Shown piece after piece: positions 1-64,000 of a DNA stretch of 64,000 nt. The notes under the pieces are model-generated. The model did not search any database. It was not told the DNA's origin and saw nothing but the letters and a program-made list of their open reading frames with translations. The translations under genes were made by a program, and so were the position numbers. The DNA is taken from the NCBI GenBank assembly GCA_947453945.1, contig CANGJB010000001.1, positions 62,001 through 126,000 of the forward strand. The letters are read 5' to 3'. Position 1 is the first letter of the stretch, and each line of letters opens with the position of its first letter. Origin of the DNA: Sphingomonadaceae bacterium (lineage in GTDB: Bacteria; Pseudomonadota; Alphaproteobacteria; Sphingomonadales; Sphingomonadaceae).

Positions 1-51
1 ATCGCTCAGATGGATGGTGGGCACCCAAAATCCTGTTGAGCCTGGCGTTAG

Positions 52-291
52 GCCGCACTCGCTGCGGCCGGGGAAGCGGAGAGCGCGCTCATGGCGCTGA
101 CCAACCGGGCTGCGCAGGCCGGTGCGCTCGACTTGGCGGCGAGCAAGTTCGCCATAGCCCAGAAACGCACGGAAGGAGCGTACAGGGCCGGTGCCGCCGG
201 CCTGATCGATGCGCTCTCGGTCGAATGCCAGTCGCTCGACGCGCAAGACCAGTTGCTGGTTGCGCGCGCTGCAACGGCGCAGTCAGGTGCG
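52..291 (+). pseudogene. Remnant of TolC/NodT-type outer-membrane efflux protein (C-terminal helical part)
   Basis: Frame reads AALAAAGEAESALMALTNRAAQAGALDLAASKFAIAQKRTEGAYRAGAAGLIDALSVECQSLDAQDQLLVARAATAQS, typical of the OMF C-terminal repeat. In-frame stops lie upstream and similarity is lost after AATAQS. Confidence 0.6.
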
Positions 292-429
292 CCGCAGCCC
301 AAGTCGATTCCGCTCGAACGTTGCCGGGATGAGCATCAGACCCGTACCGCGCCGGGTGCCGGACTTCACTTGCATCTGGACCGCCGGAAAATGGTTCTAC
401 GCCGCTCGTGTGAACACGCAGACCACAAG

Positions 430-1182
430 CTAGCCGCCCGCAGCCTGCCGGCAGCGGGAAATCAAGCTCTTGAAATCGGCCATCTGCGCAAGGTTGGGCG
501 TACGCCCGGATGTGACCGCGAGAAAGAAGCTGTCGTACTTGGCTTCGAGGTCGGATAGCAGCACTGCCAGTGCCGGGGAGGCAGAAGCGGTTGCCGGGAC
601 AGTGGCGCCTGACGCTGCGGCGCCCGGTGCTGTTGCCACCGAAAGCTGGCGTTCCAGCTCCTGCCGCCGCCGGATTTCCTGCTTCAGTTCATCCTCGAGA
701 TCGGCCAAAGTCAAAGACCGCAATGTCACCCGTTCATCGAGCGCCGCATTGGCGCGCTTTAGCTGGCTGGCGTCCTTGCGCTTGGCCAGCTGGGTTTCGA
801 TGCGCGCTCGCAGGACGTCAAAATCGATGGGCTTGGTCACATAGTCATCCGCGCCTGCTTCGAGCGCCTCAATCGTGGCCTCACCTTCAGCGCGGGCTGT
901 CACCATGATCACCGGAACTTCGCGCGTCTCGTTCTTGCCGCGCAGTTCGTGGAGCACTTCGATGCCGTTCATTTGCGGCATCATGTAGTCGAGCAGAATG
1001 ATTTCCGGCATCGTACGCGCGACCAGCGCGAGCGCGGCCGGGCCGCTATCGACGCTGATCACGCTGTAGCCGAACTTTTCGAGGCGGCGGGCCAGCACGG
1101 CGCGGTTTGCTTCCATGTCATCAACAACGAGGATCGTTGTCACACTGGCGTCCGCCGGGTTGAAGGGGGGCAAAGCAGTCAT
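430..1182 (-). CDS. Response regulator with N-terminal receiver domain and coiled-coil region
   Basis: ILVVDDMEANRAVLARRLEKFGYSV...ILLDYMMPQMNGIEVL...VIMVTARAEGEATIEALEAGADDYVTKPID receiver signature. Confidence 0.9.
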   Translation of the reverse strand: MTALPPFNPADASVTTILVVDDMEANRAVLARRLEKFGYSVISVDSGPAALALVARTMPEIILLDYMMPQMNGIEVLHELRGKNETREVPVIMVTARAEGEATIEALEAGADDYVTKPIDFDVLRARIETQLAKRKDASQLKRANAALDERVTLRSLTLADLEDELKQEIRRRQELERQLSVATAPGAAASGATVPATASASPALAVLLSDLEAKYDSFFLAVTSGRTPNLAQMADFKSLISRCRQAAGG

Positions 1183-1535
1183 GCGGCTTCTCCGCTGAGA
1201 GGCGCGCCACCGGCATGGGCGCGTGCAAGAGTATCGGCCAGCTTGCGCGGCGAGAGCCCGTTCTTGGGCAACAGCCGCACCACCTTGCCATCGAGCTGGC
1301 GGGTCTCATCCTCGTCCAGCACCTTGCCCGTGACCACAATGACGCGCGGGCGCACCGCTTCGGGCATCGCCGTGATGGAATCGACCAGCTGGAAACCGTC
1401 GATATCGGGCATCCTGAGGTCCGTGATGACATAGCCGAAATCGCTCTCATCGAGCGCGGCTGGACGAGCAATCATTCGAGGAAGTGCAGAGACGCCTAGC
1501 GTCTGCATTTGTGCTTGAAATGATCCGCACCCCAC
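1179..1535 (-). pseudogene. 5'-truncated receiver domain, probably the C-terminus of a hybrid histidine kinase
   Basis: DFGYVITDLRMPDIDGFQLVDSI...VIVVTGKVLDEDETRQLDGKVVRLLPKNGLSPRKLADTL is a receiver C-terminal half. The N-terminal acidic pocket (LVVDD) and the kinase are absent. Stop overlaps the start of the downstream response regulator. Confidence 0.65.
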
Positions 1536-1784
1536 CCAACGTCCAAACTAGTATGTACTGAGGAAGCACGGGTCCCATCTCAGCAAAGCGGGGGGTGCCA
1601 CCCCGGTAGGGTCTGGCTGGTCAGGATTCTTGATGGGGGTGGGGGGTAGGCGAAGCGCGAGGTAGGTGGTGGGTGGCGACCCTCGGGCCTGCAAGCACCG
1701 CCCACAGGGCGGCTAAACCCGGTACCAGTTTTTCATACTTTTTTCATAAGAATAATCACCATCTTTCTTAAGTCATTGAAAAGA

Positions 1785-1859
1785 TGGTGGGCGCGGCAGG
1801 GATTGAACCTGCGACCCCACCCGTGTGAAGGGTGTGCTCTACCACTGAGCTACGCGCCC
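1785..1859 (-). tRNA. tRNA-Val(CAC), CCA encoded
   Basis: Reverse complement GGGCGCG TA GCTC AGTGGTA GAGC A CACCC TTCACAC GGGTG GGGTC GCAGG TTCAATC CCTGC CGCGCCC A CCA folds as a cloverleaf; anticodon CAC. Confidence 0.95.
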
Positions 1860-1964
1860 GCTGGGCCTGCCAAAACAGAAAGGTTGGCCGCCAGACAGGC
1901 GCGGGCCTCTGCCATGGCGGCGCTTGATTGACAAGTGGGGGGATCAAGATATTTGGCTTGGCCC

Positions 1965-2282
1965 ATGACCGAAGAAGCATCAGCACCCGAATCCGCCGCT
2001 CCCGCCGCCATGACTGGGCCGGACGTGCCCCCCGATCACCTCGCGATCAATCCGCGCAGTCCGTTCTTCGATGCGGAGAAGCTGCGCCGGGGCATCGGCA
2101 TCCGCTTCAAGGGCACCGTCCGCCGCAACGTCGAGGAGTATTCCATCTCCGAGGGCTGGGTGCGCGTGCAGGCCGGCAAGACCATGGACCGCAAGGGCAA
2201 CCCCCTCACGCTCAAGCTCTCCGGCCCGGTGGAAGCCTGGTACGAGGATCTGGGCGAGGACGCACCGGTCGCGAAGCTGTGA
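1965..2282 (+). CDS. DUF3297 family protein
   Basis: DHLAINPRSPFFDAEKLRRGIGIRFKGTVRRNVEEYSISEGWVRVQAGKTMDRKGNPLTLKLSGPVEAWYED matches the recalled family pattern. ATG at 1965 preferred over 1935. Confidence 0.8.
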   Translation: MTEEASAPESAAPAAMTGPDVPPDHLAINPRSPFFDAEKLRRGIGIRFKGTVRRNVEEYSISEGWVRVQAGKTMDRKGNPLTLKLSGPVEAWYEDLGEDAPVAKL

Positions 2283-2283
2283 T

Positions 2284-3195
2284 CTAGGCCGGCAGGAGCC
2301 GGCCTCTTTCGCGCTCAACCAGCGCCGTTAGCCAAACTTTGAACGCCTGAACCCGCGCTAGCGCGTGGGTGTCCTTGTGCATGACCAGCCAGAACGAGCG
2401 GGTGATGCGGCGTTCCGGCAGCACCGGCACAAGCCTTGGGTCGGCGTCACCTATAAAGCACGGCAGCACACCGATCCCGGCACCTGCGGCTATCAGGCGG
2501 TGCTGCGCATTGATCGAGGATGAGCGGACCGTGGCCGCAAGGCCGGGTTCGATTTCCGCAAGGTACCGCAGCTCGGGCGCATAAAGCAGATCGGGAACAT
2601 AGCCGACAAGCGCATGCCCCCGCGCGAGATCGCCTGCGCGCCGCAACGGGGCATGGCCCGCAAGGTAACCGGGCGCTGCATAGAGCCGCAGATGATAGTC
2701 CGAGAGCTTGCCCGCGATGACCGGCCCCGCGCGCGGGCGTGAGAGCGTGACGGCAAGATCCGCCTCGCGCTTCGAAGGGCTGAGAAAGCCCGATGAGGCG
2801 ACCAGGTCGATCACCAGCCGGGGGTGCTCTGCGGTGAAACCGGCTAGCGCGGGCGCCACGATCCAGCTGGCAAAGCCTTCCGAGAGGCTGACCCGCAGCA
2901 GGCCCGCCGGGCCGCCGCCGCCATGTTCGGCTATGCGGCTGGCGGCGCGCTCCATCGCTTCCACCTCCACCAGCATGGCCTCGCCCGCTTCGGTGAGGAC
3001 TTGCCCCTCACGCGTCTGCTCGAACAAGGTGGCGCCGATGCGGGTTTCGAGCCGGCGCAGGCGGCGGCCCATGGTGGTGGCATCGACGCCCATGGCCTGC
3101 GCCGCACGGGCAAGCTGCCCGGCGCGTGCGATAGACAAGAAGGTCTGGAAATCGCTCCAGTCGGGTGGCTGCATCATTGCAGGCCTACCTCGCAT
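2284..3195 (-). CDS. LysR family transcriptional regulator
   Basis: N-terminal wHTH (FLSIARAGQLARAAQAMGVDATTMGRRLRRLETRIGATLFEQTREGQVLTEAG) and substrate-binding domain. Divergent from mmsA. Confidence 0.92.
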   Translation of the reverse strand: MRGRPAMMQPPDWSDFQTFLSIARAGQLARAAQAMGVDATTMGRRLRRLETRIGATLFEQTREGQVLTEAGEAMLVEVEAMERAASRIAEHGGGGPAGLLRVSLSEGFASWIVAPALAGFTAEHPRLVIDLVASSGFLSPSKREADLAVTLSRPRAGPVIAGKLSDYHLRLYAAPGYLAGHAPLRRAGDLARGHALVGYVPDLLYAPELRYLAEIEPGLAATVRSSSINAQHRLIAAGAGIGVLPCFIGDADPRLVPVLPERRITRSFWLVMHKDTHALARVQAFKVWLTALVERERGRLLPA

Positions 3196-3267
3196 TTTCT
3201 CATCTTGCTTGCAATTGATCCGGGGTGCAGGAGGCCCCTCATATTAGGCAGGAAAGGAACCAAACCC

Positions 3268-4764
3268 ATGCGCCAGATCGATCATTTCATTGTCGGCGGC
3301 TCCGGCGGGGCTCCCGCGCGCAAGGGCCCGGTGTTCGATCCCAACACAGGCGCAGTGCAGGCCGAAGTGGCGCTGGGCACGGCTGATACGCTGGAGCGCG
3401 CCGTGCAGGCCGCACTCGCTGCGCAGCCTGCCTGGGCCGCGGTGAACCCGCAGCGCCGCGCCCGCGTGATGTTCGAATTCAAGCGGCTGGTCGAGGCCAA
3501 CATGGAAGAGCTGGCGCACCTGCTCTCTTCCGAGCACGGCAAGGTCATCGCCGACTCGCGCGGTGATATCCAGCGCGGGCTCGAAGTGATCGAGTTCTGC
3601 TGCGGCATCCCGCACGTGCTGAAGGGCGAATACACGCAAGGCGCAGGCCCGGGCATCGATATCTATTCGATGCGCCAGCCGATCGGCATCGGCGCCGGCA
3701 TTACCCCGTTCAACTTCCCGGGCATGATCCCGCTGTGGATGTCGGGCGTGGCCATCGCCACCGGCAACGCCTTCATCATCAAGCCATCCGAGCGCGATCC
3801 TTCGGTGCCGGTGCGCTTTGCCGAATTGTTCCTTGAGGCGGGGCTGCCCGAGGGCATCTGCCAGGTCGTCCACGGTGACAAGGAAATGGTCGACGCGATC
3901 CTCGATCACCCGGCGATCGGGGCTATCAGCTTCGTCGGTTCGTCCGATATCGCGCACTACGTTTACAACCGCGGAGTCGCCGCCGGAAAGCGCGTGCAGG
4001 CGATGGGCGGGGCCAAGAACCACGGCATCGTGATGCCCGACGCCGATCTCGATCAGGTGGTAAACGACCTCGCCGGTGCCGCGTTCGGTTCGGCTGGCGA
4101 GCGCTGCATGGCGCTGCCGGTGGTCGTGCCGGTGGGCGACGAGACCGCCGAGCGCCTGAAGGCCAAGCTGATCCCCGCGATCGAGGCGCTGCGTGTCGGC
4201 ATCTCGACCGACGCCGATTGCCACTACGGCCCGGTCGTCACGGCCACGCACAAGGCCAGCATCGAGCGCTGGATCGGCCGCTGCGAGGAAGAAGGCGGCG
4301 AGATCGTGATCGACGGCCGCGGCTTCACGCTGCAGGGCCACGAGAACGGCTTCTTCGTCGGCCCCACGCTGATCGATCACGTGACGGCGGACATGGAGAG
4401 CTACAAGAACGAGATCTTCGGTCCCGTGCTGCAGATCGTGCGTGCCAAGGATTTCGAGGAGGCGCTCGCGCTGCCTTCGAAGCACCAATACGGCAACGGC
4501 GTCGCGCTGTTCACGCGCAGCGGCAACGCGGCGCGCGAGTTCGCGGCGCGGGTGAACGTGGGCATGGTCGGCATCAACGTGCCGATCCCGGTGCCGGTGG
4601 CCTATCACACCTTTGGCGGCTGGAAGCGGTCTGCCTTTGGCGACACCAACCAGCACGGCATGGAAGGCGTGAAGTTTTGGACCAAGGTCAAGACTGTCAC
4701 GCAGCGCTGGCCGGATGGCCTGCCCGACAGCGGGAACGCGTTCGTCATCCCGACGATGGCGTAA
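3268..4764 (+). CDS. mmsA: CoA-acylating methylmalonate-semialdehyde dehydrogenase
   Basis: 498 aa from ATG 3268; ITPFNFPGMIPLWM, GGAKNHGIVMPDAD, GSAGERCMALPV (catalytic Cys), EIFGPVLQIVRAKDFEEA. Confidence 0.93.
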   Translation: MRQIDHFIVGGSGGAPARKGPVFDPNTGAVQAEVALGTADTLERAVQAALAAQPAWAAVNPQRRARVMFEFKRLVEANMEELAHLLSSEHGKVIADSRGDIQRGLEVIEFCCGIPHVLKGEYTQGAGPGIDIYSMRQPIGIGAGITPFNFPGMIPLWMSGVAIATGNAFIIKPSERDPSVPVRFAELFLEAGLPEGICQVVHGDKEMVDAILDHPAIGAISFVGSSDIAHYVYNRGVAAGKRVQAMGGAKNHGIVMPDADLDQVVNDLAGAAFGSAGERCMALPVVVPVGDETAERLKAKLIPAIEALRVGISTDADCHYGPVVTATHKASIERWIGRCEEEGGEIVIDGRGFTLQGHENGFFVGPTLIDHVTADMESYKNEIFGPVLQIVRAKDFEEALALPSKHQYGNGVALFTRSGNAAREFAARVNVGMVGINVPIPVPVAYHTFGGWKRSAFGDTNQHGMEGVKFWTKVKTVTQRWPDGLPDSGNAFVIPTMA

Positions 4765-4767
4765 GCC

Positions 4768-5151
4768 TTGTCCAAGACGCGGGTTTCCAGTGGCTCTCCG
4801 CTTGAACCAGTGATCGGCTTCTCCCGGGCAATCCGCACGGGAAAGCAGATCATGGTGGCGGGCACAGCGCCGATCGAGCCGGATGGCACGAGCACGCCGG
4901 GCGACGCAGCAGCGCAGATGGAGCGCTGCTGCGCCATCGTGGCGCAGGCGATTGCCGACCTTGGCGGGAACATTGCCGATACCGTGCGAACCTGTATCTA
5001 CCTTACCGACCGGGCGGATTTCGCAGCGGTTGCGCCGATCCACGGCAAGTGGTTCGGGGAAGCGCGGCCGGCGACCACGACCGTGATCGTGTCCGGATTT
5101 GTGCGTCCGGAATGGAAAGTGGAAATCGAAGCCGAAGTGATGGAACCATGA
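4768..5151 (+). CDS. RidA family protein (YjgF/YER057c/UK114)
   Basis: PLEPVIGFSRAIRTGKQIMVAGTAPIEPDG...ADTVRTCIYLTDRADFAAVAPIHGKWFGEARPATTTVIVSGFVRPEWKVEIEAEV; TTG start. Confidence 0.88.
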   Translation: MSKTRVSSGSPLEPVIGFSRAIRTGKQIMVAGTAPIEPDGTSTPGDAAAQMERCCAIVAQAIADLGGNIADTVRTCIYLTDRADFAAVAPIHGKWFGEARPATTTVIVSGFVRPEWKVEIEAEVMEP

Positions 5152-6293
5152 CCGAACAGTTCGCCCTGACCGAAGACCAGATCGCCATTCAAGAGATGGC
5201 GCGGCGTTTCACCGCCGATGCGATCACGCCATTTGCCGCGCAGTGGGACGAGGAACACAGCTTCCCGCTCGACACGATCAGAGCCGCAGCGGAGCTCGGT
5301 TTTGCCTCGATCTATGTGAGCGAGGAGAGCGGCGGCATCGGGCTAGGGCGGTTGGACGCAGCGCTGATCATGGAAGCCATGGCCTATGGCTGCCCGACGA
5401 CGAGCGCGTTCATCTCGATCCACAACATGGCCTCGTGGATGATCGACCGGTTCGGTGGAGACGATATCAAGGCGCGCTATCTTCCTTCGCTCATCACCAT
5501 GGAGAAGATCGCTAGCTACTGCCTCACCGAGCCCGGCTCGGGATCGGATGCAGCGGCGCTGCGCACCACGGCGCGGCTTGAGGGCGACCACTATGTCGTC
5601 AACGGCACCAAGCAGTTCATCTCGGGCGGCGGTGTCAGCGATATCTACGTCACGATGGTGCGGACCGGCGATGCAGGCCCCAAAGGCATTTCGTGCCTGG
5701 TGATCGACAAGGGTACACCCGGCCTCAGCTTCGGCGCGCCAGAGCGCAAGCTGGGCTGGAATGCCTCGCCCACGGCGCAGGTAATCTTCGAAAATGTGAA
5801 GGTGCCTGTGGCCAACCGCGTCGGCGCGGAAGGCGACGGTTTCCGTTTCGCTATGGCTGGGCTCGATGGTGGGCGGCTCAATATCGGGGCCTGCTCGCTG
5901 GGCGGTGCGCAGCGCTGTCTGGACGAGGCGATCAAGTATTCCAAGGAGCGCAGCCAGTTCGGCCAGCCCATCGCCGATTTCCAGAACACCCAGTTCGCGC
6001 TGGCCGACATGGCAACTGAGCTCGAAGCCGCGCGTGCGCTGCTCTATCTGGCGGCGGCGAAAGTCACTGCAAACGCGCCCGACAAGACGCGCTTTTCCGC
6101 CATGGCCAAGCGCTTTGCCACCGACACCGGCTCGTCGGTGGTCGACCGCGCACTGCAGGTGTTTGGCGGCTACGGCTATTTGAAGGACTATCCGATCGAG
6201 CGCTTCTGGCGTGACCTTCGGGTGCACCGCATTCTGGAAGGCACCAACGAAGTGATGAAAATGATCATCGGCCGCGATCTGCTGCGCCAATGA
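5148..6293 (+). CDS. Acyl-CoA dehydrogenase (isobutyryl-CoA dehydrogenase by context)
   Basis: ACAD signatures CLTEPGSGSDAAALRTTA and QVFGGYGYLKDYPIERFWRDLRVHRILEGTNEVMKMIIGRDLL. Overlaps the ridA stop. Confidence 0.9.
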   Translation: MTEQFALTEDQIAIQEMARRFTADAITPFAAQWDEEHSFPLDTIRAAAELGFASIYVSEESGGIGLGRLDAALIMEAMAYGCPTTSAFISIHNMASWMIDRFGGDDIKARYLPSLITMEKIASYCLTEPGSGSDAAALRTTARLEGDHYVVNGTKQFISGGGVSDIYVTMVRTGDAGPKGISCLVIDKGTPGLSFGAPERKLGWNASPTAQVIFENVKVPVANRVGAEGDGFRFAMAGLDGGRLNIGACSLGGAQRCLDEAIKYSKERSQFGQPIADFQNTQFALADMATELEAARALLYLAAAKVTANAPDKTRFSAMAKRFATDTGSSVVDRALQVFGGYGYLKDYPIERFWRDLRVHRILEGTNEVMKMIIGRDLLRQ

Positions 6294-6703
6294 TTGCAAG
6301 CCGCCTCGCTATGGTCACCATCGTGGTGCCGGATTACGACGCGGGACTGGCATTCTTCGTCGGCAAGCTGGGATTTGCCCTTGTTGAGGATACCACGCTT
6401 GATGCGAAAAAACGCTGGGTGGTTGTCTCGCCGGGGAATGGCGCGCAGCTGCTGCTTGCCCGCGCTGCCAATGATGATCAGGCCTCGGCGATTGGCCGAC
6501 AGGCTGGCGGGCGCGTCGGGTTTTTTCTGCATACGGACGATATCGCGCAAAGCCTCGCCTTGCTGACCAAGGCCGGAGTTGAGATCGTTCGCCCGGTGTC
6601 CCGCGAAGCTTATGGTGCGGTGCTGGTGTTCCGCGATCCCTTCGGCAATTTGTGGGATCTCATCGAACCCGCTGCCTCATCCAAAGTAGAGAAAGCTGCA
6701 TGA
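6290..6703 (+). CDS. VOC family (glyoxalase/bleomycin-resistance fold) protein
   Basis: MVTIVVPDYDAGLAFFVGKLGFALVEDT...FRDPFGNLWDLIEP; 4-bp overlaps with both neighbours. Confidence 0.85.
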   Translation: MIASRLAMVTIVVPDYDAGLAFFVGKLGFALVEDTTLDAKKRWVVVSPGNGAQLLLARAANDDQASAIGRQAGGRVGFFLHTDDIAQSLALLTKAGVEIVRPVSREAYGAVLVFRDPFGNLWDLIEPAASSKVEKAA

Positions 6704-7746
6704 CCGACGACCTTCTCGTTCGCATTGAGGGTGCCTGCGGCGTCCTCTCGCTCAATCGCCCCAAGGCGATCCATGCGCTGAACCATAGCATGGTGGTGGC
6801 GATGACCGAGGCGCTGCTGGCGTGGCGCGATGATCCGGCGGTTCAGGCCGTTATCATCGACCATTCCGAGGGCCGGGGCTTCTGCGCGGGCGGTGATATC
6901 GCGTTCCTGCGCAATTCGGCGCTGACCGACGAGGGTGCGGGCGGGCGCAATTTCTTCTTCGACGAATACCGCCTCAACCACCTGATCATGACCTATGAAA
7001 AGCCCATCGTGGCCTTCATGGACGGGATCACCATGGGCGGCGGCGTGGGCCTTGCCGATCCGGCGCGCTTTCGTGTCGCGACCGAGAACACCCGGCTCGC
7101 CATGCCCGAAACCGGCATAGGCCTGTTCCCGGACGTGGGCGGTGGTTGGTTCCTTTCGCGCATGAAGGGGCGGCTTGGGCAGTATCTGGCGCTGACGGGC
7201 GCGCGGATGGACGGGGCGGATTGCCTCTGGGCAGGTTCGGCTACGCACTACCTTCCAGCCGAAGCGCTGGCTGAGGCCAAGGCGCGGATTGCCGCCGAGC
7301 CGGGCAATATCGCCGCCACCCTCCATAGCCTTGCTGCTGTGCCGCCCGCGCCCAAGATTGCCGGCCATGCCGATGATATCGCGCGCCTGTTCGCCTCGGA
7401 TCGCTATGAGGAGATTCTCGCCGCGCTCGCAGCCGATGGCAGCGAATTTGCCGCCGCCACGCTCACTGCGCTCCACACCAAGAGCCCGCAAACATGCAAG
7501 GTTGCGCTGCGCCAGCTCGCCACCAGCCTGACGCTTCCCGATTTCGCCGCCAACATGGTCATGGAATATCGCATCGGCGCACGCGTGCTCGTGCGGCCCG
7601 ATTTTGCGGAAGGGGTGCGCGCGGTGATCGTGGACAAGGACAATGCGCCCAAGTGGAACCCCGCCACGCCTGAAGGTGTGACCACCGATATGCTGGACGC
7701 GATTTTCGCGCCCCTGCCTGCAAACGAGGAATGGAGCCCGCTATGA
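6700..7746 (+). CDS. 3-hydroxyisobutyryl-CoA hydrolase / enoyl-CoA hydratase family
   Basis: [66 protein letters not shown], typical of HIBCH. Confidence 0.9.
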
Positions 7747-8525
7747 CATTCGAGACGATTCTGGTCGAACAGCGCGATGCCGTCACGCTGATCACGCTCA
7801 ACCGCCCCAAGTCCTTGAACGCGCTCAATTCGCAGGTTCTCGAAGAGCTGATCACGGCCTTTGCGGCTTATGAGGCCGATCCCACCCAGCGCTGCGCGGT
7901 GCTGACGGGTTCGGGCGAGAAGGCCTTTGCGGCGGGCGCGGATATCAAGGAAATGGCCGACAAGGCCGCGACCGATTTCTACACCGGCGACTTCTTCTCG
8001 CGCTGGACCAGCCATCTGGTGAAGACCACGCGCAAGCCGTGGATCGCGGCGGTGAACGGCTTCGCGCTCGGCGGCGGGTGCGAGCTGGCGATGATGGCCG
8101 ATTTCATCATTGCCTCTGAAAACGCCAAGTTCGGCCAGCCCGAGATCAAGCTCGGCGTTGCGCCCGGCATGGGCGGCTCGCAGCGGCTGACCCGCGCGGT
8201 GGGCAAGGCTAAGGCGATGGACATGTGCCTCACCAGCCGGATGATGGATGCAGTGGAAGCCGAGCGTTCGGGCCTCGTCAGCCGCGTCGTGCCGCTGGCC
8301 TCGCTGGTCGAGGAAGCTGTGGCCGCCGCCGCCGTGATTGCGGCGATGCCGCCGGTCGCCACCATCGCCAACAAGGAAATGGTGAATGCCGCGTTCGAGC
8401 TGACGCTCGATCAGGGCCTGCTGTTCGAACGCCGCGTCTTCCAGATCCTCACCGCGACCGAGGACAAGGCCGAAGGCATGGCCGCCTTCATCGAAAAGCG
8501 CCCCGGCGTGTGGAAGGGAAAATAA
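7743..8525 (+). CDS. Enoyl-CoA hydratase
   Basis: Crotonase motifs [79 protein letters not shown]. Confidence 0.9.
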
Positions 8526-8529
8526 ACCC

Positions 8530-9399
8530 ATGAAAATCGCATTCATCGGCCTCGGCAATATGGGCGGCGGCATGGCCGCGAATCTCGTCAAGGCGGGGCA
8601 TGATGTCCACGCCTTCGATCTGGCTGAAGCGGCACTGGCGCGCGCCAAGGAAAGCGGCTGCACGACCTACACTTCGGTGAAGGACGCGGTGCAGGGCGCG
8701 GATGCCGTCGTTTCGATGCTGCCCAACGGCGCGATCGTGAAGGCAGTCTACACCGCCGACGTGATTGGCCATGCGCCGACCAGCGCGCTGCTGCTCGATT
8801 GCTCCACCATCGACGTCGCCACCGCGCGCGAAGTGGCGGCCCTCGCCGCAGATGCTGGCTATGCCATGGTCGATGCCCCGGTTTCGGGCGGGATCGCGGC
8901 TGCCAATGGCGGCACGCTTACCTTCATGGTCGGCGGTGCGGCTGATGCCTTCGCACGCGGCGAGCCGATCCTTGCCGCGATGGGCAAGGCGGTCATCCAT
9001 GCCGGAGACAGCGGCGCGGGCCAAGCAGCCAAGATCTGCAACAACATGCTGCTCGGCGCCTCGATGGTCGCGACCTGCGAAACCTTCGCCATGGCGGAGA
9101 AGCTCGGGCTCGACCTGCAGACCTTCTTCGATATTTCCAGCAAGGCTTCGGGCCAGTGCTGGTCGATGACAAGCTATTGCCCAGTTCCGGGTGTCGGCCC
9201 GACGACGCCGGCGGATAACGGCTATCAGGGCGGTTTTGCCACGGCGCTGATGCTCAAGGATCTGAAGCTGGCGATGGCTGCGGCGGCGGATGCCGGGGCC
9301 AATGTGCCGATGGGCGCGCGGGCGGAAGAGCTTTATGCAGCATTCGCCGATGCGGGCAACGGCGGGCTCGATTTCTCGGCGATCATCAAGACGCTTTGA
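8530..9399 (+). CDS. mmsB: 3-hydroxyisobutyrate dehydrogenase
   Basis: IAFIGLGNMGGGMAANLVKAGHDVHAFD, DAPVSGGIAAANGGTLTFMVGG, GAGQAAKICNNMLLG; adjacent to valine-degradation genes. Confidence 0.9.
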   Translation: MKIAFIGLGNMGGGMAANLVKAGHDVHAFDLAEAALARAKESGCTTYTSVKDAVQGADAVVSMLPNGAIVKAVYTADVIGHAPTSALLLDCSTIDVATAREVAALAADAGYAMVDAPVSGGIAAANGGTLTFMVGGAADAFARGEPILAAMGKAVIHAGDSGAGQAAKICNNMLLGASMVATCETFAMAEKLGLDLQTFFDISSKASGQCWSMTSYCPVPGVGPTTPADNGYQGGFATALMLKDLKLAMAAAADAGANVPMGARAEELYAAFADAGNGGLDFSAIIKTL

Positions 9400-9480
9400 A
9401 GCGAGGGATTACCGATCCGTAAGCCTGCCGGCTGCCACCTCTCCATTTGCATCTCGTGAAAATGGAGAGGACCTTGGCGA

Positions 9481-10254
9481 TCACCGTATCCGGCTGGCGA
9501 TAATCCGGCCAATGGGGTCGTTCTTGAGCGATGCCATCGGTGCCGGCGCCGGTACGGCCACGGGCGCATCGCGCACAACCAGTTGGCGGCGGGCCGGTGC
9601 CTGGGTCCGTGCGGTTTCCGGCACGATCCCCTTGAGGAAGTCGGCGCCTATCCGGGGCGTGTAGGCGGTCTTTGCAGAGGCGCTGCCAGCCGAGGCCAGC
9701 ACGGTCAGCCGCTCGTTTGCCACCGGTTTGGCGTTGTAGATGAAGCCGCTCACCGGCCAGTGCGTGGTGCCAAGGCCGCCGAGCGGGGCATACCACACGC
9801 GCACTTCGCTCCAGTCACCTGCCGGGGAGACGTCCACCGCGCGGACGTTGTCTTCCAGATGGCCGCGCCGGCCATCGATGGGCGACCAGTTGGCGTGGCG
9901 CAGCAGCACGGTGCGCGAATCGATGATCCGGCTCACGGCGGCGACATGGCCCAGATGCATTGCGCCATAAGGGCGGAATGCCATGACCGCGCCCACCTTG
10001 GGCCGGGTGCCGCGGGCATAGTGGCCCGCCGCCTGCCCCCACCACGTATACGCATCGCCATAAAGCTGGATGCCCGATACCTGGCGGGCATAAGGCACGC
10101 ACTGGATATAGGGCAGACCAAGGTCTCGCGAACCCGTCTGATCGCGGTCTTCGATGTCTGCAGCTGGGTTGGGCGCTACCGGACGCGCTGTGCTCGCAGC
10201 TGGAAAAGCTGCCAGAACGGTCAGGATCGCAAGAGTTATTGGGCCGCGGCTCAT
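9481..10254 (-). CDS. CHAP domain-containing protein (putative cell-wall amidase, secreted)
   Basis: Hydrophobic N-terminus, then QCVPYARQVSGIQLYGDAYTWWGQAAGHYARGTRPKVGAVMAF...LGHVAAVSRIIDSRTVLLRHANW (Cys/His CHAP pattern). Confidence 0.85.
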   Translation of the reverse strand: MSRGPITLAILTVLAAFPAASTARPVAPNPAADIEDRDQTGSRDLGLPYIQCVPYARQVSGIQLYGDAYTWWGQAAGHYARGTRPKVGAVMAFRPYGAMHLGHVAAVSRIIDSRTVLLRHANWSPIDGRRGHLEDNVRAVDVSPAGDWSEVRVWYAPLGGLGTTHWPVSGFIYNAKPVANERLTVLASAGSASAKTAYTPRIGADFLKGIVPETARTQAPARRQLVVRDAPVAVPAPAPMASLKNDPIGRIIASRIR

Positions 10255-10400
10255 GCAGTGACATTTGCCATCCGGTGGTTAAGGCTGATCTCGCATCACT
10301 GGTTAATGCCGGGTTAGGAGGCAAACTTTTGCCGCCTCGGCCGGTTTCTGCCGATACAGTCGCGCTTGCGTTCCGCTTCCGTTGGGGCCACGGGAGGCCC

Positions 10401-11795
10401 ATGCTTCCTCAGGTTATCATCATCGGCCGCCCCAATGTCGGAAAGTCGACGCTGTTCAACCGGCTGGTTGGCAAGAAGCTCGCACTGGTCGACGACCAGC
10501 CGGGCGTGACGCGCGACCGCCGCTTCGGCGATGCGGATCTGCTCGGCCTGAAGTTCACCATTGTCGACACCGCCGGGTGGGAAGACCTCGATGTCGAGAC
10601 ACTCCCGGGGCGGATGCGCCAGCAGACCGAAGCCTCGCTCGTGGGTGCGGACGTGGCGCTGTTCGTGATCGATGCGCGCGCGGGCGTGACCCCGCTGGAC
10701 GAGGAAATCGCACGGTATTTGCGCTCTAGCCGGGTGCCCATCGTGCTCATGGCCAACAAGGCCGAAGGCCGCGCGGGTGATCCCGGGCTCTATGATGCCT
10801 TCGCGTTGGGCTTTGGCGAGCCGGTGGCGTTTTCCGCCGAGCACGGGCAGGGCCTTGCCGATCTGTTCGAGGCGCTGCGCCCGCATATCGAAGGCAATGC
10901 GGAAGACGCCGACGGAGAGGGCGCGCTCCCGGGCGAAGAAGAAGACGAGGAGGAGTTCGATCCCGAATCGGTCCTCAAGCTCGCCATCGTCGGGCGTCCC
11001 AATGCGGGCAAGTCCACGTTGATCAACAAGATGCTGGGCGAAAACCGGCTGCTGACCGGGCCTGAGGCCGGGATCACGCGCGATTCCATCGCGATTGACT
11101 GGCAATGGTTCGATCCCGCAACCGATGCCTATCGCCCGGTGCGGCTGATCGACACGGCGGGGATGCGCAAGAAGGCGCAGGTCGTCGAGAAGCTGGAGAA
11201 GATGTCGGTCGCCGATGCGCGGCGGGCCATCGATTTTGCCGAAGTGGTCGTGCTCATGCTCGATGCGACGCGCGGGCTGGAACACCAGGACCTCAAGATC
11301 GCCTCTCTGGTGCTTGAGGAAGGCCGCGCGCTGATGATCGCGATCAACAAGTGGGACGTGGCCGAAGACCCCTCCGGCCTGTTCAACGGCATCCGCGCCG
11401 CGCTCGACGAAGGGCTGGCGCAGGTGCGCGGGGTGCCGCTGCTCGCGGTTTCTGCGCGCACGGGCAAGGGGCTCGACCAGATGCTGACGGCGGCCTTCGA
11501 TATCCGCGCCGCGTGGTCGCGCCGCGTGCCGACCTCGGCGCTCAACCGCTGGTTTGATGATGCACTGTCCGCCAACCCGCCGCCGGCGCCGGGCGGCCGC
11601 CGCATCAAGCTGCGCTATATCACCCAGGCGCGCATCCGCCCGCCGAGCTTCGTGATGTTCGGCACGCGGCTCGATCAGCTTCCCGAAAGCTATCGCCGCT
11701 ATCTGATCAACGGCATGCGCCGCGAACTGGGGTTTGAAGCGGTGCCGATCCGGCTGACGCTGCGCAGCCCGACGAATCCATTCGCCAAGAAGTAG
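10401..11795 (+). CDS. der: Ribosome biogenesis GTPase Der (EngA)
   Basis: Two tandem G domains: GRPNVGKSTLFNRL...DTAGWED...NKAEG and GRPNAGKSTLINKM...DTAGMRKK...NKWD; C-terminal KH-like region. Confidence 0.96.
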   Translation: MLPQVIIIGRPNVGKSTLFNRLVGKKLALVDDQPGVTRDRRFGDADLLGLKFTIVDTAGWEDLDVETLPGRMRQQTEASLVGADVALFVIDARAGVTPLDEEIARYLRSSRVPIVLMANKAEGRAGDPGLYDAFALGFGEPVAFSAEHGQGLADLFEALRPHIEGNAEDADGEGALPGEEEDEEEFDPESVLKLAIVGRPNAGKSTLINKMLGENRLLTGPEAGITRDSIAIDWQWFDPATDAYRPVRLIDTAGMRKKAQVVEKLEKMSVADARRAIDFAEVVVLMLDATRGLEHQDLKIASLVLEEGRALMIAINKWDVAEDPSGLFNGIRAALDEGLAQVRGVPLLAVSARTGKGLDQMLTAAFDIRAAWSRRVPTSALNRWFDDALSANPPPAPGGRRIKLRYITQARIRPPSFVMFGTRLDQLPESYRRYLINGMRRELGFEAVPIRLTLRSPTNPFAKK

Positions 11796-11808
11796 GACAG
11801 GACGCGCC

Positions 11809-12234
11809 ATGCCCGATGCCGCCTTGCCGCTAGACCCCGCGATCCTGCCGCATAGCGCGGGCAGCGCACTGCGGCGCGGCATCACCGGCAAGTGCCCGCG
11901 CTGCGGCGGTACGCATCTGTTTGCCAAGCTCTTGAAGCCGGTCGAGCGCTGCCGGATGTGCGGGCAGAATTGGTCGATCCATTCGGCCGACGATTTCCCG
12001 CCCTACATCGCAATCCTGCTGACGGGGCACTTGATGGCTCCGGTGATCATCCTGCTGGGGCAGAGCGAGGCCCTTCCGCAATGGGCGATTATGGCCATCG
12101 TGCTGGTCCTTGCCGCGTCGCTCATCGCGGCGATTTTGCAGCCTGCCAAAGGTGCGGTGATTGCGCTGCAGTGGTGGCTGGGGCTGCAGGGCTTTGCCGG
12201 GCATTCGGGGAAGGCTGAGGCCGGCGTGGCTTAG
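11809..12234 (+). CDS. DUF983 family protein (Cys-rich N-terminus, two TM segments)
   Basis: RGITGKCPRCGGTHLFAKLLKPVERCRMCGQNW...DDFPPYIAILLTGHLMAPVIILL. Confidence 0.85.
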   Translation: MPDAALPLDPAILPHSAGSALRRGITGKCPRCGGTHLFAKLLKPVERCRMCGQNWSIHSADDFPPYIAILLTGHLMAPVIILLGQSEALPQWAIMAIVLVLAASLIAAILQPAKGAVIALQWWLGLQGFAGHSGKAEAGVA

Positions 12235-12641
12235 CCGGGGAAGGCCTTGGCCCGCGTCCATAGCAGCACCGGCGGCAGCACCAGTTCAACCAGGCCAAGT
12301 ACCATGAACAGCAGCGACGGCAGCCCGACCTGCGCAGCAGACACCAATCGCGCGACGCCGCCCATGAAGAACACCAGCATCAGAGCGCGAAACATCTGGC
12401 TCCGTGCAGCCAGATCCTGCGCGCACCACACGCTGGCCGCGCCGAAGCCGAGGAACAACGTGGCGTAAAACCGGTCTTCGCTGTCCATCGTGGCATTGAC
12501 GGCGACGCCGCCGGGGATGCTTGCGGGGCCATAGCCGATATGCACGAGCGCGATGCCCATGCAGACGACGCCGAACAGCGTGACGAAGCCTTTGAGCAGG
12601 GCCTTCACAGGAAATTGTTCGGCCAGATCATCGTGCGCCAC
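12231..12641 (-). CDS. DUF4345-like small membrane protein
   Basis: 136 aa with several TM helices; YGPASIPGGVAVNATMDSEDRFYATLFLGFGAASVWCAQDL. Confidence 0.6.
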   Translation of the reverse strand: MAHDDLAEQFPVKALLKGFVTLFGVVCMGIALVHIGYGPASIPGGVAVNATMDSEDRFYATLFLGFGAASVWCAQDLAARSQMFRALMLVFFMGGVARLVSAAQVGLPSLLFMVLGLVELVLPPVLLWTRAKAFPG

Positions 12642-13339
12642 ATGTGCGCTGTCGGTGAACCATCAAAGCCCAGCCCTTCCTCCGGCTCGCGGAAGTTGCG
12701 GGCGATGACATCTTCGAGCTCCTCGGGCACTACTATCGGGAAATCATCGAAGAAGTAGGTGTCGTAGAGCGTCATCTGCCGCGCGGTCATGTACCATTCG
12801 TGGTTCTTCGCATACTCCGCATCGCGCAGCAGGTAGTCCGGCACCTGATAGTCCGGGCCGAAGAAGGCGTGATAGCTTTCAGGGTAGGCGTAGCCGGCGG
12901 CTTCATCGGGCACATAGCGCAGCGCCTGATGGTATTTTACCGCGAAGGCGACTTCGGGATCGACATAAGGCTCCACCAGCTGCGCGCTCCAGTAGCCGTG
13001 GTCGCAGCGGATCAGGCAGCCGTTGGAAATGTCGTGGAGCAGGCAGGCCATCACGACATTTTCCGGCAGCCCATCATCCAGCGCGCGCTTGGCGCTGACG
13101 AGGAGGTGCCGCACGGTGATATCGCCGAAGCGGCAGCGGAAGAAATCCATCAGGCGCGGGCGTTCGGGCATGCGCGGCAGGGCGGGGTTATCGCCCATCA
13201 TGAACACCGTCTTTGGGTTCAGGCGCTTGAGAAGCTCGCTCTCGTTATCGACGAAATCGGTGCCCTTCCAGCCGACGGGCGAAGGGTAGATCAGGCGTTC
13301 ACGGCCATCTTGCGGCCAGGGTCTTGTATCGTCGCTCAT
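12605..13339 (-). CDS. HD domain-containing protein
   Basis: ATG at 13339 (MSDDTRPWPQDGRERL...). ACLLHDISNGCLIRCDHGYWSAQLVEPYVDPEVAFAVKYHQALRY has HD-phosphohydrolase-like spacing. Confidence 0.65.
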   Translation of the reverse strand: MSDDTRPWPQDGRERLIYPSPVGWKGTDFVDNESELLKRLNPKTVFMMGDNPALPRMPERPRLMDFFRCRFGDITVRHLLVSAKRALDDGLPENVVMACLLHDISNGCLIRCDHGYWSAQLVEPYVDPEVAFAVKYHQALRYVPDEAAGYAYPESYHAFFGPDYQVPDYLLRDAEYAKNHEWYMTARQMTLYDTYFFDDFPIVVPEELEDVIARNFREPEEGLGFDGSPTAHMWRTMIWPNNFL

Positions 13340-13391
13340 CTGCGGAAGGGTAGGCGCGGCGCTGCCACTGGGCAAGCGCCGCGCCGATGCC

Positions 13392-14567
13392 TCAGAGGAC
13401 TTCGAACAGCCCCGCCGCGCCCATGCCGCCGCCGACGCACATCGTGACGACGACATGCTTCGCACCGCGGCGCTTGCCCTCGATCAGCGCGTGCATCACG
13501 CCGCGTGCGCCGGTCATGCCATAGGGGTGCCCGATGGAAATGGCGCCGCCGTTGACGTTGAGCAGCTCATTGGGGATGCCCAACTTGTCGCGGCAGTAGA
13601 GCACCTGCACCGCGAAAGCCTCGTTCAGTTCCCACAGGCCGATATCGTCCATCTTCAGGCCAAAGCGCTTCAGCAGCGCGGGGACCGCGAAGACCGGGCC
13701 GATGCCCATCTCGTCAGGCTCGGTGCCAGCAGCGGCCATGCCAACGTAGCGGCCCAGCGGCGCGAGGCCCTTCTTCGCGGCAACGGCGGCTTCCATCAGC
13801 ACGACGGCGGCCGAGCCATCCGAAAGCTGGCTGGCGTTACCGGCCGTCACGATGCCGCCTTCGATCACGGGCTTGAGCGCCTGGAGATTTTCCAGCGTGG
13901 TCGAGGGGCGGTTGCCTTCGTCCTTGGTGAGCGTCACGTCCTGCATCGTGATCTCGCCGGTTTCCTTGTTCTGCACGCCCATCGAGGCGCTAGCGGCGAC
14001 GATCTCGTCATCGAACTTGCCGGCGGCCTGCGCGGCGGCAGTGCGCTGCTGCGATTGCAGGGCGTATTCGTCGCAAGACTCGCGGCTGATGTTGTAGCGC
14101 TTGCCCACCGTTTCGGCGGTCTGCAGCATCGGCATGTAAACCGCGTTGTGCATGGCAATGAGGCTGCGATCAGGCGCAACGCGCATGTCCTTGGTCTGGA
14201 CGAGGCTGATCGATTCCTGGCCGCCCGCGGCGACGACATCCATCCGGTCGACGATGATCTGCTTGGCGGCGGTGGCGATGGTCATCAGGCCCGAGGAGCA
14301 CTGGCGGTCCATGCTCATGCCCGAAACGGTGACCGGCAGGCCGGCGCGCAGTGCGACCTGGCGGGCGATGTTGCCGGCCTGCGCGCCCTGCTGGAGCGCG
14401 GAGCCCCACAGCACGTCGTCGATTTCGCCGCCCTCGATCCCGGCGCGCGCAACAGCGGCTTCGAGCGAAAGCGCGCCGAGCGTGGCGCCTGCGGTGGCAT
14501 TGAACGCGCCCTTGTAGGCACGGCCGATGGGGGTGCGGGCAGCAGCGACGATAACGGCATCACGCAT
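13392..14567 (-). CDS. Acetyl-CoA C-acyltransferase (thiolase)
   Basis: [80 protein letters not shown]. Confidence 0.94.
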
Positions 14568-16158
14568 GATTGGTCTCCTTGGAATCCGGTTGGGGTAAGG
14601 GCTTTTGTTCGATGGGATTGCCGCCGAAGTGATCGCGCAGCTCGCGCTTGAGCACTTTGCCGATGGGGCTGCGCGGCAGTTCGCGCACCACTTCGATGCG
14701 GGCGATGCGCTGCGTCTTGCCGAGCGCGCGGTTGGCTTCCTCGCGGATCGCTTCCGGATCGGCGTTCGGGTCAGCCAGCACGACCACGGCGAGCGGGGTT
14801 TCGCCCCAGCGGTCTGACGGGATGCCGACAACCGCCGCCTCGCGCACAGCGTCCTGACGGGTCAGTTCGGCTTCGAGGTCGGTGGGGAAGATGTTGAATC
14901 CGCCCGAGATGATCATGTCCTTGGCGCGGTCCATCAGGATGAGGAAGCCGTCCTCGTCAAACCGCCCCACATCGCCGTGGCGCAGATAGCGGTGCCCGTC
15001 CTTGTCGTACCATTCCATCTCGCGCGTCTTGGCGGGCTGGCCGTGATAGCCGTTCATCATGATTGGCGAACGGCCGACAATCTCGCCGACTTCGCCTTGC
15101 GCCAGCTCGTTGCCTTCCTCGTCGATGATCTTGATGATGTGGCCCGGCGAGGGCTGGCCCACGGTATGGAGCTTGTCCGGGTGCTTGTGCGCAACGAGGT
15201 TGGTGGTGGCGCCGCCTTCCGTGAGGCCATAGCCTTCGACCAGGCCGCCCGGCCAGCGCGCCAGCACATCGGCCTTGAGCCATGCAGGGAAGGGCGCCGA
15301 GGTGCAGGTCTTGAGCCGGTAGGAGGTCAGGTCGAAGGTGCCGAAATCCGGCAGTTCCATGATCCGGCGGTACTGCACCGGCACGAGCATGGCGTTGGTG
15401 ACGCGCTCGCGCTCGCTGAGTTCGAGGAAAGCGCGGGCATCGAACTTCTTCATGAGCACGACCTTGCCCGCTGCGGTCAGCGTGGGAAGGAAGCTGACCA
15501 GCGTGGTGTTCGAATAGAGCGGGGTCGAACAGATCGTGGCGGTATCGTCGTCAAAGCCCGAGCCGAGCCCGCGCCGGACATATTCGTGGCGCATCTGGTG
15601 TGATTGCACGATGCCCTTGGGGCTGCCCGTGGTGCCCGAGGAATAGATGATGTTGAACGGGTCTTCCGGCTGGGGAAGGCGTTCTTCGGGCTTGGTGCCT
15701 ACCGGCGCGATCCACTGCGAGAAGGGCACGCCCGCCCCGCTGTCATCCAGCGCGATGCGCTTGACGTGCGCGGGAAAGGGCAGGCCGGCCAGCCCTTCGG
15801 CCATTGCGGCATCCAGCAGCAGCACGCGGCTGGTGCTGTCGGCCAGCATGGCGAGCCCGGTGGCAGGCGCGGCGGTCGATGTGAGCGGTGCGGCCACGGC
15901 CCCTGCGCGCAAGGCGCCGAGGAAGGCGAGCCCGGTGTTCACTGAATTGCTCGCCGCAATGGCGACCGGCTCATTCGCCTCCACGCCTTCGCGCTGCAGC
16001 GCGGCGGCCACGCGGTCGAGCATACCATCGAGATCGGCCCAGGAAATCCGGGTGGTCTCATCCGCAATGGCGATAGCCGGGCCCCGCCGTTCGGCATGGG
16101 CCCTGATGATCACGCTCAGCGGAATGAACGGAGCCTCGATGATATCCTCGATGCGCAT
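14560..16158 (-). CDS. AMP-dependent acyl-CoA synthetase/ligase
   Basis: [76 protein letters not shown]. Confidence 0.93.
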
Positions 16159-16172
16159 GGCCGCTCTCGTCC

Positions 16173-17429
16173 TCAGTCGAAGGCTTCGCCCGCAGCGGCC
16201 TTGCGGGCCAGCAGCGGAGCGACAGGGAGGCCATGCTTCTCAAGGCCCGCGACGACAGTGGCGAGACCGATATGGCTTGCCCAGAACATCGGGCCGCCGG
16301 TCCAGGCGGGCCAGCCATAGCCGTTGAGCCACACGGTATCGATATCTGAAGCGCGCTGCGAAATGCCTTCTTCAAGGATCAGCGCGCCTTCGCTGATCAT
16401 TGGGTAGAGCAGGCGTTCGAGGATTTCTGCCGCGTCGATCTTGCGCTGGGGCTTGCCGGCCTTCGCCGCCCACTCCGCGATCAGGCCGCGTGTGACCTCA
16501 GCGGGCTTGCGCTGGCGGCTCTCGTCATAATCGTAGAAGCCCTTGCCGGTTTTCTGGCCCCAGCGACCGAGCGCGCAGAGCGCCTCGCGCAAGGTTTCGA
16601 TGCGGCTGGGATCGCGGTGCCAGCCGATGTCGAGCCCGGCGAGGTCGGCCATCTGGAACGGACCCATCGGGAAGCCGAATTCGAGAAGAGCGTTATCGAC
16701 CTCGGCAAAGTCCGCGCCTTCCATGATCAGCGCATTGGCCTGTTCCTGCCGCTTGCCGAGCATGCGGTTGCCGATGAAGCCGTGGCATACGCCAGAGACC
16801 ACCGGGACCTTCCCGATCTTCACGGATAGCGCCATGACTGTGCCAAGCACATCCTTGGCGGTGGCCGAGCCGCGCACGACTTCGAGCAGCTTCATCACGT
16901 TGGCGGGCGAGAAGAAGTGCATGCCGAGCACCGCCTCGGGGCGCTTGGTGCAGGCGCCGATCTCGTTCACGTCGAGGTAGCTGGTGTTGCTGGCAAGGAT
17001 CGCGCCTTGCTTTACAATGCCATCAAGCTTGCCGAAGACCTCTTTCTTGACGTCCATGCTTTCATAGACCGCCTCGATCACCAGATCGGCATCGGCCAGC
17101 GCGCCGAAATCGAGCGACGGGGTGAGCCGGCCCATTGCGGCTTCGGCCAGCGCGGCGTCCATCTTGCCCCGCTTCACGGTGTTTTCGTAGTTGCGGCGCA
17201 TGGTGGCAACGCCCCGGTCGAGCGCTTCCTGCGTCATTTCCACGATGGTGACGGGGATGCCGGCGGTGAGGAAGTTCATCGTGATGCCGCCGCCCATCGT
17301 GCCCGCGCCGATCACGCCGACCTTGTTGATGGGGAGAAGCGCGGTATCCGCCGGAATATCGTTGATCGTCGCGGCGAGCTTGCGCGCAGCATCGATATGC
17401 TCTTTTGCGCCGGAAATGGGATCAGACAT
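16173..17429 (-). CDS. 3-hydroxyacyl-CoA dehydrogenase (FadB/PaaH type, no crotonase domain)
   Basis: VGVIGAGTMGGGITMNFLTAGIPVTIVE, GMHFFSPANVMKLLEVVRG, GFIGNRMLGKRQEQA, QKTGKGFYDYDE. Confidence 0.92.
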   Translation of the reverse strand: MSDPISGAKEHIDAARKLAATINDIPADTALLPINKVGVIGAGTMGGGITMNFLTAGIPVTIVEMTQEALDRGVATMRRNYENTVKRGKMDAALAEAAMGRLTPSLDFGALADADLVIEAVYESMDVKKEVFGKLDGIVKQGAILASNTSYLDVNEIGACTKRPEAVLGMHFFSPANVMKLLEVVRGSATAKDVLGTVMALSVKIGKVPVVSGVCHGFIGNRMLGKRQEQANALIMEGADFAEVDNALLEFGFPMGPFQMADLAGLDIGWHRDPSRIETLREALCALGRWGQKTGKGFYDYDESRQRKPAEVTRGLIAEWAAKAGKPQRKIDAAEILERLLYPMISEGALILEEGISQRASDIDTVWLNGYGWPAWTGGPMFWASHIGLATVVAGLEKHGLPVAPLLARKAAAGEAFD

Positions 17430-17453
17430 CGCGTTGGTCTCCTTGTGCTGGGT

Positions 17454-18680
17454 TCAGGCGCGGCTCTGCGCCATGGCCGCGTAGATCAGCGTCTTGAGCT
17501 GGCGGCGGATGGGATACGTGGAGGATGGGAACAGCTGGGTCATGAACACCATGTGCAGCCCTTCCGCCGGATCGACGAAGAAGGCGGTCGAATGGATGCC
17601 GCCCCAGTGGAATTCGCCCCTGGTGCCCGGCACCAGCGTTTTCGCAGGATCGACCACCACACCGAAGCCGAGGCCGAAACCGATCCCTGCGTTCCCCGCT
17701 TCGCTGAACAAGGCGCGCGAAAGCGTGGTGAGGTCCGCGCCGCCGGGGAGGTGGTTCGCTGTCATCAACGCGAGCGTCTTGGGTGAGATCAACGGGGCGC
17801 CGCCGTTCACCAGCGCCGCGCAGAAGCGGTGATAATCGGCTGTGGTGGAAAGCAGACCGCCGCCGCCGCTTTCGAAGCGGGGCGCACGCAGCGTGTTGGA
17901 TGTTTCCGCCACATCGAGCAGCTGAGGCGCGCCAACGGGGACGTGATACCAGCTGTCGGTCAGGCGGTGGGCCTTTTCGGGCGGACAGTGGAAGCCGGTA
18001 TCGACCATGCCAAGGGGTTCGAAGATACGCTTCTCGAAGAACGCGCCGAGGCTCATGCCCGAAAGCCGCGCCACGATCACGCCCAGCACATCGGTGCTGA
18101 CCGAATAGTTCCAGCCCATACCCGGATCGAATTCCAGCGGCAGCTTGGCGAGTTCGGCGATGAAATGGTCGTTGCCTGGCAGCGAGGGATGCCCGTCGAG
18201 CCGGGCCTTGCGATAGGCTGCATCGACGTTGGTGCGGCTCTGGATGCCGTATGTGAGGCCCGACATGTGGGTGAGCAGATCGACCATGCGCATCGCCGCG
18301 GTGGCGGGGCGCACCGGCGCGAACGGCGCATCGCCGCCGCCGCCGGCATAGACGCCGAGCCCAGCGAACTCCGGGAGCACCTTGGTGACAGGATCGTCGA
18401 GCGCGATCTTGCCTTCTTCCACCAGCATCATGAACGCCGTGCTGGTCAGCGCCTTGGTCATCGAGGCCATGCGAAAGATGGCGTCTTCTGCCAGCGGCAT
18501 GCCATCTGTGCGCGCCTGGCCAAGCGTGACGCGGTGAAACGGCACACCATCGCGCGCGATCAACAGATCCGCATGGGGCAGCAGGCCGGGGGCGAGGTAG
18601 CGTTCCTCAAGGAACGCGCCAATGCGAGCAAGCCGGGCGGCATCAAAGCCGTGGGCGGCAGGATCAGCCAACTCGCTCAT
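17454..18680 (-). CDS. Serine hydrolase, beta-lactamase class C / family VIII esterase-like
   Basis: FRMASMTKALTST (SxxK motif), YSVSTDVLGVIVARLSG (YSx motif). Start overlaps the upstream thioesterase stop. Confidence 0.88.
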   Translation of the reverse strand: MSELADPAAHGFDAARLARIGAFLEERYLAPGLLPHADLLIARDGVPFHRVTLGQARTDGMPLAEDAIFRMASMTKALTSTAFMMLVEEGKIALDDPVTKVLPEFAGLGVYAGGGGDAPFAPVRPATAAMRMVDLLTHMSGLTYGIQSRTNVDAAYRKARLDGHPSLPGNDHFIAELAKLPLEFDPGMGWNYSVSTDVLGVIVARLSGMSLGAFFEKRIFEPLGMVDTGFHCPPEKAHRLTDSWYHVPVGAPQLLDVAETSNTLRAPRFESGGGGLLSTTADYHRFCAALVNGGAPLISPKTLALMTANHLPGGADLTTLSRALFSEAGNAGIGFGLGFGVVVDPAKTLVPGTRGEFHWGGIHSTAFFVDPAEGLHMVFMTQLFPSSTYPIRRQLKTLIYAAMAQSRA

Positions 18681-19510
18681 CCGAACACCGCCACCGATTG
18701 CAGACCACGCATCACTTCCTGTCCTTCGCTGTTCCACAAGCGCAGCGTTTCGCTGCTGAAGCCTTCACCCATGTGGTTCGAGCCGGTTTCAAGCAGCCAC
18801 CAGCCCTCGCGCGTTGCGGGGACATCGCCCAACAGCGTGAGCGCCCAGGTGATGGAACTGATCGGCCCCATCCGCTTCATCGCGCGCGCCGAACCGGGGG
18901 GCAGGGCATCGCCGATGCCGACAAGTTCGGCCATGGGATCGAGGCCGAAGCGTTCTTTGAGGCGCACCCAGCGGCGGATCGTGCCCGGGGGCGATCCGCC
19001 CGGCAGATCAGCGCGGCGCATGTCCATCCGCGCGGTGAAGGCGGGGGCAAAGTCGCTCGCGGTGAGGCGGGGGGAGTCTTCAGGCTGGATCAGGCCCTCT
19101 TCGCGCGCGGCAGGCACCGCGCCATTGCTCTCGCGCCCGGCGCCAAACAGCCAGAGCGTGCGCTGGACAAGCGCGCCATCGCAGTAGAGCGAGGTTTCGA
19201 CCTGCGCGACGCTGCGCCCCTGGCGGAGCATCACCGCCTCCGCTTCCAGATGTTCACCCACCGGCGCGACGAACCCGACTTGCGCGGCGCGCAGCGGGGG
19301 CAGCCCGGGAAAAGCCGCGCAGGCTGCCGCATAGGCAATCGAGGCAGCCGCGCCGCCGTACATCGTGCGGCCCTGCATCCAGCCTTCCGCGCCGTCGAGG
19401 CGGAAACGTCCGTTGCCCAGCGAGGTAAGCCGCGCAGCCAGCGCGCCGAGGCCCATCTCCGCTTCGGCAGGCGTGATGCTGGCAGTGTCCGGGTGCTCGG
19501 TTTCCGGCAA
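18677..19510 (-). CDS. Acyl-CoA thioesterase, TesB/double hot-dog-like
   Basis: GAEGWMQGRTMYGGAAASIAYAAACAAFPGLPPLRAAQVGFVAPVGEHLEAEAVMLRQGRSVAQVETSLYCDGALVQ; start approximate (TTG near 19510). Confidence 0.8.
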   Translation of the reverse strand: MPETEHPDTASITPAEAEMGLGALAARLTSLGNGRFRLDGAEGWMQGRTMYGGAAASIAYAAACAAFPGLPPLRAAQVGFVAPVGEHLEAEAVMLRQGRSVAQVETSLYCDGALVQRTLWLFGAGRESNGAVPAAREEGLIQPEDSPRLTASDFAPAFTARMDMRRADLPGGSPPGTIRRWVRLKERFGLDPMAELVGIGDALPPGSARAMKRMGPISSITWALTLLGDVPATREGWWLLETGSNHMGEGFSSETLRLWNSEGQEVMRGLQSVAVFG

Positions 19511-19742
19511 ATCTACGTCCCTCTCACGAATCTTGTTATCGGTCCGGATTAGGTCATCACGCGGGATCAGGGAAGCGCTTTGCAGGGGGCGGAGCCGCGA
19601 AAAAATGCCGAGAATCCGCCGGATTGGCTGCCTTCCGCTACGGCATCGGGCGCTTTGGTGGGCCTTGCTGCAATGCGGGGCTGGCACTAGTCTCTCGCCC
19701 CAAGGAGGCGCTGCCGATACGAGCAGGGCCCATGAGGATGCC

Positions 19743-21485
19743 ATGACCAAATCAGCCCCCGAACCAACAGGTGCGCTTCCCGCAATTCCCGCCGGGTGGC
19801 CCGTGCATACACTGGCCGAAATCCGCGCCGAATTGTGCGCAGCGGGGCAGCCCTTCGAGATGGAGACCGTGACCATCCGGGGCGTGCCGACCCGGGTGTG
19901 GAAAAACGCGCTGCCCGGTCTGCGCGGCGTGCTGGCAGCAGCGCGCACGCACGGCGACGCAGATTTCCTCGTCTATGGTGATGAGCGCGTGAGCTTCGAT
20001 GCCTTCCACCGCGCGGTTGCGGCGCTCAGCGCGGCGCTGGCGGCGCGCGGGGTGGTAAAGGGTGACCGGGTGGCGCTCGCCATGCGCAACCTGCCGGAAT
20101 GGCCGGTGGCATTCATGGCGGCCACGGCGCTGGGCGCGATCATTGTTCCGCTCAACGCGTGGTGGACGGGTGAGGAACTGGCTTTCGCGCTGGAAGACAG
20201 CGGCGCACGGCTGCTGATTGCCGATGTCGATCGCTGGACGCGGATTGCGCCCCATGCGGCGGGCTTGCCGCTGCAAGGCGTGATCGCATCGCGAGGGGGC
20301 GCGGATGGCGCGGAACAGCTGGAAGACCTGATCGGCCCGCCCGCAGCCTGGGCCGCGCTGCCCGATGCGGAATTGCCAGCGGCCGATGTTGCCAGCGATG
20401 ATCCCGCGGGCATTTTCTATACCAGCGGCACCACCGGCAAGCCCAAGGGCGCGCTCGGCACGCATCGCAACCTTGTCACCAACATCATGACCAGCGCGTG
20501 GAGCGGCGCGCAATCCGCGCGGCGGCGCGGCGAGGGCCTGCCCGAACCGCGTCTGCGCGTGATCCTGCTCGCCGTGCCGCTCTTCCACGCCACCGCCTAT
20601 TCCGCGACGCTGATGGGCGCGCTGGCCGGCGGCAGCCGCCTCGTGCTGCTGCACAAATGGGATACGCTGGAAGCGATGCGCCTAATCGAGGCCGAGCGCG
20701 TGACCATGACCGGCGGGGTGCCGTTCATCGCATGGCAGCTGATCGAGCATCCCGATCGGCACAAGTTCGATCTCTCCAGCCTTGAGGCTATCGCCTATGG
20801 CGGCGCCCCTTCCGCGCCCGAGCTGGTTTCGGCCATCTGGCAGACCTTTGGCGCGCTGCCCGGCAACGGCTGGGGCATGACCGAGACCACCGCGACTGTG
20901 ACGCACCATATGGCCGAGGATTATCTCAACCGGCCTTCCAGCTGCGGCCCGCCCGCGCCGGTCGCCAGCCTCGAGATCCGCGCCGACGATGGGGTGACGG
21001 TGCTGCCGCACAGCACCGTGGGCGAACTCTGGGCGAACGGGCCGATGATCGTCGCGGGCTACTGGAACCGGCCAGAGCCGACCGCGCAGACTTTCGTGAA
21101 CGGCTGGGTGCGCACCGGCGATCTGGCGAAGCTGGACGAGGAAGGCTTCTGCACCATCGTCGACCGCGCCAAGGACGTGATCATCCGCGGCGGCGAGAAC
21201 ATCTACTCGATCGAGGTCGAGAACGTGCTCTACGAGCATCCGGCGGTGACGGATGCGGCGCTGGTCGGCGTGCCCCACCGCACTTTGGGCGAGGAACCGG
21301 CGGCGGTGGTCTATCTTGCCCCCGGATCGCAAGCGGGCGAGGCGGAACTGAAGGCTTTCGTCGCAGCGCGCCTGGCGGGCTTCAAGGTGCCGGTGCGGAT
21401 CGCCTTCAGCGAGACGACCTTGCCGCGCAACGCCAATGGCAAGATCCTGAAGGGCGAGCTGCGCGCGATGCTGGCAGAAACGTGA
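19743..21485 (+). CDS. AMP-dependent long-chain acyl-CoA synthetase-like ligase
   Basis: IFYTSGTTGKPKGALGTHRN, NGWGMTETTATVTHH, WVRTGDLAKLDEEGFCTIVDRAKDVIIRGGENIYSIEVENVL, NANGKILKGELRAML. Confidence 0.93.
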   Translation: MTKSAPEPTGALPAIPAGWPVHTLAEIRAELCAAGQPFEMETVTIRGVPTRVWKNALPGLRGVLAAARTHGDADFLVYGDERVSFDAFHRAVAALSAALAARGVVKGDRVALAMRNLPEWPVAFMAATALGAIIVPLNAWWTGEELAFALEDSGARLLIADVDRWTRIAPHAAGLPLQGVIASRGGADGAEQLEDLIGPPAAWAALPDAELPAADVASDDPAGIFYTSGTTGKPKGALGTHRNLVTNIMTSAWSGAQSARRRGEGLPEPRLRVILLAVPLFHATAYSATLMGALAGGSRLVLLHKWDTLEAMRLIEAERVTMTGGVPFIAWQLIEHPDRHKFDLSSLEAIAYGGAPSAPELVSAIWQTFGALPGNGWGMTETTATVTHHMAEDYLNRPSSCGPPAPVASLEIRADDGVTVLPHSTVGELWANGPMIVAGYWNRPEPTAQTFVNGWVRTGDLAKLDEEGFCTIVDRAKDVIIRGGENIYSIEVENVLYEHPAVTDAALVGVPHRTLGEEPAAVVYLAPGSQAGEAELKAFVAARLAGFKVPVRIAFSETTLPRNANGKILKGELRAMLAET

Positions 21486-21561
21486 TGGCTGGCAGAAACG
21501 TGAGGGTTGCGCCGGTCCGCGTGCGTGCGATGAACAAGGCAGGATTGAGGGAGAGAAAACC

Positions 21562-21990
21562 ATGACGGAAGATGCATCAGCAGGCGAGCGGCGCACGGGT
21601 GGATGCCTTTGCGGATCGGTGCGGTATGAAACCTCCTGGCCGCCGCTGCTGACCGGCGTGTGCCACTGCCGCCATTGCCAGAAGCAGGCGGGAACGGCCT
21701 TTTCGGTTCTGGTCGCCGTGCCGTTTGCCGCGCTGGAGCGTTCGGGCGAGCTTACCGTCTACGAGGACGGCAGCGAATCCGGCAATCCGGTGCTGCGCAA
21801 GTTCTGCGGCAAATGCGGTTCGCCGGTGTTCAGCGAAACGCCGGGCGGGATGGCGCAGGGCATGATCTTCATCAAGGCAGGCACGCTGGACAATCCCGAT
21901 GAGCTTGAGCCCAGCGTCCATTTCTGGACGACGAGCAAGCAGAACTGGGTAACACTGCCCGAAGGCGCGGCGCTGCTGGAAAAGCAGTAG
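21562..21990 (+). CDS. GFA family protein (Zn-binding, glutathione-dependent formaldehyde-activating fold)
   Basis: GGCLCGSVRYE...CHCRHCQKQAGTAFSVLVAVP...FCGKCGSPVFSETPG. Confidence 0.9.
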   Translation: MTEDASAGERRTGGCLCGSVRYETSWPPLLTGVCHCRHCQKQAGTAFSVLVAVPFAALERSGELTVYEDGSESGNPVLRKFCGKCGSPVFSETPGGMAQGMIFIKAGTLDNPDELEPSVHFWTTSKQNWVTLPEGAALLEKQ

Positions 21991-22176
21991 TCCGGGCCCG
22001 CCGATTTCCCGCCGGCCCCGCGCAAACGCGCGGCCGGCGGCGGCTTTTTTGTGCTCCTATTCAATGCGCCAGCTTGTTGGAGGGCGCCAGCATGGCAATA
22101 TGTTTGTCGTGCAAGAACTCCGCGTGTCGTGAGGCTCGACCTGCCCACTTTACGCTCTTCGGAACCAGGACCTGTC

Positions 22177-23604
22177 ATGGCTGATATCGACCCCAATATC
22201 GAACGCTCGGACCGCTGCCCCGGGATCACTTATACCGACATGCTCGCGGTCGATACGCGGCCTGCACCTGATTACCTCTTGATGGAATCGACGCAGGAAC
22301 TGGGCGACGAGCCGCTCGATCCGGATCGCTACACCAGCCCCGCCTTCATGGCGCTGGAGGACGAGAAGATGTGGCCCAACGTGTGGCAGTTCGCCGCGCG
22401 TGAGGAAGACATGCCCGACGCTGGTGACAGCGTGGTCTACGAGATCGGCGACAAGTCGTTCCTGCTGATCCGCCAGCCGGACGATAGCGTGCGCGCGTTC
22501 TACAACGTGTGCCTCCACCGCGGTCGCAAGCTGAAGCTGGAAAGCGGTCGCTCGATCAACTTGCGCTGCCCGTTCCACGGCTTCACCTGGAACAACGATG
22601 GCAGCCTCAAGGAAGTGCCTTGCGCCTGGGATTTCAAGCATCTGGAGGACAAGGACCTCTCGCTGCCCGAACTGAAAGTCGAACGCTGGCAGGGCTTCAT
22701 CCTCGTCACCGAAAACCACGATCTGCCCAGCTTCCGCGATTGGATCGGCTCCGGTGTCGAGCACTACGACAATTGGCGGCTGGATGAATGCACGACCGCT
22801 GCCTGGGTCGCGCGCGTGGTTCCGGCCAACTGGAAAGCGGTGTCCGAGGCGTTCATGGAAGCGTGGCATTCGGTCGTCACCCATCCGCAGATCCTGCCGT
22901 TCACGGCCGACGCCAACACGCGCTATGATCTCTACGGCGATCACATGAACCGCGCGATCACGCCCAATGGCACGCTTTCGCCCCATCTCAAGGGCAAGGA
23001 CCAGCTCTATGTGATCAACAAGCTGGCCGAGTTCCTTGGCGCAGGCGATGGGCGCGGCCGGCGCAATGCGGCCGAACCGACCGACCTCAAGGGCTTCGAT
23101 CCCGCCGATCCACTGCTGGCGCGCAAGGTGCTGGCTGAGGCCAACCGCGAAGGCTTTGCGGCGATGAACGGGCATGATTACTCGCAGGCTTCCGACAGCG
23201 AGATGCTCGATAACCTGACCTACAACATCTTCCCCAACTGGTCGCCGTGGGGCGGCTTCGTGCCCAACATCGTCTATCGCTGGCGGCCGTGGAAGGATGC
23301 CGATCACTGCCTGATGGAAGTGCGCATCCTGATGCGCGCGCAAAAGGGCGAAAAGCCGGCGCGCGGGCCCGAGATGTTCATGATCCCCGATGACCAGCCC
23401 TTCACCTATGCCTCGCACCTCATCGGCGCGGCGCTGGCCGGCGTGTTCGATCAGGACATGGAAAACCTGCCGCACGTGCAGGCGGGCATGAAGGCATCCA
23501 GGAACAAGCGACTGGAACTCGGCCACTATCAGGAAACCCGCATCCGCCAGTTCCACCGAACAATGGACAAGTACATTTCCGGCGAACTGCCCAGCCGCAA
23601 GTGA
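22177..23604 (+). CDS. Rieske aromatic ring-hydroxylating oxygenase, alpha subunit (copy 1)
   Basis: Rieske NVCLHRGRKLKLESGRSINLRCPFHGFTW and catalytic NWKAVSEAFMEAWHSVVTHPQ. Confidence 0.93.
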   Translation: MADIDPNIERSDRCPGITYTDMLAVDTRPAPDYLLMESTQELGDEPLDPDRYTSPAFMALEDEKMWPNVWQFAAREEDMPDAGDSVVYEIGDKSFLLIRQPDDSVRAFYNVCLHRGRKLKLESGRSINLRCPFHGFTWNNDGSLKEVPCAWDFKHLEDKDLSLPELKVERWQGFILVTENHDLPSFRDWIGSGVEHYDNWRLDECTTAAWVARVVPANWKAVSEAFMEAWHSVVTHPQILPFTADANTRYDLYGDHMNRAITPNGTLSPHLKGKDQLYVINKLAEFLGAGDGRGRRNAAEPTDLKGFDPADPLLARKVLAEANREGFAAMNGHDYSQASDSEMLDNLTYNIFPNWSPWGGFVPNIVYRWRPWKDADHCLMEVRILMRAQKGEKPARGPEMFMIPDDQPFTYASHLIGAALAGVFDQDMENLPHVQAGMKASRNKRLELGHYQETRIRQFHRTMDKYISGELPSRK

Positions 23605-24407
23605 TGCAGCGGCTGGAAGGGCGCGTTGCGCTCGTCACCGGGGCGCTGCGGGGGATCGGCCTTGCGGCGGCTGAGCGATTGCTGGCGGAAGGGGCTTTGG
23701 TGATCCTCACCGATCTGGCCGATCCGGGCACGGCGGAGGTTTCCGCCGTGCTGGGCCGGTTGGGCGCGGCGGCGCATTACCTGCAGCTCAATGTTGCGCA
23801 GGAGGCGGACTGGCAGGCGGCTGCGGCGCAAGTGCGCGCGGATCACGGGCGGCTTGACGTGATGGTTGCCAATGCCGGTACTGATTGCACCGCGCGGGTC
23901 GAGGAGATCACCCTTGCCGACTGGCACCGCGTGATGGCGGTCAATGTCGATGGCCTGTTTCTCGGCGTGAAGCACTGCGCCTCCCTGATGGAGGAAACCG
24001 GACGGACCACCCGCGGCGGCGCTGCAGTGATTGCCGTGAGCTCGATCATGGGCATCGTCGGCATTGCCGATGCGGCAGCCTACAACACCTCGAAAGGTGC
24101 GGTGCGATTGTTCTGCAAGGCGGTGGCCATCGAGTTTGCGCAGAAGCGCATGCCGATCCGCGTCAATTCCGTCCACCCCGGTTTCGTGCGCACGCACCTG
24201 CTGGAGCAGGGCATGGCGGGCTGGGTCGAGAAGGGCATGGGCACTTCAGTCGAGGCGCTGATGCAAGGGTTGGGTGCCAGCACGCCAATGGGCCGCATTG
24301 CCGAGCCGGACGAGATTGCACCCGCAATTGCGTTCCTCGCCTCGGACGATGCGAGCTATGTGACGGGGGCGGAACTTGTCGTCGATGGCGGGTGGACGGC
24401 GCAGTAG
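23601..24407 (+). CDS. SDR family oxidoreductase
   Basis: VALVTGALRGIGLAAAERL, VANAGTD, AAYNTSKGAVRLFCKA; 4-bp overlap with the upstream Rieske gene. Confidence 0.92.
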   Translation: MMQRLEGRVALVTGALRGIGLAAAERLLAEGALVILTDLADPGTAEVSAVLGRLGAAAHYLQLNVAQEADWQAAAAQVRADHGRLDVMVANAGTDCTARVEEITLADWHRVMAVNVDGLFLGVKHCASLMEETGRTTRGGAAVIAVSSIMGIVGIADAAAYNTSKGAVRLFCKAVAIEFAQKRMPIRVNSVHPGFVRTHLLEQGMAGWVEKGMGTSVEALMQGLGASTPMGRIAEPDEIAPAIAFLASDDASYVTGAELVVDGGWTAQ

Positions 24408-24410
24408 CGC

Positions 24411-25421
24411 CTATAGCTCTACGACCACCTTCCCGATGTTCGCGCCGGTGAAAAGCTTGGTGAAGGCCTCGGGCGTGGCTTCAAGGCCGTGGCTCACCTC
24501 GAACGGCAGGCGCAGTTGCCCGGTTGCGGCGAGGCGGGCCAGCTCGGGGTTGAATGCCGCCTCGCGCGCGTAGAAATCGGGCGAGAAGAAGCCTTCGATG
24601 CGCAGGCGCTTCATCAACACCTGATCGAAGCGGTAGGGGCCGGGCACCGGCCCTTGCGCGATGTAGTTGGTGATGAGCCCGCATACAGCAACGCGGCCGA
24701 ACAGCGCCATGTTGGCCAGCGCGGCATCGAGAATTTCTCCGCCGACATTGTCGAAATAGACGTCGATTCCATCCGGGCAGAGCCGTGCCAGCTCCGCCTC
24801 GACATCGGCCGCCTTGTAATCGATCGCGCCGTCGAACCCGTATTCGCCGGTCAGTAGTGCGCATTTGGCCGGGCCGCCGGCAATGCCGATCACCCGGCAG
24901 CCCAGCGCCTTTGCGATCTGTCCGGCCATCAGCCCGGTGCAGCCCGCGGCGGCTGAGACGACGAAGGTTTCCCCCGCCTTGACCGCGCCGGTCTCCACCA
25001 CGCCCACCCAGGCCGTCCACCCGTTGGCGCCGTAAATGCCGACGTATTCCTTCAGGTCGGCGTGGGCGTCGGCCAGCTTGGTGCAATAAGTCGCATCGGG
25101 CTCAACCACCGAGAAGTCTGCCCACTGGCCATAGCAGCGCACGCGGTCTCCTGCGTTGTAGGCGGGATGGCGGCTTTCGCTGACCACGCCCAGCACCGTG
25201 CCGATCAGCTTGGCGCCCAGCGGCGTGCCGGGCTGATAGCTGTCCTCGCGGTCGGTCATGTACATCCGCGTGCCGCTGTCCATCGAAAGGACCTTGTTGG
25301 CGACGAGGATCTGGCCTTCCGCGAGCGGCGGGAGCGTTTCGGTCTCCAGCGCAAAAGCTTCGGCGTAGGCGTTGCCGAGAGGACGGCGGGCAAGGACCCA
25401 GTGGCGGTTTTCGTGGCTCAT
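24411..25421 (-). CDS. NADP-dependent oxidoreductase, zinc-independent MDR (CurA/leukotriene B4 dehydrogenase-like), copy 1
   Basis: FVVSAAAGCTGLMAGQIAKALGCRVIGIAGGPAKCALLTGEYGFDGAIDYKAAD...YFDNVGGEILDAAL. Confidence 0.9.
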   Translation of the reverse strand: MSHENRHWVLARRPLGNAYAEAFALETETLPPLAEGQILVANKVLSMDSGTRMYMTDREDSYQPGTPLGAKLIGTVLGVVSESRHPAYNAGDRVRCYGQWADFSVVEPDATYCTKLADAHADLKEYVGIYGANGWTAWVGVVETGAVKAGETFVVSAAAGCTGLMAGQIAKALGCRVIGIAGGPAKCALLTGEYGFDGAIDYKAADVEAELARLCPDGIDVYFDNVGGEILDAALANMALFGRVAVCGLITNYIAQGPVPGPYRFDQVLMKRLRIEGFFSPDFYAREAAFNPELARLAATGQLRLPFEVSHGLEATPEAFTKLFTGANIGKVVVEL

Positions 25422-25474
25422 TCGGCTTCCCTTGGTGCGATTCTGCGCCGCTATCAAGCCCGGGTTTGCAAGCC

Positions 25475-27730
25475 ATGACCACTGACGGAAATGAGCGGCC
25501 CTACCCTCTCTTTCATCAGTGGGCCGGCGGCAGGAATGCCGATAGCTTTGTGCGTTCAAAACTTGGGAGACGAGCCTTGGCCGATAAGACCCTGCGTACC
25601 TTCTGTCGCTTCTGCCACGCCAGCTGCGCCATGCTGGTCGATGTCGAGGGGGACAAGGTGACGGCGGTGCGGGGCGATCCCGAAAACTCATTGTTTGGCG
25701 GATACACCTGCGTGAAGGGCCGCCAGATGCCCGAAATGCACAACTTGCCCGAGCGGCACATGCGCCCGCTGGTGCGCAAGAATGGCGAGAAGGGCGGCGC
25801 ATTCGTCGAAACCTCGACTGCCGAAGCGCTCAAACTGGTGGCGGACAAGATCCGCGCCGTGATCGCTGAGCATGGTCCCCACGCGGTTGCGCTCTATTGC
25901 GGCACCAATGCCTTCCAGAACAGCGCGGTGCTGGGCACTTCGTTTGCGCTGGCCGAGGCTCTGGGCACGCGCAACTACTATACCAGCGTCACGGTCGACC
26001 AGCCGGCCAAGGTCTTCACCACCGCGCGTTATGGCCAGTGGATGGGCGGCCCGAACAATTTCGAGGAATCCGACGTTGTCATGTTCGTCGGCAACAACCC
26101 GCTCGTCTCACACTACACGCCCAGCGGCGGCGTGCCGCCGTTCTCGCCCTCGCGCCGCCTGCGCGATGCCAAGGCGCGCGGCATGAAGGTGATCGTCGCC
26201 GATCCGCGTCAGAGCGACACCGGCAATCTGGCTGACCTCTACCTGCAGGTGAAGCCCGGTGAGGATCCGGCACTGCTTGGCGGCATGCTCCACGTGATCA
26301 TCAAGGAAGGGCTCTACGACCGCAACTTCGTGGCCGCCCACGTCGACGGCTTCGACGAGCTGGCCGAGGCCGTGAAGGACTTCACGCCCGATCTCGCCGC
26401 CGACCGCGCCGGAGTTCCGGCCGAGCAGATCGTTGCCGCCGCGAGGCTGTTCGCCCGTGCTGCCAAGGGCCGGGTAGTTACCGGAACCGGGCCGGAAATG
26501 GCCGGGCGCGGCGTGCTCACCGAATACCTTGTGACCGCGCTCAACGTGGTCTGCGCTCGCTTCAATCAGGCGGGCGACAAAGTGGCGAACCCGATGGTGT
26601 TCATGCCGTTCGCGGCAGGCCCCAAGAAGGCGCAGGTCGCGCCGCCCATGCCGATGTTCGGCGAAGGCTTTGCCCAATCGCGCATCCGGGGCATCGGTAA
26701 ACTGGGGCAGGAAATGCCCTGCCCGGTGCTGGCAGACGAGATCCTCACCCCCGGCGAAGGCCAGATCAAGGTGCTGATCTCGATAGGCGGCAACCCGGAA
26801 ATCGCCTTCCCCAACCAGCGCAAGGTGAGGCAGGCGCTCGAAACGCTCGACATGTTCGTGCAGGTCGATCCCTACATGTCGGCCAGCGCCAAGCGGGCCG
26901 ACGTGATCCTCGCGCCTTCGATGTGCCTTGAGCGCGAAGACATCAACAATGTGTCGCAGCCGTTCTGCGAGGAGCCCTATGCGCACTATGCCGAGGCGAT
27001 GGTCCCCGCGCCGGGTGATACGATGGACGAGTACGAAATGCTGTGGTGGCTCGCCAAGCATCTCGGCCTTCAGCTCAAGCTGCCCGGCGGACCGTGCTCG
27101 ATGGACACGGTGCCGGACAAGATGACCATGCTCGATCTCATCTCGCATGGCAGCCTCGTGAAGCCGAGCAAGGCGCGCGCGGATGGGCTGGCGAGCGCGA
27201 CACCGGGCGGGGCGATGTTCTATCCTGAGGCGCACGCGGTGATCGCATCCGCAGATCCCGATGCGGCCAACAAGTTCCAGCTTGGCGCGGGCGAAATGCC
27301 GACCGCGTTTGCCGGCTATGCGGCGCAGCGGCCCGCGGCGGATGGCTTCGATTTCCGGCTGATCTCGCGCCGGTCCAAGCACCGCTACAACAGCAACGGG
27401 CACATCTCCGAATTCCTCAAGAAAAAGATGCCGACCAACCCGGCCTATATCAATCCGGAGGATCTGGCTGCGCTGGGCGTGGAAGACGGCGCGGTGATCG
27501 AAATCGCCTCGCGCGTCGCCTCGATCCATGCGGTGGCGAGCGCAAGCGACAAGGTGCGGCGCGGTGTGATCTCCATGTCGCACGCCTGGGGCAACGATGA
27601 TGCCGGTAAGGATGATGTTATGACGGCCGGTGGTTCGACCAACCGCCTGATCGACGATGCGCAGGATGCCGATCCGATCACGGGCATGGTGCTGCAAAGC
27701 GCGATCCCCGTGCGAGTGATCGCGGCCTGA
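25475..27730 (+). CDS. Molybdopterin-dependent oxidoreductase (DMSO reductase family) with N-terminal Fe-S motif
   Basis: CRFCHASCAMLVDVEGDKVTAVRGDPENSLFGGYTCVKGR (4Fe-4S), followed by molybdopterin and MGD-binding C-terminal domains; about 750 aa; no Tat signal seen. Confidence 0.9.
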   Translation: MTTDGNERPYPLFHQWAGGRNADSFVRSKLGRRALADKTLRTFCRFCHASCAMLVDVEGDKVTAVRGDPENSLFGGYTCVKGRQMPEMHNLPERHMRPLVRKNGEKGGAFVETSTAEALKLVADKIRAVIAEHGPHAVALYCGTNAFQNSAVLGTSFALAEALGTRNYYTSVTVDQPAKVFTTARYGQWMGGPNNFEESDVVMFVGNNPLVSHYTPSGGVPPFSPSRRLRDAKARGMKVIVADPRQSDTGNLADLYLQVKPGEDPALLGGMLHVIIKEGLYDRNFVAAHVDGFDELAEAVKDFTPDLAADRAGVPAEQIVAAARLFARAAKGRVVTGTGPEMAGRGVLTEYLVTALNVVCARFNQAGDKVANPMVFMPFAAGPKKAQVAPPMPMFGEGFAQSRIRGIGKLGQEMPCPVLADEILTPGEGQIKVLISIGGNPEIAFPNQRKVRQALETLDMFVQVDPYMSASAKRADVILAPSMCLEREDINNVSQPFCEEPYAHYAEAMVPAPGDTMDEYEMLWWLAKHLGLQLKLPGGPCSMDTVPDKMTMLDLISHGSLVKPSKARADGLASATPGGAMFYPEAHAVIASADPDAANKFQLGAGEMPTAFAGYAAQRPAADGFDFRLISRRSKHRYNSNGHISEFLKKKMPTNPAYINPEDLAALGVEDGAVIEIASRVASIHAVASASDKVRRGVISMSHAWGNDDAGKDDVMTAGGSTNRLIDDAQDADPITGMVLQSAIPVRVIAA

Positions 27731-27755
27731 TTTCGCGCGCAGCCGCAGTGCTGTT

Positions 27756-27930
27756 TCGCTCTGGATCCCCGCCTGCGCGGGGATGACGAGAGCAGGCGGT
27801 TAGCAGCTCGTCATTGCATCGCTCGGTTTATCCCGAGCGGTTGTCGCCAGCCGCAAGCCGAAGGGCTCGCGGCGTGACGAGCTGTTCGTCCCGTACCTTC
27901 GTCATTCCCGCGAAGGCGGGAATCCAGAGC
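27756..27930. repeat. Pair of REP-like palindromes in inverted orientation (BIME-like)
   Basis: gctctggatccccgcctgcgcggggatgac at 27758 and gtcattcccgcgaaggcgggaatccagagc ending 27930 are near reverse complements, each with its own hairpin. Confidence 0.75.
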
Positions 27931-27960
27931 GACTGACGCGCTTCCCTTCGTCCAAAACAG

Positions 27961-27996
27961 GAAAGGCCGCCCCGGTTTCCCGGGACGGCCCTTTCT
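27961..27996 (-). terminator. Putative intrinsic terminator downstream of the TonB receptor
   Basis: Minus strand GGGCCGTCCCGGGAAACCGGGGCGGCC: GC stem with GAAA loop just after the TBDR stop, followed by a T-containing tract. Confidence 0.55.
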
Positions 27997-28014
27997 TTGG
28001 CGTTATTGTGAAGA

Positions 28015-30552
28015 TCAGAACTTGAAGCTGGCTTCCACAAAGACCTGGCGGCCGCGGTTGAGCAGCACGTTGCGGTCGTCGCCCTGCGGCACGAAAGTCG
28101 GCGTGCCCGGAGTGCCCAGCCCGCCGGGGCCGGCGAGGAACGGACGCGCACCGCTCGACTGGACGAAGCGCTTGTCGGTGATGTTGATGCCCACCAGCGC
28201 CAGCTTCCACTTGCCGGTCGGATCGCCGATCGAGAGGCTGCCGTCGATCGTTGCCCAGCCCTTCTGGATCGGATCGTTCACGCTTGTGGTGTCGGTGTAG
28301 TAGCTGCTGGAGAACGCGACGTTCGAGTGGGTGCCAACTTCGAGCGAGTCGGAGATCGGCACGCTGTAGTCGAACCCGACATTGCCCGCCCATTCCGGCG
28401 CACGCGAAGCCTTGCGGCCTTCGAGCGGGGAACCGTCGATCGCCGAAGCGAGCGGCTTGGTGAACGACGCCTTGGTGTAGGCCAGCGCGGCGTTGAGCCG
28501 CAGGCCTTCGACCGGGGTGCGCCAATTGAAGTCGATATCGACACCCTTGGTGGTCAGTTCGGACGCGTTGAACGTCTTGAACTGAACCTTGGTCGCATCG
28601 AACACCTGCAGCTGGATATCGCTGAACACGTAATAGAACAGCGAGCCGTTGAGGGTGATCGTGCGGCCCGCCATCTGCGACTTCACACCGAGTTCGCCGC
28701 CCTTGGCGCGCTCGGACTTGAAGATCAGGCCTTGGGCCACGGCATCACGCGTGGCCGGGTTGTTGAAGCCTAGCAGGCTGTTCGAAGGCAGCGCGCTGTT
28801 ATCGATACCGCCCGACTTGTAGCCGGTCTTGTACGCGGCGTAGATGTTGAGGTCGTCGTTGGCCTTGTAGCGCAGTGTGACTTCCGGCGAGACGTTGTGA
28901 TCCTTGAACGGGATCGGGCCCGAGAAGAAGCCGCTGCTGATGAAGGCCGGGGTCGCCGAAAGGAAGGCGTGGACATAGGGCACGGAGATCGTGTTGACCT
29001 TGTCTTCCTTGGTCCAGCGCACGCCGCCTGAAAGTTCAAGCTGTTCGGTCAACTTGTAGTTGCCGCTGGCGAAGAGCGAGTACGCCTTCGTCGTGGTGTG
29101 GTGCTTCTTGTACCAGTCGAACGCAGAGCCGGTGATCGGATCAGCTGCGATGATCGAGATGTTCACACCCTGCTGCGAGGTGTTGAAATCAATGACGCGG
29201 TGTTCATAGAAACCGCCGACCATGAAGTTGAACGGCCCGTCGAAGTTGCTGGTGAGGCGCAGTTCCTGGGTCCACTGCTTCGTGGCGTTGAGCGGATCGC
29301 TCGAGCCGAAGCCCTGTGCCGAACCGGGTGTGTTCACCGCAGCAAGGCGCGGCGCAATGAGGCCGACCGGAATGCCGTTGGGATTGAACGCCGCGCCGAC
29401 ACCGACCGAGCTGTAGGTGTCGGAATCGACCGAGTTGATGTCGAAGTAGCCGGTCACCGAGCTGAGCTTGATGGTATCGGTCAGGTCGAGGTCCATGCGC
29501 AGACGCGTGAGCCAGATATCGGTCTTGCCGAAGGGATGGCCTGGATAGCGGCCGTCACCGGCGGCGCTGCCGGTCGGGTAGTTGCTGTTCTGCGTGGCCG
29601 AAGGATCGCTGATGGCATAGTAGCGGTCACCGATGTTGCAGTTCGCGCCCGAGGGGATCGCGATGGCACCGCCGAGCAGCACAACTTCGTCCGCACGGCC
29701 GTTCTTGCCGCAATCGATGTCCTGGTGGCCGATCGCGCCGTCGTTGCGGTTGGTGATGTAGTTCACCTTGAGGTTCGCGGTGAACGCGCTCGAAGGATCC
29801 CACTGCAGCGTCAACCGGCTGTTGAAATCGCGCATGCCGCGATTGCGGATCAGAGCCGGGATGCCCGGCTGGATCTGGGTGTACTTCTTGATGTCGTTGT
29901 ATTGCGCCGCGACACGGATGCCGAGCGTCGGAGTCAGCGGGCCGGAAATGTAGCCGTTTACGACGTAGCCGTCCTCGACGAATTCATAGCTGGCCTTGCC
30001 GCCCACTTCCCACGACTTGGTGGGATCGTTGGAGCGCAGGCCAAGCACGCCTGCCGTGGCGCTCTTGCCGAAGTAGAGCGTCTGCGGGCCCTTCATCACG
30101 TCGACCTGCTTGATGTCGAAGAAGCCGGCCTGGAGAAGGCGCATCGAGGAAAGCTGAATGCCGTCCATATCGAGCGCGACGGCAGAGTCGAACGCGGCGG
30201 AAATCGCCGACGAGCCGACACCGCGCAGCGCGATGGAGCCGCCCGAGCCCGAGCCGCCCGAATAGATGTTGAGCGTGGGAACGTGGGTGCCAAGCGCTTC
30301 GGCCTTGGTCGCCTGATCGCGATTGATGGCATCTGCGGTGATCGCGGTAATCGTCACCGGCACGTTCTGCAGGGTTTCGGTCGATTTGCGCGCGATCACC
30401 GTGATCGCGTTGCCATCATCGACGGTGGCGGAACCCGTTTCAGCGGCTGCAGCATCGGCAGCATGCGCCAGACCCGGCAGTGTCAGCGACGTCGCTGCAA
30501 CGCCCGCAAACAGCGCAGCACGAAACGGCGACGCGATTGTCCTCAACCCCAT
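28015..30552 (-). CDS. TonB-dependent receptor (copy 1)
   Basis: Signal peptide, plug domain ITVIARKSTETLQNVPVTITAITAD...IALRGVGSSAISAAFDSAVALDMDG...VDVMKGPQTLYFGKSATAGVLGL, C-terminal beta-strand ending in KF. Confidence 0.95.
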   Translation of the reverse strand: MGLRTIASPFRAALFAGVAATSLTLPGLAHAADAAAAETGSATVDDGNAITVIARKSTETLQNVPVTITAITADAINRDQATKAEALGTHVPTLNIYSGGSGSGGSIALRGVGSSAISAAFDSAVALDMDGIQLSSMRLLQAGFFDIKQVDVMKGPQTLYFGKSATAGVLGLRSNDPTKSWEVGGKASYEFVEDGYVVNGYISGPLTPTLGIRVAAQYNDIKKYTQIQPGIPALIRNRGMRDFNSRLTLQWDPSSAFTANLKVNYITNRNDGAIGHQDIDCGKNGRADEVVLLGGAIAIPSGANCNIGDRYYAISDPSATQNSNYPTGSAAGDGRYPGHPFGKTDIWLTRLRMDLDLTDTIKLSSVTGYFDINSVDSDTYSSVGVGAAFNPNGIPVGLIAPRLAAVNTPGSAQGFGSSDPLNATKQWTQELRLTSNFDGPFNFMVGGFYEHRVIDFNTSQQGVNISIIAADPITGSAFDWYKKHHTTTKAYSLFASGNYKLTEQLELSGGVRWTKEDKVNTISVPYVHAFLSATPAFISSGFFSGPIPFKDHNVSPEVTLRYKANDDLNIYAAYKTGYKSGGIDNSALPSNSLLGFNNPATRDAVAQGLIFKSERAKGGELGVKSQMAGRTITLNGSLFYYVFSDIQLQVFDATKVQFKTFNASELTTKGVDIDFNWRTPVEGLRLNAALAYTKASFTKPLASAIDGSPLEGRKASRAPEWAGNVGFDYSVPISDSLEVGTHSNVAFSSSYYTDTTSVNDPIQKGWATIDGSLSIGDPTGKWKLALVGINITDKRFVQSSGARPFLAGPGGLGTPGTPTFVPQGDDRNVLLNRGRQVFVEASFKF

Positions 30553-30847
30553 AGCAATCCTCCCAACTATCGATGGGGACGTATCATGCTGTAACTGCGT
30601 GATTTTCCGCCCACAATCCCGATCACTAGGCTAGGGTGCGGGGGGCGAACAGCAACTATCAAAAAGGGTGACGAAACGGCGCTTTTTGTGCGCAGTGTTG
30701 CCGCAAAAACGCATGGATTCCGTAGGGGCAGGGGGTAAGTAAGAGGCGGGCAGGCGGCTCAGCGCAAAGCGTCTGTTCCGGACCGTGCCGGAGGGCACAA
30801 ACGGCTTCCCTCCCGGCATCAGCAGGGGGCACCGGGTGTTTGATCTA

Positions 30848-32419
30848 TCACCTTCTGGGCGGCGTTTCGCTGCTGAGCCACAGATCCAGCTTCGCGTGGA
30901 AATCGCGGATCTTGCTCTCCTGGTAGCTTGCGAAAATCACCTCTCCCTTAGGGTGATTGTGCAGGCCTTTTTGCACGGCAGCGTGATTGAGCCCGTCCTG
31001 GTTGAAGATCTTGTTCAGGTAGCTGCCGAACTCTGTCGCCTTGGTGTAATCGTCCTCAAGATCGAGAAAGGTGCATTTGGCGGGGGCCGGGCGCGCTTCG
31101 CCATCGGGCACAGGCAGCATGTACATAACCTCGTGCAGCGATTGCTCGGGATTGTTGCCGTCGGGCCGGAAGCGATAGAAGATCGGGTTGAAATCCGCCC
31201 AGGGATGCAGGTTGGGGAACACCGAATAGAAGATTGCGTCGATCATGTCGGCATCGCTGAACTGGTCGATCGCATCGCCCCACTGCGGGCGCATCAGGTT
31301 GCGCCTGTCGTTTGCGGCATCAGCACGGAAATCCTGCGCGGATGCACTGGCAAACCGGGTCGGCGTGTTTTCCTCACCCGGCGCGATCTTGCCGCCGATC
31401 CAGTTGCACATATGCGGATCTGCGTTGACGACTTCGCCTTCAAGGTGCGTGGCGGTCATGTCGAAAATGCCGGTCTTGCCATCCGGGCGCGTCATCTCGA
31501 CACGGTTCTCCTCCAGCCGGCGATAGACGTGGCCGGACAGGGGATGGCGGAAGCTGGTGAAGGCCTGGCCTTCCGGAAAGGCGGATGGATCGGGCGCATC
31601 GAGATCGGTGTGCGCGCTCGGCGGGCCGGAAGCAGACATGGCGCGCGAGATGTTGGGCCACACATCGTACTTGGAGCCGGTATCGAGGAACATTGGCAGC
31701 AGTTCTGGGTGCGTGCCGACGACGTGATAGGATTCCATGAAGGCTTCCTGCGCCACTTTCCAGTTGCACGGCAGCCGCTTCACCATGTGCGCCGCCTTGT
31801 AGCGCTTGGCGAAAGGGCGCGAAAAGTGGCGGTCGATATCGCCGAGGAACGCTGCCAGCGGCTCGGCGTTCGGGTCCGGATTGATGAAAATGAAGCCGCC
31901 CCAGTGGCCGACCGAGACAGCGGGAAGCGCATACTCCTCTTCGGTCACGCTCGGGAAATCCCAGTGGCTGGGCACTTCCTTGAGGCTGCCATCGAGATGC
32001 CAGGACCAGCCGTGGAACGGGCAGCGCAGCACTTTGAGGCCCTGGCGGTGCGCATCGCACAGCTGGCGGCCGCGGTGGAGGCAGGCATTGGGGAAAGCCT
32101 TGACCGCGCCGGGGCCATCACCGGGAGCATTGCGCACGATCACGAACGACAGGCCAGCGATCTCATAGACGTATGTGTCACCCACATTGGGAATATCGTC
32201 TTCATGGCACGCCATCTGCCACACGCGCTTCCACAGCCGCTCGACCTCGCGCTCGTGCTCTTCCTTGCTCCAGTAGCGATGGGTGGCGACTTTGGTGACG
32301 CCGCCGGGATAGGGCGAGTCCTCAAGATAGACGGCCGGCGGCGCAACCACATCCGCCTTGATCACCTCGTTGTAAGTCACGCCGGCTGTCCGGTCGTGCC
32401 CGGTCTTGGTTTCCACCAT
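30848..32419 (-). CDS. Rieske ring-hydroxylating oxygenase, alpha subunit (copy 2)
   Basis: NACLHRGRQLCDAHRQGLKVLRCPFHGWSW and NWKVAQEAFMESYHVVGTHPELLPM. Confidence 0.93.
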   Translation of the reverse strand: MVETKTGHDRTAGVTYNEVIKADVVAPPAVYLEDSPYPGGVTKVATHRYWSKEEHEREVERLWKRVWQMACHEDDIPNVGDTYVYEIAGLSFVIVRNAPGDGPGAVKAFPNACLHRGRQLCDAHRQGLKVLRCPFHGWSWHLDGSLKEVPSHWDFPSVTEEEYALPAVSVGHWGGFIFINPDPNAEPLAAFLGDIDRHFSRPFAKRYKAAHMVKRLPCNWKVAQEAFMESYHVVGTHPELLPMFLDTGSKYDVWPNISRAMSASGPPSAHTDLDAPDPSAFPEGQAFTSFRHPLSGHVYRRLEENRVEMTRPDGKTGIFDMTATHLEGEVVNADPHMCNWIGGKIAPGEENTPTRFASASAQDFRADAANDRRNLMRPQWGDAIDQFSDADMIDAIFYSVFPNLHPWADFNPIFYRFRPDGNNPEQSLHEVMYMLPVPDGEARPAPAKCTFLDLEDDYTKATEFGSYLNKIFNQDGLNHAAVQKGLHNHPKGEVIFASYQESKIRDFHAKLDLWLSSETPPRR

Positions 32420-32451
32420 TTGTCCGCTCTCCCTAGGACCTAGTGGCCAGT

Positions 32452-33741
32452 CTACGCCTGCGAGGGGGCTGAGCCATTGATCATTTTGAGGGGACCCTTA
32501 TCCATTGCGCGCGCCGCACTGAGGTAGAAGAGGGCTGCCGGAACCGCGAAAGCGGTGCTTACGCCGATCACTGCCCAGCTGAGCGAGTGGGTGCCCAGCG
32601 CGGGAGCAAGCCGCGTGCTGGCAAAGCCGATCAGGAACAGGCCGAGCGCCTGCCCGATAAGGTTGTTGAAGATCATCGCGACCGCCATGGCCATTGCGCG
32701 CTCGTCGGGCCGCACGGCGAGCTGGATGAGCGAAACAGTGGGTGCCTGCGCGATGAGGAACACGAGGTAGCCGCAGGAAAACAGGCCAAGGAAGGTCCAG
32801 AAGTTCGTGCTTTGCAGCGCGGCGAGGTAGATCGGCAGGCACGCGAGGGTGGCGATGGCAGGGAGCCAGGCGCGCCAGCGCGCATCGCGGCGGACTAGCC
32901 AATCGGTGAGGTAGCCGCCTAGCAGCGGCCCTGGAATGCCTCCGAGGACGAAGGCCAGGCCGAGGTAAAAGCCGACATTGGCGGTGGAGACCGGGAAATT
33001 CCGCAGCATGATCGCTGCGAGCCAGGTGGCAAAGCCATAGCCGGTGACGATCATGCATCCGAAGGCGGCCGAGGCGGCGAGGAACACGCGGTTGGCGAAG
33101 AGCTCGCGCACCCCGGTGAGCCAAGCGGCAAGGCCTTCGGTGAGGCCAACCTTGGGCGGGATAGGCCGGCCGCCGGGCTCCTTCACGGTGGCAAAGACGA
33201 ACAGCGCGAACAGGATGCCCGGTATGCCGAGCAGCAGGAAGGTCATCCGCCAGCCGACCGCATGGGCCAGCACGCCGCCGAGGATCAGCCCCGCCGCGGT
33301 GCCGAGCGTGGGGCCGAGGAAATAGATGCCCATCGCGCGGCCCAGCTCGTGGCCCTTGAAGGTCTGCGTCAGGAGCGAGGTGCCGGCTGGGCCGCTACCC
33401 GATTCGCCGATGCCCACGCCCATGCGCGCGAGAAAGAAGGTCCAGAAGCCTGTCGCCGTGCCGCAGAGCGCGGTCATGAGGCTCCATGTCGCGATGGAGA
33501 GAGAAATGATCAGCGGGCGGCTCATCCGGTCGGCCAGCCAGGCGATGGGGAGGCCGCAGACGACGTAGAGCACGGTGAAGGCAAAACCGGTGATGAGGCC
33601 GATCTCGGTGTCGCTCAGGGTGAAGGCGTGCTTGATATCCTCGATCATGATCGAGAGGATCAGCCGGTCGGCAATATTCAGCATGCCGCCAAATGTGATC
33701 ACGGCGAGCACGAAATGGCGGTAGTGGCGATGCTCTCCCAA
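32452..33741 (-). CDS. MFS transporter
   Basis: About 12 TM segments; GLITGFAFTVLYVVCGLPIAWLADRMSRP, ARMGVGIGESGSGPAGTSLL. Confidence 0.92.
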   Translation of the reverse strand: MGEHRHYRHFVLAVITFGGMLNIADRLILSIMIEDIKHAFTLSDTEIGLITGFAFTVLYVVCGLPIAWLADRMSRPLIISLSIATWSLMTALCGTATGFWTFFLARMGVGIGESGSGPAGTSLLTQTFKGHELGRAMGIYFLGPTLGTAAGLILGGVLAHAVGWRMTFLLLGIPGILFALFVFATVKEPGGRPIPPKVGLTEGLAAWLTGVRELFANRVFLAASAAFGCMIVTGYGFATWLAAIMLRNFPVSTANVGFYLGLAFVLGGIPGPLLGGYLTDWLVRRDARWRAWLPAIATLACLPIYLAALQSTNFWTFLGLFSCGYLVFLIAQAPTVSLIQLAVRPDERAMAMAVAMIFNNLIGQALGLFLIGFASTRLAPALGTHSLSWAVIGVSTAFAVPAALFYLSAARAMDKGPLKMINGSAPSQA

Positions 33742-33944
33742 GACGCCCGCTCCTTCTTTGCAACAGGGCTAAGCCTTCGCCGCGCAGCGGGCGACTAACA
33801 CAAAGGGGGAGGGCGCTTGGTGCGCGGCCTACCACTTTCGATGCCTACCATTTTCAATGATCGTCGGTCCCGGGATTTGCTGTCACGATGCTCGCAACAA
33901 ACGGGACCTTACGACAACCGGTCCGACCCTTTGGGAAAGGTTTT

Positions 33945-34334
33945 ATGGCGCAGCTTGAGCCCATTGCGGCAAACTTGTGGACCGATGAGGCGGAGCCGGC
34001 GCTGCTTGGCGGGCGGCTGCCTTCGGGCAAGATCGTTTTTCCCTTTCCCAGCGGCGATGCGGCAGAAGGGGTCGAGCCTTGGCGCCTCTCGCGCACCGGC
34101 ACGCTGTGGTCGTGGACCCGGCAAGATTTCCAGCCGAAGGAACCCTTCGAGGGACCGGAGCCGTTCCAGCCCTACCTTATCGGTTATGTCGAATTGCCCG
34201 GCGAGGTCATCGTCGAGACGCGCATCGTGGACGCGAAGCTCGAGGATCTGAAGCTCGGCATGCCGATGGAATTCGTGGTCGCGCCGTTTGACGCGACCCG
34301 TGCGACTTATGCGTTTCGTCCGGAGAAAGCGTGA
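33945..34334 (+). CDS. OB-fold (DUF35-like) protein lacking the usual zinc-ribbon cysteines
   Basis: MAQLEPIAANLWTDEAEPALLGGRLPSGKIVFPFPSG...IGYVELPGEVIVETRIVDAKLEDLKLGMPMEFVVAPF; overlaps the downstream thiolase start. Confidence 0.78.
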   Translation: MAQLEPIAANLWTDEAEPALLGGRLPSGKIVFPFPSGDAAEGVEPWRLSRTGTLWSWTRQDFQPKEPFEGPEPFQPYLIGYVELPGEVIVETRIVDAKLEDLKLGMPMEFVVAPFDATRATYAFRPEKA

Positions 34335-35479
34335 TGGAAGACGTCTATATCATCGGGGCGGGCATCCACCCCTTCGGCCGCACCGATGGCCGCTCGGGGC
34401 GCGATCAGGGTGTATTCGCGGTGCGGCAGGCGATGGCCGATGCCGCGATCGAATGGACCGATGTGGGCTGCGCCTATGGCGGCTCTGCCGCGGCGGGCAG
34501 CGCGGACATCATGGTCAATGAACTGGGCCTCACCGGCCTGCCGTTCATCAACGTGAGCAATGGCTGCGCCACGGGCGGCAGCGCGCTCGCTTCGGCACGC
34601 AATGCGGTGGCTGCGGGTGAGTGCGACATCGCGATGGCCGTGGGCTTCGACAAGCACCCGCGCGGCGCATTCAATGCCAAGCCGCGCGATTATGGTCTGC
34701 CCGAGTGGTACGGCCAGACCGGCATGATGCTGACCACGCAGTTCTTCGCCTTGAAGATCCAGCGCTACATGCAGCTATACGGGATCACGCGCGAAACGCT
34801 GGGCCGCGTCGCCGAAAAGGCGTTCCGCAATGGCGTCCACGCCGATCACGCCTGGCGGCGCTCGCCGGTCGATCTGGAAACGATCCTGAACTCGCCGATG
34901 GTCAATGATCCTCTGACCAAATACATGTTCTGTGCGCCCGCTGAAGGCGCGGTGGCGCTGATCCTGGCAAGTGGCAAGAAAGTGCGCGAACTGGGCGCAG
35001 ATGCAGTCAAGATCGCCAGCGTCGCGGTCCGCACGCGCCCGCCGGGCTCGTTCGAAGTCTTCGCGCCTTCGGTCGATATCGACAACGGCGGCAAGCCGAC
35101 GATCCTCGCCTCCAAGGCCGCGTTCGAACTCGCGGGCATCGGGCCGGAAGACATTTCCGTCGCGCAGCTGCAGGATACCGAATCCGGCGCCGAGATCATG
35201 CACATGGCCGAAAACGGCTTCTGCAAGGATGGCGATCAGGAGCAGTGGCTGCGTGAGGGCCGCACCGAGGTCACCGGCAAGCTGCCCGTAAACACCGACG
35301 GTGGCTGCCTGGCGTGCGGTGAACCCATCGGCGCTTCGGGTCTGCGTCAGGTCTATGAAAACACTGTGCAGCTGCGCGGCCGGGGCGGCGGGCGCCAGGT
35401 GCCGGGCGGGCCGAAGGCGGCCTATAGCCACGTGTACGGCGCACCGGGCCTGTCCGGCGTGTGCATTCTGGAGCGCTAG
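34331..35479 (+). CDS. Thiolase-like protein (SCP-x/lipid-transfer, Ltp2-like)
   Basis: VSNGCATGGSALASARNAVAAGECDIAMAVGFDK, NTDGGCLACGEPIGASGLRQVYE, HVYGAPGLSGVCILER. Confidence 0.88.
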   Translation: MMEDVYIIGAGIHPFGRTDGRSGRDQGVFAVRQAMADAAIEWTDVGCAYGGSAAAGSADIMVNELGLTGLPFINVSNGCATGGSALASARNAVAAGECDIAMAVGFDKHPRGAFNAKPRDYGLPEWYGQTGMMLTTQFFALKIQRYMQLYGITRETLGRVAEKAFRNGVHADHAWRRSPVDLETILNSPMVNDPLTKYMFCAPAEGAVALILASGKKVRELGADAVKIASVAVRTRPPGSFEVFAPSVDIDNGGKPTILASKAAFELAGIGPEDISVAQLQDTESGAEIMHMAENGFCKDGDQEQWLREGRTEVTGKLPVNTDGGCLACGEPIGASGLRQVYENTVQLRGRGGGRQVPGGPKAAYSHVYGAPGLSGVCILER

Positions 35480-35482
35480 TTC

Positions 35483-36253
35483 ATGGGTAAGATGACCGGC
35501 AAGGTCGCCCTGATCTCGGGCGGCGCGGAAGGGATTGGCGGCACTTTGGCAGCGCTGTTCGTGGCCGAAGGCGGCAGCGTGATGCTGGGCGATCTGCAGC
35601 TGGGCAAAGCGAAAGCCCACGCCGCAGCGCTTGGGCCCAATGCCGATGCGGTGCAGCTCGATGTGCGCGATCTGGCGCAATGGGAAGCGGCCGTGGCGGC
35701 AACGCTCGCGCGCTTCGGCAAGCTGACGACGCTGTGCAATATCGCGGGTATTTCCGAACCCGGGAACACGGTCGATGTCGATCTCGATAGCTGGCACCGC
35801 CATATCGATATCAACCTGACCGGCAGCTTTTATGGCTGCCGCGCCGCGCTTCCCGCGCTCGCCGCAGCGGATGAGCCGGCAACCATCGTCAATGTCGGTT
35901 CGATGCTGGCGCACCGTGCGGCAGGCGGCATGGCGGCTTATTGCGCGTCCAAGGCGGGCGTTACGCACCTCACCAAGTCGGTCGCGCTCGATTGCGCTGA
36001 GCGGGGCCTCAAGATCCGGGCAAACACCGTGCATCCCGGAGCGATCCGCACGCCGATGTACAACCGCTACCTTAATGCCGGCGGCGCAACGCCCGAAGAG
36101 ATCGAGGCGGTGATGGCCAGCGCGCACCCGATGGGCCGCGTGGGCGAGCCAGACGAAGTCGCGCGCGCGATCCTGTTTCTGAGCTGCGCGGATTCCAGCT
36201 TCACCAGCGGCACGGACCTTAATGTCGACGGGGCCAGCGCGATCCGCAGCTAG
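35483..36253 (+). CDS. SDR family oxidoreductase
   Basis: VALISGGAEGIGGTLAALF, CNIAGISE, AAYCASKAGVTHLTKSVAL. Confidence 0.92.
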   Translation: MGKMTGKVALISGGAEGIGGTLAALFVAEGGSVMLGDLQLGKAKAHAAALGPNADAVQLDVRDLAQWEAAVAATLARFGKLTTLCNIAGISEPGNTVDVDLDSWHRHIDINLTGSFYGCRAALPALAAADEPATIVNVGSMLAHRAAGGMAAYCASKAGVTHLTKSVALDCAERGLKIRANTVHPGAIRTPMYNRYLNAGGATPEEIEAVMASAHPMGRVGEPDEVARAILFLSCADSSFTSGTDLNVDGASAIRS

Positions 36254-36317
36254 CCCGATCCTACCTGCTGCACCGGCCGCAGATCCGGGCAGCATCCACC
36301 CAAAGGAGAGATGCGAA

Positions 36318-37250
36318 ATGGCACTGGTATCCGTCGTGGGCGCAACCGGCCGGCAGGGGCTGGCACAAGTGCGCCAGCTTGTCGCCGCAGGGCATCAGGT
36401 CCGCGCACTTTCGCGCAACGAGAAGCCCGATCTCGGGCCGACCAACGCCGATATCGAAACCCGCGTGATCGACCTCTACGACCGATCGACCTATGTGAAG
36501 GCGCTCGAAGGCTCTGACGCCGTCTTCTATAACCACCCGCTGCAACTGCGCGATTCCCGCGCTGAGCTTGCCGGCTGGATTGGCGAGGCGGCCAAGGAAG
36601 TGGATGCCAAGCGCTTCGTCTGGAACACCTCGAGCTGGATTCCGGACAAGCCGGGCGATGCGCACACTTATGCCGGCAACACCGCAGGCATCAATGCGCT
36701 GTTCCGCTCGGGCGTTCCGGCCACGGTGTTTGGCTCGGTGCTGTTCATGGACAACCTGCTGACCAACTGGGCACGGCCGTTCATCATGCACGAGCGCCGC
36801 TACGTCTATCCGCACAAGCCAACGCTGGGCGCGAACTGGATCAGCCTCGACGATGTCGCCAAGATCATGGTTCACGCGATGGACCGGCCGGACATGGAAG
36901 GCACCTGGATGAATATCGGCGGGCCCGAGCGGCTGCTTCCGCCCCAAGTCGCGCAGATCCTTTCGGACCACTTCGGCCACACGATCAAGTATGATCCGTG
37001 CACGCCCGAAGAGTTCGGCGACCTGCTCGTGGCCGCACTCGGCGATTCGATGGCAGAGGAGATGCGCAAGCCCTATTCGGCGGGCATCGCGGCGTTCTAC
37101 AACTACAACAACAGCGCGCCGACCAAGCCATTCGAAGTGAACACCGAGGCGATGATGGAGCGCCTGCCGGGCATCGAACTGGAAACCCTCGCCCAGTGGG
37201 TGGCGCGGCAGGACTGGTCCGACACCGCGCACCGACCTTCGGCGGGGTAG
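36318..37250 (+). CDS. NmrA family NAD(P)-binding protein (copy 1)
   Basis: MALVSVVGATGRQGLAQVRQLVAAGHQVRALSRNE; RFVWNTSSWIPDK; start ATG 36318 after GGAGAG. Confidence 0.88.
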   Translation: MALVSVVGATGRQGLAQVRQLVAAGHQVRALSRNEKPDLGPTNADIETRVIDLYDRSTYVKALEGSDAVFYNHPLQLRDSRAELAGWIGEAAKEVDAKRFVWNTSSWIPDKPGDAHTYAGNTAGINALFRSGVPATVFGSVLFMDNLLTNWARPFIMHERRYVYPHKPTLGANWISLDDVAKIMVHAMDRPDMEGTWMNIGGPERLLPPQVAQILSDHFGHTIKYDPCTPEEFGDLLVAALGDSMAEEMRKPYSAGIAAFYNYNNSAPTKPFEVNTEAMMERLPGIELETLAQWVARQDWSDTAHRPSAG

Positions 37251-37266
37251 GCCTACACCCAGCCCC

Positions 37267-37345
37267 GCTCACCCTGAGCTTGTCGAAGGGTGCTGACGCG
37301 AGCGCCGCGTGAGATGATTGGTCTTTCGACAGGCTCAGCATGAGC
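37267..37345. repeat. REP-like palindromic element
   Basis: gctcaccctgagcttgtcgaagggtgctg (37267-37295) followed by inverted ctttcgacaggctcagcatgagc; the first arm recurs inverted at 40659-40687. Confidence 0.75.
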
Positions 37346-37380
37346 AGTTTGCGGTCGGTGATCACAGACTGGGGATGGAC

Positions 37381-37419
37381 AAAAAACCGGCGCGGTGCGA
37401 CCACCCGCGCCGGTTTTTT
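37381..37419. terminator. Perfect palindromic intrinsic (bidirectional) terminator
   Basis: aaaaaaccggcgcgg TGCGACCAC ccgcgccggtttttt: perfect 15-bp arms, A-tract before and T-tract after. Confidence 0.85.
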
Positions 37420-37427
37420 GTTCGCGA

Positions 37428-39026
37428 ATGAGGCGTTTCATGCGGTTGCTCGGGATTTCTGCGCTGGCTTTGGCATTGGGGCTGAGCACTGCGGCGCTCG
37501 CGGCAGAGAAGCCGGCCGAGGCGGCAAAGGCCGCGCCTGCCGAACTGTTTCAGCCGGATGAGGTCTCAAGCGAGGGCTCCGTCACCGTTCATGGCGCACG
37601 GATCGATTACCGGGCGGTGGCGGGCACGCTGGTGGTCCATGCCAAGGGCTGGGACGATGCGGCGAGGCCGAAGGCCGAAGCGGTGGGCGATGATGCACCC
37701 GCGGAAGCTTCGATGTTCTACACCGCCTATTTCAAGAAGGGCGCGCCCGCTGCGGATCGCCCCATCATGTTCGTGTTCAACGGCGGGCCGGGTTCCTCCA
37801 CCGTGTGGCTGCACATGGGCGCCTTCGGGCCGCGCCGGGTGGTGACGGCGGACGGCAGCCATACTGCGCCTGCGCCCTACCGCGTGGTCGAGAATTCGGA
37901 GAGCCCGCTCGATGTGGCGGACTTGGTGTTCATAGATGCGCCGGGGGCGGGGTTCAGCCGGATCGCGGGGAAGGACAAGGAAAAGGCATTCTACGGCATC
38001 GATCAGGATGTTCATGCGTTTGCCGAGTTCATCAAGCAGTTCCTGGGCAAATATCAGCGCTGGAATTCGCCGCGCTATCTCTTCGGTGAAAGCTATGGCA
38101 CGCCGCGCGCGGTGGCGCTGGCGGCGCGGCTACAGGCGGCAGATTCGGTCGATCTCAACGGGATCATGCTGCTTTCGGTGACGCTGGCCTTCGATTTCTG
38201 GGCGGATGCGCCGCAGTGGAATCCCGGCAACGACTTACCCTATGTGATCACGCTGCCGACGTATGCGGCGACGGCCTGGTATCACAACCGCGTGCCGGGT
38301 GGCCGCCCGGCGCAGCTCGAGCCTTTTCTGGCGGAGGCCGAGCGCTTCGCGACCGGCGAATATGCCGCCGCGCTGATCGAGGGGAATGACCTTCCCGCGA
38401 CGCGCAAGCAGGCGATGGCCGAGAAACTGTCGCGTTATACCGGCCTGCCGGCGGCGTACATTCTACGCTCGAACCTCAGGGTCAATCTCGGCCAGTTCAA
38501 CCGCAACCTGATGGACGAAACCGGGCAGACTGTGGGCCGGCTCGATACGCGCTTTACCGGGCCTAGCCTCGACGTGCTGAGCCGCGAGGCGGAGTATGAC
38601 CCCCAATCGACAGCGATCAGTTCGGCCTATGTCTCGGCCTTCAACGATTATGCGCGGGGGACGCTGCGCTATGGCGCGGGCAAGGCGTTCAAGCTGTTCG
38701 CCAACGTCGGCGAGTGGGACTTGAAGCATACCCCGCCGGATGCGTCTGGGCCGGTGGAGGGTGCGGCAAACGTGCTGCCCGATCTGGCGTTTTCCCTGAA
38801 GACCAATCCCTCGCTCCGCGTGCTGGTGCTCGGCGGGTATTACGATACGGCAACGCCGTATTTCGAAGGTCGCTTCCAGATGCGGCACTTGGCCGTTCCG
38901 GAGGGGCTGCGGGGGAATGTTTCTTACAAGTATTACCCGTCAGGCCACATGGTCTATGCGCACGAGGATTCGCTCAAGGCGCTGCACGATGATGTGGCGG
39001 CGTTTGTGAAGGGGCGCGGGAACTAG
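37428..39026 (+). CDS. Peptidase S10 serine carboxypeptidase-like protein, secreted
   Basis: Signal peptide (MRLLGISALALALGLSTAALAAE), FNGGPGSSTVWLHMGAFGPRRV, YLFGESYGTPRAVAL, YYPSGHMVYAHEDS (Ser/Asp/His triad context); alternative start at 37440. Confidence 0.9.
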   Translation: MRRFMRLLGISALALALGLSTAALAAEKPAEAAKAAPAELFQPDEVSSEGSVTVHGARIDYRAVAGTLVVHAKGWDDAARPKAEAVGDDAPAEASMFYTAYFKKGAPAADRPIMFVFNGGPGSSTVWLHMGAFGPRRVVTADGSHTAPAPYRVVENSESPLDVADLVFIDAPGAGFSRIAGKDKEKAFYGIDQDVHAFAEFIKQFLGKYQRWNSPRYLFGESYGTPRAVALAARLQAADSVDLNGIMLLSVTLAFDFWADAPQWNPGNDLPYVITLPTYAATAWYHNRVPGGRPAQLEPFLAEAERFATGEYAAALIEGNDLPATRKQAMAEKLSRYTGLPAAYILRSNLRVNLGQFNRNLMDETGQTVGRLDTRFTGPSLDVLSREAEYDPQSTAISSAYVSAFNDYARGTLRYGAGKAFKLFANVGEWDLKHTPPDASGPVEGAANVLPDLAFSLKTNPSLRVLVLGGYYDTATPYFEGRFQMRHLAVPEGLRGNVSYKYYPSGHMVYAHEDSLKALHDDVAAFVKGRGN

Positions 39027-39832
39027 CCCTGGCCTGCGTGGGCTGACAGCCATTGCCGCGTGGCGAGCGCCACCGCGCGGGCGCGGTCGGCTGGATCGGG
39101 GCAGGCTTCGCGCAGGGCCTTGGAGCGCAGTTCGATGCTGAGCGGTATACCGGGCGGGAACGCCTGATACATCGCCGCGAGCGGAAGCGCGCCTTCGCCG
39201 CATTGTTGCCGGAGGTCGATGGCATCGGTGATGATCGCGCCGAAGTCTGCCGGATCGGGGCGCATGGCGGGTGCGTCGCAAAACTGGGCGTAAGGGAGGA
39301 GTTCGCGCGGGACTTTTGCCAGATCAGCTACGGGGCTTTGCGAGCGGTCGACGTGGATCGGATCGATCAGGAGGGCGCGCAAGGGGTGTGCCACCGCTTC
39401 CAGCACCGCCAAGGCCATCGCAAGGGTCTTCACTTCGGTGAAGATGCCGAACTCCAGCGCAACACGCATGCCTGATCCTTCGGCATGGCGGCACAGCTCG
39501 GCAAGACGCGCGGCGGTCTGCGCCATGTCCGGGTCGGACGAGACGCACAGCACATTTCGCGCGCCCAGTTCCGCGCCGACATCGATCACCTTCTTGTGGA
39601 GGCCCATGTCGCTGCCTGGCTGGACCCAGATTACCTCGACATCGAGGAGCGGGAGGCCCGTATCGGCCAGCGCCGCACGCGCTTCCCGCGTCATCGTGTC
39701 GGTCCATTCGCCGGGCTCGACCCAGAGACCGGTCATGTCGAAACCGCCCGCAGCCGCGGCGCGGATCGTATCGACGGGGCCGAATTCGGGGACGATGCCG
39801 CTGGCGAAGGAGATCGGGTTCATATCGACCAT
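39023..39832 (-). CDS. Sugar phosphate isomerase/epimerase-like TIM-barrel protein
   Basis: ISFASGIVPEFGPVDTIRAAAAGGFDMTGLWVEPGEW...LDVEVIWVQPGSD...RVALEFGIFTEVKTLAMALAVLEAVAHPLRALLIDPIHVDRS. Confidence 0.8.
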   Translation of the reverse strand: MVDMNPISFASGIVPEFGPVDTIRAAAAGGFDMTGLWVEPGEWTDTMTREARAALADTGLPLLDVEVIWVQPGSDMGLHKKVIDVGAELGARNVLCVSSDPDMAQTAARLAELCRHAEGSGMRVALEFGIFTEVKTLAMALAVLEAVAHPLRALLIDPIHVDRSQSPVADLAKVPRELLPYAQFCDAPAMRPDPADFGAIITDAIDLRQQCGEGALPLAAMYQAFPPGIPLSIELRSKALREACPDPADRARAVALATRQWLSAHAGQG

Positions 39833-39833
39833 C

Positions 39834-40574
39834 TTAGATCGAACTGCCGCCGTCGATGCGGAATTCGGCGCCGGTGGTGAAGCCGGATTCGTCGGAGGCG
39901 AGATAGACCGCGATGGCGGCGATTTCCTCTGGCGTGCCGATGCGGCCGATGGGGTGGACAGCGACCCAGCCGGCATAGACTTCATCCGGATTGGGGACCT
40001 GCGCCAGCACCTTGTCGAGGATCGGGGTGCGGATCACGCCGGGGTGGATCGAGTTGCAGCGGATGCCATAGCCGCTCTTGCCGCAGTGCGCGGCGACCGA
40101 TTTGGTCATGATGGCAACCGCCGCCTTCGCGCCGTTGTAGGCCACCAGATCGGCGGTGGCCTTGATCCCGGCGAGCGAGGACATGTTGATGATCGAGCCG
40201 CCCCGCTCTTTCATCGCGGCCACCGCATATTTGCAACCGAGAAACACGCCGACGACGTCGATCTCGAACTCGTGCCGGAATTGTTCGAGCGTGACTTGCT
40301 CGATGTTGCCCGCAGTGGTGATGCCGGCGTTGTTGATCACGCAATCGAGCGTTTTGATCCCGCCAACCGTGCTCGCCCAATCGGCTTCCTGCGTCACGTC
40401 GAGGTGGATGTAGCGAGCGTTCGCACCCAGTTCGGCGGCGAGGGCTTCGCCGCCCGCGTCATCGATATCGGCGATCACGACCGATGCGCCTTCAGCGACG
40501 AAGCGCGTGGCCATGGCGGCGCCTAGCCCTGAGGAGCCGCCGGTGATGAGGGCGATCTTGCCGTTCAGTCGCAT
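39834..40574 (-). CDS. SDR family oxidoreductase
   Basis: IALITGGSSGLGAAMATRFVAEGASVVIADID, INNAGITT, VAYNGAKAAVAIMTKSVA. Confidence 0.92.
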   Translation of the reverse strand: MRLNGKIALITGGSSGLGAAMATRFVAEGASVVIADIDDAGGEALAAELGANARYIHLDVTQEADWASTVGGIKTLDCVINNAGITTAGNIEQVTLEQFRHEFEIDVVGVFLGCKYAVAAMKERGGSIINMSSLAGIKATADLVAYNGAKAAVAIMTKSVAAHCGKSGYGIRCNSIHPGVIRTPILDKVLAQVPNPDEVYAGWVAVHPIGRIGTPEEIAAIAVYLASDESGFTTGAEFRIDGGSSI

Positions 40575-40615
40575 AGTTTCATCCTCTTTTCAAAAACTTG
40601 ATAAAACCCAAAACC

Positions 40616-40687
40616 GCTCATGCTGAGCGTGCCCAAGCATCATGCCAGACCCTCGCGCCAGCACCCTTCGACAAGCTCAGGGTGAGC
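40616..40687. repeat. REP-like palindromic element, inverted relative to 37267
   Basis: cagcacccttcgacaagctcagggtgagc (40659-40687) is the exact reverse complement of 37267-37295. Confidence 0.75.
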
Positions 40688-40712
40688 GAGGTGGGGATAT
40701 GTCGCGATGGAT

Positions 40713-41177
40713 TTATACATTTGCCTGATCGACGCGTTCCCAATCGTGGTATGCTTGCCGCGCCACGATGATCCATCGGCCGCCGCGCTTTTCCATCCGG
40801 TCGCAGTAGCGGCCTGCGACGATCCAGTCGGTGGCCTTGCCCCCCGTCGGCACAGGAGTGCCTTCTGTGTGGCCGGCCTCGATGAAGTGGTAGGCGACGA
40901 AGTTCGCCTCGGTCTCCACGCTCAGGCCATCGGGCGCAAAGGCGAAGTGCACGTTGCTGATGCTGTGATGCGTGGCGGGAATTGTGCCCAGCACGGCACT
41001 GGCAAAACCGATAAACTCGTCCGGCGATCCGACGAAGGTGGAGTGGCGGTGGATATGGTCGTCGGCAAAGCACGAGCGCACCAAAGCCCAGTCTTTCCGG
41101 TCGATTCCCTTGCAATAGCGATGCAGCAGATCGCGCACTTCCTCGCGCGCCAGCAGTTCCTCTGTCGTCACTGGCAC
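40713..41177 (-). CDS. SnoaL/NTF2-like protein (ring-hydroxylase beta-like fold)
   Basis: LHRYCKGIDRKDWALVRSCFADDHIHRHSTFVGSPDEFIGFASAVLGTIPATHHSISNVHFAFAPDGLSVETEANFVAYH. Confidence 0.85.
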   Translation of the reverse strand: MPVTTEELLAREEVRDLLHRYCKGIDRKDWALVRSCFADDHIHRHSTFVGSPDEFIGFASAVLGTIPATHHSISNVHFAFAPDGLSVETEANFVAYHFIEAGHTEGTPVPTGGKATDWIVAGRYCDRMEKRGGRWIIVARQAYHDWERVDQANV

Positions 41178-41264
41178 GGCTCACCCCTCTCTTTTGCTAG
41201 TAACGTCTGCCTAGCATCCGGGGTGAATTGGTGGGAACTTGCATAATTGAGAGGAACGCCGCCG

Positions 41265-42032
41265 ATGAGCAGGCTTCAAGGAAAAGTGGCGATCATTACC
41301 GGCGCGGCCAAGGGCCTCGGCGAAGCGGACGCGCGCATGTTCGTGCGCGAGGGCGCGCGGGTGATCCTGACCGATGTGGACCGCGAAAACGGCGCGCGCG
41401 TGGCCGCCGAACTGGGCGATATGGCCGAGTTCCAATACCTCGATGTGCGGCATGATGCCGAGTGGAAGGCGCTGGTCGACGATGTCGTTGCGCGGCACGG
41501 CAAGCTCGACATTCTGGTCAACAACGCAGGCGTGGTCGAACTGGGCGATATCGAAACGCAGACCGAGAAGGACTACCGTTTCATCATGGCGGTGAGCGCG
41601 GACGGCACCTGGTTCGGCTGCCAGCACGCGGTGCGGGCAATGAAGGAAACTGGCGGCGGCTCCATCGTCAACATGGCGTCGATCGCATCGGTGCAGGGCG
41701 AAAGCGCCGTGGCGGCGTATTGCGCAGCAAAGGGCGCGGTCGAAGGGCTGACGCGGGCAGTGGCGGTCCACTGCGCGCAAAAAGGCTACAACATCCGCTG
41801 CAATTCGATCCACCCCGCCGGTATCCTTACGCCGATGGTGATGGAAGTAGGCAGGCAGGCCGCGATCATGCGGGGCCCGGATGCCGCGCAATCGGGCCAG
41901 CTCGTCAAGCTAGGGGAGCCCGACGACATTGCCTATACGGTGGTGTTCCTCGCCTCGGATGAGAGCAAGTTCATCAACGGCGCGGCGATCCGCGTCGACG
42001 ACGCAAGATCGGTGATCGCGGGCAACCCCTGA
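41265..42032 (+). CDS. SDR family oxidoreductase
   Basis: VAIITGAAKGLGEADARMFVREGARVILTDVD, NNAGVVE, AAYCAAKGAVEGLTRA. Confidence 0.92.
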   Translation: MSRLQGKVAIITGAAKGLGEADARMFVREGARVILTDVDRENGARVAAELGDMAEFQYLDVRHDAEWKALVDDVVARHGKLDILVNNAGVVELGDIETQTEKDYRFIMAVSADGTWFGCQHAVRAMKETGGGSIVNMASIASVQGESAVAAYCAAKGAVEGLTRAVAVHCAQKGYNIRCNSIHPAGILTPMVMEVGRQAAIMRGPDAAQSGQLVKLGEPDDIAYTVVFLASDESKFINGAAIRVDDARSVIAGNP

Positions 42033-42067
42033 TCAACAGCCCCTGATCACCAGCCCCTGATCGACAG
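42026..42067. repeat. Three tandem 14-bp units spanning the SDR stop codon
   Basis: cccctgatcaacag / cccctgatcaccag / cccctgatcgacag, contiguous. Confidence 0.9.
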
Positions 42068-42085
42068 CCTAGGAAGGATCGGCAG

Positions 42086-43375
42086 ATGATGAATCAGCAG
42101 ACGGTCGACACGATCAAGCAGCTGATGGAATGGGAAGCGGAGCGCGCACGTCCGCCCGAAGGCTTCCCGCATCTGCCGGACCTCCCCGCAGGGCGCTACA
42201 CGAGCCAGGAATACTACGACCTCGAGCAGCAGTACGTCTGGAAGAAGAGCTGGCTGTTTGCCGCGCATCTGGATGAAGTGCCCGAGCCGGGCTGCTTCAT
42301 GCAGTGGGATAATGCCGGCCAGCCGCTGATCATCGTCCACGGTATGGATGGTGTCGTCCGCGCCTTCTACAATACCTGCCGCCATCGCGGCGCGCCGGTC
42401 GTCACCGTGCAGCGCGGGCGCAGCCCCCGCCTGATGTGCGGCTATCACAACTGGACCTACAAGACCGACGGTGAGCTGGTCGGCGTACCGGAAGCGCAGG
42501 ACTTCACCGGGCTCGACAAGAGCTGCCGCAGCCTGATCGCTGTGCGCTGCGAGATGTACGGCAAGCTGATCTTCGTGAACCTCGACGACAATGCCATGTC
42601 GCTGCGCGACTGGATGGGGCCGATCTGGGACGAGTGGGAGGAGTTTGCGTTCGACAAGATCCGCCTCGCCGCACGCCAGTCGTTCGATCTCAAGTGCAAC
42701 TGGAAGGTTGCGATGGAGGCCAACATGGAGGTCTACCATGTGCCCTTCATCCATCCCGAGACGGTCGCGCCGCTGGTCGATTCCCGGCGCAACGTCAACA
42801 CGATGTACCCCAGCGGCCACGCGCGGATGATCGCACCGGCGCCGAGAGACACGAACCGGGCGCATGTGCGCGCGATTGACAACCCACCCGAATGGAAGTC
42901 GATCGAGACCGTCGGCGAACTGGGGCGCACCACCACGCAGAGCTACACGATGTTCCCCAACTGGGTCTCGCCGCTCTCCAACTTCTTCGTGCCGCCGCTG
43001 ATCTTCTGGCCGACTTCGCTCAACACCACCAGGCTCGAGCTGATCACCATGGCGCTCGATTGGGGCGACGGGCCGGTGCCCGACCTGTGGACCGTGCCGG
43101 ACGGCAAGGGCGGACGCGAGATGAGCCCGATCATTCAGGAAGACACCCAGTTCGGCGAGGCGATCCAGAAGTCGATGGAGAGCGATGGCTTCAAGTCGGT
43201 GCCGCTGAGCTATCAGGAGGCGCGCATCTACAGCTTCCACCAGACGTGCGACAAGATGATTGGGCTGGACCGGGTGCCCGCGCACCTCGCGGTGGAGCAG
43301 GTCATTGGCAAGGAATGGGTCTGGCCGAACGATCCAAGGGTATCGCAAATGAATCGTCAGGTTGAAACCGCATGA
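42086..43375 (+). CDS. Rieske ring-hydroxylating oxygenase, alpha subunit (copy 3)
   Basis: NTCRHRGAPVVTVQRGRSPRLMCGYHNWTY and NWKVAMEANMEVYHVPFIHPET. Confidence 0.93.
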   Translation: MMNQQTVDTIKQLMEWEAERARPPEGFPHLPDLPAGRYTSQEYYDLEQQYVWKKSWLFAAHLDEVPEPGCFMQWDNAGQPLIIVHGMDGVVRAFYNTCRHRGAPVVTVQRGRSPRLMCGYHNWTYKTDGELVGVPEAQDFTGLDKSCRSLIAVRCEMYGKLIFVNLDDNAMSLRDWMGPIWDEWEEFAFDKIRLAARQSFDLKCNWKVAMEANMEVYHVPFIHPETVAPLVDSRRNVNTMYPSGHARMIAPAPRDTNRAHVRAIDNPPEWKSIETVGELGRTTTQSYTMFPNWVSPLSNFFVPPLIFWPTSLNTTRLELITMALDWGDGPVPDLWTVPDGKGGREMSPIIQEDTQFGEAIQKSMESDGFKSVPLSYQEARIYSFHQTCDKMIGLDRVPAHLAVEQVIGKEWVWPNDPRVSQMNRQVETA

Positions 43376-44145
43376 GCATACTTGAGGCATTCCGTATCGA
43401 AGGGCAGGTCGCGGTCGTCACCGGCGCAGGCAAGGGCATTGGGCGGGCGATTGCCATCGCGCTGGCCGAAGCGGGGGCGGACGTGGCGCTTGGCGCGCGC
43501 ACCGCGGCGGATATCGAGGCGGTGGCGGAGGAAGTGCGCGCGCTGGGTCGGCGCGCCATTGCCGTGCCGACCGATGCCACCAGCATGACCGCGCTGGAAA
43601 ACCTTGCCGCGCGGGCCACAGCGGAACTCGGTACCATCGGCATCTGGGTGAGCAATGCAGGCGGCATTCCTGATGGCAATCCGCGCTATCTGACGAAAAC
43701 CACCGAAGAAAGCTGGGACGCGCAAGTCGATCTCAACCTCAAGGCAGTGTGGATGGGCGCGGTGGTCGCGGCCAAGACCATGGGGCCGGCGGGCGGGGCT
43801 ATCCTCAACACCTCCTCGCGCGCGGCCTTCGGGCCTCAGGTCAAGAACGGGCCCTATGCCGCCGCGAAGGCCGGGGTGAACAGCCTCACGCAGACCCTCT
43901 CGCGCGAACTGGCGCCGAGAATTCGCGTCAATGCTGTAGCACCCGGGCCGATCCCGACCGAAAACTTCAACGATTGCATGGGCACCGAGGACGAAGCCCG
44001 GCGCGAGGCGCTGCGCGAGATGATCGGCATTCCGCTGCAGCGCTATGGCCGCGAAATGGATATCGCGGCGGCCGCACTCTACCTTGTTTCGCCGGCGTCG
44101 AGCTGGGTGACGGGGCAATGCCTCTATGTGGCCGGAGGGCTTTGA
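43372..44145 (+). CDS. SDR family oxidoreductase
   Basis: VAVVTGAGKGIGRAIAIALAEAGADVALGARTAAD, SNAGGIPD, GPYAAAKAGVNSLTQT. Confidence 0.92.
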   Translation: MSILEAFRIEGQVAVVTGAGKGIGRAIAIALAEAGADVALGARTAADIEAVAEEVRALGRRAIAVPTDATSMTALENLAARATAELGTIGIWVSNAGGIPDGNPRYLTKTTEESWDAQVDLNLKAVWMGAVVAAKTMGPAGGAILNTSSRAAFGPQVKNGPYAAAKAGVNSLTQTLSRELAPRIRVNAVAPGPIPTENFNDCMGTEDEARREALREMIGIPLQRYGREMDIAAAALYLVSPASSWVTGQCLYVAGGL

Positions 44146-44146
44146 G

Positions 44147-45763
44147 GTGACCGAGCAGACCGAGGTTCTGATCATCGGTGCGGGCGCTGCCGGGATGGCC
44201 GCTGCGCTTTCGGCCCATGCGGCGGGCGCTCAGGTCACGCTGGTCGAAAAGGGCGAGCGGCTGGGCGGCACGGCGGCGGTTTCGGGCGGGATCATCTGGG
44301 CGGCGAACAACCCCCGTATGCAGGCGGCCGGACTTGCGGACAGCGAGGACGAGGCGCTCGCCTATTTTGGCAGCCTCGATCACGGAGAGATGGACGCCGA
44401 CGTGCTGGGCGCCTTTGTGCGCGAGGCGCCGGAGGCACTGGCGTTTCTGGAGGAGGCCGGCGCGCTCGCGGTGAGCATTCTGCCGGGCTATCCCGACTAC
44501 TACCTCGACCGGCCCGGCGCCAAGCCTGAAGGCGGGCGCGCATTGGACAACGAGTTGTTCGATTTCACGACGCTGGGTCCATGGGCGGAGAAAGTGTTCA
44601 GCGACGGCGTGATCCAGCGCATGATGCTGCGCGAGACGCCGCTCGGCGGAAGCAGCGGTTTTGTCGATCCGGCGGAGCTGAAGCGCCGCGCCGAGGCGGA
44701 CTTGCGCGGCTTCGGGCAGGCGATGGTGGGGCGGCTGTTGGCGGCTTGTCTTGATCGCGGGATTGAGCCGCAGTTAGGCCTGAAGGCTGAGCGTCTGATC
44801 GTGGAAGAGGGCCGGGTTGCCGGCGTGGAGTTTGCGGGCAAGCGCAGCATTCGTGCGAGCCGGGGCGTGATCCTCGCCACCGGCGGGTTCGAATGGAACG
44901 ATGCCCTCAAGAAAACCTTCCTGCGCGGGCCGCTGGATATGCCTGCCTCGCCGCCGGGCAATACGGGTGACGGCCTCAAGCTCGCCATGTCGGTAGGCGC
45001 AGGGCTGGGCAACATGACGAGCGCGTGGTGGGTGCCAACGCTGTCCATCGGCGGGGCGCACTGGGGCGGCGGCGAACAACGCGCGACACCGGTTCTGATC
45101 GAGCGCACGCTGCCGCACAGCCTGCTGGTGAACCGGGCCGGCAAGCGCTTCTGCAACGAGGCGATCAACTATTCCTCGCTCGCGGGCGCCTTCCACATCT
45201 TCGATCCCGCGACTTATGATTATCCCAACAATCCGGCCTGGCTGGTGTTCGATGCACAATACCGGGCGCGCTATCCGCTGGGCCCGGTCATGCCGTTCGA
45301 TGCGCTGCCCGGCTGGGTGTTCGTGGCCGATACGCTGGAAGAACTGGCTGAGAAAATCGGCGTGGATGCTGAGCAATTGCTGCAGACGGTGGAGCGCTTC
45401 AACGCCCATGCCGCGAACGCCGAAGACCCGGATTTCGGGCGCGGCGTGAGCCAGTACGATCACTTCTACGGCGATCGTTCGCGGCCCGGTGCGGCGGCGA
45501 CTTTGGGTGCGCTGGATCAGGGGCCGTTCCACGCGGTGCAGCTCAAGCTCGGCGCGCTGGGCACCAACGGCGGGGCGCGGACCAATGCTGCGGCGCAAGT
45601 GCTCGATGTGGAGGGCGAACCGATCCCGGGGCTCTACGGCGCAGGTAACGTGATCGCCTGCCCCACGGGCAGTGTTTATGCGGGCGCGGGGGGCACTTTG
45701 GGCCCGGCGCTGACCTTCGGCTGTATTGCAGGGCGGACGGCCGCGCGGCTCGCCAATTCTTGA
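44147..45763 (+). CDS. FAD-dependent oxidoreductase, 3-ketosteroid delta1-dehydrogenase/fumarate reductase flavoprotein superfamily
   Basis: VLIIGAGAAGMAAALSAHAAGAQVTLVEKGERLGGTAAVSGGIIW, PGYPDYYLDRPGAKPEGGRALDNELFD, GAGGTLGPALTFGCIAG; GTG start (or ATG 44126). Confidence 0.88.
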   Translation: MTEQTEVLIIGAGAAGMAAALSAHAAGAQVTLVEKGERLGGTAAVSGGIIWAANNPRMQAAGLADSEDEALAYFGSLDHGEMDADVLGAFVREAPEALAFLEEAGALAVSILPGYPDYYLDRPGAKPEGGRALDNELFDFTTLGPWAEKVFSDGVIQRMMLRETPLGGSSGFVDPAELKRRAEADLRGFGQAMVGRLLAACLDRGIEPQLGLKAERLIVEEGRVAGVEFAGKRSIRASRGVILATGGFEWNDALKKTFLRGPLDMPASPPGNTGDGLKLAMSVGAGLGNMTSAWWVPTLSIGGAHWGGGEQRATPVLIERTLPHSLLVNRAGKRFCNEAINYSSLAGAFHIFDPATYDYPNNPAWLVFDAQYRARYPLGPVMPFDALPGWVFVADTLEELAEKIGVDAEQLLQTVERFNAHAANAEDPDFGRGVSQYDHFYGDRSRPGAAATLGALDQGPFHAVQLKLGALGTNGGARTNAAAQVLDVEGEPIPGLYGAGNVIACPTGSVYAGAGGTLGPALTFGCIAGRTAARLANS

Positions 45764-45776
45764 ACGGAGATACCTG

Positions 45777-46727
45777 ATGAAGCGCATTCTGGTTCTGGGC
45801 GCTACGGGCGACCAGGGGCATCCGCTGCTGACCCGTCTGCTTGCGGCAGGCATGACCCCGGTGGCGGCCTTGCGCAATCCAGCCGCGCTTGCGGAGACGG
45901 AGTTCGCCGGGGTGGAGACCGTGGCGGCGGATATCTATGACGAAGCCTCCATGATCGCGGCGGCCAAGGGCGTGGACGCAATCGCCGCGCACCTGCCGTT
46001 CGTGTTCGACCGTGAACTTGCGCAGAAGATGGGCGCGAACATCGCGGCGGCGGGGCGCGCAAACGGCGTGAAGCGCATCGTCTTCCACACCAGCTGCCAC
46101 ATCGCGGACGAAGATATCGGCAGCCCGGCGATGGACGGGCGGCGCGATATCATCGCGGCGATTGCGGGCAGCGGCTGCAGTTACGCGATCATCGAATCGC
46201 GCGTGTTCATGGACAACATGATCCGCAGCTGGAACAAGCCCGGCATCGTGAACAAGGGCGTGTTCGCCTATCCGGCCAAGCCCGATCTTAAGATCTCGTG
46301 GATCTGCCTTGATGACGTGGCGGCCTTCATGGTCGAGGCGCTGACCAATCCCGAACTGCCGAGCGGCCGCTACAGGGTGGGCGGGCCAGAAGCGCTGGTG
46401 GGCGATGAAGTGGCCGCCACGCTCAGCCGGGTTTCCGACAAGGCGATCACCTTCAAGAGCCTGACCCCGGACGATTTCGCCTCCGCGATGAGTCTGCTGG
46501 TTACCGGTTCGGCGGAAGTGAAGCCTGCCTCGATCTATGATGGGATGGCCCAGTTCTACCGGTGGTACAATGCGCAAGCCCAATCGCCGCTGGTGGTCGA
46601 TCCTACCGAGATGGCGCAGGCTTTCCAGCACAAGCCGGCCAGCCTTGCGGAATGGGCAGCGCGGCAGGACTGGAACGATCCGCGCGATCCGGCCTTGCCC
46701 ACGCGGCTGGCGGGAATGGCGCGCTGA
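45777..46727 (+). CDS. NmrA family NAD(P)-binding protein (copy 2)
   Basis: MKRILVLGATGDQGHPLLTRLLAAGMTPVAALRNP; VFHTSCHIADEDIGSPAMDGRRDI. Confidence 0.88.
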   Translation: MKRILVLGATGDQGHPLLTRLLAAGMTPVAALRNPAALAETEFAGVETVAADIYDEASMIAAAKGVDAIAAHLPFVFDRELAQKMGANIAAAGRANGVKRIVFHTSCHIADEDIGSPAMDGRRDIIAAIAGSGCSYAIIESRVFMDNMIRSWNKPGIVNKGVFAYPAKPDLKISWICLDDVAAFMVEALTNPELPSGRYRVGGPEALVGDEVAATLSRVSDKAITFKSLTPDDFASAMSLLVTGSAEVKPASIYDGMAQFYRWYNAQAQSPLVVDPTEMAQAFQHKPASLAEWAARQDWNDPRDPALPTRLAGMAR

Positions 46728-46818
46728 TGCCCTTGTGGGCTCATTCAATTCGGTAGGTCCGGATGTGCGGCGGTGCCGCTAGTCTCGGCTTCGATACAAC
46801 GCTTCTGGGAGATCTCGC

Positions 46819-47817
46819 GTGACTGAAACCCGCCAATGGCTGCTCAATGGACACCCGCGCGGCCGCCCCATCAACGATGACGACCTGAAGCTGGTGACGA
46901 CCACCCTGTCCGAACCGGGCCCGGGCCAGATGCTGCTGAAGACGCACTACCTCGGCTTCGATCCGGCGCAGAAGGGCTGGATGGAAAACATCGCGGACTA
47001 TGTCGCGCCGATGGCGATCGGCGACGTGATGCGCGGCTCGGGTATCGTCGAGGTCGTCTCGAGCAATGGCGGCAAGTTCCCGGTCGGCACTGTGCTGGCA
47101 GGTTCGATCTGCTGGAGCGAATATCTGATCCATGATGGCGAGGGCCTGATCCCGGCGATGCCCGATCTGCCGCCCACCGCGATGCTCTCGATCCTCGGCA
47201 CCACGGGCGTCACGGCCTATTGCGGCCTGTTCAAGGTGGGCGAGCCGGTGGCGGGCGATGTTGTCGTCGTTTCGGGCGCAGCGGGCGCCACGGGCTCCAT
47301 CGTCGGGCAGCTCGCGAAGATCGCGGGCTGCACCGTGATCGGCATCGCCGGCGGCCCCGAAAAGTGCGAGTGGCTCGTCAAGGAAGCAGGCTATGACCAT
47401 GCCATTGATTACAAGGCAGGCCCGATCCGTGCGCAATTGAAGGAACTGGCGCCGAACGGGATCAACGTGATCTTTGACAATGTCGGCGGCAAGATCCTGA
47501 ATGACATGCTGGCCTGCATCGCCACCAATGCTCGCGTGGTGATTTGCGGCGGCATCAGTCGCTACGAAACGGGCAACTTGCCTGCCGGCCCCGAAAACTA
47601 CTTCAACCTCGTGTTCCGCCGCGCGCGGATGCAGGGCTTCATCGTGCTCGATTGGGCCAGCGAATTCCCTGACATCCGCCGCCGTCTGGTGAAATGGGTT
47701 AATGAGGGCCGCCTTGCCTACCGTGAAGATGTGCAGAACGGCTTCGAGAATGCGCCTGCAACGCTGCAGCGGCTGTTCTCGGGATCGAACAAGGGCAAGC
47801 AGCTGTTGAAGCTGTGA
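46819..47817 (+). CDS. NADP-dependent oxidoreductase, zinc-independent MDR (copy 2)
   Basis: VVVSGAAGATGSIVGQLAKIAGCTVIGIAGGPEKCEWLVKEAGYDHAIDYKAGP...VIFDNVGGKILNDML. Confidence 0.9.
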   Translation: MTETRQWLLNGHPRGRPINDDDLKLVTTTLSEPGPGQMLLKTHYLGFDPAQKGWMENIADYVAPMAIGDVMRGSGIVEVVSSNGGKFPVGTVLAGSICWSEYLIHDGEGLIPAMPDLPPTAMLSILGTTGVTAYCGLFKVGEPVAGDVVVVSGAAGATGSIVGQLAKIAGCTVIGIAGGPEKCEWLVKEAGYDHAIDYKAGPIRAQLKELAPNGINVIFDNVGGKILNDMLACIATNARVVICGGISRYETGNLPAGPENYFNLVFRRARMQGFIVLDWASEFPDIRRRLVKWVNEGRLAYREDVQNGFENAPATLQRLFSGSNKGKQLLKL

Positions 47818-47820
47818 TGC

Positions 47821-47923
47821 CTCGCTGACGGTTACCGCGGACGGGCCGCCTTTTGCCAGGACAGACAGGTCTGCAAGCCCGGCAAAAGGCGGCCCTCGCT
47901 CTTGCGGTCCGGAGCTCAGCGAG
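47821..47923. repeat. Long intergenic inverted repeat / extended hairpin
   Basis: Perfect 15-bp arms gggccgccttttgcc (47843-47857) and ggcaaaaggcggccc (47881-47895), with outer arms ctcgctga (47821) and tcagcgag (ending 47923). Confidence 0.8.
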
Positions 47924-48272
47924 CCTCGATTTTAGCTGAACCAACCGCTCGCAGAGGTGATCTGGCCCTGCGCAGGGTTGAACCAAGTCGAGTTTCTCGG
48001 CTTTTACGCGCCTTGGGCGCTCCCCAATTGGGTCAACATGCTGGATGCCCACGTGAGAACAGCATTTGTATATCGGTTCGATTATGTGTAGTTATGCTTA
48101 TGGGGTTCGGCGGTTCGGCTAGCAGTGCAGATGGGGGCGAGGGGGTGTCACAATGACAAATCTACCCTGCTCGGGGTTGCTCTGTGATGCCGCTTGATCG
48201 CTTTGATCTCAGAAAGCGTTTCGTCACCCGATGGCAATGGCACTTTGCTGTCTCATAAAGAGCTTCAGGATA

Positions 48273-48806
48273 ATGCAATCTGGCAGCCACGCTCTGAGGT
48301 ATAGCTGGCCGACGAAGATTAGAACTTCTTTGTATAAGAAGCTGATTGGTCTCGTACGGCTATATTACAATCGCGTTTGGGGCATGCATATCGCGGAAGG
48401 GGCGCGGATTTCGCTCACTGCAAAGCTCGACAAGACTTACCCTGATGGTCTGCATATTGGCACATACAGCGCAGTCACATTCCGTTCGTCGGTGATGACG
48501 CACGACTTTGTCAACGGTGTACACCTGCAGACCCGGATCGGCGCGTACTGCTTCATCGGAGCAGGGGCATTGATCATGCCTGGAGTCACTGTCGGCGATC
48601 ATTGCATTGTAGGTGCAGGCTCTGTCGTGTTGCGAGACGTACCGCCACATTCGCTTGTATTCGGCAACCCGGCCCGGGTCATGGAGAAAGGCATCATGAC
48701 AGGCGAATTCGGACGGCGCTTGCGCAATGCCGAAGCAACACCGGTCGCACATGGGTCCGATTCTGTGCCTATTACTGATGCAGCGTTGTCAGGAGCCGCA
48801 TCGTGA
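48273..48806 (+). CDS. Left-handed beta-helix (hexapeptide-repeat) acyltransferase
   Basis: LHIGTYSAVTFRSSVMTHDFVNGVHLQTRIGAYCFIGAGALIMPGVTVGDHCIVGAGSVVLRDVPPHSLVFGNPARVM. Confidence 0.88.
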   Translation: MQSGSHALRYSWPTKIRTSLYKKLIGLVRLYYNRVWGMHIAEGARISLTAKLDKTYPDGLHIGTYSAVTFRSSVMTHDFVNGVHLQTRIGAYCFIGAGALIMPGVTVGDHCIVGAGSVVLRDVPPHSLVFGNPARVMEKGIMTGEFGRRLRNAEATPVAHGSDSVPITDAALSGAAS

Positions 48807-49153
48807 ACGCGATTGCTGACCAGATCCGTGCTACCTTCAACAGCCTGTGGGCAGAAGACCACGACGAACCGCCGCCACCGCTCCTGAACGATACGATCCT
48901 GCTGGAAACCGGCTTCGACAGCATGGCTTTCGCGGTACTTGTTGCGCAACTGGACGATGATCTGGGCGTCGATCCGTTTGCGCTTGATATGGATGCCGAT
49001 CCGCCCATCACCTTTGCGGATTTCGTCGGCTTCTACGAGCGCTGCATCGCTGCAACCGAAGGGCAAGGTCCCGGTACAGTTATGTGGCAAGATGGCGGCG
49101 GGGCCTCACCGATTACCACTACACCCGTGAGCGCCGCATCCATCCATGCCTGA
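48803..49153 (+). CDS. Acyl carrier protein
   Basis: 116 aa; phosphopantetheine site ETGFDSMAFAVLVAQLDDDLGVDPF and downstream ITFADFVGFYERC; GTG start overlapping the upstream stop. Confidence 0.82.
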   Translation: MNAIADQIRATFNSLWAEDHDEPPPPLLNDTILLETGFDSMAFAVLVAQLDDDLGVDPFALDMDADPPITFADFVGFYERCIAATEGQGPGTVMWQDGGGASPITTTPVSAASIHA

Positions 49154-50447
49154 CATTGGCAGTCGATTTCTTGGCCTGAAGCCCGTGCCAGATTTTGTCG
49201 TTTTGGATGCCGCGACTGGATCGCTCACTGCGGGTGAATTGGTGGATCTGGCTCAAAGCACCCCGATCGGCCTTGGCCCCAAGGATCTCGTAGGGCTTCG
49301 TTTCGCCTGTCCCGCCAATCTGGCACGTGCGCTGTTCCTGCTTGATGGCCTGGTCGGGGGAATGGTCCTGTTGCCGGCTTCTCTCACGGATGATCAGGTT
49401 GCCGCGCTGGCGCAGCGGATCGGGATCACAGCCGTGATCGATGCCGTGCCGGGCGCAAAGCCACTGCCCGCTGTTGCTCCGCGGGCCCTTACGCGGTGGG
49501 CGCTCACCACCTCGGGCACGACCGGCAGCCCCAAGGTGGTCGACTATACCTTTGCGGTTCTGGCGCGGTCCATCCGGAAGCGTCGGCCGGGGCGTCCACC
49601 CGGCGTCTGGGGCCTGATGCTCGATCCTACGCGGTTTGCTGGCTCTCAAGTGCTCTTGCAAAGCCTGCTTGGGGGTGGCCGCTTGGTCAGCCCTGATTTC
49701 AACGCGCAGCTTGGTGAACGGGTAAGCCATCTGGTCGGGGGTGGTTGTACTTACCTGACCGCAACGCCGTCGTTGTGGCGCCGGATGCTTATGACGCCGG
49801 ACATTGGGCAGTTGCCATTGCAGCGGCTTCAACTGGTGGGGGAAATAGCCGACCAATCCTTGCTTTCGGCGCTAACGAGAAGGTTCCCGCACGCGCGGAT
49901 CGTACACGTTTATGGTTCTACTGAAGCGGGGCAAGGGTTCGGCGTGGACGATGGCCGGGCTGGATTTCCGTTGTGCATGCTCGATCGACTACCGCCAGAC
50001 CTGCAGATGAAGGTAGTTGACGGCATTTTGTGGGTGCGGCCGGAAGCGGCACCGACCGGCGAAGGCGTACTCTATGATGCAGAAGGCTATATCTGCACGG
50101 CCGACCGCGTGCGGATCGAGGGTGACCGTGTGTTTTTCCTTGGCCGGGCCAGCACGGCCGTCAATGTAGGCGGGACCAAAGTGCAGCCGGAGGAGGTCGA
50201 GGCTGTCCTGCGCGATCACCCCGCCGTGGCCGAATGCCGGGTTAGCGCGCGGCCCAGCGCCTTGCTCGGAGCCTTGCTTGTCGCGGAGGTCGTTGCGGGA
50301 CCGGCCGCACCGTCGGATCTTCCGCTTGCGCTGAAGCGATTCTGCCGCGAACGACTTCCCCGCGCGGCCCAGCCCGCAACGATTACGCTCGTTGCAGCGA
50401 TCGCGACCACAGGAGCGGGCAAGTTGGCACGCGGACCAGCCGTATGA
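49146..50447 (+). CDS. AMP-dependent ligase (adenylation enzyme)
   Basis: [72 protein letters not shown]-terminal TTGAGKLARG. Confidence 0.9.
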   Translation: MPDIGSRFLGLKPVPDFVVLDAATGSLTAGELVDLAQSTPIGLGPKDLVGLRFACPANLARALFLLDGLVGGMVLLPASLTDDQVAALAQRIGITAVIDAVPGAKPLPAVAPRALTRWALTTSGTTGSPKVVDYTFAVLARSIRKRRPGRPPGVWGLMLDPTRFAGSQVLLQSLLGGGRLVSPDFNAQLGERVSHLVGGGCTYLTATPSLWRRMLMTPDIGQLPLQRLQLVGEIADQSLLSALTRRFPHARIVHVYGSTEAGQGFGVDDGRAGFPLCMLDRLPPDLQMKVVDGILWVRPEAAPTGEGVLYDAEGYICTADRVRIEGDRVFFLGRASTAVNVGGTKVQPEEVEAVLRDHPAVAECRVSARPSALLGALLVAEVVAGPAAPSDLPLALKRFCRERLPRAAQPATITLVAAIATTGAGKLARGPAV

Positions 50448-51163
50448 AGACGGTCATCGTCACCGGCGCCTCGCGCGGGGTGGGCCTGGCTCTCACCATT
50501 CGTTTGTTGGCAGAAGGTTGCCGCGTGGTTGCAGTCAATCGGACCCGGTCTGATGACCTTGCTGCGCTCGCGGAGCGTCACGCGGGCCAATTGCTGTTTC
50601 AATCGCTCGATATGGGCGATGCCGATGCCGTGGTGGAGACCGGACGCCGGCTCGCCAAGGATGCAGGCCCGATCTGGGGACTGGTGAACAATGCGGCCAT
50701 CGGATCGGACGCTCTGTTTGCGATGGCCCGGCGCGGAGACATGCAGCGTATCATTGACACCAACCTGACTGGGCCGATCCTGCTGACCCGCCAGATCGTG
50801 CCAGGCATGATTGCGCGGCGTGAAGGACGGATTGTCATGGTGACTTCCGTCAATGCGAGGACCGGTTATTCAGGCCAGGCAGTCTATGGTGCGACCAAGG
50901 CCGGGCTTGAAGGTTTTGCGCGGTCATTATCGCGTGAGGTTGGCAAACGCGGGACGAGTGTGAATTGCGTTGCACCAGGCTACATGGAAACGGCACTGAC
51001 AGCAGGCTTGACCGGGGATCGTTTGGCGTCTGTTGTTCGCCGGTCCCCTCTCGGTCCAGCTACACCTGATGAAGTCGCCGCTGCTATTCAGTGGCTCCTT
51101 TCGCCCGAAGCTGCACGAATTACCGGAACGGTCGTGACAGTCGATGGCGGTAGTTCAGCTTGA
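50444..51163 (+). CDS. FabG-like SDR (3-oxoacyl-ACP reductase-like)
   Basis: TVIVTGASRGVGLALTIRLLAEG, NNAAIGSD, TSVNARTGYSGQAVYGATKAGLEGFARSLSREVG, TGTVVTVDGGSSA. Confidence 0.9.
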   Translation: MKTVIVTGASRGVGLALTIRLLAEGCRVVAVNRTRSDDLAALAERHAGQLLFQSLDMGDADAVVETGRRLAKDAGPIWGLVNNAAIGSDALFAMARRGDMQRIIDTNLTGPILLTRQIVPGMIARREGRIVMVTSVNARTGYSGQAVYGATKAGLEGFARSLSREVGKRGTSVNCVAPGYMETALTAGLTGDRLASVVRRSPLGPATPDEVAAAIQWLLSPEAARITGTVVTVDGGSSA

Positions 51164-51189
51164 GCAAGTTTCAATTGCTTGGTGAATAG

Positions 51190-51563
51190 ATGGAACGAAT
51201 TCCAGCGAACAGGCGTTTGCGAGTTTCGCCAGCAGAATGCTGGGACGGCAGCTGCAGGGCTGGTCCATGCTGAGGAACAGGGTCTCGATTGGCAGCTCGT
51301 CGCGCATGCGCCCATTGAAGCTCTAGACTTAGCCGTTCTGCATCGGCTTTCCCAGCGCGATGTGGTGCTACTCCACGCCGACCTCCCCGCACCATGCAAG
51401 CACGGCATTGGACGTCAGTGCCGTGCCGTTGTCGCTGACGATCATGCCGGGCTTGCCACGTTCGGCGATGAGATCGGCCAGCTCGCGCGCAGTCTGCGCC
51501 CGGAGATAGGGGTGGCGGGCACTGCGCGCAGGCATTCCCGAGTCACATCGGGCATGACGCCGG
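51190..51563 (-). mobile_element. Degenerate IS3-family transposase (OrfB integrase core) remnant
   Basis: Minus strand reads MPDVTRECLRAVPATPISG ... MIVSDNGTALTSNAVLAWCGEVGVE*HHIALGKPMQNG*V*SFNGRMRDELPIETLFLSMDQ, matching the recalled IS3 pattern (IVSDNGTELTS...W..[22 protein letters not shown]) with stops and frameshifts. Confidence 0.85.
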
Positions 51564-52020
51564 TCAGCGCGCGTTGTCCAGTGTCCCGCTGAGCGGCATC
51601 AGGAAGTCTGTGGCATAGCGCGTGGCTTTTCCATCCGGCGGCGGTGCGGATCACGTCAAAATAGTAGCGCCCGTAAACGATGACGCCTCTGCCGTGCTTG
51701 CCTAGCCCTATCCCGTTGACATAGGCGCGGATCGAGGCGGTTTGGCCGGTGTAGGCGGTCACCGCAAAGTTGCTCAGATAGTGCGCCATGTGCGCCATGT
51801 GCGCCGTATTCGCGTAAACGTTGGTGTGGAAGTCGCGAATGCCGTCGTGCCCCAGCATCGCGGAGAGCCCAATCCCGGAAAGATCGAACACCGCATCCTC
51901 GGTGAAAACCGCGAGAATGCTGTCAATGTCTCCCATCGAATCGAGGGCGTGGCCATTGGCGATCACAAGATCTTTGATCGCAATCCGGTCGTCTATCGGA
52001 ACAGGGAACTTGGCGGTTGG
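51564..52020 (-). pseudogene. Frameshifted SnoaL-like gene
   Basis: DDRIAIKDLVIANGHALDSMGDIDSILAVFTEDAVFDLSGIGLSAMLGHDGIRDF...YGRYYFDVIRTAAGWK, then dropping one A gives ATRYATDFLMPLSGTLDNAR* ending at 51564. The annotated frame instead runs into the IS remnant. Confidence 0.7.
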
Positions 52021-52028
52021 CTCGTCAC

Positions 52029-52395
52029 CTAGTCGCTGAGGAGTTCATGGAAGCGCTGCATGCGCTTTTCCTGGCCGGGCAAGTGGAAGCCCTTGGAACC
52101 ACGTGATTTGAGGCCGAGCTGCTGGCTCGTGCCGATCGAAAGGTCCTGATCGGCAAGGAAGCCGAGCGAGACACCGTCGCCATAGACCGAGTGATGGTGG
52201 ATCGCATCGTGACGAAGCGGGGCAGGGCCTACAGGCGTCTCGACCTCCTTCATGCCCTTCACCGGCGGATAGAGGCACCAGTGCTGGAAAATGCACTTTT
52301 CCGGATCAGTCGGGTGCGGTTCGGTCGGCAGGATCTGGCACTGCTCGGGTGGCATGGTGATGGTGAGATTGGGGAACGGCGTGCGGAGGAATAGT
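52029..52395 (-). pseudogene. C-terminal remnant of a Rieske oxygenase alpha subunit
   Basis: FLRTPFPNLTITMPPEQCQILPTEPHPTDPEKCIFQHWCLYPP...IHHHSVYGDGVSLGFLADQDLSIGTSQQLGLKSRGSKGFHLPGQEKRMQRFHELLSD*; the Rieske domain and catalytic helix are missing. Confidence 0.8.
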
Positions 52396-52601
52396 CCGCC
52401 AGCTGCTGCTCGATCATGGGGGGTGTGGAATTAGCCTTGCTTGCCGGCCAGATCGTCTATCAGGACATGAAGCTGGCCGAGGCGATTCTGGCGTGTATGC
52501 ACTCGCGAGGGGGCATCGATGCCTGACTGCCCGCGCAGGAAACACGGGTCTGCTTCTTTCATGAAGTGCTCAATGATAAGATTAAGGGGAGAGGATAAGC
52601 T

Positions 52602-53279
52602 ATGGCTACTGTTGCAATCACCGGCGCCGCCCGGGGTATCGGGCTTGAACTTGCTGCGCAGCATATCGCAGCGGGAGACACCGTGCTCGCCCTGCCGCGC
52701 AAGGCAAGCCCCGCGCTTGAGGAACTTGCTGCGTCCTCGGGCGGTAAGCTGACCATCCACCTTTGCGACGTGGCAAACGATGCTTCGGTGCGCGCGGCGG
52801 CGGCCAGCGGGGATGGCGTGATCGACGTGCTCTACAACGTCGCGGGCGTGACGGGACCCATGGCCAACGAACTGGAAGGCGCGGACTGGGACGCGTGGAA
52901 CGAAGCTTTCGCGATCATGGTGCAAGGCCCGCTGCGAGTGCTGCAGGCATTCCTGCCGCGCCTTCGTGAAGGTTCGCGGGTGATCAACGTGACCAGCCAG
53001 ATCGGCGCATCGACCTGGCCGATGGGCGGCTTCTATTCCTATGCCGCAGCCAAGGCTGCGCTCAACCGGCTGATGCGTTCGGTCGCCACTGATCTCAAGC
53101 CCAAGGGTATCGTGATCGGGCTGGTGCATCCGGGCTGGGTGCAGACCGACATGGGCGGGCCTAACGCTGAAATCACCCCGCACGAAAGCGCGGCTGGCCT
53201 GCTCAAGCTGGGTACCGAGTGGACGCTGGCCGACACCGGCGAATTCCGCAAGTGGAACGGCGAGCCGCACGCCTGGTAG
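52602..53279 (+). CDS. SDR family oxidoreductase (C-factor-like)
   Basis: VAITGAARGIGLELAAQHIAAGDTVLALPRK, YNVAGVTG, FYSYAAAKAALNRLMRSVA. Confidence 0.9.
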   Translation: MATVAITGAARGIGLELAAQHIAAGDTVLALPRKASPALEELAASSGGKLTIHLCDVANDASVRAAAASGDGVIDVLYNVAGVTGPMANELEGADWDAWNEAFAIMVQGPLRVLQAFLPRLREGSRVINVTSQIGASTWPMGGFYSYAAAKAALNRLMRSVATDLKPKGIVIGLVHPGWVQTDMGGPNAEITPHESAAGLLKLGTEWTLADTGEFRKWNGEPHAW

Positions 53280-53573
53280 GCTGTCGCTGGCGCAGCACAC
53301 ACCGTCGTGAACAAGAATGGCCAGCCCCGCCCGGAGCTGGCCATTTTTCTTGTCCTTGGCGTGGCTGCGAGCAGGTGTGCCGGTCAGATAGCAGTTTGAA
53401 CGAACCCTCCGTGCTCACCCACTTGACGCTACGGCATGCTGGCTCATTTCCTATCAAAAGTAGTCATTTGGCGCGTATTCGGTTGAGTGGGGGTGCGGGA
53501 TCGATACCCTCTCCTCAGTTCGCAGACCCGGACGAGAATCCGGGCGGCGGCAAGAGGAAGCGGGAGAGGCACT

Positions 53574-56048
53574 ATGCGGCACACTGATCTATTCCTTTCG
53601 AGCACGGCGCGCGGCGCCGCCCTGGTCCTTATGGCGCCCGGCGCGTTGCTGGCCGCGAGCCCGGCGCTGGCTGCAGAAGCCACCCCTGAGGCTGCTACTG
53701 CGGAGAGCCCGGTATCAAGCGGGGTCGAAGACATCATCGTCACAGCCCGCCGCCGCAATGAAAGCGTGCAGAGCATCCCTGTCTCGGTTCAGGCGATCAG
53801 CGCCCAGACCATCCAGGCGCGCGATCTCACCAGCCTTGAGAAGATCGCGGCAGCCACCCCTCAGTTCACCGTCGCGCGCGCTTCAAACGGCGCGGGCGCG
53901 CAGCTCACCTTGCGCGGTATCGGTTCCAACGCCACCTCGATCGGCATCGAGCAGTCGGTCGCGATCGTGGTCGACAGCGTCTATTACGGGCAGGGCCGCG
54001 TCATCAACGAAGGCTTCTTCGACCTTGCCCGGGTCGAAATCCTCAAAGGCCCGCAGGCGCTATTCTATGGGAAGAACGCCACCGCGGGCGTGATCAGCCT
54101 GACCACCGCCGATCCCGGCAAGGACCGCGAGATCATCGGCCGCGTCGGGTATGAGCTCAATGCCCGGCAGCTTTATGGCGAAGTGGTCTATTCGACCCCG
54201 CTTTCCGACACGTTGGGCCTGCGCCTTGCCGTGCGCGGCTCAAAGATGTTCGGCGGGTTCTACCGCAATGCTGCAAGCTCGCAGCCCTACAACACGTTCG
54301 ACGTCGCCACCGGCACGCTCAATCCCCACACCGCCGCAGCCGCCGCACTGGATCAGCCGCAGGAGCGCGAACTGATCGGCCGTGCCACGCTGAAATACGA
54401 TGGTGGCTCGGGCCTGACGGCCACGCTCAAGGCCTCAGGTTCGTGGAACGATACCGTCGGCAACGGCTGGAACTATTCGGCCGTGCGCTGCCCCACCGGC
54501 GCAACCGCGCTCAATCCGGCGTACAAGTGCGACGGCGGGTTCAAGATCTACCAGAACAATTTCCCGGTCGACATTGCCCAGGCAACCCCGTTCGGGCGCA
54601 GCAACGGTGAGCTCTACAACACCTACAAGTCGTGGCAGGCGACCGGCACGGTCAACTACGACATGGAAAACGTGACGCTAAACTCGGTCACCAACTACAA
54701 CTGGAACAACAACAAGTTCGGCTGCGACTGCGACTTTCTGGGGGGCGGCGTATGGGCGACGGAAAACGCCAGCTACCACGCCTTCAGCCAGGAACTGCGC
54801 GCGCTCACCAAGTTCGATGCCCCGGTCAACATCATGATCGGCGGGCTTTACCAGAAGACCAAGCGGACCTTTTTCCAGGCCGTGCTTTTCGCCAATATCG
54901 AGAACTCGGCCGCGCCCACGGGCATGCGCTATGTCGCCTATTCCAAAGATTCGGCGACCGACGGCGAAACCCTTTCCGCCTATGGTCAGGCGATGTGGAA
55001 GATCCTGCCCACGCTCGAGGCGACGGCAGGCGTGCGCTATACCCACGAGACCAAGACGAGCACTTTCACCCAGCCTTATGTCAATCCGGCGCTGACCGGC
55101 ATCTTCCGGCCGCAGAGCGCGGCAGCGAACGGCACGTTGCTGGGGGATCAGACCTTTACCGACTGGTCGCCTGATATCACACTGAGCTGGAAGCCGTCCG
55201 CGGACGTGATGGTCTACGGCGCGTACAAGACCGCCTACAAATCCGGTGGCTTCTCCAACAGCGCGATCAACTCCGCGTTGGTGACCAACAATCCTTCGGC
55301 GGACCTCGCGTTCAATCCAGAGCGCGGGCGCGGCTTCGAAGCGGGGATCAAGACCACGCTCTTCGACCGCCAGCTGCGCGCGAACCTGACGCTCTACAGC
55401 TACAAGTACACCGACCTGCAGATCGACTTCTTCAACTCGCAGGTCTTTGCCTACGTGACCTACAACGCCGGTGCTGCACGTTCCAAGGGCGTGGAGCTTG
55501 AACTGGAATACGCCCCGCGCAGTGTGCCGGGCCTCTCGCTCCACGGCACGCTCAATTACAACCGGGCGCGTTACCTGAACTTCATCGCGCCGTGCTGGAG
55601 CGGCCAGAGCATTACGGCTGGCTGTTCGCTCAAAGTGGCCGGCATCGAGCGGCAGGACCTTTCCGGCGCGCCGACTTCAGCCGCGCCTGAATGGACAGCA
55701 ACCGCAGGCGTTTCTTATGAAACCGAGATCGGCAAGAACCTGAAAATCGGCGGTAACATCGATACGCGCACGTCGAGCTCGTACCTCGGTTCGAGTTTTG
55801 GCGATCCCTTCACCCGGCAGGATGGCTATGCCGTGCTGGATGCGGGTATCCGGATCGGTGCGGCCAACGATCGCTGGCAGCTGGCGGTGCTGGGCAAGAA
55901 CCTGACCAACAAGTTCTACTTCATCGGCGGCGGCACCGCGCCGCTGACGGGTGCTGGCACCGGCACGAACAACGCTACGCTGGGCGATATCATCGGCTAT
56001 GGTGCGATGCCGCGCACGGTGCGGTTGCAAGCCACGTTCCGCTATTGA
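53574..56048 (+). CDS. TonB-dependent receptor (copy 2)
   Basis: Signal peptide, DIIVTARRRNESVQSIPVSVQAISAQ, LRGIGSNATSIGIEQSVAIVVDSVYYGQGR, VEILKGPQALFYGKNATAGVISL, C-terminal LQATFRY. Confidence 0.95.
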   Translation: MRHTDLFLSSTARGAALVLMAPGALLAASPALAAEATPEAATAESPVSSGVEDIIVTARRRNESVQSIPVSVQAISAQTIQARDLTSLEKIAAATPQFTVARASNGAGAQLTLRGIGSNATSIGIEQSVAIVVDSVYYGQGRVINEGFFDLARVEILKGPQALFYGKNATAGVISLTTADPGKDREIIGRVGYELNARQLYGEVVYSTPLSDTLGLRLAVRGSKMFGGFYRNAASSQPYNTFDVATGTLNPHTAAAAALDQPQERELIGRATLKYDGGSGLTATLKASGSWNDTVGNGWNYSAVRCPTGATALNPAYKCDGGFKIYQNNFPVDIAQATPFGRSNGELYNTYKSWQATGTVNYDMENVTLNSVTNYNWNNNKFGCDCDFLGGGVWATENASYHAFSQELRALTKFDAPVNIMIGGLYQKTKRTFFQAVLFANIENSAAPTGMRYVAYSKDSATDGETLSAYGQAMWKILPTLEATAGVRYTHETKTSTFTQPYVNPALTGIFRPQSAAANGTLLGDQTFTDWSPDITLSWKPSADVMVYGAYKTAYKSGGFSNSAINSALVTNNPSADLAFNPERGRGFEAGIKTTLFDRQLRANLTLYSYKYTDLQIDFFNSQVFAYVTYNAGAARSKGVELELEYAPRSVPGLSLHGTLNYNRARYLNFIAPCWSGQSITAGCSLKVAGIERQDLSGAPTSAAPEWTATAGVSYETEIGKNLKIGGNIDTRTSSSYLGSSFGDPFTRQDGYAVLDAGIRIGAANDRWQLAVLGKNLTNKFYFIGGGTAPLTGAGTGTNNATLGDIIGYGAMPRTVRLQATFRY

Positions 56049-56084
56049 TCGAAGCGGAGGAGGGGCCAAAAGGAGCTTGAGGGC

Positions 56085-57479
56085 ATGAACCTTGAAACAA
56101 GCCTGCCTCTACCGCCGGAGCCCGGTGCAGCACGCTGCCCCGGGCCCAGCACGCGCGACATCATCCTGGCCGATGGGCAGGACGTGCCGCCTGCGCTGAT
56201 CGCCGAGGCCTATGCCTTCGCGGGCGATGCCGATATCGGGTATGATCGCTATACCTCGGCCGATTTCATGGCGCGCGAGTTCAGCCAAATGTGGGCGCAC
56301 ACCTGGCAGTGGGCCGCGCGCGAGGAGCATATCCCCGAGGCGGGCGATTATATCACCTACGATATCGGGCCGTGGTCGATCCTGATCGTGCGCGGCGATG
56401 ACGGAGAAATCCGCGCCTATCGCAATGTCTGCCTGCACCGAGGGACTCAGCTCAAGCGGTCTGACAGCAGCGGCAACGCGCCTGAAGTGCGCTGCCCGTT
56501 CCACGGCTGGCGCTGGTCGCTGGAGGGGGAGCTTGCGCACCTTCCCTGCCGCTGGGACTTTCCCCACGTGAAGGACGAGGATTTCCGCCTGCCGCAAGTG
56601 CGGATGGAAACCTGGGGCGGGTTCGTGTTCATCAACCTCGATCCCGATGCCCGTCCGCTGGCCGAGCAACTGGGACCGCTTGCCGACCATTTCACCGGGC
56701 GCTGGGATCTGGCGGACCGGCGCATCGCGCTGCACTTACAGAAAGAACTGCCGACCAACTGGAAGGCGGCGCAGGAAGCTTTCCTTGAGGCCTACCACGT
56801 CTACGAGACTCATTCGCAGGCGCTGCCGACCGCGGCCGACGCCAATGCGCAGTATGACCTGTTCAGCGATCACGTGACGCGCTTCGTCCATACCATCGGG
56901 GTAGCAAGCCCGCACTACACCGGCACGCAGACCGAGCAGGAACTGTATGACCGGATGCGGGTAGCGCCAGGTCTGCTGCCGGAAGGCCGAACGGCCCGAT
57001 CATATGCCGCAGAGAAGCTGCGCGAGCAGATTTCGGAGGCGAGCGGCGTTCCGCTCGAAGCCTATTCGGATAGCGAGATGCTCGATTCCATCGAGTATCA
57101 CCTGTTCCCCAACATGTGCCTGTTCCCGGGCGTTTCGCTGCCGATGATCTACCGCTTCCGCCCCATCGGAAACGATCCCTCCCGCACGCTGTTTGATCTG
57201 ATGTTCCTGAAGCTGGTGCCGCCCGGCACGCCGGTCGAGCACCCGCCCGAACCGGTGCGGCTGACGGTTGAGCAATCCTATGCCGAGGCGCCGGGGATGA
57301 ACCCGGGGCTGGGCGGGGTCTATGATCAGGACACCGACAATCTGGCGCTGCAGTATCAGGGCTTTCTGGGTTCGGCCAAACGCGGGCAGACGTTGGGGAA
57401 CTATCAGGAGGCACGCATCCGCCAGTTCCACCTGACGCTCGACGCCTATCTGGCGCCAAAGAGTCTTTCAGGGCTGTGA
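56085..57479 (+). CDS. Rieske ring-hydroxylating oxygenase, alpha subunit (copy 4)
   Basis: NVCLHRGTQLKRSDSSGNAPEVRCPFHGWRW and NWKAAQEAFLEAYHVYETHSQ. Confidence 0.93.
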   Translation: MNLETSLPLPPEPGAARCPGPSTRDIILADGQDVPPALIAEAYAFAGDADIGYDRYTSADFMAREFSQMWAHTWQWAAREEHIPEAGDYITYDIGPWSILIVRGDDGEIRAYRNVCLHRGTQLKRSDSSGNAPEVRCPFHGWRWSLEGELAHLPCRWDFPHVKDEDFRLPQVRMETWGGFVFINLDPDARPLAEQLGPLADHFTGRWDLADRRIALHLQKELPTNWKAAQEAFLEAYHVYETHSQALPTAADANAQYDLFSDHVTRFVHTIGVASPHYTGTQTEQELYDRMRVAPGLLPEGRTARSYAAEKLREQISEASGVPLEAYSDSEMLDSIEYHLFPNMCLFPGVSLPMIYRFRPIGNDPSRTLFDLMFLKLVPPGTPVEHPPEPVRLTVEQSYAEAPGMNPGLGGVYDQDTDNLALQYQGFLGSAKRGQTLGNYQEARIRQFHLTLDAYLAPKSLSGL

Positions 57480-57997
57480 CGATGGACGCGCTGGATCGCC
57501 TCGTTTCGTGGCAGGCCATCTACGATCTCAGCTGCGATTACATGCGCGCGCAGGATCGGCTCGATCCTGCGCTGCACATCTCGGTGTTCCATGATGACGC
57601 GACGACCGACTACGGCGCGGGCTGGAAGGGCGATGCGCCGGGATTTGTGGAATTCGCGCAGCGCGTGCTGACACCGCACAAGGCCAACCACCACATGATC
57701 GGGCAAGTGCGGATCGATTTCGAAAGCGCCGACACGGCCTTCGGCGAGGTCTATTTCCAGGCACACCACCGGGTGGTGGCGGATGGCGGCGAGCGGGACA
57801 TGTTTGTCGCGGGCCGCTATGTCGACCGATACGAGCGGCGCTGCGGCGTGTGGAAGATCGCGCACCGCAGCGAACTGGTCGATTGGGTGCGCGATGAGCC
57901 GGCCGCCGATCTGCCTGGCGGCGAGACGATGTTTCCGTGGGGTGCGCGCAGCCCACATGATCTCAGCTGCCGCCGCGAGGAGATGCGCGTCCGATGA
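57476..57997 (+). CDS. SnoaL-like protein (tandem copy 1)
   Basis: LVSWQAIYDLSCDYMRAQDRLDPALHISVFHDDATTDYGAGWKGDAPGFVEFAQRVLTPHKANHHMIGQVRIDFESADTAFGEVYFQAHH; overlaps Rieske copy 4 stop. Confidence 0.87.
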   Translation: MTMDALDRLVSWQAIYDLSCDYMRAQDRLDPALHISVFHDDATTDYGAGWKGDAPGFVEFAQRVLTPHKANHHMIGQVRIDFESADTAFGEVYFQAHHRVVADGGERDMFVAGRYVDRYERRCGVWKIAHRSELVDWVRDEPAADLPGGETMFPWGARSPHDLSCRREEMRVR

Positions 57998-58503
57998 GCA
58001 TGGTTCGCCCCGAAGAGTTGGCCGACCGGCTGGCCATCATGGATGTTCTGAACCGCTATGCGCGCGGGATCGATCGGTGCGATCTCGCCGTGCTGCACAG
58101 CGTGTGGTGGCCCGAAGCGGTGGCCGATTACGGCACCGGCGAAGTGAACGCGATGGCGTGGTCGGATGGCGTGGTCCCGGCGCTGGCCGCGATGCGGCGG
58201 ACACAGCACTTCCTTGGCAACATGCTGATCGACATCGAAGGCGATACCGCAACGGCGGAGACCTATTGCCGCGCGTGGCATGAAGTGGATTCCCCCGATG
58301 GCCCGCAGGAAATGGAAGTTGGCGGGCGCTATCTCGATCGGCTGGAGCGGCGCGGCTATGAATGGCGTCTGCTTCACCGGCGCTATGTGCTCGATTGGAG
58401 CCGCAACGGCCCCTCCACCGCGCAATGGGACGGCCCGCTCTATGGCACGCTGACCCGTCACGGCAAACGCATGCCCGAAGATCCCCTCTACACCGGAGAC
58501 TGA
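57994..58503 (+). CDS. SnoaL-like protein (tandem copy 2)
   Basis: RLAIMDVLNRYARGIDRCDLAVLHSVWWPEAVADYGTGEVNAMAWSDGVVPALAAMRRTQHFLGNMLIDIEGDTATAETYCRAWHE. Confidence 0.87.
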   Translation: MSMVRPEELADRLAIMDVLNRYARGIDRCDLAVLHSVWWPEAVADYGTGEVNAMAWSDGVVPALAAMRRTQHFLGNMLIDIEGDTATAETYCRAWHEVDSPDGPQEMEVGGRYLDRLERRGYEWRLLHRRYVLDWSRNGPSTAQWDGPLYGTLTRHGKRMPEDPLYTGD

Positions 58504-58507
58504 ACTC

Positions 58508-59032
58508 ATGGCCGCTGATCTTGACCCGCGCGTGGCGCTGCTGCTCGACAAGATGGCCTGCACCGAGCTCGTCCACCGCCTTGCGCGCGGGATCGACCGC
58601 TGCGATGCCGATCTGGTGCGCGCGGTGTTCCACCCCGATGCGACCGACGACCACGGCATGTACCAGGGCACTGCGGCTGACTTCGTGCCCTGGGTGATGG
58701 AAGTGCTCGCCGGTATGCGCCGCACCCAGCACGCGATCGGCAATGTGCTGATCGAGGTGGAGGGCGACAAGGCGCAGGGCGAGGCTTACTTCATCGCGCA
58801 CCACCACATTCCGGGTGAAGGCGGCGACACCTTCATGGTCGCCGCCGGCCGCTACCTCGACCGGTTCGAGCGGCGCGGAGGCGAATGGCGCATTTCGCAT
58901 CGTCACGCGGTCTATGATTGGAGCACGGCTGCGCCATCGACCGACATGTGGGACCGCGCGAATATGCCGGGCTACGCCTTCGGCGCGCGCGGCCATGCCG
59001 ATCCATCCTACACCCACTTCACCGGTGCCTGA
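58508..59032 (+). CDS. SnoaL-like protein (tandem copy 3)
   Basis: ELVHRLARGIDRCDADLVRAVFHPDATDDHGMYQGTAADFVPWVMEVLAGMRRTQHAIGNVLIEVEGDKAQGEAYFIAHH. Confidence 0.87.
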   Translation: MAADLDPRVALLLDKMACTELVHRLARGIDRCDADLVRAVFHPDATDDHGMYQGTAADFVPWVMEVLAGMRRTQHAIGNVLIEVEGDKAQGEAYFIAHHHIPGEGGDTFMVAAGRYLDRFERRGGEWRISHRHAVYDWSTAAPSTDMWDRANMPGYAFGARGHADPSYTHFTGA

Positions 59033-59048
59033 AACAGGAGACCATGTC

Positions 59049-60392
59049 ATGACCACGCAAGCTGAACTCGCCCGCGCCCGCGCCACTTCGCTGGCCGATA
59101 TCTCCCCGCTGGCCGATCCGCCGCTGGGCAATGCGCCGATCACGCCGGATCGCTATTTCTCCAAGGAATGGGCCGACCGCGAGTGGGAGAAGCTCTGGAC
59201 GCGGACCTGGCAGATCGCGGGCACGCAGGCGCAGGTCCCCAATGCGGGCGACTGGCTGACCGCCGATTTTGGGCCGGAAACGATCGTCTGCGTGCGCGGC
59301 GATGATGGGCAGGTGCGCGCGTTCTACAACGTGTGCCAGCACCGCGCGATGCCGGTGGTGACGGGGGAGCAGGGCCATTCCAAGCGGCTCGTGTGCCCCT
59401 ATCACGGCTGGTCCTATGATCTCGCCGGAAAGCTCAAGGTCGTGCCGGACGAGGCGGATTTCGTGCAAGGCTCGCCCTGCGGCAAGCTCAACCTCGTCGA
59501 GGTGAAGTGCGAAGTCTGGGCCGGGTTCGTGTGGATCAACATGGACAAGGATGCAGCGCCCTTGCGCCAGTTCATGGGGCCGATTGCCGATCAGATCGAT
59601 ACGTATCCGATGGACGCGATGGTGCGCACGCACTGGGTGACGATCGAGGGCAACTTCAACTGGAAGCTGGTGCAGGACAACTTCAACGAGAGCTATCACG
59701 TGCCCTTCGTCCACCCACAGACGAAGTTCGTGATGGAATACGGCTATTGCCACTGCCAGTTCGATCTCTATCCCGAAGGCCATGCGCGCATGTTCATGCC
59801 GGGCGCGGGGCCGACCAAGCAGCTGCGCGGCGGTGAGGCAGAGACGCTGGAAATGCTGCGCGAGGAGCTGGAGTTCTGGGATCTCGATCCCGAGCAGTTC
59901 CGCGGCGGCAAGACGGGCGAGATCCGCAAGGCGCTGCAACAGGCCAAGCGCACGAAGGGAGCGGAGAAGGGCTTCGACTTCTCAACCTATCACGACGACC
60001 AGCTGACCGATCACTGGCACTACACGATCTTCCCGAACCTCTCGTTCAGCCTGAAGCCCGATGGCAACATCTGGCTGCGCGCGCGGCCGCACGAGACCGA
60101 TCCGGAGAAGTGTTACTTCGACATGTGGTACATGACGCTCTTCCCCGCCGGCACGACGCGCTACTACTCGCAGTCAATGTCCGAATGGGTCGACGTTTCC
60201 GTCCCCGCGCCGCACGTGCAGGGCAAGTGGGGCGACGTTTCCGCCGGGCCCGGCATCGATCAGGATGTTTCGGTGTGGGAAGCGCAGCAGCGCGGCCTGC
60301 ATTCACGCGGGTACAAGCGCGACTATCTGGCGTGGCAGGAGCGCCGTGTGCGCTACTTCCATCAGAATCTTGAAAAGTGGATGGCGGATTGA
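59049..60392 (+). CDS. Rieske ring-hydroxylating oxygenase, alpha subunit (copy 5)
   Basis: NVCQHRAMPVVTGEQGHSKRLVCPYHGWSY and NWKLVQDNFNESYHVPFVHPQ. Confidence 0.93.
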   Translation: MTTQAELARARATSLADISPLADPPLGNAPITPDRYFSKEWADREWEKLWTRTWQIAGTQAQVPNAGDWLTADFGPETIVCVRGDDGQVRAFYNVCQHRAMPVVTGEQGHSKRLVCPYHGWSYDLAGKLKVVPDEADFVQGSPCGKLNLVEVKCEVWAGFVWINMDKDAAPLRQFMGPIADQIDTYPMDAMVRTHWVTIEGNFNWKLVQDNFNESYHVPFVHPQTKFVMEYGYCHCQFDLYPEGHARMFMPGAGPTKQLRGGEAETLEMLREELEFWDLDPEQFRGGKTGEIRKALQQAKRTKGAEKGFDFSTYHDDQLTDHWHYTIFPNLSFSLKPDGNIWLRARPHETDPEKCYFDMWYMTLFPAGTTRYYSQSMSEWVDVSVPAPHVQGKWGDVSAGPGIDQDVSVWEAQQRGLHSRGYKRDYLAWQERRVRYFHQNLEKWMAD

Positions 60393-60416
60393 TTCCGGCA
60401 GGTCGCCTGAGCTGGC

Positions 60417-61427
60417 TCAGGCGACCTTGACCAGCACCTTGCCGATGGCGCCGCCGCCCAGCATCCGGGCATAGGCGGCGAGCGTGTTTTCAAGCCCCGG
60501 CGTCTCATCGAACCGGGAAACGAGGCGGCCTTCATCGTGCCATGCGCGCAGCGGGGGAATGAATTCCTCGGCGCGGTGGAAGTGGTCGGGCACGAAGAAG
60601 CCTTCGATGCGAAGGCGCTTCATCAGCACCTGATCATAGCGCGCCGGGCCGGGCAGCGGCCCATCCGCATCATAGGCGGCAACAAGGCCGCAGACCGCAA
60701 CGCAGCCGAACAGCGCCATGTTGGGCAGAACGGCATCAAGGATCGGCCCGCCGACATTGTCGAAATAGGCATTGAGCCCGCCGGGCACTTCAGCGGCGAG
60801 GCGCGCGGCGACGTCGTCGGCCTTGTAGTCGATGGCGATGTCCGCGCCCAATTCCTTGATGAGGTAGGCGCATTTGGCAGCCCCGCCGGCAATGCCGACG
60901 ACATGCGCGCCAAGATTGCGCGCAACTTGCACTGCAAGGCTGCCGGTGGCGCCTGCTGCGGCGGAGACTGCGATCCACTGGCCTGGCTGGATGCGCGCGG
61001 TATCGCGCACGCCGAGCAGCGCGGTCCACCCGTTCATGCCAAGCGCACCGAAATGCTCCCGTAGATCGGGAAGGCTCTCGTCGAGCGCCATCAGCCCGGC
61101 TTCGGCGGGCGTGACAACCGAATAGTCAGCCCACTGCCCGAAGCCGCGCACCAGCGTGCCTTCCGCAAAGGCGGGATCGCGGCTTTCGGCAATGCGGCCG
61201 ATGACGAGGCCAGACATCTTGGTGCGGAGCGGCAACGGCGGCTGGTAGCCATCGGTGCGCGGGCTCATCCACATGCGCGTGCCCGCATCCATCGAAAGCC
61301 ACTGCGCGGCGATGCGCACCTGGCCTTCGCGCAGCGGCTGAAGGCCTTCTTCGCGGAAGGAGAGCGCGCTGGCGAAGTCATCGCCCTTGGGGTGGGCATC
61401 GAGCTGCCAGAAGCGGTTGGTGGTCAT
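60417..61427 (-). CDS. NADP-dependent oxidoreductase, zinc-independent MDR (copy 3)
   Basis: IAVSAAAGATGSLAVQVARNLGAHVVGIAGGAAKCAYLIKELGADIAIDYKADD...YFDNVGGPILDAVL. Confidence 0.9.
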   Translation of the reverse strand: MTTNRFWQLDAHPKGDDFASALSFREEGLQPLREGQVRIAAQWLSMDAGTRMWMSPRTDGYQPPLPLRTKMSGLVIGRIAESRDPAFAEGTLVRGFGQWADYSVVTPAEAGLMALDESLPDLREHFGALGMNGWTALLGVRDTARIQPGQWIAVSAAAGATGSLAVQVARNLGAHVVGIAGGAAKCAYLIKELGADIAIDYKADDVAARLAAEVPGGLNAYFDNVGGPILDAVLPNMALFGCVAVCGLVAAYDADGPLPGPARYDQVLMKRLRIEGFFVPDHFHRAEEFIPPLRAWHDEGRLVSRFDETPGLENTLAAYARMLGGGAIGKVLVKVA

Positions 61428-61439
61428 TTCAAGCAGCTT

Positions 61440-61973
61440 TCAGCGCAGGCGGATGGTGGTGATGAGATCGCGCGGTGGCGCGCCTTCTTTTGCGGCATCG
61501 GCGATCATCGCATAGAAGCCGGTGAGGCTGGGGCGGGGGCTGTAGAGTTCCGTCATGTGGCCCAGCGTGGCGGTGGTATCGGCAAAGGCGAAGACGAAGC
61601 CGTCCGCCATTTCCGCGCGCATCGCGCATGGTGCGCCCTGTGCCGCAAAGTCCGCCAGCGCCGCGTCCACATCATCGACGAACACCGCGACATGGTGGAG
61701 CCCATAGCGGCCTGACCCTTCGGGGTACATGTCGTGGAACGGGGAGGGGCCCGCGTTATTCTGCTGGACGAACTCGATCATCACCTCGCCCCATTGGCCA
61801 TAGGCCGAGGAGTGATCGAGCACGCGCTCCACGCCGCGATGGACTGAACGCGCGACCGGGATGTTGTCCGCCACAAAGAACGGACCCGAGCCAAAGGCCG
61901 CGTGATGCGCAGCCGCCGCCGCGCGCACGTCAGCGCAGAAATAGGCAACCTGCCGGATAGGCAGGCTGCCCAT
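61440..61973 (-). CDS. VOC family protein (glyoxalase-like)
   Basis: IRQVAYFCADVRAAAAAHHAAFGSGPFFVADNIPV...GLHHVAVFVDDVDAALADFAAQGAPCAM. Confidence 0.85.
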   Translation of the reverse strand: MGSLPIRQVAYFCADVRAAAAAHHAAFGSGPFFVADNIPVARSVHRGVERVLDHSSAYGQWGEVMIEFVQQNNAGPSPFHDMYPEGSGRYGLHHVAVFVDDVDAALADFAAQGAPCAMRAEMADGFVFAFADTTATLGHMTELYSPRPSLTGFYAMIADAAKEGAPPRDLITTIRLR

Positions 61974-63421
61974 CAGGCGAACAGCGATTCCGGCGTCTCG
62001 ATCAGCGCCTTCAGCGTCTGCAGAAAGGCCGCACCCGCTGCGCCGTCAATCGCGCGGTGATCGACCGAGAGCGAGAGTTTGATCTGGCCCTCGAACGCGA
62101 TGTCACCGTCTGCCGTTTCCACAGCGACCCGGTTCACCCCGCCAACCGCAAGGATCGCGCCCTGCGGCGGATTGATGATCGCGTCGAATTCCTCGATCCC
62201 CATCATGCCGAGGTTGGAGATGGAGAACGTACCGCCGTCCATGTCCTCGAAGCTCAGGCGCCCGGCCTGCGCCTTGTCGATCAGCGCGCGGGTGGTAGCC
62301 GCGATCTGCGCGATGTGCATCCGGTCTGCCTGCCGCACGATCGGTGTGACGAGGCCCTTGGGGCTCGCGACCGCAATCGCCACGTCGGCATGGGGGAAGC
62401 TGTGCACCGCGTCGGCCGCAACCTGAACGTTGACATCCGGGTGGCGGGCCAGCGCCATGGCGACGGCTTTCACCAGATAGTCATTGATCGACGCCTTGGT
62501 GCCCATCACCACGTTCGCCGTCTTGCGCAGCGCGATGAGTTCATCGACGCGGGCCGAGACGCGCAAGTAGAAGTGCGGGATAGTCTGCTTCGCCTCGGTC
62601 AGACGGCGGGCGACGACCTTGCGCACCTTGTCGAACGGCTGGACGACAGGCGTGTTCGCCACGGCGACGAACGGCGCGCCGAACACCGGTGCAGGCGCGG
62701 CTTCGGGCACGGCAGGCTTCACTGCGCCAAGCACGTCCGCCTTCGAAATACGGCCACGCGGGCCGGTGCCCTTGAGGGTGGAAAGGTCGATGCCATACTG
62801 GGCAGCAAGGCGCGCAGCGAGCGGCGAGGCATAGACCGCGCGGGTTTCTGCCGGCAGGTCGGCTGGGCCCTTGGCCTCCAGCGCGTGTTCGGGGCGCATT
62901 GCCTGAACCACGTCCTGATAGGTGATGCGGCCACCCCGGCCTGAACCCGCGATGGGCTCGATATCGACGCCGTTGGCTTCGGCAAGCTTGAGCGCTTCGG
63001 GGCTGATTGGGCGGTTGGTAACGATCTTCTTGGGCTCTGCCGGAGCGGGGGCCGGAGCCGGTTCCGGCGCGGCCGCGGTGGGCGGCGCATCGGCACTGAT
63101 GGCCTTGGCCGCAACGCCGGTTTCAGCCGGTTTGAACGCGCCGATGAAGGCGTCAACCTCGGCATCGGTAGCAGCCGCATCGGTGAAGACGCCGAGCAGC
63201 GCACCGACCGGGTGCGGCTGATCGCTTGCGGGAACGAGCACGCGCTTCAGCACGGCATCGTATTCCGCTTCGACTTCGTTGGTGATCTTGTCGGTCTCGA
63301 TCAGACACAGCACCTGGCCGCGCGTGAAGGCCTGGCCTTCTTTGACCATCCACTCGGCAATGGTGCCCTCGGTCATTTCGATGCCCCACTTGGGCATGCA
63401 GAAGGGGCGAATATCAGCCAT
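61973..63421 (-). CDS. 2-oxoacid (pyruvate/acetoin) dehydrogenase E2 acyltransferase
   Basis: Lipoyl domain CLIETDKITNEVEAEYD, two E3/E1-binding segments (ISPEALKLAEANGVDIEPIAGSGRGGRITYQDV; ASPLAARLAAQYGIDLSTLKGTGPRGRISKADV), catalytic LSLSVDHRAIDGAAGAAFLQTL. Confidence 0.92.
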   Translation of the reverse strand: MADIRPFCMPKWGIEMTEGTIAEWMVKEGQAFTRGQVLCLIETDKITNEVEAEYDAVLKRVLVPASDQPHPVGALLGVFTDAAATDAEVDAFIGAFKPAETGVAAKAISADAPPTAAAPEPAPAPAPAEPKKIVTNRPISPEALKLAEANGVDIEPIAGSGRGGRITYQDVVQAMRPEHALEAKGPADLPAETRAVYASPLAARLAAQYGIDLSTLKGTGPRGRISKADVLGAVKPAVPEAAPAPVFGAPFVAVANTPVVQPFDKVRKVVARRLTEAKQTIPHFYLRVSARVDELIALRKTANVVMGTKASINDYLVKAVAMALARHPDVNVQVAADAVHSFPHADVAIAVASPKGLVTPIVRQADRMHIAQIAATTRALIDKAQAGRLSFEDMDGGTFSISNLGMMGIEEFDAIINPPQGAILAVGGVNRVAVETADGDIAFEGQIKLSLSVDHRAIDGAAGAAFLQTLKALIETPESLFA

Positions 63422-63432
63422 GACGGCGTTCC

Positions 63433-64000
63433 TTAGCGGTAGGAGAGGACCTTGCGCACCGCCGCTTCGATCTTGGGGATCGAGGGCAGATACGCGGTTT
63501 CCAGCTCGCGCGCGAACGGGACAGGGGTGTGCGGCGGGGTGACGCTGAGCGGCGGGGCCTTGAGGCTGGCGAAAGCCTTCTCGGCAACCATCGCGCAGAT
63601 ATCGCCAGCAAGGCTGCAGCGCGGATTGGTCTCGTCCACCACCACGAGGCGGCCCGTCACTTCGACCGAATCTAGGATCGCTTCCTCATCCAGCGGGCTG
63701 GTGGTGCGCAGATCGATCACGTCGCAGCCGATGCCTTCGGCGGCCAGCTTGTCTGCCACCGCTTCGCAGAAGCCGAGCAGCAGGCCGGTCGAGACGATGG
63801 TCACGTCATTGCCCGCGCGGGTGAGGCGTGCGTGGCCGAACGGGATCATGAAATCCTTGTCGTCCGGCACTTCGCCCTTCACGCCGTAGAGCGCCTTGTG
63901 CTCGAGGAAGATCACAGGGTCATCATCGCGGATGGCGGTGCGCAGCAGGCCCTTCACGTCAGCCGGAGTGCTGGGCATCACGACCTTGAGGCCGGGCATG
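63433..64000 (-). CDS. 2-oxoacid dehydrogenase E1 component, beta subunit (partial; continues past the window end)
   Basis: PGLKVVMPSTPADVKGLLRTAIRDDDPVIFLEHKALYGVKGEVP...CDVIDLRTTSPLDEEAILDSVEVTGRLVVVDE. Confidence 0.9.
   Translation of the reverse strand, partial: MPGLKVVMPSTPADVKGLLRTAIRDDDPVIFLEHKALYGVKGEVPDDKDFMIPFGHARLTRAGNDVTIVSTGLLLGFCEAVADKLAAEGIGCDVIDLRTTSPLDEEAILDSVEVTGRLVVVDETNPRCSLAGDICAMVAEKAFASLKAPPLSVTPPHTPVPFARELETAYLPSIPKIEAAVRKVLSYR

Follow-up and report, generated by a model that had tools for sequence, protein, structure and literature searches.

The 64,000-nucleotide stretch of Sphingomonadaceae DNA analysed here (the window) carries, within a Novosphingobium catabolic island, an intact quartet of overlapping genes on the forward strand that encode, in order, a hexapeptide-repeat (LbH) acyltransferase, an acyl carrier protein (ACP), an adenylate-forming ligase, and a FabG-like SDR (Table 1). 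The quartet is probably a horizontally acquired, transferable acyl-decoration operon for an envelope glycan. In the proposed mechanism, the AMP-ligase would adenylate a short carboxylic acid and then load it onto the phosphopantetheine arm of the dedicated ACP; the SDR would reduce, or set the state of, the β position to give a 3-hydroxyacyl-ACP such as 3-hydroxybutyryl-ACP; and the LbH enzyme would transfer the acyl group from the ACP to an amino or hydroxyl group of an envelope-bound sugar or sugar polymer, with the glycan acceptor supplied in trans in the host genome. We infer the enzymatic steps, the nature of the acid, the role of the ACP as acyl donor to the LbH protein, and the in-trans acceptor; the bases counted for decoration are intact frames, catalytic residues, conserved gene order, co-inheritance, foreign composition, and the glycan context of relatives. 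When surface sugars bear acyl groups such as 3-hydroxybutyryl, antigenicity and flagellin recognition change, and to our knowledge the ketosynthase-free supply of such groups in bacteria has been little studied.

Table 1. Genes of the cassette and features flanking it (positions in the window)
Feature	Position	Strand	Details
AT-richer leader of the cassette	47818..48272	.	GC profile
LbH (hexapeptide-repeat) acyltransferase	48273..48806	+	177 aa; Pfam Hexapep 1.4e-11
Acyl carrier protein	48803..49153	+	116 aa; GTG start; Pfam PP-binding 1.7e-4; phosphopantetheine Ser40
Short stand-alone adenylate-forming ligase	49146..50447	+	433 aa; AMP-binding 2.6e-16; AMP-binding_C 3.1e-12
FabG-like SDR, 3-oxoacyl-ACP reductase class	50444..51163	+	239 aa; Pfam adh_short 6.5e-50
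Degraded IS3-family transposase remnant, ISSpma3-like	51164..51560	-	Directly 3' of the cassette; in-frame stops

The four open reading frames and their end-to-end overlaps are as the first-pass annotation of this DNA had described them, with 4 bases common to LbH and ACP (48803/48806), 8 to ACP and ligase (49146/49153), and 4 to ligase and SDR (50444/50447) over an extent of 48273–51163. An in-frame ATG at 48231 provides a second possible start for the LbH gene. The PP-binding match of the ACP is weak, barely above the Pfam cut-off, and the ligase is predicted to be the loader of this ACP. The top NCBIfam model for the SDR is FabG (TIGR01830, 3.5e-57), which scores under the equivalog cut-off, and NCBIfam returned no equivalog for the LbH protein, the ACP, or the ligase.

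Horizontal acquisition, also proposed at first pass, is well supported by a GC and codon-usage profile that is foreign to the surroundings. GC3 is 0.58–0.67 in the four genes versus 0.77–0.86 in a sample of other window genes; a CAI-like index, for which nine of the latter served as reference, is 0.40–0.58 versus 0.66–0.76. The upstream region that had been called AT-richer has a GC content of 47.5% at 48201–48400, against approximately 63–65% around it. A DNA search of a plasmid collection returned no homologue of the leader, and a search for direct repeats flanking an insertion gave just weak chance pairs. The single terminator-like site falls inside the SDR gene. The IS3 remnant reported immediately downstream is likewise present: approximately 51257–51550 is 80–82% identical at the DNA level to IS3-family transposase genes, including that of ISSpma3, and a 74-base probe from it matches no second copy in the assembly.

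The flanks hold several further features. A near-perfect 18-bp inverted repeat at 47843–47895 (GGGCCGCCTTTTGCC...; predicted −38 kcal/mol) lies right after a zinc-type ADH gene and is perhaps the terminator of that gene, near the left edge of the foreign segment. On the other side, 51442–52355 (reverse strand) holds a truncated SnoaL/NTF2-like gene and, past it, a fragment of a Rieske oxygenase that consists of the C-terminal part alone. The SnoaL gene contains a short MAHMAHMAHY repeat and merges at its 3' end into the IS3 sequence; on pNL2 of N. aromaticivorans, intact relatives of the gene and of the fragment are near neighbours.

Relatives were collected by a ligase alignment search of a genome collection, and among the best 80 of the 148 related stretches, which were kept, nearly all have the ACP-ligase-SDR order (the triad). 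The carriers include Alpha-, Beta-, and Gammaproteobacteria, Myxococcota, Thermodesulfobacteriota, Chlorobiota, Planctomycetota, Actinomycetota, Chloroflexota, and Zixiibacteriota. The full LbH-ACP-ligase-SDR order (the tetrad) occurs, among the loci kept, in the window and in 22 further non-redundant loci, all alphaproteobacterial. In the ligase tree, built by a quick method, these 23 tetrads fall within one 27-row clade (SH-aLRT 97), the remaining four rows of which have no LbH gene, and the window ligase is sister to that of N. cyanobacteriorum (support 95). The pairwise identities of the four proteins correlate across tetrads (Spearman 0.76–0.84; 0 of 300 permutations as high), which indicates that the tetrad moves as one unit. 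Its window proteins are 42–68% identical to their counterparts in the nearest tetrads, the ACP being 68% identical to that of N. cyanobacteriorum and the LbH protein 45–64% identical to those of syntenic relatives. Within its own genus the cassette is sporadic, with 2 of 36 other searched genomes carrying it, and the viral contigs searched contain no relative. An order-wide genome search gave a match in the cassette's own genome only, with four candidates scored per genome, a sampling from which prevalence is not derivable.

Residue conservation was compared across 83 ligases, 81 ACPs, 80 SDRs, and 23 LbH proteins, and in these alignments the expected catalytic residues are present in all four window proteins. 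The GFDSMAF motif noted at first pass is found in the ACP, with Asp39 and Ser40 present in 81 of 81 ACPs; the ligase keeps the P-loop TSGTTG, the STE motif, Asp320, Arg334, and Lys426; the SDR has the catalytic tetrad Asn107-Ser135-Tyr148-Lys152; and His91-Asp92 of the LbH protein (numbered from the ATG at 48231) is invariant in 23 of 23 proteins. These residues, with the homologous sets in relatives, support at the level of sequence the self-contained ligase, ACP, SDR, and transferase logic that the first-pass annotation had put forward. The window LbH protein keeps 42 of 43 conserved columns. The ligase departs from 6 of 76 near-invariant columns (H134Y, Y159L, S205T, T229Q, G231V, and A257G; rank 3 of 83 in departures) and the SDR from 12 of 66 (rank 3 of 80), which may reflect another substrate or relaxed constraint. 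Positions 229, 231, and 257, which we take to lie in or beside the acid pocket from a by-eye alignment to 4-coumarate:CoA ligase, provide a lead only.

Relaxed constraint would fit a copy that has been decaying since its transfer, its frames still intact and no working acceptor at hand, a reading that we consider unlikely. Consistent with decay, none of the six ligase changes is found in the sister species N. cyanobacteriorum, degradation is seen in the adjacent IS3, SnoaL, and Rieske remnants, an acceptor locus is absent nearby, and a search upstream of the cassette found no sigma-70-like promoter. However, the four frames are intact and every catalytic residue is kept despite the divergence from the nearest tetrads, and the SDR of N. 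cyanobacteriorum has 13 departures that cover most of the changed positions of the window SDR, which argues that the SDR changes are not random decay in the host genome.

Structural models were compared with the PDB. The AlphaFold model of the LbH protein consists of an N-terminal helix followed by a β-helix, and its nearest structures are maltose and galactoside O-acetyltransferases and the N-acetyltransferase Pcryo_0619; on the model, either O- or N-acylation could therefore be catalyzed. That the protein resembles CoA-using O- and N-acetyltransferases counts against the decoration reading. The ligase model (pLDDT 87) is nearest to adenylation enzymes, many of which load carriers; these include NRPS A-domains and carrier-loading enzymes such as PchD and DltA, with MenE and 4CL also near. 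That the fold is close to DltA and further adenylation enzymes that load carriers, together with a partial match to TIGR03098, could suggest a D-alanylation-like (DltA/DltC-like) or exosortase-A-type acyl-ligase system, which we consider highly improbable: an SDR is foreign to Dlt systems, and membership in Dlt D-alanylation was rejected because the ORFs examined in the cassette and its surroundings include no DltB/DltD-type gene. Assignment as the exosortase-A acyl-CoA ligase was rejected because the TIGR03098 score is 60.7 bits, against a cut-off of 592.35.

The first-pass annotation had noted that comparable sets occur in surface-polysaccharide loci, and the neighbourhoods of the relatives bear this out. 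The loci were picked by similarity to the window and their genes were called by a home-made procedure, so the counts give association and not prevalence. Of 60 triad loci, 50 have one or more glycan families within 9.5 kb of the triad; the neighbours in these 60 loci include a DegT aminotransferase (33/60), NeuB (25/60), and a CMP-sugar cytidylyltransferase (24/60), as well as GT4, PIG-L, and WcaJ. A count for PseB was set aside because matches to the SDR of the cassette had entered it. In 44 of the 60 loci, the triad has a GNAT or LbH acyltransferase gene at most 1.4 kb away, which suggests a single acyl-donor core whose acyltransferase partner is exchangeable. This compact family is spread widely over the phyla and lends itself to simple assays, and the acid found for one ligase-ACP pair would hint at the acid for many uncharacterised glycan loci. 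Ketosynthases related to two probe sequences occur in just 4 of 82 related loci, so the absence of a ketosynthase is the norm of the family; in Azospirillum, a triad sits with a KSIII in a pseudaminate/flagellin locus.

Glycan genes are also near 14 of the 22 other tetrads. The tetrad of Haematobacter pOT1-6 lies in a plasmid glycan locus with a glycosyltransferase, a StrS aminotransferase, an NDP-sugar epimerase, and ManC; that of a Qingshengfaniella plasmid adjoins a glycosyltransferase; and that of N. mangrovi has a flippase-like gene and a GT4 gene alongside. Seven other tetrads, some of them on short contigs, have none of the scored glycan or envelope families within 9.5 kb, and since the window cassette likewise has no glycan genes nearby, the glycan link of this copy is one by association. 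The cassette is a real and intact representative of a widespread module, which its context clearly associates with glycans, and the interest of the window copy is chiefly that of an orphan, horizontally moved, and divergent member.

Several reported systems resemble the cassette in part. In the Vio island of Pseudomonas syringae, VioB, VioR, and an ACP make the N-(3-hydroxybutyryl)viosamine of flagellin, and deletion of vioR abolishes the product by MS (PMC3927599). By gene description, vioS-vioB-vioR-acp shares with the cassette a dedicated ACP, a FabG-type reductase, and an acyltransferase, whereas it builds the acyl chain with a KSIII (VioS), has no AMP-ligase, and has sugar genes alongside (PMC3927599). 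The wfpC-wfpG genes for the O-polysaccharide of Flavobacterium psychrophilum, which are predicted to make the R1 group (3,5-dihydroxyhexanoyl on Qui2NAc4N), similarly include an ACP, a 3-ketoacyl-ACP reductase, and a PglD-like LbH acyltransferase but have two ketosynthases and no ligase (PMC6519341). Measured against this Vio/Wfp R-group type, the cassette has the DS-motif ACP, the FabG-type reductase with its catalytic tetrad, and the LbH acyltransferase; it has an AMP-ligase in place of the ketosynthase and no neighbouring nucleotide-sugar or glycosyltransferase genes. The published 3-hydroxybutyryl-viosamine cassettes follow the logic proposed for the cassette, but with ketosynthases; that ketosynthase version is established for P. 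syringae flagellin and predicted for the F. psychrophilum O-antigen.

Sets of ACP, AMP-synthetase/CoA ligase, and FabG are reported in flagellin-glycosylation islands of Aeromonas Group II (PMC7874193) and of Enterobacteriaceae (PMC4875605), whose authors propose a "liposugar" (PMC7874193, PMC4875605), and the genes exclusive to Yersinia ruckeri serotype O1 include an ACP, a ligase, and a reductase in the order of the cassette (PMC5552943). Unlike the cassette, none of these sets, likened here by reported gene names, has a named LbH enzyme, and the Aeromonas sets sit with pse genes and luxE/luxC (PMC7874193). In Shewanella MR-4, Qui4N carries 3-hydroxybutyrate or 3-hydroxy-3-methylbutyrate depending on the medium (PMC3210612), which would fit the activation of free acids. 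The closest likeness is with the tetrads of Rhodobacterales and Sphingomonadales (L005, L006, L008, L009, L013, and others), which share order, family, and clade with the window; many of them, unlike the window, have GT2, VanZ, Ugd, or β-helix/RTX genes nearby. The window thus fits the ACP-ligase-SDR module of glycan loci by gene order and its homologous ligase, and the alphaproteobacterial LbH tetrad by the LbH gene directly upstream, clade membership, and co-inheritance. To call the pathway undescribed, as was done at first pass, is too strong, since the module recurs in glycan loci and similar sets are published; what stands is that no LbH-first locus with an assigned product was found. The refuting case named at first pass, a known module in surface-polysaccharide loci, applies by half, to the ACP-ligase-SDR part, and a literature search, drawn mostly from papers available without subscription, found no product assigned to the LbH-ACP-ligase-SDR order.

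As the first-pass annotation had stated, no ketosynthase, glycosyltransferase, or nucleotide-sugar gene was seen near the window cassette; the nearest glycosyltransferase match on the same contig, the sole other one there, lies approximately 87 kb away. The acceptor, if any, is necessarily supplied in trans. In the assembly (86% complete), no NeuB was found and there is one strong DegT match, whose locus we read as an RfbFGH-type CDP-sugar/deoxysugar route and not an amino-sugar route; both observations count against decoration, and a hydroxyl may be acylated instead of an amino sugar. A UDP-glucose dehydrogenase lies near an RmlA/C/D-like set. In the assembly, G000:C12:32001-51900 (L094) contains RfbF/G/H-like genes, a GT2 gene, and further envelope-like genes; it is an apparent CDP-glucose-derived deoxysugar locus and a possible source of the acceptor glycan.

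The orphan context, seen in the window and in the seven other tetrads, together with a host genome that has no obvious amino-sugar acceptor route and the odd residues of the ligase (Y159L, T229Q, G231V, and A257G) and of the SDR (mostly common to N. cyanobacteriorum), can be rationalized with a cassette repurposed to make a small acyl product, either free or linked to a lipid, or to serve island catabolism, and not to decorate a glycan. We regard such repurposing as rather unlikely, as the codon usage is foreign, unlike that of the catabolic genes of the island, the conserved columns of the LbH protein point to retained acyl transfer, and most relatives stand in envelope-glycan contexts. There is also a slim chance that the orphan tetrad of the window, with a reshaped acid pocket in the ligase and an SDR substrate region changed as in N. 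cyanobacteriorum, acylates without depending on a polysaccharide locus next to it; it would attach an unusual acid, perhaps derived from island metabolism, to an envelope molecule or to a secreted small molecule. Glycan decoration remains the reading that we favour.

The neighbourhoods of the 22 related tetrads show three further recurrences. VanZ-family genes lie within approximately 6 kb of seven tetrads (L006, L016, L021, L027, L029, L030, and L034), a link that does not extend to the host genome, as no VanZ was found in the assembly. Secreted-looking β-helix and/or RTX repeat proteins are encoded near seven (L006, L008, L009, L013, L029, L030, and L034) and are perhaps polysaccharide-modifying enzymes. 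Four Sphingobium tetrads (L013, L024, L025, and L028), two of which (L024 and L025) have no scored glycan gene nearby, adjoin a conserved thiE-like gene and so occupy a recurrent site.
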